DNA of 64,000 bases, from positions 12,728,184-12,792,183 of the forward strand of contig OZ038471.1 of NCBI GenBank assembly GCA_964036295.1, read 5' to 3'. Below the pieces are notes generated by a model. That model saw only the letters and a program-made list of their open reading frames with translations, had not been told where the DNA came from and ran no database searches. Both the position numbers and the translations under genes were made by a program. This document shows, one piece after another, positions 1 through 64,000 of the stretch; position 1 is the first letter of the stretch; every line of letters starts with the position of its first letter. Origin of the DNA: Plumapathes pennacea (Eukaryota > Cnidaria > Anthozoa > Antipatharia > Myriopathidae).

Positions 1-352
1 CTTCGACAGTTTTGATATTTGAAGAGCTTGACTCAGCGCAAGACTCTGCACTTGCGAATACTTAGCTCGATTTAGTAACTCGATTTCATACAGTGCTTCT
101 CTATTGTATTTAAGTTAAAGTATTTCTATTTGAATTACATTTCGACAAAACCTGATGGCGGCCCGGTTGAACGAACTTGAACGGTAAATTGCTCATTCAC
201 ATGGTCGCAATGTCTCGGTATTTTAAATCTCTACGGATTGATTGCAACCCAAGAATAAGGGTTAACTGTCAGTAAATTCAGTGTCAATCTTGCTCAAAAT
301 TTCTTATGTACATGTACGTTGATCTTAAACTTCCTTTCCTTGTGTTTCATAG
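1..352. other. upstream intron or 5' flank of collagen/Ig/SRCR gene
   Basis: No coding exon could be supported here. The first visible exon begins after an AG acceptor at 351-352 and requires an upstream exon ending in phase 1. A short open stretch from the ATG at 155 would join in the wrong phase and give a stop, so it was not used. The missing 5' exon or exons probably lie before the window. Confidence 0.4.
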
Positions 353-1051
353 CGATATTTGACACTGAAGACCCTAAAGAAGAAACCAATAAGGACACTA
401 CAAATGTGCGAATTCGTCGTGACGTCACAGCTCCCCGGTCCAACAGCACACCTTCCGCCATAAAAGAACAACTCGTTAAGAAGATTGATCGCCTGGTCAC
501 TGAAGCAAGCCTCAAGATATGCGCTGACAAGGGAGCCGTCTGTTTACCAGGTCCCTCTGGTCCTCCCGGTGAGCCTGGCTCCCGAGGTCAGAAAGGATCA
601 CGTGGTCGAAGAGGATGCAAAGGCAGACAAGGACCCAAAGGAACTCAAGGCATCATGGGACCACCTGGAAGAAACGGAAAGCAGGGCATCATGGGATCTG
701 TTGGAGCGCGTGGCGAGAAAGGCGAGAGAGGCGAAGGAGGTCCGCAAGGTATGCCGGGAGTGAAGGGAGATCCAGGGGAGTCAATCAGCACTCCCAGTGT
801 TGTTATCAGCCCAACATCGCTGACCGTGAATGAGAGCGAGGCTGCCTCGATGCAGTGTTCAGCTAGTGGTAATCCTAAGCCTGTGATAGTGTGGAGTAAA
901 GTCAGTGATTCACTGCCTGTATTGCGGTCAGCGGTGCTTCGTGGTAAGTTGGAGGTTCAGAAGTCACAGATGAATGACTCCGGAGTATACCAGTGTAAGG
1001 CAAGAAACATTTTAGGAGTGGCACAGCAACAAGTCAGGCTTCGAGTTAATG
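353..1051 (+). CDS. exon: collagen triplets plus Ig domain 1
   Basis: The exon is open in one frame, with the acceptor AG at 351-352 and a GTTGGT donor at 1052. The alternative donor GTAATC at 1056 gives the wrong phase for the next exon. It holds 26 Gly-X-Y triplets at 550-783, then an I-set-like Ig domain (SMQCSASGNP ... DSGVYQCKARN). The collagen stretch is charged (GEK, GER, KGD), as in short triple helices used for trimerisation. Confidence 0.8.
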
Positions 1052-3252
1052 GTTGGTAATCTTTTTATGTTTATCGACTGCATTACCTATATTTACGCTA
1101 CATCATTCTTTTATCGAAGCGCACTTCCCTTCGTTTAGGTGAGCTTAATCCACACAAAGATTGGTATTGATGATTAACAGTTTAATTGCATTCTTCTTAG
1201 TCATTCCGGTGAAGAATTTCTTTCATTTCACACGAGGTGATGACTATCAAAAAAGATTTGCCCTTTCAGCAAATACCTGAACAAAACACTGAATAAAAAG
1301 AAACATTGATTATAAACACTCTGCTCAGATACTTGTATTTGTTTTCTAGTTAGCTATTCAGTGTTGTAATTCTACCTTTTCTCTTTCAGGTCGCCCTCGT
1401 ATCTCTCTTTATCCGGGTCCCTTACACGTCAAAGAAGGAACCAACATTGTCCTTCCAGTCTGTCACACCACTGGATATCCAAACCCGACGGTTACCTGGA
1501 AACGAACATCTCAACCAATCCCGAGTCGTCGAGTGAGTTTTACTGGAAATAAACTGAGAATCAACTCAGTCCAAAAAACCGACACAGACACTTATACTTG
1601 TGAAGCTTCCAATCTCCTGGGCTCATCCTCTGCAACAACCTTCCTTGTTGTTGTAGGTCTTCCTACGTTTACTCTCAAGCCACCAGAAAATGCTACTCAT
1701 GGTAGGGGAGAAACATTGACTTTAAATTGTAGTGCTGTAGGAGATCTACAGCCAGTGATGAGCTGGTGGAAAGATGGCGGACAACTGCCGCGAGATAGAA
1801 CCACGATGACCAATGGGCTGCTGACGATAAAAAATTTGCAAAGTCACGATGCGGGGGAGTATGTGTGCACTGCAACGAGCGCGACGGTCTCTGATGTGCA
1901 GGCCAGAACTCGTGTCAGCATTGTAGGTAGGTCAATAATAAGACATAGTTAATTGTTGTGTGCAGCTTTTTAATTTGCTTTAATTTAAAACACCATTTCC
2001 AAGTTGCTCGTTACTCTCAGGCTCAGTGTAAAGCTTGTCTTCATATGTACTAAAATATCCTTTATTTTTAACATTTTCTTTGTAGCAAAAACCGTTTTGA
2101 CATATGTCTTTGTGTTTCAAAACACACATATACAAAAAGGAAGCTATTATGACAAAAACGGGGCAAAGTTGAATATATTCTTGGATTTATTTCATGGTGG
2201 TATAACAACACGCGTCACGCGAACTAACTCCAGCAATCATACTGTACGGTGTGATTAATAATGTAAACACAAAGAACTGCTAAATTAAAACTTGTCAATT
2301 GTAAAATATTTTATGCTTTCCCTCAAAAGAAGCGTCCTCGCTGGAAGGTGGTCTTGTGAGTGTTCACTTAAGCGTCATCACGTGATGGAATGAGACTCCC
2401 CTCTTTAACCCCTCAAGTGTTTAGCACGTGTTGTTGTGCAATAATACATGAGAAATAGGCTAAAGGAAAGCATAAAAATCCTATTCGCGAGCTAATTTTC
2501 CGTTTATTTACAAATCTATTTTTCAAGAAAAACCACTACATTTTCCACTTTTCAAAACGGTGTACATAAAAGATTTACGATAGAAAACAAACCAGCTATT
2601 CAAACAAATTCTGTCTGTAGGCATGCCAGCACTAATGGCAGCCACTTACTTTGAACAATATTGCTTCTCCAGAGTTGTTTGACTCGCGCTTCTCCTGTCC
2701 TGTCACTAGTCTAAGCTTATTTTGTCTTGTAAGTAGTTACACCACCATGTAAAATATCTTTTTGTCTGAAATTTGCCAAATATTAATGCAAATCAGCTTT
2801 GAAAGCGGGGCGAAAAACACCTCGTATTTATATATTTCCGAGGATTTATACATTAAAAATTTAAGGAAATTCACTTTATCGTCGGAAGTTTTACTTATTA
2901 AATTCAGTCTGACACTTTTTTGTATCTTAATCCTTCCACAGACATACCTAGTGTACGCCTAACACACGGGTCCTATGGTCGGGTGGAAGTTTTCGCTAAC
3001 GGCACGTGGGGAACGGTGTGTGATGATGCTTTTGACACTAACGCCGCCAATGTGGTGTGCAGACAGCTCGGCTACTCCGGAGCAGCAAGTTACCATTGTT
3101 GTGCGCATTTCGGACAAGGCAGCGGAGATATATTGATGGATAGTATAAAATGTACTGGATCGGAATCTTCCATACATGACTGTGCTCATATTGGATATGG
3201 TGTACATAATTGTGCTCATTGGGAAGATTCAGGTGTGAGGTGTTCGACTTAA
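353..3252 (+). CDS. collagen-Ig-SRCR extracellular protein, 5' end missing
   Basis: Three exons join in phase 1: 353-1051, 1390-1926 and 2942-3252 (stop TAA at 3250-3252). The product begins with an acidic linker, a dibasic RIRR site and a Cys-rich lead-in. It then has 26 uninterrupted Gly-X-Y triplets (550-783), one Ig domain in the rest of exon 1 and two Ig domains in exon 2, each with the Cys...Trp...D.G.Y.C pattern. The C-terminal SRCR domain carries the RVEVFANGTWGTVCDD and VVCRQLGY signatures. Collagen followed by a C-terminal SRCR recalls the class A scavenger receptor MARCO; the inserted Ig domains do not. A role in adhesion or microbe binding at the cell surface is inferred. Because the N terminus is missing, it is not known whether the protein is secreted or a type II membrane protein. 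Confidence 0.8.
1390..1926 (+). CDS. exon: Ig domains 2 and 3
   Basis: The acceptor is TTTCTCTTTCAG before 1390 and the donor is GTAGGT at 1927, both phase 1. Two consecutive Ig domains are visible. The first has VCHTTGYPNPTVTWKR and DTYTCEASN; the second has LNCSAVGD, MSWWKDGG and DAGEYVCTATS. Symmetric phase 1-1 exons are typical of shuffled extracellular modules. Confidence 0.8.
1927..2941 (+). other. intron between Ig and SRCR exons
   Basis: AT-rich and without a supportable gene or recognised mobile element. It ends in the acceptor TCCTTCCACAG. Confidence 0.5.
2942..3252 (+). CDS. terminal exon: SRCR domain
   Basis: One scavenger receptor cysteine-rich domain of about 100 residues fills this exon. 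The conserved order is RL..G..GRVEV, GTWGTVCDD, VVCRQLGY, the Cys pair in SYHCCAHFG, ILMDSIKCTGSE, IHDCAH and GVRCS. The stop follows the last Cys closely, so SRCR is the C-terminal module. Confidence 0.85.
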
Positions 3253-3664
3253 AACCTCAGTCTAGAGTGTTTATTAAGCAGTCGCATGCAAACTAATTTT
3301 TATATTATGGATAAGAACAACACTTCTAGATATTACAACCGATTTTTTGTGCAAATCTGAGTTATACCGGATATAGAAATGATTTTTTGAAAAAGTGCTC
3401 TGAACTGAGATTTGCGAGAATTGAAATTTAGACTGTCTTTGCCCCGACACCAGATATTCAACATTTGACCTATAATTCTATTTATAGGTTAAAATTCCTC
3501 GTAAATGTCTTTCTAATCAATAGATGAAGACATTTAAGTATAGAGTTTAGTTGCGCGGTCGCGTGTGAAGGTTTTCGTGGTCCTCCGAATCCCTTTCATT
3601 TTAGTCATTTTGAGGCGTAGCGGTTTTAGTTTTTTTCTTGAAATTCCAAAAAAAAATTGAACAA

Positions 3665-3670
3665 AATAAA
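3665..3670 (+). terminator. candidate polyadenylation signal (AATAAA)
   Basis: An AATAAA lies about 410 bp after the SRCR stop codon in AT-rich DNA. It is a plausible 3' end for the collagen/Ig/SRCR gene, but no downstream element was identified. Confidence 0.3.
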
Positions 3671-4480
3671 TATATGAGAGTAATTGGCACATCATAGGAT
3701 ATCTCTGGACAAAATATGAAGAACCCCGATTTTTGACCGATGTGCCACATTTTTCTCATTTCACCCGGCGTTTAGGAAAATTCGCTCTTAAATTGTAAAT
3801 ATTGTTTTCGGGAGCTTATAACGGGACTTTGCTTTAATCCATTCTATTTACTGCCCAGGGCAGTGATTCACGTTGAACGTGTTCCAATGATGTCAAAGAA
3901 AATATTATTTCATAAATATTTACAAAATTTAAATTTCTGTGCTGTCGAATGTCCGTCTCTGAGTATCTATTTATTTTTGTCCGTTTATTAATACGATTTT
4001 TCAAGGACGATTTAATCGACTAGACAGGTAACTCGCCCATATGGCCCATCTTTAATTCAAACAATACATTGCATATCAAAACATTTGTTATACATGCAGG
4101 AACATTTCCTGAAACCTTAATGCAATTCTGGTATTACGCCGAGACTTACTCTGATTTTGAGATTGGGCCAAAAAATGGCCGATTTTCGAAAAAACGGCCC
4201 GTTTTGACGAAAACTCTCAAACACTTCAGACTTTCAGGAAAACGTTCTGGGACTATAACGAGACTTTCTGCAATACATTTGTCTTTCTTGCTTTTTTTTC
4301 TTTTTCTTTTTCTTTTTTCACACGGTTGGCGGGATATAGCAAGAAAACTACGCATTTTTATGCTCTTTGAAAACGGTGAAAGTTCATCCCTTGGAAAGTT
4401 CATCCCACGCTTTCTTACGCTCCCGTCTTTTTCTGCCTTTCGTACTGTCTTACTTCATATATTACTTAATACAAATACAA
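3671..4480. other. intergenic, no gene seen
   Basis: AT-rich sequence with an imperfect inverted repeat of ATGGCCGATTTTCG type near 4175-4205 and a T-rich tract at 4290-4320. A 138-codon open frame at 4069-4485 shows no recognisable domain and probably is not a gene. Confidence 0.4.
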
Positions 4481-4481
4481 G

Positions 4482-5657
4482 GTGACTAATGCTTGGATCC
4501 AGCGAGTTTCTGAAGGGCCTGTTATCAGAGGTGGTGATCGAGAAGCCTTGCAAAACCTCGCTGACGACTTAAAGAGCTGTGAAGTAACCTTGAGAGTAGC
4601 TGGGAGGCTAGGTCAGATCAACAATGAGGATAGGCTGGTGAAGATACTCGAACGAGTGCCAGGATTCATAAAGTCGAGATGGCAAAAGAAGGTGCAAGAT
4701 ATCAGAAAGGAAGGCAGAGATACAAACATTGAAGACGTGACGGAAATAGTTAGAGCAGCAGCTGAAGAGAAGAATGATCCAGTGTTTGGTGCTATCATGG
4801 AGGCTGGTAGTAGAGACGAACGCAACAAGGGAAGGGTCCAGAACAGACAGGTTCGTGGAGCGTCTAAAGGCTACAACTTCAGCACCCAGGCGAATTCGAA
4901 GGAATTCTGCAGTAGGAATGACAGCATGAAGCTTGCATGCTACTTCTGTGGAGATCATCACAAGTTGCAGGAATGTACAACCTTCCGAGCTAAATCAAGT
5001 GAAGACCAACTACGATTTGTGCGTGAACGGAAACTCTGTGAGAACTGTCTATCTTCTACTCACTACGCTAGCGGCTGTAAGAACCCCAAAGGGTGCAGAT
5101 CCCAAGACTGCAGAATTCTACGTAAACACAGAGAATCTCTACACGATGCCTTATGGGTTGTGATCAGTGAAGGTCGAGGGCAAGGTGGTGGAACAAGAAC
5201 CGTCACCACTCCAAGCTGGTCTCAGGATGACGGCTCTGCCAATGTTCAAAATGGGTTCACAGGAATCACGAGTACAAATAAAGGTAACTCCATTGGGGCT
5301 TGGTCAGAGAGTAAGGCCTTGCCAATCGTTCCAGTCAAGGTGAAGGCGAGAGGAAGAGAAGAAACATTGAAGGTATATGCTTTGCTTGACAGCGGCTCCC
5401 CATGTACGTGGTGTACTGAGAAGTTGGCGAGGAACCTTGGTGCAGAAGGACCTACAGTTCAGATCTCCTTGACGACAATTGAGATGGAGAACAGCCTAAC
5501 ACTCTCCTCCAAGGTCAATCTTGAAATAATGGATTTGGAAGAGAATGTGATGATTGAGTTGCCTGATGTCCTATCAAAGAAGAAGTTAAATATCTCTTCG
5601 AGTGGCATTTCAAGTCAAGACGATGTTGACAGGTGGCCTCACCTCAAGGGAATCTAA
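4482..5657 (+). pseudogene. BEL/Pao gag C-terminus and protease region
   Basis: Begins inside the DUF1759-type gag region (residues 1-100 of this frame). Two CCHC knuckles follow: C-YF-C-GDHH-KLQEC near 4938 and C-EN-C-LSST-H-YASGC near 5037. A retropepsin-like LLDSGS motif lies near 5382. The frame is interrupted by TAA at 5655-5657, but homology continues in the same frame afterwards, so a single substitution separates it from the RT part. Confidence 0.8.
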
Positions 5658-7877
5658 CTTCCTGATAAGTTCGCGGGAGAGATAGAGTTGCTAATCGGCC
5701 AAGATGTACCTCTAGCAATGGAGCCTGTTGAAGTCAGGAAAAGCCAAAATCATGGGCCATATGCGACGAGGACGAGACTTGGCTGGGCTCTAAACGGACC
5801 ACTAGGTAGATGTGGGGCGACCAAGGGGAAACATGTGAATTTTGTACGAACCAATGAGCTGCTAATTCAGCAGTTCGAACGCTACGTAAACCTGGAGTTC
5901 AACGACTCAATTTCTGAAGAGAAAGCTGTCATGTCACGGGACGACAAGCGAGCGCTGTTGAGCTATGAAGAATCAGTGCGATTAACCAATGGTCACTATG
6001 AGATTGCCATACCATGGAAGGAGTGTGCACCTGATCTGCCTAACAACAAGCCAATGGCAGAACATCGAATGAGACACTTACGGAGGAAGCTGGTCAAGGA
6101 TCTGGAGCTGTTCAAGTACTCCACCTTCATGGATGACCTTCTCGAGAAAGGGTACGCGAGGAAGGTGCCAGACTGTGATTTGGACCGAAGGAATGGCAAA
6201 GTGTGGTACTTACCTCATCACTCTGTAGTCAACCCCCAGAAGCCGGACAAGCTGCGCATTGTTTTTGACTGTGCTGCGAAGTATCGGGGAGTATCGCTTA
6301 ACGACCGGATTCTAAAGGGACCAGACCTCACTAACAAGTTGGTTGGCGTTCTGCTCAGGTTTCGGGAAGAACCAGTGGCACTGATGGCGGATGTAGAAGC
6401 CATGTTTCATCAAGTCAGAGTTTGCCCAGATGATGTCGACGCCTTGCGATTCCTTCGGTATCCAAACAACGATCTCGGTCGAGAGCCTGAAGAATACCAG
6501 ATGTTGGTACACCTGTTTGGTGGAGTGTGGTCTCCGAGTTGTGCCAACTTCGCATTGCGGAAGACAGCCGAGAGCAACAGTGATCACTTTGATGCTGTGA
6601 CAGTTCAAACTGTAAGCAAGAACTCCTGCGTGGACGACTGCTTGAAATCGGTCGAATCTGAAGAGGCCATTAAGGTGTCCAGAGAGCTTCGTCAGATTCT
6701 AGCCAGCGGCGGATTCAACTTGAGCAACAGCAGGAAAGTTCTTGAAACCATCCCAGTGAGAGAAAGAGCCAAGGAGGTCAAGGAGCTGGGTCTCGACAGA
6801 GAAAAGCTGCCAATAGAGAGGGGACTTGGCGTCTTTTGGAACATTGAAACAGACAGATTCATGTTCAAAATCAAGATCAAGGACAAACCATCGACACGTA
6901 GAGGGTTGCTCAGCGTTGTGTCTTCAGTCTACGATCCTTTGGGTTTCGTATGCCCCTTCATCCTGCCAGTAAAGGCGATTCTTCAGGACCTCTGCCGAAG
7001 AGACCTTGGGTGGGACGACGCAATTCCCGATGAGCATCTGGTTCGATGGCAACGATGGCTTGATGAGTTACCCAAGTTGGGGCAGTTCTCAATCAACCGC
7101 TGTCTTAAACCCCCGGGGTTTGAGGATGTGGCGAGCGCACAGCTGCATCACTTTGCGGACGCCTCTGAGCTGGGCTATGGAGCAGTGACTTTCTTGAAGC
7201 TTGTTGATTCGCGAGGCGATGTTGGCTGTTCCTTCGTCATGGGAAAGTCTCGAGTGGTTCCTCTCAAGCACATGACGATTCCTCGTTTGGAGCTGTCCGC
7301 AGCTACGGTTGCTGTACGATTGGACAAGATGATAAGAAAGGAACTGGACATAACAGTTAGCGAGTCAGTCTTTTGGACAGACAGCACAGCAGTACTGCAG
7401 TACATAGAGAACAACGACAGGCGTTTCCACACCTTTGTTGCAAGTAGGCTCAGCGTCATTCATGATGGGTTCTCACCAACTCAGTGGAGACATGTGGACA
7501 CTAAGAGGAACCCTGCTGATCACACTTCGAGAGAACAGTCTGCCGAAGACCTGCTGGCAAACACCGCCTGGATGAAGGGACCAGCCTTCCTCTGGCAAAG
7601 CGAAGAAACCTGGCCGCGAAGACCTGCGGGCTTGAAGGATATCCCAAACAACGACCCAGAAGTGAAGCTAGAAGTGCAAGTGCATGTCGCGACCTTGGAC
7701 AATGGAGAGGATGTTCTGCAGGTACTCATCTTGGAACACACACAGAAGGGCCACTGCGTGGATGCTTCGTTACAAATCCTGGCTTCTGAGCAAAGTTCGA
7801 CAAAGGTCAAGTCCGCTTCTCAACATGAAGCCGACAAGGGAAGGAAGAACCACAGTCGACGAGATGAAGTATGCTGA
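5658..7877 (+). pseudogene. BEL/Pao reverse transcriptase and RNase H
   Basis: RT fingers and palm are recognisable by WYLPHHSVVNP, LRIVFDCAAK, LMADVEAMFHQV and LFGGVWSPSCANFAL. The active-site box reads SCVDDCLKS: the usual Tyr before VDD is Cys, which may be a mutation. RNase H follows with HHFADASELGYGA, IPRLELSAA, FWTDSTAVLQYI and WRHVDTKRNPADHTSR. The frame runs into stop TGA at 7875-7877. Homology has already moved to the +1 frame near 7715, where SSWN..RRATAWMLRYKSWL is read. Confidence 0.85.
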
Positions 7878-8291
7878 GCAAGAAATCCTGAAGTACGTTC
7901 AAGGACAAGCCTTCGGGGAAGAATTAAGTAGTATGAAGAGGGAAAATTCAAGTGAGAGTGATGAATCTATGAATAAAGCTGGATACGTAAAGAAGTCAAG
8001 CCCCATTTGCAGTTTGGACCCTGTGATTGTTGACCGACTGCTTCGCGTTGGAGGTCGATTGGGGCGCTCCCCCATTGAGTTCGATGCGAGACACCAGATC
8101 ATCCTACCAAAGCGCCATCATGTCGTGGACTTGATTGTGAGCACTATCATTTAGTCTCTGGGCACTCTGGCCAGAAGTATGTTCTGGCGCTCTTAAGGGA
8201 GAAGTTTTGGATCATCAAGGCAAGAGTCACCGTGCGCAGGGTATTGAGATGCTGTTTCGACTGCAGAAGACGACAAGAGCCCCTTGATTAG
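7715..8291 (+). pseudogene. BEL/Pao integrase zinc-binding region, frameshifted
   Basis: Read in one frame to about 8138 (LRVGGRLGRSPIEFDARHQIILPKRHHVVDLIV), then in the RT frame (HYHLVSGHSGQKYVLALLREKFWI ... CCFDCRR). Together these give the HHCC zinc-binding module. The frame change near 8138 and the TAG at 8289-8291 break it. Confidence 0.75.
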
Positions 8292-8297
8292 CAGAAG

Positions 8298-9248
8298 ATG
8301 GTGGACTTGCCGGCGGATCGTGAAACTCCAGACAAGCCTCCTTTTAGCCACGTAGGAGTTGACTGTTTTGGGCCATACTATGTAAAACGGGGTCGCATCA
8401 TGGTGAAGAGGTACGGAGTCATCTTTAATTGCTTGGCGATTCGAGCAGTCCACATTGAAGTTGTCCAAAGCATGGATACGGATTGGTTTCTAAACGCACT
8501 GAGGAGATTCATTGCAAGAAGAGGTCAACCTGAGGAAATAAGATCTGATAATGGCGGAAACTTCACCTGTGGAGAGAAGGAATTGCGAGACGCAGTAGCT
8601 AGTTGGAATCAAGAACGGATTTATGAGTTCCTACTTCAACGAGAGATACGTTGGATCTTCAACCCCCCTGCGGCATCTCACATGGGTGGTGTCTGGGAGA
8701 GAGCAATCAGAACAACAAGGAAGGTCCTGAATGCGCTTCTGAAACAGCAGACCATAGATGACGAGGGCCTAACTACGCTGATGTGCGAGGTTGAGACGAT
8801 TGTAAACGGCAGACCGCTGAACAAAGTATCCGACGACCCCAGGGATGTGGGAGCACTAACCCCGAATCATTTGTTACTTCTCCGTGCCGGGCCAGAGTTA
8901 CCACCTGGAATTTTTGATAGGAGAGATCTGTACAGCGTGAGACGATGGAGACAAGTTCAGTATCTTGCTGACGTGTTTTGGAAACGCTGGACAAGAGATT
9001 ACTTGCCTTCGCTGCAACAAAGACAGAAATGGACCAAGCCGCGCAGTAATTTGGCTGTTGGGGACATAGTACTGGTGGCGGATCAATCGATGCCTAGATG
9101 CTCTTGGCCTATCGCACGCGTCTTCGACATTTATCGAGGTGAAGATGGGTGCGTTAGGAACGCAACGGTCAGGACGAAGTCAGCAAGCCTGGTTCGCCCA
9201 ATTACCAAGCTGTGCCTCCTCGAATCTGCCAAAGATGATGACCTATAG
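8298..9248 (+). pseudogene. BEL/Pao integrase core and C-terminal domain
   Basis: The DDE catalytic residues are in place: Asp in [10 protein letters not shown], Asp in IRSDNGGNF and Glu in [14 protein letters not shown]. The DUF5641-like tail follows ([32 protein letters not shown]). This stretch is uninterrupted for 316 codons, and it shares the RT frame, separated by the TAG at 8289. Confidence 0.85.
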
Positions 9249-9407
9249 AACTTTGCTAGTTTTACGTGTAATCGTTTGACTGAATGGATTGTTGATGTTG
9301 GGATAGCAGCATAATTGTGTAACTTGGACACGTACGTTTATTTATTTGTCCTCACGTGAGCGTTTTTGGAAAACGGCTCCCATTGTACGCCGTTTTAGGG
9401 GCGGGTA

Positions 9408-9750
9408 TGTTGCGGCCAAATATGTTTTTGGCTAGTTTCGTCGCTACCCTTATATTACCATATTTGGTAGACAGCGTGTCGTGACGCGAGGAGGAATGGG
9501 TCAGACAGTGAGGGACATGTTTTTTTTGCTTTGAACTTAGTCGGGATTGTTTTGTTCGCCGATCGTTTCTACGTGCTCTAATACATTTGTAAGTACTGTT
9601 TTTGTTTCGTTTTTACTTGGATTTCAGTTTTGTAATATTCATGTTATGTTGCAGGAACCATCCTGTCGAGAAGCGACGATAAAGACATATTGTTTGACGT
9701 TCTCAGGGAACGCGTTCGTTTATTAGAGTAGACGTGGACGAAGCCACACA
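9408..9750 (+). repeat. probable 3' LTR of the BEL/Pao element
   Basis: Starts with TGTTGCGGCC immediately after a purine-rich tract, as expected for an LTR. No 5' copy exists in the window for comparison, so the right end is a guess. Confidence 0.4.
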
Positions 9751-10518
9751 CGATACCTTCACGCTTATGCTTTGCCCTGTTATACTCCCTTTGTTTTTGA
9801 AGGCGAGCTTCATTTATTTCAGAATTCAAAGTGACAATCATCCAAATCTGTTCTGACTTTGCTGAGTGTGCATTGCTTATATGGACGAATCTTTTTGTTA
9901 GTGATTGTGAGAGTAAAGTGAGAGTAAGAAGTTATAACTTGGAATGTGGCTGAAATATGGCATTTATGAGTTGCTGGAACAGGGAAAGAGGTATCTATAG
10001 TAGATATAAAGTACATGACTTGTATATTTATGTGTACTGTACATTATATTTTCTGCCTGTATTTATGTTATGGTGTTTATGGCTGATAGTCTTGTTGTTT
10101 TATATGTCATTTTCAAACATGCATCATCAGAAAACTGGTGTGCAACAGCTTTGACATTTTCAATGGAATCACACAAATTTTCTGAAGGAGTTGAAGAAAG
10201 TTACAAAGGCCATGAATGGTCCATTTTATTGTAACGCGACCGGGGGACTAGCTCAACAAGTAGACTTTTATCAACAAGACTTGGCTTTATTGCGTTCCTC
10301 ACAGCAGCTTGGAGATTCACAAATCAACCTTCTAAATTACCAGTACTGCCTTATCATTACTACTACCTTGCACAATCTATATACGTCAATGAGTATTTGG
10401 AAACATGCCTAAACAAGGAGACATCAGGTGAGCGTCTCAGCTAAAGTCGGCCTGTAACATGATAATTTATTGAGCAATGTTTGTCACTTATTATTAGCAA
10501 CATGTGTTTAGTCAGGGC
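9751..10518. other. intergenic, no gene seen
   Basis: AT-rich; open frames are short and unrecognisable. Part of the left end may still belong to the retrotransposon LTR. Confidence 0.35.
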
Positions 10519-10529
10519 GGAATACTTTC

Positions 10530-10890
10530 CGGGGGGGAGCACTCATCATAATCTTGGGTGGGGTGTGCTGCCCAGTCCTGAAAACCCTTACCATTTCAGA
10601 CCAAAATACCTGATTTACATACCCTATTTCAGACCTGACTCAAAAATTTATACCCTATTTCAAACCTTTTTTAGGGATTTTTTGTTCTTTTGCAGCAATT
10701 TTCGCCTTGTGTTTTCTTCCATTTGCCGTGTAATGTCCCCGGCGACATATTTCTGTTAAAATCATACCTATCCCAGACCAAAAAGACAAAATCGATACCC
10801 TATTTCAGACCAAAAATGCTTGAAAATGATACCCTTTAGGGCAGCACATACCTATATGGCTTGTATATCGGAGTACCTCCCCTCCCCCCC
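10530..10890. mobile_element. R-family MITE-like element (copy 1), 11-bp target duplication
   Basis: A 361-bp block beginning CGGGGGGGAGCACTC and ending GAGTACCTCCCCTCCCCCCC, flanked by GGAATACTTTC at 10519-10529 and 10891-10901. The interior repeats the phrase CTATTTCAGACC with spacing of about 30 bp. Related blocks lie at 15330-15665, 61190-61562 (reversed) and 62510-62863. A 9-11 bp duplication is known for Mutator-like elements; the assignment is inference. Confidence 0.6.
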
Positions 10891-10901
10891 GGAATACTTT
10901 C

Positions 10902-13262
10902 TTGTTCGGGATAACTTTCGCATGTGAAAATGGCCTTACTAATTTTGACCTGGTTGAGCAAACAATGCTGGACCAGTGTACTGACTGTTCGCAGGGTATA
11001 TACTCTGCACACTGCGAACATCAATTCACAAAAAGGGGGCTAAATTGGGAAGCCACAAAGTTGGAAAGATGTGAAAAGTAACTTTATCACGAGCAAAAGT
11101 TGTACTAAAATAAAACTTATATAAATCATGGCCTCGCCTTCGGTACACTCGAATACATGGTGACAACCCATAGATCTGACAATCTGTGCTCTATGAAAAG
11201 CCGGATGTGTTAACTGTGTATTTAATGCCCACTGTTACATACAGGAAGTGATTCCATTTGATTTGCGGTGTATTCTCAGTTGAGCCAGCTGAGTAGAGCT
11301 GTTGCAAATCGTGTCACGCTGGTGGTGAGATGGTGAGCTGCTTATTATTTGTTATCTCGACCCTGGCGTTCTTTGAGCTTAAACGACTATGGAAACGAGA
11401 GGATATAATACTTAATCCCTCGACAGGATAGCTTTAGAAATCATAGATCTGCACCTCCCGCTCTATATATTACTCGATTCTGTAGTTTATGTTTTAACAA
11501 AATCAAATACTTTGACTCGAACTGAAGGTTAAGAAAACGATTACTTGAAATTATGATATTCAGAGTAATCCATTAAAATTATTCAAAGCATAGGCATGAT
11601 TTCAATTACTTCCGTAAAATTTAAACTACAATGGCGGACAAACTGAATATCGATTATGTTACACTGCCCACTGTTGAATCCCGCAATTTGATGGAAATAC
11701 GGGACCCTTGTATAGGATCATAAAAAACTCACAAACTCTTATGATCTAAAATAATCTTCTCTTGAAACATTATCTGACTCGACGCGCACTTTTTCAATTA
11801 CTGTAAGCGGACGCTTCATTCAACTGTCAATTTCTAACTCGAAGTAATTTTAGCTTACATTTTAGCCAAAGCATAGCACTTACTGTTCCTCAAACTCCAC
11901 TACGTTTTCAAACTTGTCTGGAAAACCATTACGCGTAGAAACAGAAAACCGCATTCAGTGGCTGTCCGAATACAAAATAGCAAGAAAGTATGAAAGTTAT
12001 ATCATAGCTAAGAGTCGTAAAAAGCCTCCTATATTTTGTTGAATGCGAGGGTGGAATGCAGTTCTAAAGTCTAGGTTGTAGCGGCAGTCCAGCAGAAAGG
12101 TAAGATTTAAAGGCCGGAGCTAGTACTTTATTCAGTTATACCGGATTTTGATACTCAGCCGGAAAAGCGTCGACTGCCAAAATTTCATAAAAATAGTTAT
12201 GTGAGTACACATGTTTCAAATTAAGAAATAAAAGCACCTTTCGCGTAAGTACGACATTAAATCGGTGCCGTTCTGTGCTCGGGAAAGCCACCTAAATTGC
12301 ATTTCAAAAACCGCGTCCTACACAGGAGATATACGAAAGGTTGAAAATATCGACTCCGAAATCCCAGAAAAAGGCCAATGACATATTGAAAATGGTCTTA
12401 AGATGTATCGCAAATGGTTGTCTATGTGGAATTTTCTGATCCGGAGTGGTTAAAATATGACACGGTTTACAACGGTTTACACAGTTTACACTATGAACTA
12501 AAATAGAATCTGTCTAATCCTCTTTCACTCTGTGGTGTAAACCGTTGTATCAATGTAAACCATTGGAAATCCCAAACAAGTACAACACAAGGTTTTATAT
12601 CGCATTCAGAAAAAGTATCACTCTTTATGCCATTCCAAGTTTGTAACAATTCTTCCAATTTTTAAGTGAAATTTTCCTGACGCGAGAGCTTGCGTTATTC
12701 TGCCAATTAGAACTAATTAAGGTAATCATCTGATTCAGTTACGTTCATGTCATTTTATCAAGCATTTGGAGTTGAGCGTTACTTAACAACTTTAACCGAC
12801 GACAAAGCAGTTGTGTAGCCGACCTTTCCAATAACTCAGTCGGTCTATTTGGGGTAGGATTCGCACTTAGCAATGCATTGCTCATCATATGTTTCGTCGT
12901 ATGCTTGAATTTGGAAAAGTTCCGGTAAGACTTTGACGGAAAACCGTTGCTAAATAATTAATTTATCAACATTGAACTGGGGGGTGGGGGAGGGAGGGGT
13001 GTGTCAACAGTTTTGTCCGTGGCTGTAGAATCTTACGCCATCCGCTTTGCTTTAAACATTTGTTGGGCTGGCCACAGTTCCGTGTACTCTGCGCATCCCA
13101 TAAAGAAAGCGGGCTGAAGAAACCGACTTCAATTCCATACTGTGTGCTACAGTTAATTTACGCTTTACAACATTGACGTCTAACAGAGAATTTTTCTCAG
13201 TTTCACTTTGATCGCTTCCTACTTCCGTTGTTACTTCGACATGTTCTGACGAAATGTGATAC
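10902..13262. other. upstream region of the discoidin-TLDc gene
   Basis: About 2.3 kb without a supportable gene. It contains a small foldback at 12458-12567 and a G-rich tract near 12979-13000. Confidence 0.4.
12458..12567. repeat. small foldback (GGTTTACA inverted repeats)
   Basis: ACGGTTTACAACGGTTTACAC on the left is matched by GTGTAAACCGTTGTATCAAT on the right, giving an imperfect stem with a loop of about 60 bases. It may be a MITE remnant. Confidence 0.4.
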
Positions 13263-13298
13263 TATAAAAGTCGCGAGGTAAATTATACAAATCAGTTT
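13263..13298 (+). promoter_or_regulatory. core promoter: TATA box and initiator
   Basis: TATAAAAG at 13263-13270 is followed by an initiator-like TCAGTTT at 13292-13298 whose A (13294) lies 31 bp after the first T of the TATA box. This gives a predicted 85-base 5' UTR before the ATG at 13379. Confidence 0.6.
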
Positions 13299-13378
13299 CA
13301 CGCTGGTGACGACGAGTTGGTATCGGCTGAATTGTTGTCTTTATCGTTCTCGGGCTGCTTTTTTCTTTCAAGACAAAG

Positions 13379-13442
13379 ATGATTGTCGCTACTTTCGCTG
13401 TGTTAATCCTTTTTACAACAAGAGCATCAGCGGACACTGCGG
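13379..13442 (+). CDS. exon 1: signal peptide
   Basis: ATG at 13379 starts MIVATFAVLILFTTRASADTA, a textbook signal peptide with likely cleavage after ASA. The donor is GTAAGG at 13443, phase 1. No in-frame alternative start is needed. Confidence 0.8.
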
Positions 13443-16400
13443 GTAAGGGATATTCAAGACAGTTCTGTTGGTCATGTATACTTCCACGTACAGTATAACT
13501 TCTTCGTCCTTCTTCTCGATTATTTAACGACGAACTGATCAAAGCTTATGCAATCATTTCTAACTAGGCCTCGTTTTACCAGAATGGAAACAGGCATCTC
13601 AGAAATGGCCTACTTAGTAGCTATGACATGGGTAGTTGCCATAGAAGAATTTTTAGATAAAATTTCATTGATTGTCCCCTTAACGCAGTCTTCAAAACTG
13701 CCATTAAGTGTGTGACAGCAATACTTCAAATTTTCTGCGTTTGATGCCCATGACCCGCTCAACAGAATCGTTATTTTACGTTCTAGAATGCAATCAAGCT
13801 CTTGGAATGCAGCAGGGAAAAATAGAAAACGAAGCAATCACCGCTTCTTCCTGGAAAGACGATGATCACAAACCTCAATTTGCCAGACTGAACATCAGGA
13901 AGGCCTGGTGCTCACGGAACGAGACGTCGCCGTATTTACAGATATCTCTGAGTGAAGTTTACAAGATCACGGGTATTGAAACCCAAGGAAGCTTGAGCGA
14001 CAGGCGGTGGGTGACTAAGTACGAGATTCATTACACCACAAATACAAGTGGATGGGAAGTTTACCAGGTAGATTAAAACTATATCAGCTGTGTTTCGCAG
14101 CAAAGCTGTTACGATGTTGTGTTGACGTTGGGAACCCCTGTGGTCCACTTAAGCTATAATATCACTGAAAATATTTTTTCCAAGTTAAATCGAATTACAT
14201 CATATTATTGCTGAATGATAGCTGCAATGTTCCTCAAAGTTTCATAGAAATTGCATAAAAGCCAAAAAAGTTATGATCCAAAGTTTGTCATGGACGACTG
14301 CGCCCGATGAAACTCCGGAGTCACCTAAAACCAGTCTTTTAATCTAGAAACTCTCAAGTATTCATCTAAAATAATCATTTTCTAACTCATTTTTGGTAAG
14401 TTGATAAAGGACTTTAAATTAAATAACTTAATGAAGGGATTAGCACGTAATCACGTAATATCAGACTATAGGTGACAGCAATAAAACGCAGGAAGCTAGT
14501 ATTGATTCTAATCGCAAAAACAAACAAACAAACATAAGTAGAAAAAAAAACCGTCATGCATAACACTTTTTTTTTATTCACCGGTCATAACAGGCTTCAA
14601 ATGGAAAGACAGTCTTCCAAGGGAACAGCCATTTTGCTAGATCTTCAAGAAACGATTTTGGTATTCCACTCATGGCCAATGCGATTCGGATCTATCCAAA
14701 AAAAACGATGGCTCTTTTTGGAGGAGCGAAACGTGCGTGTCTTAGGGTGGAGATTTATGGCTGCAAACTCGAGTCAGGTGAGTGACGTCATGATTTTAGT
14801 TTTGAACCCATGCATACAGAACAAAAACAACCCGATAACTACAAGAGAGACATTTTGTGATAGTGACACCACAAAATGCAATAAGTAACGCAAAATTTAA
14901 ACAGCAAAGTAACGCAAAAGGTGGCATAGTCAGACGATCTCTCCAACGGATTTGATTTTGCTGTGAGGGAGATGAGTTGAAAAAGGTGTCTTAACAAACA
15001 AGTAACTAGAAATACGATATTCGCAGAGGCCCCACGCCCAAGTAATCGGTTTTGTATGACATTGCTAGAGCTCTCATGTACTCTATGCTTTCACCACACA
15101 TCTCAATATTATCCTCGAGCAAAGCGAGGGTAATAATCACGATGCTAATGGAGCAAAATCGTCTTGTTTGGAGACTCCAAGCGGGTCACCATCTTGAAAT
15201 TTAATGTTCGTCTGTCAGTCAGTCTGGCAGTTGAGCAGTACCAAAGTAATTTCTAGTATAACGTAATTAAAGGCGGACGACACTATATTAGCATTTACAT
15301 GATATTGGCATGTGTCCCATTTCGGGGAGTACTCATCATAATTTTGGGTGGGGGTGTGCCGCCTGAAGCTGAAAACCTCTTACCCTATTTCAAACCAAAA
15401 TATCTGATTTACTATACCCTATTTCAGACCAGACTCCAAAATGTATACCCTATTTAAGACCTATTTTAGAGATATATTTCTTTTGCAACCATTTCTGCCC
15501 TGTTTTTTTTCCATTTGCCATGCACTGTCCACTGCGACACATTTCTATTAAAATCATACCCTATCCCAGGCCAAAAACACAAAATCTATACCCTACTTCA
15601 GACTAAAAATGTTTGAAACAATATTCTTTGGGGCAGCACATACCTATATGGCATAGTACTCTGCCTGAAAATAGCCGTACCCAAATGCTTGATGTGTTAC
15701 CAGCGGGACCCCCGTAAAGTACGAAGGGTTGTGTTTTGCAAATGCTCGATTATAGATACCGCTTCAACCAATGTATCTGTGTTCTGAGCAATATTTGTGT
15801 GAAAGAACATCGAATAAGTAGTAGAAGACGTGTCGAAACTTGATAGAACTTGAACTTTTCCCTGCGGGCAGAGCGTCTCCCTTTGTCGGAAACTCTGCGG
15901 CTTTGTGTAACGCGCGGCGTATACGAACAGTCGGCGTTTAACTTCGTTTTGCGTGCAGTAAAGGTTCTTTGTTTATTGTCTGAGGATATTGAATTACTAA
16001 TAGGATTGAGGCAAATATCACGCGAGATTAAGATACAAGATCTGTCAATGAAATGTCACGAGCATAATATCATAGAACGGGGAATCCCGAATCATCAGCT
16101 ACTTAGCTTTCACTCACGCCGCTTTAACAAAAGCAGGAAAGACCTGCAGGCGATTACATCGAGAATATTTGTCACTGAATACCTCGAAGTCTTCAAGGTT
16201 GATATCCGACTATCCGAGCCGTAATGTTCGCTCCACAAGCCCGTGATGCACGCCTTTGTTGTCACGGTATTCAAACGTCTGCAGCTTCCGATAGAGATTA
16301 ATTTCGTATCGACCCAGAATTTTGCGTTAAAGCTTAATGCATAGCAGTCTTGAACATATTAGTGATCAGACTTGTACATGTAGGATGCGTAACGTCTGAG

Positions 16401-19400
16401 ATGGCTTTTTCATACGAAGTAATTTCATCATGGGAAGTGTCATGTTTTAGGCCCCGTCCACACTACGCCGGATAAATTTGAAAACGCAACTTTATTCTTA
16501 CGGTTAGGAAAACGCTCTTCAAAGTGGATAAAATTTGAAAGCGCCGGCTTTGCGTTTTGGTGTGGACGAAAAACATTTTGAAAACGGAACTTTTCGAAAA
16601 CCCTGACTCACGTGGCCACGTCAAGTGGTTTCAAAGTTTGTCAGGGACGTTTGTAGAGCAATAACAATACATTTGGGCCCGGAAACATTTTATCCGTTTT
16701 CCAGTGTGGACGGAAAACATTTCTTGCGTTTTCAGAGTGAAAGTTGCGTTTTCAAATTTATCCGGCGTAGTGTGGACGGGGCCTTAATGTGCTACAGCTA
16801 CTTGAACATGATGCACACGCTGGGAAGATGAGATAAGGCTATTACGCTGTCTTACAGCTACTTAAGATGTCGGGTATTCCCCAGTCAATCCCATTACAAA
16901 ATGACAACACAGTTCCTCCACAAAACATGTCAGCTTGAAAATTCACTCAACAAGGTTGCCAGGTTGTATAGAAAGCGTCACACTAGTACTGTCACGTGCA
17001 TCGGAAAGCAATGAAAACTGGGTTGTTGCAAACGAAGAATATTCCTACGGGGCCTTCGATAATTGTTTTCTCTCAATTATTATAATACACTTTTTCGTGA
17101 ATATCTGTTTGACCAAAATTAGAAGAAAAGAGGGCAAGAAAAATAAAGGGAGCTCTTGGATCCGTCATTTGCAAAAACTGACTCGGCTATAATATCTTTT
17201 GCATATAAACGCACGACAAAAGTTCCTCTCCCGGGACCCCGCGTGTCTCTATTCATTGTACTAATGACGTCACAAGCGCACTGGCCACGGGCCTGTCTTG
17301 TTCATTGGTAAAATACTGTATATTAAATACTTCTCATGTACCTGTAGGTTACATTATACTTCTCAGGAGTTCTCAGTTGTTGCATGTGTTGCCTAGTACA
17401 TGTACAAACACAAAATTCCATGCCAGAGAAATATAGCCCTAACCCTACACTCTTCTGTGAGTGAAAATGAAAAAGTGCACTATAAATATTCAATATTTTT
17501 ACAGAATATTAGACAAATGAGAGTCAGGTTCGCACGTTATCCAGCACTGTAAGATGCTGTGAGACATGAGAAGAACATCAGTTTAGTACTGTATTGAAAT
17601 TCTTATCTTAAAGTCTCATTTCCCATGTCATGTGGGTATAAAGTAACTCTTCCTAATCACAGAAAGATACTTTTTCCAGTTGGACTTCGTGAACTTCGTG
17701 TTTGTCTTGATATTTAGAGACCTATGAAAAACAAAACAAGCATCAAAGTCTAGAATTAAAAAAGTGTGTTCTGTGGCTGGAGATAGATGGGTGGGTGGGG
17801 AAGCAGATTGTGTTGGAGTAACAGTTTAGACAAATCTCACCAGAAATAAATGTCATGCAGCTGCATGGAAAAAAACTAATGTTCAAAAGAAAACTTTATA
17901 AAATATCATTACTAATATTCTATTTGGGAAAAGGAAGAAATTTATGCTAGCTAGTAAAGTGCTGGCTTAAGTAAAATGAAACTAACTGTGGTAAATGCAA
18001 ATTGACTTGTTTGGCTGTTATAATTATGTATCTTTGCAAATGATTTTTGACCTTAATAGTACTGAAGGCATTGACTTGTCAGAGTTATTATCTAATTGAA
18101 CTTGTTTAGATCATGGCATTTTTTTTCTGCCCATACCAGCTAAACACAGAAATCTCTTCTGAACATTACTTTATACACAGTAATGTATAAAATACAGCTA
18201 AACTGCTAATTTAAAAATGCAAAAGGAAATGCAGCAATAAATTTACATTCTTTTCCTGATGCCAAATTTACAAAATAATCATTCATAACAATATCTAGTT
18301 TACCAAACATCATTCTGTTTATTTGTATATACATTTCATAATAGTGTATATACTATAATTTATAGCAAAGGGAAGGGGGGCGGTAAGGTGAAGAAGTATA
18401 TGCAAACAAAGACTGTATTGTTATGGAAAGTAGTGGCCAGGTTTTGGAAAGTTTAGCCCAGCATAAAAAACACAGTTCAAATAACATTTGACTTATAGTA
18501 CTTATACAGTGTTATACAGTACATGATAAAAACAGCCAAGCAGTTAAAAAAAAAAAAAAAAAAAAAAAAACCAAAACTCACAAAGTTTTTGCACTGTATA
18601 ATTCACAGAGGACAAATATTTTGATCTGTTCTTTGATAAACTGAAATGGTTTCTAGTGCTGCAATTTTAATAAACACATTTCTCTCTAATCAAATGCACA
18701 GAAACGCCAAATTCTTCTGTGTGAGTGATATATATGCTGTGATTTTGTCTACAAAGCAAACTGTCAAGTCTCAAATTAACCTCTGCACTGTATGACACTG
18801 GAAGTTGATTTAACTGTCAAGACTCAAACGGTCAAAACAGTTTTCTGTCGTGGAAATTTATAGCATCACAACAACAAAATTTTATCGCGGCCGCAAAATG
18901 TCCGATAAGCTCGAAGCAATGCATAACGGACGAGTTGAGTGAACAAAGTAAATAGACGTGTCTTACCTGCCCTTGGAGCTATCGGCTGGCCTTCAAGCAC
19001 TATTTTACATGTAGCTTATCTTCAGTCCTCCTGCTGTTCAACGGGTTGTCAGGGTTAGCCCATCCACGGCTAGGCAGATGTTGTTGCCTCTGGAAGCGCC
19101 GTTCTTCGACAGAAACCCTTCGACAAGAGACAAACGTTGCTCACGGCGTCGATTGTTGGCCTCATTTTGAGCATGAAGCCTACGGGCTGTTTCTCCGGAC
19201 GTTTCATTGTGGCGTCGGGAAGCAGCTTGTTCTCGATCAGCTTTCATGCGCTGTTCTCTTTCCTGAGCTGTTTGGCTTGGGCTCGCTTCTGCATATGATG
19301 CTCCGGGCGGCTGTAGTGCGCTGTTCTCTTTCCTGGTTTGTCTCCTGAGCTCGTTTCTGCTTGTGCTCTCGGTCACGCCGCTTGTCTCACGAGTTCGTCT

Positions 19401-22400
19401 TAGTATGTCTTGCTCTCTTCGTTTTTGAAGACGAACTTGTTTCTTCTCGTGAGAGTGTTCCGTTTGATTCTTTGTTTGATTCATACACTACGTAGTTCGG
19501 CAAGAGTGCAAAAACTCATTCAATCTCCTGTCGTGTCCGGACTACCAGAACACCACGTGATCAAAAGTCGGTCCGTGAAATACAGACATTTCAACATGAG
19601 ATTCCGGGTTGAGGTCAGGAGAGGAAAGAGCCTGGGAACGATGTTAGAGATTCTGTTCCGATGTTTTTTACCCAGGAAACCCCGCGTAGCGGGGACGTGA
19701 TTCTGTTCCGATGTTTTACCCAGCAAGCCCCGCTGCGCGGGGAGGTCGGTCCGTGAAATACAGACATTTCAAAACGACATGGTGTTCAGATTAGTACCCA
19801 CGCAGGGCGTGGGAATTATACTTCTTTTCTAAACCTTTATACGGTCAGCAACATCTAAGAAAAAAAGTTGTTTTGAAATGAACTGAAAAAGTATTGTTCA
19901 GTTTTTACAGTACAAGGTGTTTTGGGTCTTGTTTCTATAGAGCGGTCAACTGAACCTCGTGAGCAGTGCGACCTGTTGAGCTCGCTGATTCACAGAACGC
20001 TTAAAATTAGACCATTTATTGCTGTGTATTGAGTAGGTATAAAGGACATTTCACAGGAATAACAAAACTCTTCGAAACAACACGCATCAGTCTTCATGTA
20101 GGAGTCTGGTGGTTCGATTTCGGCGCAGTCACAGCGCACAGTGGCGAATGAGAGCTCAGTGGGCTGTAGGACAATGTATTTTCAACAATTAGCATCCTCA
20201 ATTACCAGTTATTCAGTTCGACCAAACATCATTCTTCGATTTGTTGATTTTTGCGCCCTTTACAAAAACTTAAGTATTTCATCAAACACCTTAAACGCAT
20301 GTGAACCATTAAAATCAGTAGTGCAATTTCATACACAACTGGCACTCTGCACTTCTTCTACCTATAACGAGTTATGCAGCAACAGTCATGTGTACAGCAG
20401 TTTAGTCTGCTGCGACCAGTTGGGTTCAGTCTCGCAGATATGCAACGGTGCATGATAAACGGTAAGCTTTAAACTAAGTTGTTTCTGGACCTAATGTTAC
20501 CGCAGGGTATAGGCATTCTCGTATATCGGGCAAGACGACGGCAGACCGGTCACACTTGTGTCAGATTTCTTTCTTTCCCATTTCTTTCTTGTCGCTACAA
20601 TAGCTTTTGGTCTGATTTTTCCATATGGTAGCCTATAAATCTCTTGCATTTATTTAGTCTTAAGTTTTCTTGTTCTCAAGTTTTGTTGAATCATCACCGT
20701 TTCTAAAAAACTCGCGTAACACAATTTCACGGTTTAGACGGGCATGAAAAGCATTCCGAGGGCGATCCAAGAATTGTTCCAAATCGGTTTGATGATATCT
20801 CAGTTGTGATCGTAAGTAACGTTACGTTTGTGCCTATCCCTACTTCAGTGGGTGTGGGCGCGTTGACAGTTCAAACATTATGCGTTCTGCGTAAAAAGTA
20901 AGACATTTTTGCATGAGACAACTTCGATATAAATTCAGTTTACTGCGTTCTTCTGTGATTAATCTAATATGAAATGTCCAAGCACATGCGTTTCGGAGAA
21001 AGATTAACACAAACGTTAGGTCGATATACTCAGAAGTAGTCAAGTGCTGATCTTTGTTCCGATCTTTCTTTGTTGTTGCCTGTAAATTCATACAAAGCGC
21101 TAGTCCCGAAAAGGAACAACTGTCATATTCAATACTGATCGGCCAAGTCTGTGAAAATAACGTCAGCTTATCAGTCCAGAATCAAGGGATCACTTACTTG
21201 TAACGCAAAATGACCCCGTATATTCTTTCCGGCAAGCACACTCAATTTGCAAGACATTTTCTTCCGCGGCTCACACTGCACGCTATAGACGTTCTCCAAA
21301 ATCTAATTTGGTGACCCAGTCAGTCAAACTTAGCCCGTCCAGCTGATCTTGTCTTGACAAAGTAACAGGCAATTCATTTTAAACGTCGCGTATCTGTATA
21401 CTTTACAGTGCACGACTCGATCCTGCCTCGAACGTCATGTAGTTCGTTTTCTTGCATGGAACACTGGAAAATTGCTTACATTCGTTGTAAAATTAATTGA
21501 GACTTTAGGACGAAAGCTAAATTTTTAGTAGATTGTGGATTCTGCACGGCGGTAAATTAACAAATTGACGTTTCATGATCAATAAGAGGACAGACACATA
21601 AAAAACTGACGTCAATTTGTTTTTTACAATAACAAAACTCAAGCGACGACGCGGGGAAAACACGCAAGAAAACTGGATTTTGTTCGATTTGACCGAAATG
21701 TTGTCAACAACTTTTCCCGCTTTCTAATTGGCCGAGGTTGAAATTCAAGACATTTCATTGGCCAAAAAGTGACAGTTTGACGTGAGCATTTCGCGCGTGT
21801 AAAATAAAATTTTGTCAAAGAAGTTGGAAAGAAATGAAACTAGACGCTTTTCTGCTGCGGTTTTCTCGACAATTTCAAGACAAAGCTCAAGGAAATTCGC
21901 CTCTGAACACTTCTGGTTCTCTACTTCAAATGCCGAATGTCGCTTTTGCAAGAACTGAGGTAAAATTGAAGCTGAATTCACCTTCTTCGTCCAAATCACT
22001 GTCGTCAGCACTCGATTTTATGTGTCTGTCCTCTTATTGATAATGAAAATTAGCCAATCACAAAGCGAGAAACTGACGTGTTATTGTAAAATCAACGTTC
22101 GAGCCGCTACTGGTACTCCATTAGTTCAGCTTGCAGGGAAAGGTTCTTTTGAATTGACCTTGTCATCCGCCATTATTTTCCGTAACAAACCAACCCTTGG
22201 GAGTAGGCTAAGGCAGCTTTTGCTGGCTAAGTCGCCGATAAATTGCATCTAAATTGAGCAGATTCTAAACAGCGACGATTTCTCGGCGACAAATCGCCAC
22301 AAAATTGCCACGAAATTGCAGGTAGTTCACAATTGCGGTTTGGAATCGCATCGAAAATCACCCCTTAAATTTTACCATCTGCATCAAAAATTACCTGTGT

Positions 22401-24443
22401 AAACCGGCCTTAATGTGCTTTATGTAGTACCATCCTACAAGAAGCACGAGAAAATGAAAACCGCAGGAGAACAGGGAGGGCCAGAACCGCATACCTCTTT
22501 CACTGTATGACAAAAAGTCGTATTTATATCGGAATTTACTTTTTTATTTCACAGAATATTACTTCAGTCGGTCTGACTCGGTAATCCTCAGCGGGCACCC
22601 TGATTACGATCAAAAGCTGAACGAATACCTGGAACCTGTGCAAGTGAGTGGTAAGCAGTGGAAGTTGTGTTTCAGGGCTTCTGAGCATAACTACAGTGCT
22701 GCTGCTTTCCACACTTCTTGCAACAAGAAAGGTGTAACATTTACCCTGGTTCGAGTTGGAATCTACGTATTTGGTGGCTACGCAGACAAGAGCTGGGATG
22801 CGCCGAGTGATGGACAAACAAGTGAGTATGGTCCAGATATTAATCCCCGAACGAAGTGAGGGAAATACTCACGACACTAATGCAGTAATATTATACCGCC
22901 TACTTGGGGACTCCAAGCCTGTCGCCATCTCGAAATTTAACGCTGTCTGTCAGTCAGTCAGTCAGTCAGTCAGTTTGTCAGTCAGTCTGTCGTACGACTT
23001 TAGGCGCGGTTACCCCGCTAACCAATAACAAAGGCCGGATCGATCACGTGTGCCCTGTTGTTTTACTCGGAATAACTTAGAGAAATTAGATTTGAACGAA
23101 GCATTTAGATTTGAACGAAGCAACAATATATCGTAGCTGCGTTCACGAAAATGGAAAACTTAACTGAAAAACTTGAAACACAGCAGTCTCGCGAAGCTCC
23201 TCTTCAAATGAGAAGGGAACAGGCACGAGCAAGGCGAAATCGTGAAACGAGCGAATAACAGCGCATGAATGCCAATCAAAAGCGACATGAACAGAAGCGG
23301 GTAACGCAGACAATTCCGCAAAGAGAACAGCGCTTGAACGCAAATCGGAAACTTCAGGAGAAAAAGCGGGCCGAAGAGAAGACTCCGCAAAGACAACAGC
23401 GCATGAATGCCGACCAAAAGCGACATGAACAGAAGTGGGTAACACAGACAACTCCGCAAAGGGAACAGCGCTTGAAAGCAAATCGGGAGCTTCAGACGCC
23501 GTTTTGTGTTAAACTCAGATACTTATTTAGAAAGGACAAGCAACAAAGGTTAGTCAGTGGAAATCGAACAATCACCGTGACAAATATATTCTATCCCGTA
23601 TAGCTTGTAACTCGATCACTTCAAGAATGTATTAAAATCTGTATGCTGATCATTTTCCCTCGAAGTATTGTTTTACTACGCTTCTGTCGCCAGTTTCGGC
23701 TACCGTATTCGCTCAGAGCAATCGGAACTTGGAGTCTTGAATGATTTAGTCAGATGTCTTATTTTTCTGTAATCTGACAACGCGGTGATTGCAGCGAGAA
23801 TCGTTCACAAGCCCTTAGAAGTATTACTGGGTCTGAAGCCCGTGTATAATTTGAAGTAAACTGTTCAAGTTTTGCTTTGATTCTGGGAGAAATCTTGCTG
23901 TTTTGAGTGGGTTCACATACAAAACAATTCGAGCTCATTAAATATGCATGCCTGAGTCTGGTGCATGCAGTAGTAAAAACAAATCGCACAGGAAGCCTAT
24001 TTAATTGTACTGCCTATGAATTCAAAATTGGAAAATCAGTGTTCCTTTTTTCCCGTACTACGACGGCCGACCAACTTCAAACTTTGAGTATTAAATTTCG
24101 AGAACGTGCTTGGCAGACTGTATGAATTAATTTGACGTGCCGACCGTGGGAAATACGTACTTCGTCACGCAATCGATTCTTTTTTCAACGCTAAAGTATA
24201 ACACACACCATTCTTTTTCTCCTTCCTTTGCGTGTAGCACTTGAGTTCGAAGAAAAGATTGAGTCAACATTTCGGTAAAACAAAGGCTACTCTTGTTGGG
24301 AGTTACCAAAGTAAAAGTCCCATCAATGGCAGAGTGAGGGGGTATCTGCGATTATCGTATTTCTAGTATACAATATACAGGACAGTAGGTGGATACAGTA
24401 AGTCATGAAATGTACCTTACCTCCCGGGTAAACGTTATATATG

Positions 24444-24474
<31 letters not shown>

Positions 24475-27400
24475 AAAGTATATAGAAGCCCATATCTGTA
24501 TCGCACTTTATTTTGCACGAAACAACACCACAAAATGCTTTGCGAGCCGCCTCCTGTGAAGAAAGACACTTTATTATATAGACACGAGTGTTTTACTGGA
24601 AAATATACCGTGCGTAAAATCCATACGAAACTACATCCGGGACCCGAGTGGCGTATTTTCCATATCCTCACTAGTGAGGATATCGATGACGTCATTTCCC
24701 GCTCTTGCACGGGGCCGCCAGTGCCGTGTGCAAAGCCAAACGCCGGTTGAAAATGGCAAACGAGAACGACAGATTTGTGAAGTTCTCTGAAGCCGACATA
24801 AAATTGTTCACTGAGGAGCAGGAAAATGCTAACACGAAGAAAAAAGCTACATATGACTTAAAATTATTCAAGGAGTTCCTTGCAAGTGAAGACGAAAGGT
24901 GAGAAACTCACGAAATTCCAACCACCGAGCTGCAACAGCTTGCGATGAAGTTTGTGCTTGGAGTCAGAAAGAAAAATGGCGAGGAATATGAACCATCTTC
25001 TCTCAGAGGGTTTTTGCAAAGTGTCGACCGATACCTTCGGAAGAAAGGGTATAAATTTTCCCTTCTGAACGACAAAGAATTCTGCGAGCTTCAAGATATC
25101 CTCAAGAAGAAGCAAAAGCAACTGAAATCCATTGGAAAGGGCAACAAGCCGACACGCCAAGAGCACTTCTGAACACTGTTTGGATAAACAATTGTATCTA
25201 TTTCGGCATGAGACCCGGACAAGAACAACGAGACCTGTGCTGGGGAGATTTAGAGCTCCAAACCAATGCAGACGGAGTTCGTTACGTGAAGTTTTCCACC
25301 GAGCGCTAAACAAAAACACGCACTGGCGAAAACCCAAAAAATGTAAGAGAAAGCAAGCCAAAGATGTTTGAAAACCTCGATAATCCCGAGCGCTGTCCTG
25401 TCACCACCTATTTGGCCAATAAACAACAAAGGCCGCCAGAAATGATGGACGTCGACTCTCCGTTTTATCTCGCTGTCAACACAGAAGTCCCAAAGGCAGG
25501 AAAAAAATGGTTTAAAGCTTCCCCTTTAGGAGTGAACTCACTTAGATCGATGGTGAAATACATGATGGCGGCCTCCCAAGTTCATTCAGACAAGAAATTG
25601 GTAAATCACAGCACAAGAAAGCATCTCGTCCAGAAACTTGTGGATAATAATATTCCACCAAATGAAATTGTACAAATAACTGGACATAAAAACATTAATT
25701 CTCTGAATAACTACTCAGCCATCTCGGAGAAAAGGCAGCAAGACATCTCCGCCGCTTTCTCCGGAGGCCGAAAGGAATCTTCCAGTTCCACGACGATTCC
25801 ATCTCAGAAAGTAACAGTCGATGAAACTACTATGGCAACATCGATATCTCAGCCCACTTGGCCCTGTTTTTACCACTGCCAAGTGGGAACGGTGAATATT
25901 GTCACTAATGCGGAGCAAAAAACCGGTGAGTTCAGTGAGCAACGACAGTTCAAAAGACGTTGAGTCATTATTGACAGTGACGAAAGCCAATAAACTGTCA
26001 GTTTTTATCCTTTGTATTTGAAGGCTTACATTTTATATTCGCGAGATTTTGTCTCTTATTGCCCATATCATAAGTTGTATTTGAAAACTTATTGGTGGGA
26101 TCTTGTTGAATTTTAATATTAGCCGTATTCCTTTTTGGTGAAATCTCGAACTTTGAAGTAATTATTGTCATTTTTTTCTATATAGCCGAATAGTAAAACA
26201 CTCGTGCCTGTATAATAAAAAGAAAATTACACGGCGGCTTGAAGATATGAATTTTATTTTCTCGTGGTAAAAACAATATTTTACTCACTTGCTGCGCTCG
26301 TTCGTAAAATATTGTTTTCACCACTCAAAAATAAAATCCATATCTTCGCGCCGCCGTGTAATATCCTCTATATACCGCATTTAATATGAAAGGAACTGTG
26401 ACGTGAGAAATGTGAAGGAGTGGGGGGATGGAATTAAAAACGAGGTATTTGAAATTTACCATTCACTAAAATTATTTTTCCTTCATTTCTACTTTCGCTT
26501 TTCAAAAGTGTGAAGTAGATTTGCTGTTTATTAATGGCGGTCGGCCATGTTTTTTTGAGCTCCGTTTAAAAAACTGCTCCAAGTGCTGAAACTCAGTACA
26601 TTGGAGTGAAAAACGTATCAGAACCAGAACAAAGAACGACAAAAAACACGCCTGTGCAAAGCAACTTTGTGTTGTCGCAGTGATAAAATTAGACTGGGCC
26701 CAATGGTGACGTCTAAAACAGTCAACTGAGATGCTGATAAAGTTTGTACTTTTGTTTATCATTGGGTTTACTGACCTAAACAGAGCTTCTCGTCGACAAA
26801 CCCAGCACCCTGAACTTGTATTTACTGGTAAAGAAAATGAAGCGAAAAAACCTGTGAATATTAAGCCTTAAGAAAACTTCATTTTGAGTGAAATAGGGAA
26901 ACAACAATTATACAAATCCTGAGAGAAAATCGAATCCGATGAAATTACAAATGTCAGTAATAGTATAAAGCGCCTTACTCGCTACCAAATCTGGAAATAA
27001 CCGGAAAAAAAAAAGATCGCGAATCTTATACTATCCACATAGCGTGTCCACTTTCTAATATTACTAAAACTTCCGTAATACTAAAGAAAATTCAATACCG
27101 TCGCCTGAGACCAGTCTACATCCCCCGCGGGTAGAGTTTGAATTAATGACGGGGATAAAATTTCGTTCTGACCCCTAAAAGGTACTAAAACGGGCGTGGT
27201 TGGAGCTTACTTTGACCCCTGAAAGGTACCAATAAAAGCATAACAAGAATTTAAACTTTCGATACCTTTAATTGCTATAAAGGTGATATCATGAAGCACT
27301 TTATCTCTTGCTGTTTTCAAACAAAAACAGTTCATTCGACTGACACCCGACCCCTAAACGGTACCACGCCACATAAAATTGTCAGCGTTTGATGTTAAGC

Positions 27401-30400
27401 ACCCCAAGCGGTACCAAAACCGTAATTTTGACCCCAAAGCAGTACGACGAGCATCCCCGTCCTTTCTTATGTGGGATTCCCCTTCGGGGGGAGAGGGGGG
27501 GGGGGGGGGGGGTCTACACACGCCCAACGGCACTGTTCTAAAGATAAGCGACCGTCTGCACGAGCATCTGCAGCAAAATGACCATTGTAAAAGAACTGTT
27601 CGACGTTTATCTCATGTCTGCTGTCCACCTACAGATCAATAACTTTACTTAGTCCCCATTGAACAGGTTTTCGAGAAATGTCAGAAAAATGAACAGATGC
27701 TGCTCTTTCTCAGTGAAATATTAAACGAAAGTCACAATTGGCCTTCTCAAGACACCACAGCTTCTCTTTATATGGTACATTTACGTCTGATAGAAAACTG
27801 GACAACAGAACTGGACAACGACTGCACCACTGGATTCACCTCCACGGACCTGTAAAAAACCAAAACAACGTGTGAACGGGCAGGACACGGTTTCTCAGTG
27901 GCGTCATGCTACAAAAGAGTACCCCAAAGATAGTTCCTTGGACCAGTGCTTTTCAACATTTTCATCAGCGATCTTTTTTTGTGTTGGTTGTGAATTTCCG
28001 GGTTAGAATGGTCTCCAGGAAGACTGTTCTTGGTGACTGACGTTTCGACTCCCTGAGCGGAAGTCATCTTCAGGGTCAAGTTAAGAGGTTTCGCCAGATG
28101 GCGGTATTTATGTCTCTGGTGGTTGATGTATTTGGTCCGTTATCTCGTCTTATGTTTGGTCGACGTGACTCGGTTGTGTTCTGTTATGGGTCGGTTGTTG
28201 TTCTGTTGTCCACTCAATTTGTCTATTGTTCGTTCGGTTGCGTTTCATGTCATCTATCAGTCGTTTGTAAGGTGCAGGTAATGTGTTGGCATCTGTCACC
28301 AGAGGTTTCCGTTCTAAGTTTGTGTACTAGCTTTTCGTTGGTAGTAGTTGTAGTGCTGTGGCTAATGCATTCAGCAGAGTCCCAGTTAATGTCGTGTTCA
28401 GTGTGTTTGTGGTGTTCAGAAATGTGATTTCTGATGTCGTTTCTGGTAGCTCGTTTGTGTTCAGTAAGTCTCGTGTTCAGGTTTCTACCAGTTTCACCAA
28501 TGCTACGCAGTCAGTACAAGGTATTCTGTATACTGTTCCCTATCTATCTCGAGGTTTATCTTTGGCCTACGTAAACACCGGGACAACCAACCTCAACTAA
28601 TGTCGCTCCTGGGTTCAAACCATTTTCCAATATCTTTTCTGTTTTGTCAAGGAAGCCAGTATATCAAACTATGCTGATTACAACCGACTGCACAGCGCGG
28701 GTGTGGACATCAAGTCGGCCAATGTGGTGTTGAACTCAAAACACAATTAAGTGAGTTGCGAAATGGCTCCTAACCAACAGCTTGAACCTCAACTGTTGTT
28801 GAGCATGCAAGACTTAAGAGTTCATCGGGTAAAACCAGTTCATGGGAGAGTCCAAAGATTTCGTCCAACTTTTTTATAATGTGATACTCGTGTAATAAAA
28901 GAATTTGATCGTTAGCTGGGTCTCGCACCGTCGCTTTGGAATGGTCTGTGCGTTGATCTTCATATAACTTAGTCAATTATTTGATGTATGATGAATGAGA
29001 CTTTCTAAAGTCATCGTTTGTCGGTACACTTACAAGCGGCCGGAAGTTAAATTCTAATTGAGTTATGTTTTCTATTTGTTCTGTTCGCAAGCAAAAGTTC
29101 TTTTTCATGTTTGACCGAAATGTTATTTGTATAAACAATGACAAATGCAAGAGCACTCTGCTGTGAAGAACAAAGGAGCATTGGCCCTGCCGCTAACAAC
29201 CTCGCGGTATCAGTGCTAAAGCTCTGAGATGATGCGCATATTAAACAAAATCAAGTTCAACGAACATGTCATGTTTGGAAGATAGTGTCCAAACTAACTC
29301 AAATGTAAAATGTACAAAGCCTTCCCTCGTTTCATCTATTAAAAATACAAAAATTAAACTAAAATCTTTATTTGTTGTCGAGGCGTAGGGAGCAAGAGGC
29401 TCGTGTTTAAATGTTTGACCGGTGGAATACCTGCAGAACGAAGACAGGTTGAGAAGGGAAAGACTGTTAAGTTGCCTCCCCAAACCTTCTACTACTGCCG
29501 GGCGTGGGAATTGAATCCACGACCTCCTGTGGAGCTTCATTACAGATTTAGGTCTACTAAGCCAATACTATTACTGATCTATTGTTCTAAAGTATGGCAA
29601 CGCTTTGGCATCAGAAATGCAAAAAAAAAAAAAAAAAAAAAAAGAGAGAGAGAAAAAGATTGAAATGTTAAACGAGCAAGCACTCAAATTTGTTTTTAAT
29701 GATGAAACATCGACTATACCTAGCACCTTGTACCGTAGAATCGCCCGTGCACAGTCTCTTCCTCCCTGCTTTCTGCGCGTATTCTTTCTGCAGGTATCCC
29801 TTCCCCACCCCCGTAGGTACTTTTCGTACATACTCCCCAGCAACGATAGAATGCATCGAAATGATCGTACAATTATTAGATGTAAATTTTTCCAAACCGC
29901 GGGTGTCACCTGAATTCAGCTTCCTCCCTCGATGCTTCACTCACACTGCATAGGCATCCCACCCCCTCCTTCTTAGGTTCCAAAAGACGCTTGAGAACAG
30001 AAAGACACCTGGGGTCCAACGCATGGGTTTATCGGATAGATCTAATATAGTATTGCTAATGTAGTTGTTATAATTCGTTAGAGGTGTTGGTGTTGTCTCG
30101 TGTTTTGCGATATTTTCATGTCGGCTGAGTCGTTTTAGTGTGAACCGTGTCAGTATCCGGTGAGTTTTTATTGATTTGACTGGTACTTATTCTCATCACA
30201 TACAGGGAAAATCTACAGCGACAGGGCTTTTCTGTTCGCACTGAAAAACCATTTGAATAAGCAGTTCAAGATGTTCACCTACAGAAACCAGCAAGACGCC
30301 ATATGGAGCAAGAACAACTGGGGACCAGACTTTAATGATGATCTCGCCATTCGTGATCGCTGTGACGTCAACGCTAATTCCTACTCAGACCTAGGCTTGA

Positions 30401-30510
30401 CTTACAAAGCACCAAATGGATACACCTATCAAAGTGCTGAGGCCAGAAAACTGCTCGCTGGTTCTTACAACTTCAAATGTGACGAGTACGAGGTGTTTTA
30501 CCAGAAGTAG
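13379..30510 (+). CDS. secreted discoidin (F5/8 type C) - TLDc protein, complete gene
   Basis: Five exons join without conflict: 13379-13442, 13787-14067, 14594-14777, 22555-22821 and 30206-30510. All introns are GT-AG, and the total is 1101 coding bases (366 residues plus stop). Residues 1-18 form a hydrophobic signal peptide ending ASA. An F5/8 type C domain follows (about 22-173), opening ECNQALGMQQGKI and closing LRVEIYGC. A TLDc domain fills the rest (about 177-366), with VILSG, WKLCFRASEHNYSAAAFH, GGYADKSW and a C-terminal LLAGSYNF..DEYEVFY. TLDc domains are best known in intracellular proteins linked to oxidation resistance and the V-ATPase (OXR1, NCOA7, TBC1D24). Here the signal peptide and discoidin domain imply secretion and binding to a glycan, lipid or matrix surface. 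The exact role is unknown. Confidence 0.85.
13443..13786 (+). other. intron 1 of discoidin-TLDc gene
   Basis: A 344-bp GT-AG intron with nothing else recognised. Confidence 0.7.
13787..14067 (+). CDS. exon 2: first half of discoidin domain
   Basis: The acceptor is GTTCTAG before 13787 and the donor is GTAGAT at 14068, phase 0. It encodes CNQALGMQQGKI, ITASSW, AWCSRN, YLQISL and ITGIETQG, all characteristic of F5/8 type C domains. Confidence 0.85.
14068..14593 (+). other. intron 2 of discoidin-TLDc gene
   Basis: A 526-bp AT-rich GT-AG intron with a short polypyrimidine tract before the acceptor. No repeat family was recognised. Confidence 0.7.
14594..14777 (+). CDS. exon 3: second half of discoidin domain
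   Basis: The acceptor is CATAACAG before 14594 and the donor is GTGAGT at 14778. Read in the phase set by exon 2 it gives FQGNSHFARSSRNDF, MANAIRIYP and ACLRVEIYGC, completing the domain with its closing Cys. The longer open frame here is a different phase and is not the real product. Confidence 0.85.
15112..15256 (+). mobile_element. short Helitron-like element (copy 1)
   Basis: Starts TCCTCGAGCAAAGCGAGG, which can form a 5-bp hairpin, and ends TTTCTAG. It lies between A and T, as Helitrons do. It shares both termini with 22844-24366 and, reversed, 61630-61811, while sequence outside the termini differs in the long copy. Confidence 0.5.
15330..15665. mobile_element. R-family element (copy 2)
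   Basis: Opens CGGGGAGTACTCATCATAAT and closes near GGCATAGTACTC, with repeated CCCTATTTCAGACC phrases inside. It is nearly the same as 61190-61562 and more distant from 10530-10890. Confidence 0.6.
15666..16446. other. intronic sequence without recognised gene
   Basis: A 124-codon frame at 15850-16224 has no recognisable domain and lies inside intron 3 of the discoidin-TLDc gene. It is recorded but not called a gene. Confidence 0.35.
16450..16784. mobile_element. PIF/Harbinger-type MITE
   Basis: A 335-bp element with perfect 44-bp terminal inverted repeats (16450-16493 and 16741-16784) beginning GGCCCCGTCCACACTACGCC, flanked by the 3-bp duplication TTA. TWA target duplications are the rule for PIF/Harbinger. 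There is no coding capacity. Confidence 0.8.
16788..17300. other. intronic sequence, nothing recognised
   Basis: Short open frames without domain signatures lie between the MITE and the Y element. Confidence 0.4.
18547..18570. repeat. poly(A) tract inside Y
   Basis: A run of about 24 A. The same position in copy B is a poly(T) run at 59731-59759 in the opposite orientation, so the tract is part of the Y element. Confidence 0.8.
19038..19484 (-). CDS. Arg/Glu/Gln-rich ORF of Y element, copy A (148 aa)
   Basis: An intact 148-codon frame starting MNQTKNQTEHSHE. It is highly charged, with repeated RREQ, QEREQRMKADREQ and RRREQRL stretches likely to be alpha-helical. Copy B at 54346-54795 encodes the same protein with about ten substitutions and one 3-base indel, so the frame is preserved. 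The QREQRL-type repeats resemble the N-terminal region of some animal Helitron or PIF1-helicase ORFs, but no catalytic domain follows. Function is unknown. Confidence 0.5.
   Translation of the reverse strand: MNQTKNQTEHSHEKKQVRLQKRREQDILRRTRETSGVTESTSRNELRRQTRKENSALQPPGASYAEASPSQTAQEREQRMKADREQAASRRHNETSGETARRLHAQNEANNRRREQRLSLVEGFLSKNGASRGNNICLAVDGLTLTTR
19600..19813. repeat. W hairpin repeat (copy 1)
   Basis: Tandem units of about 48 bp, each carrying a perfect G/C hairpin: CCCCGCGTAGCGGGG at 19680-19694 and CCCCGCTGCGCGGGG at 19728-19742. Both follow ATTCTGTTCCGATGTTTT-type spacer. A third hairpin, CCCACGCAGGGCGTGGG, lies at 19797-19813. The block matches 38325-38549. Confidence 0.7.
19814..21578. 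other. intronic sequence, nothing recognised
   Basis: About 1.8 kb of intron 3. Open frames (for example 20141-20455) show no domain signatures. Confidence 0.35.
21579..22043. mobile_element. foldback/MITE-like element with 26-bp inverted ends
   Basis: ATCAATAAGAGGACAGACAC followed by ATAAAA at the left (from 21581) is matched by its reverse complement at the right (to 22043), with about 410 bp between. No clear target duplication was seen. Confidence 0.5.
22044..22554. other. intronic sequence before exon 4
   Basis: Contains short repeats of the AAATTGC type near 22240-22380. No gene seen. Confidence 0.35.
22555..22821 (+). CDS. exon 4: first half of TLDc domain
   Basis: The acceptor is TTATTTCACAG before 22555 and the donor is GTGAGT at 22822, phase 1 on both sides. 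It encodes DSVILSG, LCFRASEHNYSAAAFHTSC and VGIYVFGGYADKSWD, matching the N-terminal half of TLDc. Confidence 0.85.
22949..22986. repeat. (GTCA)n microsatellite
   Basis: CTGTCAGTCAGTCAGTCAGT repeats with one GTTT interruption. Shorter versions sit at the same place in the other Helitron-like copies. Confidence 0.8.
23151..23603 (+). pseudogene. Arg/Gln-rich ORF with repeated QREQRLNANR motif, one stop
   Basis: ATG at 23151 opens MENLTEKLETQQSREAP, followed by a TAA at 23256-23258, then the same frame continues to 23601. The second part contains alternating blocks near QKRHEQK..TQT and PQREQRLNANR that repeat at about 44 residues. The composition and repeats resemble the ORF of element Y. No catalytic domain is seen, so only the N-terminal part of a larger protein may remain. 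Confidence 0.45.
24446..24471. repeat. poly(A) tract
   Basis: About 25 A with one later G, next to the left end of the tyrosine recombinase element. Confidence 0.8.
24571..26218 (+). mobile_element. tyrosine-recombinase (Crypton-like) element between 27-bp inverted repeats
   Basis: Inverted repeats at 24571-24597 and 26192-26218 agree at 25 of 27 positions and share ACACGAGTGTTTTACT-type sequence. They bracket a single degenerate recombinase gene. Cryptons are known as tyrosine-recombinase elements usually without inverted ends, so the pairing is unusual. It could mean that the gene was picked up by another element. Confidence 0.55.
24753..25963 (+). pseudogene. tyrosine recombinase, DUF3504/KIAA1958-like, degenerate
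   Basis: ATG at 24753 starts MANENDRFVKFSEADIKLF. A SAM-like N-terminal domain follows (ATYDLKLFKEFL, LRGFLQSVDRYLRKKGY). The catalytic half reads FGMRPGQEQRDLCWGD (first Arg), NHSTRK (the H-x-x-R box), ITGHKN (His) and NNYSAI (likely Tyr). There is a TGA at 24900, a frame change with loss of sequence near 25150-25160, and a TAA at 25307. Each leaves homology on both sides, so this is a pseudogene. It lies in intron 4 of the discoidin-TLDc gene. The family is known from Cryptons and domesticated vertebrate relatives. Confidence 0.7.
26226..26362. repeat. 137-bp foldback beginning ATTACACGGCGG
   Basis: Arms of about 58 bp pair imperfectly around a centre near 26294 and end in ATTACACGGCGG and CCGCCGTGTAAT. 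It abuts the right inverted repeat of the recombinase element and contains an AATATTTTAC/GTAAAATATT core. Confidence 0.65.
26363..27124. other. intronic sequence, nothing recognised
   Basis: AT-rich; no domain-bearing frame. Confidence 0.35.
27125..27515. repeat. dispersed repeat with CCCCTAAAAGGTAC-type modules
   Basis: GACCCCTAAAAGGTACTA and close variants recur near 27170, 27217, 27347 and 27398, ending at a G-rich tract of 18 G (27495-27512). The modules are separated by unrelated sequence, so this is not a simple tandem array. Confidence 0.5.
27978..28570 (-). mobile_element. Penelope-like retroelement, 3' fragment
   Basis: On the minus strand the left part encodes a GIY-YIG-type sequence like that of the copy at 31207-31935 (VYRIPCTDC, ETGRNL, RLTEHKR). 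It is followed by a 3' region with CCTGAAGATGACTTCC and GTCGAAACGTCAGTC, a signature often found in Penelope-like tails. Frames are broken. Confidence 0.6.
28571..29460. other. intronic sequence, nothing recognised
   Basis: Short frames only; no repeat family identified. Confidence 0.35.
29495..29575 (-). tRNA. tRNA-like sequence, probably a SINE head or tRNA pseudogene
   Basis: On the minus strand an A-box-like TGGCTTAGTAG (29554-29564) is followed about 36 bp later by a B-box-like GGATTCAATTC (29508-29518). The spacing is right for a type 2 pol III promoter. No clean acceptor stem or full cloverleaf could be drawn, so a functional tRNA is unlikely. Confidence 0.3.
29618..29656. repeat. poly(A) and GA-rich tract
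   Basis: About 25 A followed by GAGAGAGAGAAAAAG. Confidence 0.8.
30206..30510 (+). CDS. exon 5: second half of TLDc domain and stop
   Basis: The acceptor is ACATACAG before 30206. It encodes AFLFALKNH, an Asp/Asn-rich loop (GPDFNDDLAIRDRCDVNANSY), GYTYQSAEARKLLAGSYNF and EVFYQK, then TAG. This is the conserved end of TLDc domains. Confidence 0.85.
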
Positions 30511-30854
30511 TTTGTCTGCAAACAGCTTAGTTTTAGACAAACCATTAAACCAACCACGCAACAAGCGAAATGTAGACACAGCTGCAGCAGGTTTTCACAT
30601 CAAATTTCATAGATTACTTAATTTGGTAATTTTTCTAATACTTTATCTTATACAGGGAGTTACTTGTTCTCGTTTTTTCATAAGTTATATCATCAGCATC
30701 AGTCATTTACGAGCCTAGTGTCCACCATCTCCCTTCCCCAGGGGGTATTAGAGCGCTTTTTGCCTCCTTTCAAGTTGGATCATTGCAAATCTGGCTTGAC
30801 TATTGGGATATTTGAGGTGGGTAAAAATAGTGGGTTTTGTTAATTTGCAAGAAT

Positions 30855-30860
30855 AATAAA
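30855..30860 (+). terminator. candidate polyadenylation signal (AATAAA)
   Basis: The AATAAA lies 345 bp after the TLDc stop codon. It is a possible 3' end for the gene. Confidence 0.3.
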
Positions 30861-31206
30861 AAGAAAATTTGTACGGTACGGTACGGTATAGTACGGTTTT
30901 GATTTCACTCCCAAGAGTAGTCAACTTCAATTTTTCATACTCAGTTTCTCGTCAAAGATATATCATACTGTATGGAGAACTTGTCTTTCAATACCGGTTG
31001 CTTAGATGAAAACTGATTAAACTATGATTTTGTTTTTGTTTTTGCTTTGCATTATTATTACGTTTTCTTCTAAAATGCGTTTGGAGAATTTGGATTTTGA
31101 GCGTAGGAGTGATCCCAGGTGTACTGTAGCTGATAATTTACAAACGTGATTATGATAGAAGAGAGAAGAAAGCTTCAAGTGCCCTTTATATTTCATATTT
31201 AAACGT
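30861..31206. other. 3' flank of discoidin-TLDc gene
   Basis: Contains a short GGTAC tandem repeat at 30873-30899. No gene. Confidence 0.4.
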
Positions 31207-31935
31207 TGAAAACAAGACGCTGTCGAAGGACGTGCTTAAGTCATACAGTTCACTAAGGAAATCGAATCTAACGGAAAACTTCCGTTCTTAGATTGCCTCG
31301 TGAGCCACGACAACGACAGGCTACGAACAACAGTTTACAGAAAACCAACGCACACTGACAGACTACTAGACCAGACTTCCTACAACCCTACTTCACACAA
31401 AGCAACCACGATCAATCAAAACGCTGACGAAACGAGCGCAACTACTTTGTGACTCTCCCGACCACTTACTTAACGAGACCCGACACCTGGAACGTGTTTT
31501 CCAGAAGAACGACTACAACCCAAACTTTGTCAAACGCAACACTCACAAGAACATCGAACCCAACCAAACCACCGACAACGAAACCACTTATGACACAACT
31601 CCAGTGATCTTGGCCACACTACCGTACATCAGAGGCACCTTTGAAACGATAGCACATTCTACGACCCTACAACATCCGGATAGCCCACAAACCCATCACG
31701 ACTCTACGAGACTTACTGACCAACGTAAAGGACAAAGACAAACCTATCAACAGACAGGGAACAGTGTAGAGACTTACCTTGTACTGACTGCGAAGCCACC
31801 TACATCGGTGAAACTGGCAGAAACCTGAACATAAGACTTACTGAACACAAACGAGCTACCAGAAACGGCGACATCAGAAATCACTTTTCTGAGCACCACC
31901 GACAGACTGAACATGACATTAATTGGGACTTGCAT
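31207..31935 (+). mobile_element. Penelope-like retroelement, RT end plus GIY-YIG endonuclease, degenerate
   Basis: Reading across frames gives the end of a reverse transcriptase (LPFLDCLVSHDNDRLRTTVY, RKPTHTDRLLDQTSYNP), a linker, and a GIY-YIG-like module (PCTDCEATYIGETGRNLNIR). RT followed by GIY-YIG is the defining order of Penelope-like elements. Frameshifts separate the parts, and the 5' half is absent. It faces the fragment at 27978-28570 in the opposite orientation. Confidence 0.7.
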
Positions 31936-31954
31936 TCATCAGTTTGTCTGTAAT

Positions 31955-32870
31955 ATAGCATTTGACTAGATGTATTTGTTACAAGGAGTTTGTATTTGAT
32001 GTATATTACCACGTAAATGCAGACGACTCTGTTGCCTAAGGAAAATTACATAGAATATATCATTTTGCATTAGTGTCTTAAGTAGGGTGCAATTTTTGGT
32101 TCAGTCTTGAACAGGATTACAACTTAGAAAGGGTAAAATACATATATATTTTTGTGTCTTGAGTAGAGTTTGATATGGTGAGCGGTACCTCCCTACCCGA
32201 TTTACCGTTGAGTACCCTCTCCCCCAGGCAAATGGTGTCTTTTCAACTCTTTAGGCTGGTTTACACATATGACATATAAGCATAAGCACAAGCACAAACA
32301 TATAAGCATGAGCATAAACGACAGGAGAGCCACAGTGTGACATAAGCATAACTAGGTAAGAAAATATTTTATGCTAATATGTTGCACTGTAACTTTTTTG
32401 TCATTTATGCTTATGCTTGCACTTATGCTTATGTTCTTGTCGTACATGTAAACTAGTCCTATCAGCTCACAAATAGCTACATGTTGCTGTTTGCATCAGA
32501 TGCTACTTTTTTATTTTTTGAATGTCATTCATTGATGCATTACCCATATTTTTCTCTTTTCTGAAGATCTTTTGGATGAAGCTTTGGAGTCCTGTGTTGA
32601 CATGAGTGGCAATGACAAATAAAACATTGTTCCTGGGATTCCAGAATGTCAGCATTGTCAAATAACTGGGACAACTGCCAAGAGGAATATTGTTTCCAAA
32701 CATGATTAAAATGAAATGAGAATGAAGAACTTATCCGAACTCTGTAAGAATTTTAGGCTTTTGTGCAATATAGGACTGCACTTTATTTGTTTGTACATTG
32801 ACTCAGTATAAAAGGAAAATCTATACTTGCCTTGTATTTTAAGTGGGTGCTGTCATGCCTGACTCACAAA
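31955..32870 (+). repeat. dispersed repeat Q (copy 1), inverted relative to 36555-36918
   Basis: Two blocks, 31955-32105 and 32710-32870, match the reverse complement of 36555-36918. The 32106-32709 segment is absent from the second copy and contains a MITE-like foldback. Shared phrases include TGTTGCCTAAGGAAAATTAC and AGTGGGTGCTGTCATGCC. Confidence 0.65.
32262..32461. mobile_element. foldback/MITE with ATAAGC-rich arms
   Basis: TTAGGCTGGTTTACA at the left is matched by TGTAAACTAGTCCTA at the right. Inside, ATAAGCATAAGCACAAGC on one arm is answered by GCTTATGCTTGCACTTATGC on the other. It is absent from the other Q copy. Confidence 0.55.
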
Positions 32871-35800
32871 AAGGTCCAATTGAGGTTTAAGTTTTCATAA
32901 TTTTTCACATTTTTTTTATACAAGGCTGGCACCGAATTTAAATTAAAAGAACGACATAACAGAATGATTACCTTATTACATATGGTGGTGGGAGTATTCT
33001 ATCCTATCCTTAAATGATAGAATTTTGTATTGGTTTTGACTGTGTTTTAAGTACATTCATGTTTCTGATCCTGTGTTCCATTAATTGTGTTTGATATAGA
33101 GCCATTTCTGGATGACTTTCGAAAACCAAAATAAAGCAATTATGCATAAGAAACACTTTCAGCCAACCGAAAGCCCAGGAAATCCCGTTTAGTTTTACTC
33201 TAAAGAAGAAATCAGTCAACAGTGGGCGGACACCTGCAAACCATCGCCACTTGCTTTCTTGCATAAAAATATCGCAATGGGGTTTTTCTATTTCCATTTA
33301 AAAGAAAGGGTGTGTTAGTCATGCAGTGCCGAGGTACTGTAACAGATCTTTATCGCGGCAATGATAGCTTATGTAAAACTTGAACAAAGATGAAATTATG
33401 ACACACAGCTGGAAATAGCATATTTACTCAATTCAGACTCATAAACTAAAATGTCACAAAGCACCACTAAAGTTTCAAGCTGCAGTTTCTAGTTACGTTT
33501 TTTGCCATTTGTCGGAAAAACAAAGAAAGCCCAAAAGTTTCTAGCTGCGCGCAAAGTGAATCAAAAGTTTGTCAAAGATCAAAAAGTGGATAACAGATAT
33601 TAAGCGCATGTTACTAGAGAGTATAAGCTCCTTGGTGTGCGTTTCACGCACACCTCCGAGGCAAAAAAAATTACTACACAGTGCACTGCAAAGGGTGTAA
33701 ACTTCCCAAATGAAACAAAATGCTATAAAATGAAACTAGTATCACAGTGAATTTAACAGATGAAAGAAACGATCTTATCGAAAAGGAGAAAGAATATATA
33801 AAATGGGGCGCCGGTTTTGATACAAAAACTTTACCTACCCCAAATCCGAAATTTTCTTGTAAATTATTGTGGGCGCGGCATGCGCCTACAAATGTATCTA
33901 GAGGGTGATACATGTCGCACAGCTCGACCAAAAGTTTTTTATACTTGCTTCCTGTGTATGCCACTATAATTTCAAAGGATGAGATATCAATTGGACGACG
34001 GAGATATTTGTTAAATTCGAGTGGAATGGTGGCTCACCTTTTATTTTTTTTTCATTTATAGATCGATCAAAAACAGGTTTTTCACCGCTTTGCCAAAGAT
34101 GCATGCGCTAATACAGCATTGGTGAAAGTCAAAGGACAAGCGACAGAGATATTTGTTAAATTCGAGTGTAATGATGCTGGAGTTGATCAAAAATTGCGTT
34201 TCTTGCAGTACGGCTTGGTCACAGGCACGACAATTTTTCCCCAACCTCCACCCCCTCACAAACCAAATATGACGGCATCATACCCTTGTTCATGTCGTGC
34301 TAGGAAGAGTTTGGACAATCCTGAAACGATTTACGGTATTTACATTTCTCATACAATATACTTCAGGCAAATATAGCGTTTGTAACTACCTGATTATGTA
34401 GTCACATAAATTGTTGGTATTTCCTTTCAATGGGGTAGGGTGAGGACTGACGGTGCAAACTTGTCGATTTTTGCTCGAAAAAGGGAAGAAATGCCTTTTC
34501 TTCAGACGCTACAGTGTACAAAACACGGAAAGAACCGCATAGTGCGTAGAAAATGGATTTGAGCGTTGTATGTGAAATAGTCGTTTTTTGCAATGAACCG
34601 GGTGAGACTAATTGTTGAGTTTAGACGCTACAGTGCAGGAAATAAAGACAAATGCGCTTAAAAATGAAACAGAAGGCGATGTAGCAGCAGTTATAGAAAA
34701 TAATCACGTTTCTTGCCTTGAACCAGATGAAATTTCCTGCTATTACGTACTACATTGACCGAAACACGAGCAAAATCGCATAAAACGCTGAAATGATGAA
34801 TTAGAGTCTAAATTGGCGGGTAGGAAACTTTCAGAAAGTTTGAGGAAATTACTTTGGTCCTCAGCATTTATACCATACGCTAGGGGACTCTCTATTGAGT
34901 ATTCTCGTAATGTAGATTTGGATTGCTTATGGATGTGTAGGGGTTTCCTATAATACTCTCCGTCCCTCTGGCACAGTTTACAGCTACCGGGTATGTGCTT
35001 TACTATAATAAACATAAATAATCAGTCAGAAAACTGCAGCTTTTGTAAGTCTTATTGCTTTAAACCTATTGATATCACCAAAGAAATAAGGAATTATTTT
35101 GACTACTTCTTGCAAATAGTAGGTTCACCAACCGGCGACATATACGTGGCTAGGGGGTGTCGGTGTAATATTGTCAAGCAAGGCGTGACCTTTTTATACG
35201 CAAAATTCTTCAAGAACAATCTTGCTCAAGAGCATCAAGAGCGATCACACCTTTGGGTTCCTCGTGAGCATTTATAAGCATTAATTGTACTGAAGTTATC
35301 AGGATCAAGATTTCCGAGGGCTTGACTTTTGAGTATGGGTACTGTTTGTCAATTCATTACCGGCAACCGATGCCGGATTACCGGCTTACGACTGATTGAA
35401 GGAAATTGGCCCAAAACAAGTAGCGCGCCACCTCCGAGCTTTTGATGAAGGTGAGAATCCAATAAAACTAAGTCACTAAAACCAAGGCTATAGCAAACAA
35501 ATCTGACTTCCCCTCAAATATATATCAACCAAATGCCACTTACGAGGTTGCAAAAAAAATATCAAAACTGTGCAAGGTGTCAAGCAATGTGCTTTGGGAT
35601 GTGGGGATCTTCAATTCTTACTGGCAGTAAAGCATGTACCTTAACATCCACAGAACCTTCCAGCATATTTGCGGCTTCTGTTGCGGACAAAAAGCGGATT
35701 TGAAGGTTGCTAAGCACGTAATCATAGACAACATTCTCCAACCTTTGCAATTTCGCATAAGGTACTCCCAAGAAGCTGACAGAGCTACTTTCCACAGGCA

Positions 35801-35877
35801 TGAAACATTGAAACAGCAAACAAGGTGGCAATGAAGCTATTTGGAAAAAGCCAGGGTGATTGTGAACAAGTTGAACT
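32871..35877. other. intergenic, no supportable gene
   Basis: About 3 kb with short frames only. A 30-bp direct repeat (ATATTTGTTAAATTCGAGTG) occurs at about 34004 and 34149. Confidence 0.35.
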
Positions 35878-35995
35878 GGTCGGCAAGTGGTCGGTAACGT
35901 GGTCAGTAACGTGGTTGGTAAGTGGTCGGTATGTGGCCGGTAAGATTTATGTGCTCGGTAAGTGGTCCGTAGAGTAAAACGTTTGGTCGGTAGAA
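35878..35995. repeat. GTGGTCGGTAA minisatellite
   Basis: Nine or so imperfect units of about 11 bp (GGTCGGTAAGT, GGTCAGTAACGT, GGTCGGTATGT and similar). Confidence 0.7.
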
Positions 35996-36096
35996 TTTTT
36001 CATTTCGGATAACGTTTATTTGAAGCGCTAAATGAATCATTCACTTTTATTAACGTTGTGGCTCTTAAGAGAGCCGTTGTTTTGAGGGGCAGGCCA

Positions 36097-36330
36097 TTAG
36101 TAGCCCGCGGCGACGTCTTGGATGATTGCAAGGAGCCAGTCAGCTTGGCGAAATTGCCGTTTCCACATGAACTCGTCAAGGTACTCTGGGATGTGATCGT
36201 AGCGAGTGCCGTTCATCCGCTTCAGCTTTCGATTCACAGCACTCCAGAGGCATTCGACAATGTTGGTATGCACGCCTGTGAAAGGGTCGACGAAGTTTTC
36301 AGAGTGGTTCACCTTCAGGTGAAGGTATCC
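36097..36330 (-). pseudogene. ISXO2/Merlin-type DDE transposase, C-terminal fragment
   Basis: The minus strand encodes LKVNHSENFVDPFTGVHTN, IVECLWSAVNRKLKRMNGT and YLDEFMWKRQF. This is the conserved end of ISXO2-like (IS1595/Merlin) transposases, including the last catalytic Glu in the VECLW box. The upstream half is missing, replaced by a poly(C) tract at 36329-36349, and no start codon is credible. Confidence 0.7.
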
Positions 36331-36349
36331 CCCCCCCCCCCCCCCCCCC
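36329..36349. repeat. poly(C) tract
   Basis: About 21 C at the truncated edge of the transposase fragment. Confidence 0.8.
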
Positions 36350-36554
36350 ACTCATTACTATGTGTACAGAAAGGCACTATAACTGTCAGTTTCTCTTTCA
36401 TTTTCTGTAGAGGGCACAGCAGCAGAGATCAATAACGAAGTCGAATTCTACAATGTACCTCCCACTTGTGACCTACAAAGAGGAAGGTTAGAACATATCC
36501 CACAACTTTTTTTTTGGTAAATATATGCATAGTGTTCAGGCAGTAAACTGTTTG

Positions 36555-36918
36555 CAAAAAGCATCGGCATGACAGCACCCACTTAGAATGCAAGGCAAAT
36601 CTAGTTTTTTTTTCTCCCACACTGAGTCAGTGTACAAACAAATAAAGTAGTCTTATTTTGCACAAAAGCCTGAAATTCTTACAGGGTTCAGATAAGTTCG
36701 TCATTCTCATTTATACACCAAGTAGCCATAAGTATTAGCCATCAGTCCAAATTTCCTGATTTTGCAAGGCAACCAAAAATTGCACCCTATTCAAGACATG
36801 CAAAATGCTTTATTCCACGTAATTTTCCTTAGGCAACAGAGCCATCTGCATTTACGCGGCAATACATATCAGGTACAAAACTCCTTGTAACAAATACGTC
36901 TTGTCAAATGTTATCATA
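36555..36918 (-). repeat. dispersed repeat Q (copy 2)
   Basis: Reverse complement of parts of 31955-32870. It lacks the internal 600 bp present in copy 1. Confidence 0.65.
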
Positions 36919-37680
36919 TAGACAAAGTGATGACAAGATAAACATTATGTGAAAAGGTTGATTACAAATCATTCCATGTAATTCCAATTCTTGTTGTGCA
37001 GGGCAAGAGTTCAAGCTGAAGTAGGAGTTTAAGTTAGTTGATTGTGGGAGTTAAATTTCCTGTTTAACACATGAAAATGTAAAATCATATACCATGGTTA
37101 AGCCAGCTGGAGGACCCTGAAAACTATACCCTATCCAGCAGAACGTCCCTATAGGAAATATAGGGGATAATTATCCGGCCAGTTGCCAAGTTTTACTGAC
37201 AAGCCCTGTTAATAAATAAAGATATACTAAATAATTTAGTTTATTTTTATTTACTTATCTTTATTTAGCAAATACAATAATCATTCTATTTAACATATGT
37301 ATGTGAGACTATTTTGTTGACACATGTCATTCTACATACCAAGGTTTCATTTCTCTGTCCCTTGCTTGCAGCATATTGGGTTGGCTTTTGCGATCAATAT
37401 CAAGGTCTTCTCAACCTGTGCAGTAAATCTACAGCAACAAATGATACTACTGTGGATCTACATGTACCACTGTTGGCACTAGATGCTTCAAGGACACATT
37501 AATATTACTATGATGGCTCAAGTGAAATATAATCCTCATTGTTTGCTGCAAACATGTTATTATAATATAATTATATTATTATAGTAATGGATTTGTACTA
37601 TTATGAAGAGTAGCAAACAGTTTTAAAACCTTGATTTAATAAGAACAGACTTAAGAACCAAAACAGCCTGATTTAATTCC
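36919..37680. other. intergenic, no gene seen
   Basis: AT-rich; includes an A/T palindromic stretch near 37200-37265. Confidence 0.35.
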
Positions 37681-37757
37681 CACTAAACACCCGATATATA
37701 AGAACCTATTTAGGCTGACTTGTATAAATGTAGGTTCTTATAAGCGGGTGTTTACTG
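37681..37757. repeat. 77-bp foldback (TAAACACCCG / CGGGTGTTTA)
   Basis: CTAAACACCCGATATATAAG plus AACCTA is answered by TAGGTTCTTATAAGCGGGTG plus TTTA, leaving a loop of about 22 bases. Confidence 0.6.
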
Positions 37758-38324
37758 TAATACTAAATATTTTCTAAATAATATTTTAATAAGCCGTAGA
37801 TACCACACACTCACAGCTCAGCGTACACACGAAGCAATATTATTTAAACTTCACAAACCATATCCTGCAATTCCATGCACGCCAGGTTTGTATCAGCATC
37901 ACCAAGATGGCCGCCTCTCGTCGCACATCGAACGTGAAATGCAAGCGTTCTCAAGAGGTATCCAGCCTACATGACGCAGTGGCCGACTGCTACAAACGAG
38001 CATTTAGAAGTCGTTTGGCCGCCTTACCCGAAGGAGTTGCGCTACCATAATCATCGCATCTGTTATGAGATTCTTTCCTGGTCTTCTTTTCTACTCTCGA
38101 TAAGGTTGTAGCGATCGGCAGCAGCGTCGGTTGATAAATCTCCAGAACGCTTGCATGCCACGAGAGGCGGCCATTTTGATGAAGCAGATAACTTTATCCC
38201 ACAATTCCATCCAGGCGGGTTTAGGTGCTTTGAATTGTCTCATGCGGCTAATCCCAGCGTGGTTGTGAATTGTCTCCATAGGGTAATTTTACGAGGAGGA
38301 CGTGTTGATTAAAACACGAGTTCG
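37758..38324. other. intergenic, no gene seen
   Basis: Holds a GATGGCCGCCTCTCG sequence at about 37914 and its near-complement at about 38160, which may be another foldback remnant. Confidence 0.3.
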
Positions 38325-38549
38325 AGGTCGCGAGAGAAAAGAGCCTGGGAACGAGGTTAGAGTGTTCTACCCAGCAAACCCCGCGCGTGATTCTGTTCCG
38401 AGTTTCTACCCAGCAGACCCCGCTGCGCGGGGACGTGATTCTCTTCCGATGTTTTTCCCAGCAAACCCCGCTGCGCGGGGAGGTCGCCCGTGAACGAAAA
38501 ACATTAAAAAACGACATGGTGTTCAGATTAGTACCCACGCAGGGTGTGG
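38325..38549. repeat. W hairpin repeat (copy 2)
   Basis: Three units with CCCAGCAAACCCCGC-type sequence. Perfect hairpins CCCCGCTGCGCGGGG lie at 38418-38432 and 38466-38480, and CCCACGCAGGGTGTGGG closes the block at 38533-38549. It is closely similar to 19600-19813. Confidence 0.7.
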
Positions 38550-38918
38550 GAAAAAGCTCTGGTGACAGGAAATTTATATATTTTTAAGTAGCTACATTTT
38601 ACAGTAAGACGATTGACTGTATTGAAAAGATGCTAAACATATTTAGTGTAAAGGAAAATGGATCCTCGTTGAATTTCCTACTTGAAAGGGAATACAGTAT
38701 TCACGTATGCCAAGTCTGGTACCGGGCTGCAGCTGTTTAGCGGCGGAAATTCGCCGTGACGGCAAGTTTCATTCACGGATTTTTCTTATAGGACTTGCTT
38801 ATAACACCTGATATTTTAATGAATCGAATAGTAATTCATACAGCTTGCAAATAGCCGTGTTATGGCGGCGACAACTGTTCATGTGACGTCAGACGGAGAT
38901 TGCTCAACATTACATCAG

Positions 38919-39504
38919 TCCCTAAGGATCCGGTCTCTGACTGTAACAATTGTATAATCATTAAGGTGGCGAAAAAACACAAAATTCTATGGAAGGAAGT
39001 CAGTATAGATGGCCCTGGTATAGAGTTTGATGGGATCCCATTCATGATCATTGGGAAGAAAGTTCTGGAGTGCCACCATGGTCCAAATAGGAACAAGATT
39101 TTAAAAGCAAAGCTGGCAAAAGAAAGAGGTATATTGTTGCAGAAAATAAAATCATATATGATTTTATACTAGACAATTTTTTTAAAGCAACATCACTTAT
39201 CTTTCATGCCATCAGTGTTTATTCCTTACAAAGTATCAAAACAATTATTAATACAGTATTCTAAACAGAGTGAAAAGTAGTCAAAATCATAAAGCAAAAT
39301 GCCTTATGTTTACACAACTTGCATAGCACATATTGTCTAGAACTGCTGAAGTCTGGTATCTTCTTACTTAGAAATAACTATAACTGGTATTGAGATGTGT
39401 AACATTAAAATTTTGTCTAACAGGTATTTAAACAAATTGACCATGCCTTCTTCAGGTGCAAGACACCAAGAAGTATGATTGCCCAGCAAAGATATACATA
39501 ATCA
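38919..39504 (+). pseudogene. CARF/ALS2CR8-like zinc-binding domain fragment
   Basis: A candidate exon at 38919-39128 (acceptor CATCAG, donor GTATAT) encodes GIEFDGIPFMIIGKKVLECH and HGPNRNK. A downstream piece from 39456 reads VQDTKKYDCPAKIYI. The CHHGPNR and DCPAKIYI pair resembles ALS2CR8/CARF-type domains seen in many cnidarian element-borne genes. The two pieces do not join in phase, so an exon is missing or the copy is dead. Confidence 0.4.
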
Positions 39505-39532
39505 AAGCAGCAAGGCAGCTGTAAGCTCGCGA

Positions 39533-40117
39533 ATTTGTAGAAAGTACTTTTGCGGGAGTGGGTATTTATTAGAACTGGCTCAAGGCCACATCGTAAAAAT
39601 TGCTTAATTTTAGGTATGTGGAAGTGCGCATCCGTTTCCGCTGGCCTCCACTTTTGTGAACCGCGTATTCGATTTAGTCTCAGTTTTGAAAACCCTAATT
39701 TACAAGGCGGCAGAGGGTAAAAATTATAAACTTAGACGCTCGAATTGGGAGAATTTAAAATCCTTCACCGAGTGCCAAATCTTTGAACCGGAAGGAGACC
39801 TTCCGGAGTCGCACTGAAAAAAGTCTATCCGTGACTTCATTACTCATGTCATGCACAGCTTATGTCCAACATCTACATACTTCATCAGAGGCCATGATAC
39901 TCTAGCCTGGGCTGCATTCAAACTAAATACGTGCTTAAAGAAAACACGCCTTTCTTCTTTTGGCTGAATTTCAAGTCGAATAAGTTTAGTGAAATCTGAT
40001 AATTTGTTGACATTACTTGCGGTTTTGGTCAAATTCATTTTCGAATTGTTCTTCTCTCAGTTCTCTACAGCATTTTTCATTGCTGGCGAAAACTATGCGA
40101 AGCAAAGCAAATATAAT
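39533..40117 (+). repeat. dispersed repeat V (copy 1), inverted relative to 63421-63927
   Basis: Matches the reverse complement of 63421-63927 from AAGCTCGCGAATTTGTA to GAAGCAAAGCAAATATAAT. Both copies carry a short conserved frame (MNLTKTAS ... FKHVFSL) on opposite strands, which may be a remnant ORF. Confidence 0.65.
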
Positions 40118-41473
40118 AAAACGATAGAAATATTTCGACAAGCTGAAGTCGCTCGATCGCGATCAGGGCTGTTAGTGGTCACGGGTCTTTCAACTTTGAC
40201 TTACGCTTGTCAAACCGAGAAATTACCAAAACCTCTGTGATAATGGTTCTGAAGTGCAACAAATCTACTGGCAATTCAGGAATACAATGATAACAATCAA
40301 AATAACTCCAGAAACGTCTTCCCATCTCTTCGTTTCTTCATGCGTATTCAATGATGCTCAAATTTCAAAGGCAATTGTTGACACAGCATGACGGACTGAC
40401 TGACTGACGCAGTCTTAACTGCAATAAGGTGGGATACTTAAAAATGCCACCGCAAAAACTACTTCGACGATCGCGTTCTAGATTTTGTTGCGTTGTCGGT
40501 AATATCGACACTGCCCAAATTGGGAACAGAACGACTTCCATATTTGGAATCCATTGTTGACAGCACCGGGACACATTTCAATTGACTGGATTGCATGAAG
40601 CTTCGCTTTTCAGCACTTCGTGCTGAACGCGAGCTTAAAAACCTAACATAACCCCAACCACCTAGTAGAGAGAAGAATCTCTGATGTGGCTTTTACAGAA
40701 AGGCAGTCTGCACTTCAACTTAAGTGAAGAGCGACCAACAGGATCTTGCTGTTTGTAACACAATACCAGCCGTCAGTGTACAACTTAAAAGAAATTTTAA
40801 TGAAACACTGGCATTTAATACAAAACCAACCTTTATTGAAAACGATATTCATGGAACCCCCTATAATATCTTTTAAGAGAGGCAAACCCCTTAAAGACAT
40901 GCTCGTCAGAGCAAAAATATGAAAGCACCAAAAATATATTCACAACTGGAGTTATGTAGGTCTGTCAGCCCCCCCCCCCCCCCCCCCCCCCCTCTCTATT
41001 CAGTATTGGAACCTGCATGACAGCCCAATCCACTGAGCAAACATCATCATGGAACTCGTCAGCGAGGGGAAGGCAAGAGGGGATCAAACATGCATTCATG
41101 TGTGAGCAGAGCACACACATTAACATTTCTGTTTAGAATAGTTAACTTAGTCAGAACTATATTGATTTCTTATCTGATTGAAACAGAATTGGAACTGGCA
41201 ATTATATAATTCATATAGAAGGTTTTGTCATGATGTAGTACATGGCCATCAAAATCTGTGATATTAATGTTCTCAATGCCATTTATAAAATCTGTTCTTT
41301 TTGCTTCAAATAGGTGGTCAAGACATGTATTTTTGTCGGTCAATGGCAGTGACAGAAAGTGCAAAGTGACTTTAAGTTTAAAATTTTGCAGCAACAATGA
41401 AGTTTGATGGCCAGTTGCTAAAACACCCCATATGTATTACCATTTACTGCCAGTTTACATGGACCAGTAATCG
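40118..41473. other. intergenic, no gene seen
   Basis: Includes a poly(C) tract at 40969-40992. No recognisable coding region. Confidence 0.35.
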
Positions 41474-41630
41474 GCATTATGATTACAACAACTTATTTTT
41501 AGCGCATGCTACATGGTTTTGGCGGATGTTATTTACACCATTCACTAGAGTAAAGTGTAAATAACATCCACCGAAACCACGTACAGTAGCTTACGCTGGA
41601 AATAAACTAGTTGTAGTCATGATGCCAATT
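41474..41630. repeat. foldback with GGTTTTGGCGGATGTTATTT arms
   Basis: Arms of about 65 bp: GGCATTATGATTACAACAAC at the left is answered by GTTGTAGTCATGATGCC at the right, with the centre near 41545. A further half-arm copy lies at 41715-41745. Confidence 0.6.
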
Positions 41631-41860
41631 TCCAGCCAAAAGGTGAATCGGTAAAATTCAGTTTGTGCTTCCATAGATTAACAGAAGGCCATCTTTTTTT
41701 TTTTAATTTTCAGCTCACATGGTTTTGGCGGATGTTATTTACTTTTTACTGTAGTTACGTAAATAGTTAACGACCTTCAGAACTATGTTCATGGTTGTAC
41801 AGGAACGGAGAACAATCCGATAAAAATATACTCTAAGTAATGACAACAGCGTAAAAATTG

Positions 41861-42897
41861 TCTTAAGAGCCGTTGTCTGAGAAAACCGGGCAGGGTCAAA
41901 AGATGGGGGTTGGCCGAATTTTATAAAATTACCAGTACTTGATGTCTATCTAGTATGATTATGAACGGTGGCATTTGAACGAATTTTGGGTCTTTTGTTT
42001 CGGAGATTGACCACCCCCCTTGGTTTTGGAACCGCGGGAGCCAAAATGGCGTCCGAAATTAGACCAACTTCGAGACGAAAAAATACCAACATCCCGACGG
42101 ATTTTACCAGCGAGCTTTTTCACACTGTTTCCATGGGTATATTTCCCCTAGATTACAGTTTCAAATTCAAATTTTATCAGCGCTTCCTTTTTGGCGAACG
42201 GCTTGAAACAGTAGAGGTCAAACAAAAATCCGACATGTCAGATTTTTAACGTTTTTGAACGCTCTTTTCTCAAAAGTGCGGTTGTTTATTTTTCATTTAA
42301 GACCTGATTTTGGTATTCCATTGCCATCTAAACCAAATTAAAAAAAGAATTGATTGGGGGAAAAAGCCGTTCCCGTTTGACTCACATTTGAAGTTGCTCC
42401 AAATTGCGGTTAGAGAAGTTTTCCCGCCAAATTAATTCTACTTTATACTGTACCACAAAAGCAGTCGCTTCCCCGTAAAACTACTCCAAGAGACATTTTA
42501 TTGCACAAATACAGTATTCGCAACTATATTCGGCAAATCAACGGCTGTTATGTCATTCTTCGGTCTAAATACTCAAAATAGTTTTCCCGCCAAATTTCTC
42601 TTATGCTACAATGTGCCACAAAAGCCGCTGCGTTCTCCATAAAAACCACTCCAGAAGACACTTCATTGAATAAATGCAGTAATCACATTCCATTTTGGCA
42701 AATCAAGGGCTTTGTGGGTCTTTTTATTTGATGTAAATACTCAAAATATCTTGGAAATTGATCCGCGTATGATGTCACGCTCACGCCTACGTTTCGTGTC
42801 ACGCTTACGACCACCATATTTACGATTGTTTAACTGGGCTTCTCGTGTGTGTGAAACGTGTTTTTGATAAATAAAGTATCGTTGCATGCGGTGACAA
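41861..42897. repeat. left terminal inverted repeat
   Basis: Begins TCTTAAGAGCCG. Open frames inside it (for example 41968-42249) are mirrored in the right arm and show no domain. Confidence 0.75.
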
Positions 42898-43174
42898 AGA
42901 TTCGACGCCCGACATCAAAATCAAATTGCATAATACATTCCGCGTTTATAGCCCTCACGAACGGCAGTCAACGATATCAGTGGGAACAATTGTACTATGA
43001 TTAAAGCTTTTTGCATCCTTATGCATGAAATCAGCCACCGTTGTGGAAACAAAGCAATTCCACTTGACAAACGACGGATACCTATACAAAAATGATAAAT
43101 TTTTACCTGCGTGTGTAAGCTTAAACTAAAAATTAAAATTCACTTGTCTATACGATACTTTTTATTCACGACAA

Positions 43175-46100
43175 GAACATTTGTTCGCAAAGGCCTCCAG
43201 TGGATCGATGAAAGTACGCTTTCTAGAACGTGGATCAGGCGTCTGGAGATTTAACTCCGAGCAGATATCTTGCAACTGGACAAGCTTCAATGTGCCCAGC
43301 TTACCAGATCCCAGCAGGTCACATATGTTGATGCTGTTTACTTTGATCGAGAGGTTGGGGCTTTCAATATCGTCAAATACTGCTTAATGCAGCTCTTGGA
43401 GGTGGTGCTCCATTTCCATTGCCACCAGGTCCTCTTCATCGGCACTTTCGGGCGTTTTGTATCGTTGAAGTGTAGACAAACGGAAGAAGAAGCTGCTGAT
43501 TTGCTGGGCAGTCCGCCACTCCTCTGGCTGAAAGAGCAGGGTACCTCTGGCGTCTCTGGCAAACTTCATCTCCTTCGCTACTTGGGCTGGATCTGATTTT
43601 TGTCCTCTTGCAGCTCCGGTGTGGAACTTCTCGGTAAGATGAGCCTCGACCTTTTCCACCATCCTCGGGGCTCTCTAGTTGTTTTGAGGGCCCATCCTTC
43701 AGGTATGCTGCACTCGTCCGACGTTGAAGGGCTTTCATCCACTGCAATCCGTAGTGCTGGACCGCTGACCACATTCATTTCGTTCACTCTCTCTGCCTAT
43801 CTTCTCCTCGCAGTGTCATAAACTGACTCGCATTCTGATGGCTGCACGTGCTTTCCGGTGTCCATGTGTGCTTCCGCCTCCGCCATCGTTTTAAAGGTCA
43901 GCACACAAGTGTTTTCGACGCAGGGGAAAATTTCCGCTCTGGTAGCCCGACGTGCATCGCTGATTGATCCCAGGTCACGGGTTCGAAGACCAAAGTCATA
44001 AAGAACTTGCAGGCCAGTATCTCCTTGTGGCTGAACCTGTAATTTGCTGTACTGCAGCAGTTTTCCAGGGCCAATGTAGTATCCACGCCAAGCACGGACG
44101 CCATTCTGCTCGAAGGCAAAATTGTTGAGCAAGCTGATCCCCGGAATCTACACACCACAGAAGCCACTGCGAAGCTGTTCTGTGTACATGTGTCAAACAA
44201 ATGGGATTGTACAAAGCATTCCACGTTAAGCTTCCCTTGGCTCTTGGTGATGACCGTGCTAACGTGCCAGCTTCTTCCTCTCTCCCCCAAAAAAATCACT
44301 CATGCGCTCTCGGTAGTGCTGGGGCAGGTACTTCATCGCCCAGTCCATTACTATTAGACAGGTCTCCAGGTCAGTGGTCGCCAATGCGTCTTGCTTTGCC
44401 TCCTCTTGGTTCACTGTGCGCAATAGGTGTGCTTTCCATGCCTTGATCAACTCGATGTTTTGCATACACTCGTGCTTCATCCTTGACCTTTCATCCTCCG
44501 AAATAGAGATGTGATTGATCTTATTGACAGTTTCGACCAAGATTTTCTCTAGTGACAAGCAGGTACTGCACTGGACATCATGTGCATGCTGGCATCAACT
44601 TCCGAACTGTTGGCTGCCGGGATCACTCATCGCGTAGGTGACGCAATGGTCGGCGCAGCTTTCTTCTCTGCTAACATGGCTCTTGAACTCTGTCTTGAGG
44701 TATCTCGTGGCCTCTTTAAGTCTCTGCTGCACAGATTTCACCCACCCTTCCTCCGATCCATGGCTGCTGAGGGTGCTTATATACTATGTCTGTCAGGCTG
44801 TTGATGACCTCAGTTCCTTCTGCTGTGGTATTGTCGAGGCCTTGCAAGGACTTCTGAACTGAAGCAGCACAAACCTCGATCATTCTAAACAAAGATCGCT
44901 GTGCTGCTGGCTCGAAATTCTGCTGCTCATAGTAGCTCTGGTACTGCTCGATTATTCTAGACGGGATCATCGTTCTCACCACAGCTGGAATAATGATGCT
45001 ATCGCCCGAGTCAAGCTTTAATACTTAGAAATGTAGTCGATGAAATGTTCCACTTGTGCTCTTGAAATTCTCGTACGGAATATAGGGTTGGTTGGGCGGC
45101 CTGTCCTTTACCTGCCTCAGTAGCGTGCTGTCGTGCTTGATCTATTCGCCATTTGGATAGTGTTGGAATTAAATTTATTAGTTCTACCCGGCTGAAATCA
45201 TTGGTGAAGACCGAGAGAATTTGTCGCTTTGTTTGCCACGATTCAGCTTGGTTGTATGCCTTGACGAGAGATTCAATGACGCCAGAGGAGGGATCAAAGC
45301 TTTTGCGTCTGGACGCACTTTCACCAGCTGATTCTAGTCTCACCTCCTTGCGGACATTAGCCCAGAGCTCCTGTTCTTGACCGGGACTAATTGCTGACAG
45401 CGCCGCAATGATAGTTTCCTTGGCCTTCCGTTGGTAATATTTTTGCTGGGTCGATGAGATATCATGCCAGGACGTGTTCAGCGTTGACTGTATAGGACTT
45501 GTGCGACCCCCGGTCAAATTGGTGATAGCACTGTTGAGCGTTTGCCGTTTCTCCTGTTGCTCCTCCTTCTTATCAGACCAGATACTAATCCATTGTTCAG
45601 GGATGCTCGCCTGTGATGACTGCGAGGATGTTGTGGTGCCCAGTCTCGTCTTTTGAGTCGGTGAGTCTGTTCTTCAACGACTAGTTCTGCCGCAGCTTAG
45701 GGAGTCATATCGTCGGCACTGGCCTGTGAATTGCAACACATTGCGCAGTTGTATAAATTACTAAAGAGTTATTTTATTGAAAAGAGCATTTATCGGACAA
45801 GTTAGTGTTGAATACCTCATCATGGGATGTCTCTTGTTCGCCACTTGGAGTAAAATCACGCGTCTGGGTGTGGCTTTTGCGGCATTCCTCGCATATCGCT
45901 ACGAATCAGATAATATAAAGCGGGCATAAAACACCGGGATTTAAATCCACTATTCAATCACGGAAAACTGCCTCCCCCCCACCCCCACCCCCTAACAACA
46001 TGCCTTTTATCCCAAAAGGCGCAGCGGAATATCCAGGATATACTGTTAAATGTGGACATTGTTGATGACGTTTTACGCTATTGTGCTCGTCTGGAACTTT

Positions 46101-46581
46101 CCGATAACATATGAAACAGGTTGTTGGACCAATTCTTGCATGATGACTGGCGATCAGTTAAGAGAAGTTATCTAGCCTAGTACATGCACTAAAAATATTC
46201 AGCTGCGTGGGAAAAAGGCGACAACTTAGCCGTTCCTCCAGGAACCGTAGCACCATGGCGATTGAAGATTTCTTGGGACGTTGCGAAATTGATCCGCCTG
46301 GGATTGCGCATTTGTTTACGCTGGCCTTTATGTGTAGGATAGCCACACGTTCGTCGTTTTCGTCCTGGCCAGTTCACTGTTAAATCCCGTCTGTGTTTAG
46401 GACAGATTGTCGTAACAGCCACTCTCTCATCCGTGAGGCAAAAATGTCCAGCTCTGTTCAGTATGAGGTCTTTCTCGCTAATCACTGTACCGCGAATATG
46501 CCATCCTCGCTTGCTGCTTATACCAAGAGCAGCTAAGTGGGATGTCACCGCAACTGTATCTTTATACTTATTGAAAAGCAC
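43175..46581 (-). pseudogene. transposon-encoded multidomain protein, frameshifted and lacking its centre
   Basis: Pieces in minus-strand order:
- 46581-46189: N-terminal zinc-binding-like region with ICPKHRRDLTV and CGYPTHKG.
- 45517-45011: helical region with SRRKSFDPSSGVIESLVKAY.
- 44982-44716: SRIIEQYQSYYEQQNFEPA.
- 44558-44259: LIVMDWAMKYLPQHYRERM.
- 44299-44146: GRSWHVSTVITKSQGKLNVE.
- 44132-43800: contains a C2H2 finger (CVENTC ... HMDTGKH).
- 43662-43384: EEWRTAQQISSFF.
- to 43181: a SAP-like KLDKLQDICSELNL end.
Around 44146 the reading jumps directly from QNSFAVASVV to IPGISLLNN. From recall of related cnidarian proteins, a block containing the probable DDE-type core is missing there. 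Confidence 0.6.
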
Positions 46582-47629
46582 GTTTCACACACACTATACG
46601 CATACACATACACATACACATACATATACACGAAAAGTAGGAGAAGAAGTCCAGTTAAACAATCGTAAATATGGTGGTCGTAAGCGTGACACGAAACGTA
46701 GGCGTGAGCGTGACACCATACGCGGATCAATTTCCACGATATTTTGAGTATTTACATCAAATAAAAAGACCCACAAAGCCCTTGATTTGCCAAAATGGAA
46801 TGTGATTACTGCATTTATTCAATGAAGTGTCTTCTGGAGTGGTTTTTATGGAGAACAGAGCGGCTTTTGTGGCACATTGTAGCATAAGAGAAATTTGGCG
46901 GGAAAACTATTTTGAGTATTTAGACCGAAGAATGACGTTAATAGGCGTTGGTTTGCCAAATATAGTTGCGAATACTGTATTTGTGTAATAAAATGTCTTT
47001 TGGAGTAGCTTTATGGGGAACCGATCGCTATTGTGGTACAGTATAATGTAAAATTAATTTGGCGGGAAAACGTCTCTAACCGCAATTTGGAGCAACTTCA
47101 AATGTGAGTCAAGCGGGAACGGCTTTTTCCCCCAATCAATTCTTTTTTTAATTTAGTTTAGATGGCAATGGACTACCAAAATCAGGTCTTAAATGAAAAA
47201 TAAACAACCGCACTTTTGAGAAAAGAGCGTTCAAAAACGTTAAAAATCTGACATGTCTGGATTTTTGTTTGACCTTTACTGTTTCAAGCCGCTTGCCAAA
47301 AAGGAAGCACTGATAAAATCTGAATTTGAAACTGTAATCTAGGGGAAATGTACTCATGGAGATAGTGTGGAAAAGCTCGCTGGTAAAATCCGTCGGGATG
47401 TTGGTAATTTTTTGTCTCGAAGTCGGTCTAATTTCGGACGCCATTTTGGCTCCCGCGGTTCCAAAACCAAGGGGGGTGGTCAATCTCCGAAACAAAAGAC
47501 CCAAAATTCGTTCAAATGCCACCGTTCATAATCATACTAGATAGACATCAAGTGCTGGTAATTTTATGTAATTCGACCGACCCCCATCTTTTGACCCTGC
47601 CCGGTTTTCTCAGACAACGGCTCTTAAGA
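46540..47629. repeat. right terminal inverted repeat
   Basis: Inverted copy of 41861-42897. It ends GGCTCTTAAGA and differs mainly by small substitutions and the CACATA expansion. Confidence 0.75.
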
Positions 47630-48297
47630 TTGACTTTACTCACGTTAACACTATAAGAGTATCATTCACCGCAAAGTACCGCAGATCACGGCCGTTTCAG
47701 CGCTCCAAATCGCGACATTAGGTTCCAGAATCCCTCTCTGCCAAAATGTTCGCGGCTCGGCGCGGCGCGCGCGGGTCTACCTTGCTTTGTGCATGTGCGC
47801 AAGCGATTCATGACGTACAATGCGTTTGTTTTTGTATGGGCCGCGCTATTTGCATGATCGGTGTTCTCCGATGCTGCATGTTTATCACCGTTTACGGATG
47901 GGTATTTTCTCGTGTGGTGCTTGTAATGAAAGACTTTTACGTGTCCGGTGAGTAAAATAGCGCGGAACGAGCGGCATTATCATTCTCATGAAGAAGGAGG
48001 CCGTTTGGCCATGAAGGAAGCATTAGCGATCCGAAGGTGAGTTGTGCAAGTGTTGATCTAAAATTTGCCTTTCATTTAATTATGATTTCAATCTTGCAAT
48101 TATTTTTTTCCACCAAGATATAAGCTACTGACTTACTGAGGGTTCGCGGTGGAAGGCCTGATCAATTCGAGAAATTCTAATTCTGTTCGGTTTTTGCAAT
48201 AGACGAACATTTGAATTTTCAGTCGCACATTCCTTCAGTGCAACACTTTGAACTCACTGGAAATTTTTACATTATTCTTTCGTTTCAGATGTTCTTC

Positions 48298-48345
48298 CCA
48301 AGATACAATATGTACAATATACACAATATACAATATACAAAAATC
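48298..48345. repeat. AATATACA-type microsatellite
   Basis: ACAATATGTACAATATACAC and similar units within the element. Confidence 0.6.
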
Positions 48346-48403
48346 CTGATTGAAATTGACAAGAAAATGCAATGCATGCTTGCCCTCCGAGACTTCCAGG
48401 ACT

Positions 48404-49740
48404 TCACTGGCTTTTCAGATTCCGAGCTTTCGGCTCTGGAGCTTTCGCCAAATTCGCCGGGAAGGTTTGACGATGATGCTCTTTGAGCATAGCTTCAAAC
48501 CGCTGAAGGGGATTCGGCATTGAGGCCATCGTTCTTCCCAGCTCGTTGAATTTGCGATGAATGGATTCCCCGCCTTGTTCACCAAGAAAGCCCAGTCCAA
48601 CCTTGAAGCGCGAAAGGAAGTCGATGACGTGGTCTTCTAAAATGTGCATCTTAACGATGACCGATGAATTCGCTGTTGCCCGATAAACAGTCATAAAGTA
48701 CTGGATATCTTCGATCCCCTGTAAAATGTAAGTTGTTGGAAAATATTGTTCTCAATGTAACTGTTCAGGAGAAGACATCTTAGGATTTTAGGCTTCTCTG
48801 CATCTGAACTAGTGAACAGGTAGTGAACACAGTAAATTGACTTGCAAACCACGTTCATAATAGTGTACATGTAACGTTACCCAGCTTCTTGATTTCTCGA
48901 TCGGTAATCCTGCGGCCGCAATTGTATATCTCGTGGCAGCGTGAGAATGCTAGCAGCAAATTTCGGAATTTGTTTTTCACATTGCTTGATCTTGGTAGCA
49001 GCTCTGGACAAGACTCTGTGATCACTCCCAACCATGACTTTGTGATCTTGTCAATGTTTTGAGGCTGTTGGGTTCAAGCAGAGCAGTAACCAAACACTGT
49101 TATAGTGCATGTTTTACATCAGATGTTATGTGACTCTATATTTTTGGGGAGACATGGTGCATGTGTATTAAACTTCTTATTCTGATGCAGGCTGTCATTC
49201 TCTTGGGATAATGTTGGAAGGGTTGACACAAACCTTATGGCCTTATGGCTTTACCCACCTTGAGGCACTTGTTGACATGATTCCCAATGAATTCTCCACC
49301 ATGGTAAGCTTGTCTATGTACATGGATATCATGCAATGCTTTCTCCAGTGCCCGGTTGCAGGGACCGCTTCCTTCCACGAATTTCATTCGTCTTTGAGTT
49401 GTTCTCAACAGCTCTTCCTGCAAGGGATAACCGAGGTCCTTTACGAATTCCCCACAGACGAGGCAGCACCGTCTGACCTTGTCGCGGTGAAATTGAGGAG
49501 ACGCCATACTGTACGACTGTGATAATGGCAACAAATTTGTAGCGCTTTTAGTGTCTTGTCGTCTCGTGGAAAAAATAGTTGCAAAGATATGGCATTGGGT
49601 TTCGTGGAGGAAAACCCTTTATCTCCAGAGTCTGACTTACCTTTCAAGTGAAGAAACTTCCCTTCTTCTTTATTTCTGTTGCTTTCTTCATGCGGCTTGG
49701 CGAGTATTCGGGACGGGCGCTCGACGACAGAAATTGGCAC
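48404..49740 (-). pseudogene. transposon gene, fragments of a spliced protein
   Basis: Candidate exons on the minus strand:
- 49740-49641: donor GTAAGT.
- 49534-49247: CCLVCGEFVKDLGYPL, QAYHGGEFIGNHVNKCLK, donor GTGGGT.
- 49064-48881: IDKITKSWLGVITESCPELL, LLLAFSRCHEIYNCGRRI.
- 48718-48404: KMHILEDHVIDFLSRF, GLGFLGEQGGESIH, MLKEHH.
The last two phrases recall a recurrent cnidarian transposon protein with unknown catalytic class. Exon phases do not all fit, so the copy is probably dead. Confidence 0.5.
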
Positions 49741-49979
49741 GGGCCAAAAAGACGAACGAAATGAAGTTGTCTGGCCAAAAATTATTTGAAGAAAAGCGCC
49801 GAGAGTATGGAACTACACAAAAACGTTGTTTGTACGGACTTGCGAACAATTTTGTGAAAGGACTGGCTCAATGGAAATTTGATTTAAAAAAGCCGGCAAA
49901 ATCGCTTTGTTTATGCGCCCGCAACCTGTCAGCGTACGTCAGCCACTGAACGAGAGGGAGTCTGGAACCTAATGACTAA

Positions 49980-51810
49980 CGACACTAGATAACATAGGGT
50001 TGTGACTAAACTGGATACTCCAAAATCAGGTTTCCGAGAGGAAACTGGGACCGAATCAAAAATTAAATTCTCGTCAGCTCGGACCGTGTTCCGAAAACAG
50101 TACGACAGTGACGTTGATGTTTTGAAAGTTTGTTTGGCGCGCATTAGCAAGTCCGCTCGGCTGGCCGCGTCGCGCCGCCTGTGTTCCTTTTTACGCGGAC
50201 GTGGAGGTCAATTCCAAATAAAACTGAAGCGGCTCAAGACATGAGTAGAAACTGTAACCAGTCAACACCAGATACACAAAGAAGCATTGTAGTCGTGAGC
50301 GTGAAAAGGACAATATTACTGTTTATTTGTAAAATTTCGGGTCAGCCGGCCATTTGCTCGAGAACACAGTGGTTTTGGATGAAAATAACTTATCTATATA
50401 AGCATCCTAATACAGTAAATACGGATAAATATCTACATATTTTTAGAATACGTTGGAAATCTGATCCGTCTATAACTGTTGGCTTCTATGGGCTTCATTA
50501 TTATTCCTATTTACTTATCATTCCTGTGGTGATTTTTGACAGTTCGCACCTTCACGCGGAATGCTTAATCTTGATTGCATGTCTTATCGTGAATGCGTTC
50601 GTCTTTTGGAGTTAAGACTGATCAAGAAACACAGGATCGTACACAAGCCGTTTCAATCGCTCTCCGGAACAGTTCACGCGGTGGGATTTTTTTATCTTCG
50701 GTGTCAATATTCATCTGTGCCAGATCAGCCAGAACAAGCCTTTCTTCTTTAGTATTTTCTCCCCAAGCTAATTTTTTCTTTCTAAAACCTTTCCAGTGCC
50801 GAATTTTATTTGACTGTCTTCCGGTGTTAGATGCTTCTGTGTTAGTCGTCCGGAGCCGTTTACGAACATTGTTGACAAAAAAACGACCTCGGTTCGTCTG
50901 AAGCATCTAACACCGGAAGACAGTCAAATAAAATTCGGCACTGGAAAGGTTTTAGAAGGAAAAAATTAGCTTGGGGAGAAAATACTTACAGTCTTAACTC
51001 CAGAAGACGAACGCATTCACGATAAGACATGCAATCAAGATTTAAGCATTCCGCGTGAAGGTGCGAACTGTCAAAAATCACCACAGGAATGATAAGTAAA
51101 TAGGAATAATAATGAAGCCCATAGAAGCCAACAGTTATAGACGGATCAGATTCCCAACGTATTCTAAAAATATGTAGATATTTATCCGTATTTACCGTAT
51201 TAGGATGCTTATATAGATAAGTTATTTTCATCCAAAACCACTGTGTTCTCGAGCAAATGGCCGGCTGACCCGAAATTTTACAAATAAACAGTAATATTGT
51301 CCTTTTCACGTTCACGACTACAATGCTTCTTGTGTGTATCTGGTGTTGACTGGTTACAGTTTCTACTCATGTCTTGAGCCGCTTCAGTTTTATTTGGAAT
51401 TGACCTCCACGTCCGCGTAAAAAGGAACACAGGCGGCGCGACGCGGCCAGCCGAACGGACTTGCTAATGCGCGCCAAACAAACTTTCAAAACATCAACGT
51501 CACTGTCGTACTGTTTTCGGAACAAGGTCCGAGCTGACGAAAATTTAATTTTTGATTCGGTCCCAGTTTCCTCTCGGAAACCTGATTTTGGAGTATCCAG
51601 TTTAGTCACAACCGATAACATAGGGTGGAGGACCCCTGAGTTTTCGGAATATTTCCGACTTTACGATGACGTCACACGAAGTCACAATTCGGATGTGGCT
51701 CGCATGTCCGCCATCTTGTTTTTCCGAATTGTGGTTTCGTGTGACGTCATCGTAAAGTCGGAAATATTCCGAAAACTCAGGGGTCCTCCACCCTATGTTA
51801 TCTAGTGTCG
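49980..51810. mobile_element. 1.83-kb foldback element
   Basis: The left arm (49980-50849) and right arm (50898-51810) are long inverted copies sharing CGACACTAGATAACATAGGG at the outside and AGCATCTAACACCGGAAGAC near the centre. The left arm has about 128 bp (50621-50748) absent from the right. The right arm has a 191-bp palindrome (51612-51802) of which the left keeps only one end. A minus-strand frame at 50622-50906 is open across the centre but unrecognised. Confidence 0.7.
51612..51802. repeat. 191-bp near-perfect palindrome
   Basis: Arms of about 86 bp begin GATAACATAGGGTGGAGG and contain TGACGTCA-like sequence, with a loop of about 28 bases around 51700. It is nested at the outer end of the foldback's right arm. 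Confidence 0.75.
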
Positions 51811-52006
51811 ACCACACGAAACGGCCGTGAGATCGTGACAAGCTCGCCTCGGCCGCCATGTTGGTTAGACTTGACGTCATGACCGCTGACAGCAAATTTT
51901 CAATTTCGGCTCACATGATTTTGGTGGGTGTTAAATAGTGCCTTCCGTATTGTATTTCACGGACCGACTTTTGATCACGTGGTGTTCTGGTAGTACGTTG
52001 CGAAGG

Positions 52007-54278
52007 AGGAAGGCACTGGAAGGGATAGATGAGACGGCCCTCGTCCGAGGAGGACTGGGCGACACTGAAACCGATCGGGCCGATGATTCTCGGCAAATAT
52101 TCGGTGAACACTATGGCGGATACGCACTTTTGTTGTTTTGAGAGAAATATCCGTGTCGCCAGACTATGTCCGCTTTCCAAGATGCACAAGGTCCCAAATA
52201 CTTGCTTATTTAAGTCGACTCAATATTCAATTACGTCTCAACGAAAGAACAGAAGACGGAAATTCTGAGTTATTCGAGCAAATAACGAGTATTTCGTATT
52301 TACTGGAATGGAACCCCTGTTTCAACCGTGTTGTATTGTTTTTTTTATTAGAGTAACAAACAAAAACGTTAAACCAAGGGCTGTTTCACCGTAAGGGACC
52401 TCTGATCTATCCCTTTTGGTGTTACAAAATATGAAGGGATAGACCAGAGGGACTACTTCCGGTAGCAGTTAAATTCAAGATCTCTTCACCTCAGTGATCG
52501 AATACAGACCTGTCGTGACAAGACACCGTGTAGACAAATGAAGATCAACGCCAGGCACTAGAGCAAGGACATTTATTTTCAAGTAAACATTGTATCAGGC
52601 AATCATTATAGCGAAATTGTTTTCAATTGCTACTTTGACAAAGTGGAGAAACAGATGCCTTAGCGGTTTTTTTTATTGCTGAAATAATATCTGTAGAGCA
52701 TCATCCAGATCACAAGAGGCCACGGAGAAGCAGTTACAAGCTGCGTAAGCCAGACGAGAAAATTTTGAATACACCTGTGGAACTGACTGATGCTATATTA
52801 CTGTTAGTCAAAACATTCTTCATGACATGTTCCCTCAAGTGGAAGGCCTCCAAGACACCACCCTGGGCCCTCTTCTCGACTTTTCTGTACATGGTAGAGA
52901 ATTTGTCCAAGTTCTTCACACTGGTAGACCCCACTGGGTCACAGTCAGCAACATTGGCTGCCAGAGGGGGGAGGTAAACTACTTTAACAATTTATCTAAT
53001 GATGCCCAAGCGGCACCTTTTTTTGTACAGAAGCGAGTAGCTTCCATGCTTCAGGAGAAGAGCTCCCAAATCAAGCTGGTGGTCCAACCAGTGCAGCAAC
53101 AAAGTAACTCTGTTGATTGTGGTCTTTTTGCAATTGCATTTATGACATCTCTTCTGCACAGTGAAAACCCTTGTGATATACTGTACTGTATGATGAGTCC
53201 TCACTGAGGCCTCATCTGAGAGATTCCCTGATCTCTGGCACCCTACAACCCTTTCCAAAGGCTGGAGTAAGGCGTGGCACTAACGTCCATAGCACTCACC
53301 GCCGATGCAGGAAGAAAATTGTTGCTGTGGACCTGATATGTTTGTGCTGTCTGCCATGGGATAAGAAAGACAGGGTGGACCCACTCATGTGGTGTGCCCA
53401 GTGTGACTTCTGTTCAGAATGGTACCACAAGAAATGCATGCCATCCATCCCTGACAGCATCTTCCATGGGAGTACCTTTTGGGCTTGCAGCCAATGTAAT
53501 CAATCTTAGAAAATTGTGAGAAGTTGACTACCGCCCTGCCAAATAAACAGCAATACCATGATTTAACTCTACATCAGGTTACTTTGCCAAATGAAAATAG
53601 CTGCCACGCGTTTAGTAAACCAGGTTTTCATAAAATTTAGTTCTTGTTAATTGGAGAAAAAAAAATTGACAACACCCCACAATTATGCCAGCCTTTAAAA
53701 TCAGCTAGTTGCTGTTATGTCAAATTGAATGATTATAAAAGAAAGATTATAAATAGTTCAGTTACTTTCATGTAAAAGATCCCAGTTTGTTTATTATATA
53801 GTTATATCAAAATATTCACCATAGTGGTCTGCTGATCTTCTGATGTCTTTGATGTCTATTTTTATAATAGTTTAACGTGTGCCCCGTTGAAAGCATTGCA
53901 ATAGGATCTGTGTATTACGAAGAAGTTCAGTCCCTCTGATCTATCCCTTTTCGTTACACCGGAAGGGATAGATCAGAGGTCCCGTCTCATCATTTCTCCC
54001 TGGTGAAACGTAAAAGAATATCTGAATAAAGAAGTATTTCTCACCTGAACATGGTTTGTGCGAAGTATGCGCGTTATTTCCCGTTGTTCCCGATTCTGTC
54101 CTTTCTCGGAAACCCGACACAGTCTGGCGACACGGATATTTCTCTCAAAACAACAAAAGTCCGTATCCGCCATAGTGTTCACCGAATATTTGCCGAGAAT
54201 CATCGGACCGATCGCTGTCGGTGTCACCCAGTCCTCCTCGGACAAGGGCCATCTCATCTATCCCTTCCAGTGCCTTCC
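52007..54278 (+). mobile_element. Ulp1-PHD transposon, insertion 1 in Y, 8-bp target duplication
   Basis: Inverted ends of about 170 bp start AGGAAGGCACTGGAAGGG and are flanked by TGCGAAGG at 51999-52006 and 54279-54286. The motif AAGGGATAGATCAGA or its complement occurs six times, near 52019, 52403, 52434, 53937, 53962 and 54252. An 8-bp duplication is typical of hAT and P elements, but no such transposase is present, so the element is non-autonomous or new. Confidence 0.65.
52700..53510 (+). pseudogene. Ulp1-like (C48) cysteine protease with C-terminal PHD finger
   Basis: The protease part reads MFPQVEGLQDTTLG, FVQVLHTGRPHWVTVSNI (His), FNNL where the family usually has an Asp, QQQSNSVDCGLFAIAF (Gln and catalytic Cys). 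The PHD finger from about 53330 has all eight ligands in the order CLC, WCAQC, WYHKKC, WACSQC. The frame changes near 52786 and 53197, and the N terminus is missing. Ulp1-like proteases cleave SUMO-type proteins, and several transposon families carry them. Asp to Asn suggests loss of activity. Confidence 0.65.
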
Positions 54279-54345
54279 TGCGAAGGAACGGACACGACAG
54301 GAGATTGAATGAGTTTTTGCACTCTTGCCGAACTACGTAGTGAAT

Positions 54346-54795
54346 ATGAATCAAGCAAAGAATCAAACGGAACACTCTCACGAGGAGAAACAAGTTCGTC
54401 TTCAAAAACGAAGAGAGCAAGACAGACTAAGACGAACTCGTGAGACAAGCGGCGTGACCGAGAGCGTTACAAGCAGAAACGAGCTCAGGAGACAAACCAG
54501 GAAAGAGAACGGCGCACTACACCCGCCCGGAGCATCATATGCAGAAGCGAGCCCAAGCCAAACAGCTCAGGAAAGAGAACAGCGCATGAAAGCCGATCGA
54601 GAACAAGCTGCTTCCCGACGCTACAATGAAACGTCCAGAGAAACAGCCCGTAGGCTTCATGCTCAAAATGAGGCCAACAATCGACGCCGTGAGCAACGTT
54701 TGTCTCTTGTCGAAGGGTTTCTGTCGGAGAACGGCGCTTCCAGAGGCAACAACATCTGCCTAGCCGTGGATGGGCTAACCGTGACAACCCGTTGA
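54346..54795 (+). CDS. Arg/Glu/Gln-rich ORF of Y element, copy B (149 aa)
   Basis: Intact frame from MNQAKNQTEHSHEEKQVRLQ to LAVDGLTVTTR. Against copy A there are about ten replacements and one extra codon, and no stop or frameshift. About 70 bp after the stop a GTAAGA donor-like site is shared by both copies. Coiled-coil or helical character is likely. No enzyme domain, function unknown. Confidence 0.5.
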   Translation: MNQAKNQTEHSHEEKQVRLQKRREQDRLRRTRETSGVTESVTSRNELRRQTRKENGALHPPGASYAEASPSQTAQEREQRMKADREQAASRRYNETSRETARRLHAQNEANNRRREQRLSLVEGFLSENGASRGNNICLAVDGLTVTTR

Positions 54796-55024
54796 ACAGC
54801 ACGAGGACTGAAGATAAGCTACATGTAAAATAGTGCTTGAAGGCCAGCCGATAGCTCCAAGGGCAGGTAAGACACGTCTATTTACTTTTGTTCAGTCAAC
54901 TCGTCCGTTATGCATTGCTTCGAGTTTATCAGACATTTTGCGGCCGCGATAAAACTTTGTTGTTGTGATGCTATAAATTTTTACGACAGAAAACTGTTTT
55001 GACCGTTTGAGTCTTGACAGTTAA

Positions 55025-57805
55025 AGGGTCATTCCACAGTATTCCGCCGTCGCGGAGACGACATTCATTTAACTCTGCCATAGCTAGAAAGATAAATTGC
55101 ACAGGAAATTCATTCTACTTTGATATGATAGATGTCCATTAGAGCTATTCATAGCAGTGTTGTAATTCACTTCTGCATTACAAAGGTTTGATAATAATTA
55201 AATAGCCGTCGCGGAGACGACACAAAAAATCCCTCATTTTGAAAGCGCAGACTTTAAATCCGAAATGCTCTGAATCTGAAATGAATTCGAAAAGACTTCT
55301 TGATTCAAGTTAGCAGGTACTCTCCTAGTTTATTAAAATGACATTAGGATTTTGTTGAATACCTTTGGTCCAATAAATATTCAGCAATTCTGAACACTGT
55401 TCCTGTCGCGGAGACGACGTTAGGTACCATCAATACAATCACAGCAAAATGAAACAATTTGAACAACATATCAACTTGAAATAGCATATGCACCTCATAG
55501 ATGCATAATCAATATTTAATAGCAACAAAATATCAACACTGCAGAAGTGTCCCACAAGAAGACTAACTTAGGTGTACCCATCAAAATATCTATTAAACTA
55601 TCTTCTCTGATGACAAAAAATGGCAAAAAATGCAACAGCTTCTAAACCTGTTCATGTATATGCAGACTCCAAAAGAGTTCAATCAAATTGTACATGTGTT
55701 CAAACTGGGCGTATGATCGCCAATACTAATTAGCTTGGTATTTGAACTACCTCAGCTGTACTAATAAAGTACATGTACAATGGCTGGCTGCTCTGACTGA
55801 GTTAATGGCCCCTTTTACTAATTGAATGGAAAATAGATTGCAATTCCTTAAGATCTGAAATCTCAAATGGGCCATTGCCCCGCAATCCCACAGGGCCATA
55901 GAAAACACAGGTGGAATGTACATGGTCAACATCGTCACGCCTTGGCCAGTCAAATTTATCAGCACCCACTCTGTGCAGAAACTTGAATTGTGTAAAGTTC
56001 CCATCATCAGATGTGGCCAGTGCTCTGCCAATGTAAAATTGATTGACATAATCGACGGCATAATAATCCTCTGCCTTGATGGGGTCAGGAGGGATTGAGT
56101 GCAAGGCTTACTTATGCAGCTCAAGAACCATATACTTCCTGAAGTCAGGAATGCTGCTTGGCTGAACCATGACATCTCCCGTCACAAGACACCTGGCATA
56201 CAGGCAAACAAACACACCACAGTCCCAGCCATTATCTTGTTGTGGGATGTCACCTGGCTTGTTGGCGAGAAATCTCCACTGGCTGATGTCAAGGCTAGGA
56301 TCAATCCAACCTTTATTTCAAATTCTTGGGTGAAGATTTCATACATCTCTGAGATGTTGAGAAGCAAGAGTCTCTTTTGCAGATGCTTTCTGCCTGTGGC
56401 TGTCTTGACAGATATGAAATCTTTCCTCCCAGGACACATTCTGCTGATGTCATCTCTTACATAATTCCTCAATTTTCTTTACCCCTTCATTTGACAACAC
56501 ATCTGATCTTTTCTTCCTGTCAATGCCTTCTACTTTTCTTTTCTTCACTGACTGATCACACACTTGAAGAACTGCTCTTCTTTTTCTGGGGACATTCCCT
56601 CTACTACCCTTGCAATAACATGGGACACCTTACTTGGACTTTGTGGTAAGCTCTTTTTCACTCTTCTAACTGCCTTTCCAAAACTTTGAGGACTTTTGAA
56701 ATCTCCAGCAATGCATTTCTTGGCAGATCTATTAGCCATACTTGAGCTTTCAGCTTTCTTTCTCACTCTGTAGCATCTTTGGCTCTCCGTTTTCTTCCTC
56801 CTTAACAGTGCCTTCTCATTTACAGACATTTTAGATTTAGAATTGGCATACTGGTTTGCCTTCCTCTCTCTATCTTTTCTCCTATAGGCTTCCAGTTTTC
56901 TCTCATCACTTTTCAACTTCTCTCTAAATCTCCTAGTCCTTTCAGCACTGCTAGACATACTCACTACAGACAGAATTTAAATTGTGGACCATGCCTTACA
57001 GACCTTTCAAAGCTTGTATGCTAAATAGCTACTCACAATTCATTGGGAATATGAACTGCACATGCTCAGAACCTTGTTAGTTCCAGTCTTCTATATGCTG
57101 GCCAAGTACATTAGGACTGGTGCTTTGGTTTAAATAACCACACAGAATGCACTGATTTCTACCATAAGCTACCCTGCTTCAGGAAAAGCCATAAATAAAA
57201 GAAAATTTTGAGTTTGGTAATAATATGTCACATTTTCAGTTTATCTTGATTGGAATTGTAGTCTCCGCGACAGAAATGTCGTCTCCACGACAGAAAATGA
57301 ATACTAGATTTCACCCTGACAATAAAAAATTCAGAATGTTTTGATATGGCACAACTTACCCCTGGTTGTTAATTAGAACTTATAAAACTTTGAACCAAAT
57401 CTGATTATCTAGTCAGCTGTGATAAAAACTTTGAGGTCCAAAAACGTCACGGAGACAACACTTTGCAAATGGAATGCCCATAACTCATAGCTAAGATACA
57501 AAATCCATTTTGAAACAGCAGTTTTAAAATAAGGGCCAGTGGCACATCATGTCCACAGGCCTTTTTCAGAATTTTATGTTTTCATTCTCTTTTTAAGCAA
57601 CAAATTGTTTGTCGTCTCCGCGACAGTCATTTCACCTTTTTCTATAATTAATTCTAATTTATGCAACATTGCCACTATGGAGTTGCGAACCATTGTTGAA
57701 AAAGTAAACTTCAGACTCTTATCTACACTTTCCTGGCCAATTTAGGGTTATTTGTGAAAATTTAGAATCTGATGTTGAGGTACCAAAATACTGTGGAATG
57801 ACCCT
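55025..57805 (-). mobile_element. K element, insertion 2 in Y, with repeated GTCGCGGAGACGAC sites
   Basis: Perfect 19-bp inverted ends AGGGTCATTCCACAGTATT. Copy A has the empty site (18809-18815 region, CAGTTAAATCAAC on the complementary strand). The target fits TTAA with one base changed. Subterminal motifs:
- direct copies at 55049, 55208 and 55405;
- reverse copy at 57611;
- one-mismatch reverse copies at 57258 and 57278;
- a weaker direct one at 57446.
It carries a split minus-strand gene. Confidence 0.75.
55802..56964 (-). pseudogene. K-element protein, internally deleted
   Basis: Three minus-strand pieces:
- 56964-56545: basic N terminus, MSMSSSAERTRRFREKLKSD and FGKAVRRVKKSLPQSPSK.
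- 56472-56182: YVRDDISRMCPGRKDFISVK, LLLLNISEMYEIFTQEF.
- 56104-55802: C-terminal YYAVDYVNQFYIGRALATS and FLHRVGADKFDWPRRDD.
The style matches a multicopy transposon-linked protein family of marine invertebrates. From recall, that family has several hundred more residues between the second and third pieces. These are absent here. Confidence 0.5.
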
Positions 57806-58019
57806 AAAATCAACTTCCAGTGTTATACAGTGCAGAGGTTAATTTGCGACTTGACAACAGTTGCTTTATAGACAAAATCACAACATATATATCACTCACA
57901 CAGAAGAATTTAGCGTTTCTGTGCATTTAATTAGAGAGAACTGTTTATTAAAATTGCAGCACTAGAAACCATTTCCGTTTATCAAAGAACCTAGGTAGAA
58001 ATCTTATTAAGATTCCTAA

Positions 58020-58410
58020 TAAGAATCTTGCAAGAATCTTGCAAGAAAGTTTTGTAAGATCTTACAAAAAGACTTGCAAGAATCTTGCAAGAAACTTGCA
58101 AGAAACTTGCAAGAATCTTGCAAGAATCTTGCAAGAAACTTGCAAGAAACTTGCAAGAAACTTGCAAGAAACTTACAAGAAACTTACAAGAAACTTGCAA
58201 GAAAAGTGCAAGAAACTTGCAAGAAACTTACAAGAAACTTGCAAGAAAAGTGCAAGAAACTTGCAAGAAACTTACAAGAAACTTGTAAGAAAAGTGCAAG
58301 AAACTTACAAGAAAAGCGCAAGAAACTTACAAGAAAAGTGCAAGAAACTTGCAAGAAAAGTGCAAGAAACTTGCAAGAAAAGTGCAAGAAACTTGCAAGA
58401 AAACTTGCAC
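58020..58410. repeat. 11-bp tandem array (AAACTTGCAAG)
   Basis: More than 30 units of AAACTTGCAAG with variants (CTTACAAG, AAGTGCAAG). The core CTTGCAAG is palindromic. Confidence 0.9.
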
Positions 58411-59014
58411 AACAGATCTCCGTCTGTACGAACCATCGCGAAACTTCGAACCGTTAAAATTTTGACCGTCGAAATTCCTGCGTCCTGATACGCCAATGTA
58501 TAACATGTGACCACATGCACCCGAACGAGTGCATGCGACGACATCACGTCGAGTAGATTTTGCATGCGTGTTCGAAGATCGTATGCCTTCGGGAGTCGAA
58601 TTCACCACTTCTTTCGCGAGCTTTGTTATCAAGGCGGATGATTATGCTTTTCTTTGGACGCTAATTCGAGAGGAACGCCGAAAATGTGCCTGAATCGTGT
58701 GGATTTCGTTGTTGAAATTACGACTGCAAATTCAAAGCTTAATTGTGGTGACACCTAGCGTCCTTCATATCTCATTTGCTAATACATGCATCAATTCTAG
58801 TTTAATGTTTAATTCCCTGTCCCTGTATTTCTGTGCAGTATGCCACAAGCATAGGCTAAACCGCAGAATTAAATTGAAAACAATGATTTTTTTTGTGATT
58901 TAAGTCGTTGTTCTACAAAGCACACAGTAGTGGTGGGGTAGTCTGATGCTACCTGGGGGATCTTACAAGATCTTGCCAAGATGTTGGACATGGGTAGATC
59001 TGGGTCATGCAATG

Positions 59015-59565
59015 TTAAGATTCTTATAGAAATCTTGCAAGATCTTATCAAGAAACTTGTAAGAATCTTATTTTGACTGTTCCAAGATCTTATCAAGATT
59101 CTTATAAGAAGATCTGGGTTACTGTTAAGATTCTTATTGAAATCTTGCAAGATCTTATCAAGAAACTTGTAAGAATCTTATTTTGACTGTTCCAAGATCT
59201 TATCAAGATTCTTGTGAAAAGATCTGGGTTAATGTTAAGATTCTTGTAGAAATCTTGCAAGATCTTATCAAGAAACTTGTAAGAGTCTTATTTTGACAGT
59301 TCCAAGATCTTATAAAGATTCTTGTAAGAAGGGACTCTGGGTAATGTTAAGATTCTTATAGAAATCTTGCAAGATCTTATCAAGAAACTTGTAAGATTCT
59401 TATTTGAGAGTCTATCAGAAGGTTTATTAAGATTCTTGTAAGAAGGTCACCTCTTGTTAAGATTCTTATAGGAATATTGTAAGATCTTATCAACAAACTT
59501 ATAAGATTTTATTAAAGGGTCTGTTGTAAGATCTTATTAAGTTTCTTGTAAGATGTGTTAAGAAA
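59015..59565. repeat. 110-bp tandem satellite
   Basis: Units start TTAAGATTCTTATAGAAATC at 59015, 59125, 59235, 59347 and 59457, a period of 110-112 bp. They share the CTTGCAAG core with the left array. Confidence 0.85.
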
Positions 59566-59726
59566 ACAAGTAAGATCTTATAAGATTTCAAATCTTATTA
59601 AGATTTATGTAAGAAATAAGGATCTTATAAGATCTTAATAAGATTTCTACCTGGGAACAGATCAAAATATTTGTCCTCTGTGAAATCATACAGTGCAAAA
59701 TCTTTGTGAGTTTTGGTTTAAATAGG

Positions 59727-59730
<4 letters not shown>

Positions 59731-59759
<29 letters not shown>
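59731..59759. repeat. poly(T) tract inside Y
   Basis: Counterpart of the poly(A) run at 18547-18570 in the inverted copy A. Confidence 0.8.
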
Positions 59760-59762
<3 letters not shown>

Positions 59763-61189
59763 TGCTCGGCTGTTTTTATCATGTACTGTATAACACTGTA
59801 TAAGTACTATAAGTCAAGTGTTATTTGATCTGTGTTTTTTATGCTGGGCTAAACTTTCCAAAACCCGCCCACTACTTTCCATAACAATACAGTCTTTGTT
59901 TGCATATACTTCTTCACCTTACCGCCCCCCTTCCCTTTGCTATAAATTATAGTATATACACTATTATAAAATGTATATACAAACAAACAGAATGATGTGT
60001 GGTAAACTAGATATTGTTATGAATGATTATTTTGTCAATTTGACATCAGGAAAAGAATGTAAATTTATTGCTGCATTTCCTTTTGCATTTTTAAATTAGC
60101 AGTTTAGCTTTATTTTATACATTACTGTGTATAAAGTAATGTTTAGAAGAGATTTCTGTGTTTAGCTGGTATGGGCAGAAAAAATGCCATGATCTAAACA
60201 AGTTCAATTAGATAATAACCCTGACAAGTCAATGCCTTCAGTGGACTATTAAGGTAAAAAATCATTTGCAAAGATACATAATTATAACAGCCAAACAAGT
60301 CAATTTGCATTTACCACAGTTAGTTTCATTTTACTTAAGCCAGCACTTTACTAGCATAAATTTCTTCCGTTTCCCAAATAGAATATTTGTAATGGTATTT
60401 TATCAAGTTTTCTTTTGAACATTAGTTTTTTTCCATGCAGCTGCATGACATTAATTTCTGGTGAGATTTGTCTAAACTGTTACCGGCCCAACACAATCTG
60501 CTCCCACCCACCCATCTATCTCCAGCCACAGAACACACTTTTATAATTCTAAACTTTGATGCTTGTTTTGTTTTTCATAGGTCTCTAAATATCAAGACAA
60601 ACATGAAGTTCACTAAGTCCAACTGGAAAAAGTATCTTTCTGTGATCAGGAAGAGTTAGTTTATACCCACATGACATGGGAAATGAGACTTAGATTAAGA
60701 TAAGATTGTCAATACAGTACTAAACTGATGTTCTTCTCATGTCTCACAGCATCTTACAGTGCTGGATAATGTGCGAACCTGACTCTCATTTGTCTAATAT
60801 TCTGTAAAAATATTGAATATTTATAGTGCACTTTTTCATTTTTACTCACAGAAGAGTATAGGGTTAGGGCTATATTTCTCTGGCATAGGATTTTGTGTTT
60901 GTACATGTACTAAGTCAGCACATGCAACAATATTGAGAACTTCTGAGAAGTATAATGTAACCTACAGGTACATGAGAAGTATTTAATATACAGTATTTTA
61001 CCAATGAATTAGTAAAAAGGCTGACTCTATACTATCTCATGAGACAAAATAAATATTACTGTGAAATGGACATGGCATGATGAAATATTGTGAGAACTTC
61101 CTTCTTTCAAGACTACCTTACATATTATATAATAAGATTACGGTACTCTTCAAACAGCAATGGGACCCTGGGGGTAGACCCTGGCAGAG

Positions 61190-61876
61190 TACTATGCCAT
61201 ATAGGTATGTGCTGCCCCAAAGAATATTGTTTCAAACATTTTTAATCTGAAATAGGGTATAGATTTTGCCTTTTTGGTCTGAAGTAGGGTAGCAATTTTG
61301 TGTTTTTGGCCTGGGATAGGGTATGATTTTAATAGAAATGTGTCGCAGTGGACAATGCATGGCAAATGGAAAAAAAAAACAGGGCAGAAATGGTTGCAAA
61401 AGAAATATATCTCTAAAATAGGTCTTAAATAGGGTATACATTTTGGAGTCTGGTCTGAAATAGCTAGGGTATAGTAAATCAGATATTTTGGTTTGAAATA
61501 GGGTAAGAGGTTTTGAGCTTCAGGCGGCACACCCCCACCCAAAATTATGATGAGTACTCCCCGAAATGGGACACATGCCAATATCATGTAAATGCTAATA
61601 TAGTGTCATCCACCTTTAATTACATTATACTACAAATATGATAATCGCAGATACCCCCTCGCTCTGGCGACTATTACTTTGGTACTGCTCAACTGCCAGA
61701 CTGACTGACAGACGAACAATAAATTTCGAGATGGCGACCCGCTTGGAGTCTCCAAACAAGGCGATTTTGCTGTATTAGCGTTGTGATTGTTACCCTCGCT
61801 TTGCTCGGGGATAATATCGAGATGTGTGGTGAAAGCATACAGTACATGAGAGCTCTAGCAATGTCATACAAAACCG

Positions 61877-61878
<2 letters not shown>
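61190..61878 (-). repeat. composite repeat block, inverted duplicate of 15043-15665
   Basis: Reverse complement matches 15043-15665 along its whole length, including the R-family element (61190-61562), the spacer and the Helitron-like insert. Confidence 0.75.
61630..61811 (-). mobile_element. short Helitron-like element (copy 3)
   Basis: On the minus strand it starts TCCCCGAGCAAAGCGAGGG and ends ATATTTGTAG, between A and T. The final CTAG is GTAG here. Confidence 0.5.

Positions 61879-61941
<63 letters not shown>
61878..61941. repeat. (TTA)n microsatellite
   Basis: About 21 uninterrupted TTA units directly at the edge of the composite repeat. Confidence 0.95.
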
Positions 61942-62500
61942 GTTATAATGTTCGCAGGAGCTTCCGCTATAAAGTTTATAGCGAAATTTTAAGTAAAATT
62001 CCGTGTTTCATGCCAGCAGGACAGCGAAATTAGATTTGATTTTGAAAACTGCTTGCAATGATTATAGCTGTGAGTGCCGTTATTATCTAAATAAAAAATG
62101 TCTGCATGAATTAAGCAACGAAAAACACATATAGATGTTTTTATATTTTTCATGATACACAATAGTTTGGACAATTTTGTTTAGACTCGCACAGAACTGC
62201 GAGAGTTCTATTTTTTGTCTGAGAAGGGAAACCAACCTGCCCCGCAAGAGTAATCAGTAGCAAAATTCTCCTTTCATGCAAAATGATAAATAGCTGTGTG
62301 CAGTTGAGTATGGAGAAAACAGCAGCTTGTCACCGTCTGGCTTTTCCTCAAGCTCTCCAGGCTACAAATGCTCTGTTTCGTTTTGTTTTATTTTATTAAT
62401 TTGACGTCAAGTACAGAAAGTCCTGTCATTTACCTTGGCAATTTAAAAGCGAAAAGGAATAATTACAGATATAAATTGTTTTAAAGTAATATCTTCCTGT
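61942..62500. other. intergenic, no gene seen
   Basis: Unique AT-rich sequence without recognisable frame. Confidence 0.35.
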
Positions 62501-62509
62501 TATGTATAC

Positions 62510-62863
62510 GGGAGAGGGGAGGGGGGTACTCCCATATATTAGCCATATAGTTATGTGCCGCCCAAAGGGTATTGTTTTCAGCATTTTAGTCTGAGATGGG
62601 GTATCGATTTTAACGATTTGGTCTGGAATAGGGTCAAAGATTTTGATATTTGGTCTGAAATAGGGTCGAAAATTGCACATTTTGCTCTGAAGTAGGGTCG
62701 AAAATCGCACATTATAGTCTGAAATAGGGTCGAAAATTGCAAATTTTGGTTTAAAATAGGGTCGAAAATCGCAAATTTTGGTCTAAATTTCAGTCCCTGG
62801 CGTCACACTCCCCCCCAAAATTTTGAGGAGTACTCCCCCCCCCCCCCCCCCCCCCCCCCCGGG
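62510..62863. mobile_element. R-family element (copy 4) with 32-bp internal repeats
   Basis: Flanked by TATGTATAC (62501-62509) and TACGTATAC (62864-62872), a 9-bp duplication with one change. Inside are four to five tandem units of about 32 bp built on GGTCTGAAATAGGGTCGAAA. It ends in a poly(C) run. A lone unit lies at 63358-63384. Confidence 0.65.
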
Positions 62864-62967
62864 TACGTATACCGGCCGACAGATCCGACACGGAAAAAAC
62901 TAATGTGACAAGACTACAGACGGCAAATGTTTAAAGGCGGTGTATACCGGCCGCCAGATCTAACGAA

Positions 62968-63123
<156 letters not shown>

Positions 63124-63420
63124 CACTCTTAGCGACTAATGCGACACTAGACCACCGGGCTGTCGGGAAATGTTTAATAGCGAAGATCGGGAGTGTCGTC
63201 CTAGCTTTTACCTTAACCGGGGGAATATTAAGTAGGCTTTTAGTCACTTGTCAAAAGAGCTCACAAAGTCAAATTATTATTCAAAATTAAAAAAAAAAGG
63301 TCTGAGAAATATATAGTGCGCTTTGCCACAAAAAAATGATTTTTTTATATTGATATTTGGTCTGAAATAGGGTCGAAAATTGCAGGAGGAGGTGGAGAGA
63401 GTGGTGGTTGGATTGCCGTG

Positions 63421-63927
63421 CAATTATATTTGCTTTGCTTCGCATAATTTTCGCCAGCAATGAAAAATACTGTACACAACTGGAAGAAGAATAACTGGAA
63501 AATGAATTTGACCAAAACCGCAAGTAAATGTCAACAAGTGTATCAGATTTCACTTAAACTTACTCAACTTGAAACTCAGCCAAAAGAAGACAGGCGTAAT
63601 TCCTTTAAGCACGTATTTAGTTTGGATGCAGTCCATGCTGGAGTATCATGTTCTCTGATGAATATGTAGATGTCGAAGATAAGCTGTGCATGATATGAAT
63701 AATGAAGTCGCAGATAGACTTTTTTTTATTTCAAGCGCTCAGGTTTTATAATTGTCACCCTCTGTCGCCTTGTAAATGAGGGTTAGCGGTTCAGCGAAAG
63801 TAAAGGCCCGCGAGAACGGATGCGAACTCCCACATACCTAAAATTGAGCAATTTTTACGATGTGGCCTTGAGCCAGTTCTATTAAATACCTACTCCCGCA
63901 AAAGTACTTTTACAAATTCGCGAGCTT
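63421..63927 (-). repeat. dispersed repeat V (copy 2)
   Basis: Reverse complement of 39533-40117, with a short frame MNLTKTASKCQQ that matches the other copy's frame at MNLTKTASNVNK. Confidence 0.65.
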
Positions 63928-64000
63928 CTTTAATATTGATAATTTTCGTATTAAATACAAGCAAGCAACTGAGACCGTCAATTCAAACTTCAAGTGATAA

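Follow-up and report, generated by a model that had tools for sequence, protein, structure and literature searches.

Canonical Helitrons are described in the relevant sections of PMC3627910 as having the ends TC...CTAG. For Helitron2 the same sections put a 5'-ATIR within 0-2 bp of the 5' end, inside a 5' hairpin, and for Helitron2/Helentron elements they put a 3'-ATIR some 20-30 bp short of the 3' end. The window analyzed here, a stretch of 64,000 nucleotides of Plumapathes pennacea DNA, contains two copies, A and B, of a dispersed repeat which we call Y. Y has ends laid out as published for Helitron2/Helentron, which makes a non-autonomous element of the Helitron2/HINE type its most likely identity. 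Copy B is interrupted by three other elements, and its features are as follows (TIR-bounded elements and arrays are given without strand where none was assigned):

51951 to 61880, plus strand: Y copy B with three insertions, Helitron2/HINE-like, missing about 230 bp at the 5' tip and 37 bp at the 3' tip
51999 to 52007, plus strand: left 9-bp target duplication of insert 1, TGCGAAGGA
52008 to 54278, plus strand: insert 1, Mutator-like, with TIRs of about 176 bp that are 93% alike
52827 to 53207, plus strand: Peptidase_C48 frame in insert 1, E 5.5e-05, above the cutoff
53327 to 53509, plus strand: PHD-finger frame in insert 1, a weak match, E 0.0054, below the cutoff
54279 to 54287, plus strand: right 9-bp target duplication of insert 1, a copy of TGCGAAGGA
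54325 to 54795, plus strand: 156-aa frame in Y, rich in Arg/Glu repeats
55022 to 55025, plus strand: left 4-bp target duplication of insert 2, TAAA
55026 to 57804, minus strand: insert 2, a TIR element (GGGTCATTCCACAGTATT) with its frames on the minus strand
57805 to 57808, plus strand: right 4-bp target duplication of insert 2, TAAA
57988 to 57989, plus strand: left 2-bp target duplication of insert 3, AA
57990 to 59655: insert 3, unclassified and bounded by TIRs (CCYAGGTAGAAATCTTATTAAGAT), its interior filled with tandem repeats of 11 bp and 110 bp
59656 to 59657, plus strand: right 2-bp target duplication of insert 3, AA
61877 to 61941: (ATT)n array in place of the last 37 bp of Y in B

The preliminary description of the window had defined the three insertions by comparing B with A, and it had predicted gaps at 52007-54278, 55025-57805 and 57991-59654. 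Pairwise alignment of 51951-61008 with the reverse complement of 17301-19584 gave four colinear blocks separated by three gaps, as expected, and blastn bore out that A and B lie on opposite strands. The blocks pair B 51951-51994 with A 19584-19541 (44 bp, 100% identity), B 54289-55025 with A 19539-18809 (96.9%), B 57807-57990 with A 18811-18628 (92.5%) and B 59655-61008 with A 18631-17301 (94.3%). Three of these matches are far beyond chance: the two long ones (94-97%) have a printed E value of 0.0 and the 186-bp match has an E value of 3e-72. Placing the insert ends by inverted repeats and target duplications refined the boundaries to 52008-54278, 55026-57804 and 57990-59655, at most one base off the predicted gaps at all six ends. 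After subtraction of the inserts about 2.3 kb of B remain, again as claimed. The layout with three insertions in one copy of Y is confirmed, and the data support the claim that they are independent insertions whose ends can be found by comparison. The word "nested" does not fit, as the inserts sit side by side in Y and none lies within another. As a whole, the preliminary interpretation is only partly supported.

To find relatives of Y and of the inserts the genome was searched (290 Mb, 24 contigs); copy counts from these searches are lower bounds because only the best candidates were scored. The duplication flanking insert 1 is 9 bp long in seven of nine copies, including that in B, and 11 bp in one; one copy has none. 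A target duplication of about 9 bp is that of Mutator-like elements. Insert 1 is internally deleted when compared with a 6.3-kb relative (G000:C6:18049598-18055886; L041, L089, L046), which also has a 9-bp duplication and shows matches to SWIM, C48 and ALS2CR8. In two scanned frames of this relative ALS2CR8 and SWIM scored above the cutoff and the ZSWIM1-3 RNaseH-like domain below it (E 0.024); no match to a MULE transposase domain was listed for these two frames. Insert 1 itself carries remnants of a C48 protease.

Insert 2 is a deleted relative of a 4.6-kb element (G000:C3:6139958-6144669) with an unbroken frame of 988 aa (L091:852-3818), which comprises an integrase-like core and a C-terminal SENP-like protease. 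A named relative, at 57% identity to this protein, comes from Acropora cervicornis. In a fold comparison for this family one domain filled the listed matches, and the lack of a cut-and-paste transposase entry among the best 50 listed rules nothing out. A Pfam scan of the four insert 2 frames in B led nowhere. The duplication is 4 bp in seven of eight copies, including B, with one copy lacking it; 4 bp is also the target duplication length of Sola2. When the insert is removed, B retains one extra A at site 2 relative to other copies.

For insert 3 a 2-bp duplication was found in six of seven copies, B among them, and one copy is without duplication; in B the duplication is also readable as 4-bp GAAC. 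The tandem arrays of this insert, with 11-bp and 110-bp units, lie at 58021-58409 and 59011-59553 of the window. The frames of a 4-kb relative led nowhere, and the one scanned with Pfam gave no match.

The insertion sites were then compared in 30 other Y loci, a set that excludes A, B and repeat retrievals of a locus. Of these, 29 read through without inserts at sites 2 and 3, and one (L006) gave no match. Site 1 could be matched in 18 loci, none of which contains insert 1, and gave no match in the other 12. Among the 18 comparable loci, 12 carry the palindrome CCGTTGCGAAGCAACGG or a near variant at this site and 6 carry the short form found in A (5 spanning, 1 partial). These comparisons bear on the idea that the inserts are old parts of Y which A-like copies lost by precise excision. 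Although excision is possible for cut-and-paste elements, inserts 2 and 3 are absent from 29 of 30 other loci with the target single there, and the inserts are private to B among the loci examined, so that we consider this history exceedingly improbable. An assembly error that joined unrelated repeats into one apparent Y copy might be suspected in a region as full of repeats and tandem arrays as that of B. Each insert is, however, bounded by inverted repeats that recur elsewhere, its flanking duplication has the length mostly seen in its other copies, and Y continues at the very next base after each insert; we regard such an error as very unlikely. Three separate insertions into B are the preferred explanation.

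Copy A had been introduced as an insertion-free control. Its features are these:

15006 to 19814, minus strand: Y copy A, with both true ends present, interrupted by repeat W
15666 to 17302 (approximate): repeat W, which takes the place of about 0.18 kb of Y; related sequences occur in L016, L033, L053 and L055
16449 to 16784: small transposon in W, TIR GGCCCCGTCCACACTACGCC, bounds approximate to a few bases

Copy A is not free of insertions, since beyond 17301 repeat W interrupts it and Y picks up again at 15665. As an empty site, A is a good control for sites 2 and 3 and not for site 1, because A has the short form and insert 1 of B sits in the palindrome. Site 1 in A reads GGTAGTCCGGACACG, a form that lacks 13 bp precisely where insert 1 went in; the use of A as a general empty-site control was rejected for this reason. 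The difference at this site does not set the two copies far apart as a whole: elsewhere the nearest relatives of B are in A's group (94-97%).

The small transposon in W has TAA on both sides, outside its bounds, and a single TAA is present at the uninterrupted site in L055. PIF/Harbinger-like elements make a 3-bp TAA target duplication, which is what was found here, in one copy only. Because W holds a small transposon of its own, the two-level nesting truly lies in A and not in B. W also borders a Y copy in L033, there at another position within Y.

An element of 2.3 kb ending at 17301 and 19584, as implied by the preliminary description, was rejected, as other copies run past both points. The segment 17301-19584 is only the middle of Y, and most copies that keep both ends measure 3.1-3.4 kb. 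The true 5' end in A is at 19814, where a T directly precedes TCCCACGCCC (in general, T before TCCCACGCCCTGCGTGGG), and the true 3' end is at 15006, where CTAG is followed by T. Position 61880 of B pairs with position 15043 of A. Genome-wide, 270 exact 5' ends and 157 exact 3' ends of Y were found, compared with 0 for a reversed control pattern. Both A and B belong to this dispersed family, and A is no special partner of B. Among the 100 listed 5' ends and 69 listed 3' ends on C1-C3 there are at least 44 end pairs within 15 kb, 28 of which span 3,094-3,446 bp. A T precedes all 26 distinct 5' ends and follows six of seven matched 3' ends.

A Pfam scan of the Arg/Glu-rich 156-aa frame of Y gave no match, and a tRNA scan found none. 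The longest paired Y copy (on C2, 11.7 kb) was considered as an autonomous partner and rejected, since the 8 kb that were read consist of Y pieces split by other sequence and contain a single frame of at least 120 aa.

Some further repeats were noted. In L035, at about 2789-2830, two Y copies stand head to tail, with just one T between the 3' end of the first and the 5' end of the second. A different repeat with nearly the 3' terminal sequence of Y (CTGCGATTATCGTATTTCTAG) occurs at 24339-24367 of the window and in L033 and L047, and the same tail is found inverted within Y in L004 and L014. At 38389-38552 of the window there is a fragment with an 88% match to the Y 5' end. Two segments of the window of about 985 bp each, 41861-42843 and 46645-47629, form an inverted pair (95.5% identity), as do two of about 625 bp, 49998-50620 and 50989-51613 (98.6% identity), the latter just upstream of B.

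The assignment of Y was based on the following terminal features. The 5'-ATIR, TCCCACGCCCTGCGTGGG, stands at the very end of the element, and the 5' hairpin has a predicted energy of -8.4 kcal/mol (z -4.45). At the other end the 3'-ATIR, GGGCGTGGG, is followed by 25 nt ending in CTAG; the 3' hairpin, a stem of four pairs, is weak (z -0.96). A classification of Y as canonical Helitron (Helitron1), or as an element of another type, seems rather unlikely to us. The weak 3' hairpin would speak for it, as would the ends TC...CTAG, which Y shares with the canonical Helitrons of PMC3627910, but in the text of that paper Helitron2 is set apart from Helitron1 by the 5' hairpin and by an inverted repeat that the 5' end has in common with a point lying 25 nt before the 3' end. 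We therefore retain Helitron2/HINE as the most likely class, and the ends of Y suggest that it may move by a rolling-circle mechanism.

Taken together, the comparisons make it highly probable that Y is a dispersed non-autonomous Helitron2/Helentron (HINE) element moved by a partner, that B is an old copy, now without its tips, into which three cut-and-paste transposons inserted independently, and that A is another member broken by a different repeat. The ends, the duplications, the relatives and the sites left uninterrupted in other copies are observed directly, and the mode of movement of Y and of the inserts is deduced from them. In this sequence of events Y would have been moved by the proteins of an autonomous partner, and B would have lost both of its tips. 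Insert 1, a Mutator-like element, would have jumped into the short palindrome of Y in B, producing a 9-bp duplication. Insert 2 would be a deletion derivative of an integrase-fold transposon that produced a 4-bp duplication, and insert 3 an unclassified inverted-repeat element with a duplication of 2 bp. Copy A would belong to the palindrome-less group of Y and would have been broken by W.

Every part of this locus falls into a known kind of element, in some cases as an unclassified member. The cluster illustrates cleanly how many paralogous copies allow host element and insert to be told apart, and it is a warning that a single nearby copy is unsafe as an empty-site control. The only part of possible interest to the transposon specialist is the presence of SUMO-protease domains in two of the insert families. 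One could speculate, and we consider it a long shot, that the families to which inserts 1 and 2 belong, DNA transposons without relation to each other, separately acquired SENP/Ulp1-type proteases, and that the family of insert 2, with an integrase-fold enzyme fused to a SENP-like protease and with 4-bp duplications, may be an undescribed superfamily which may use SUMO removal for its own movement or for escape from silencing.

Compared with known systems, insert 1 is a candidate member of the cnidarian subgroup of the Ghost clade of Mutator-like elements: its TIRs measure about 176 bp, compared with 177 bp in the table of PMC6446971, its 9-bp duplication has the usual length for MULEs, and its longer relative has a SWIM finger. 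The longer relative differs in its C48 protease, which the pertinent parts of PMC6446971 do not list for Ghost. Insert 2 may be akin to Sola2 as characterized in the corresponding part of PMC3627910, with which it shares a 4-bp target duplication and short inverted repeats; its long relative differs in its C-terminal SENP-like protease. Y shares with the Helitron2/Helentron, HINE and DINE-1 elements of PMC3627910 and PMC4067079, as far as the relevant passages describe them, a terminal 5' inverted repeat folded in a hairpin, a T adjoining both ends and a high number of copies. With Helitron2 (PMC3627910) it has in common that the 5' end recurs in inverted form near the 3' end, in Y at a distance of 25 nt. 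Unlike Helitron2/Helentron elements in these accounts, Y has a weak 3' stem-loop and the terminus CTAG. In its layout Y comes close to the Helentrons and HINEs presented in PMC4067079.
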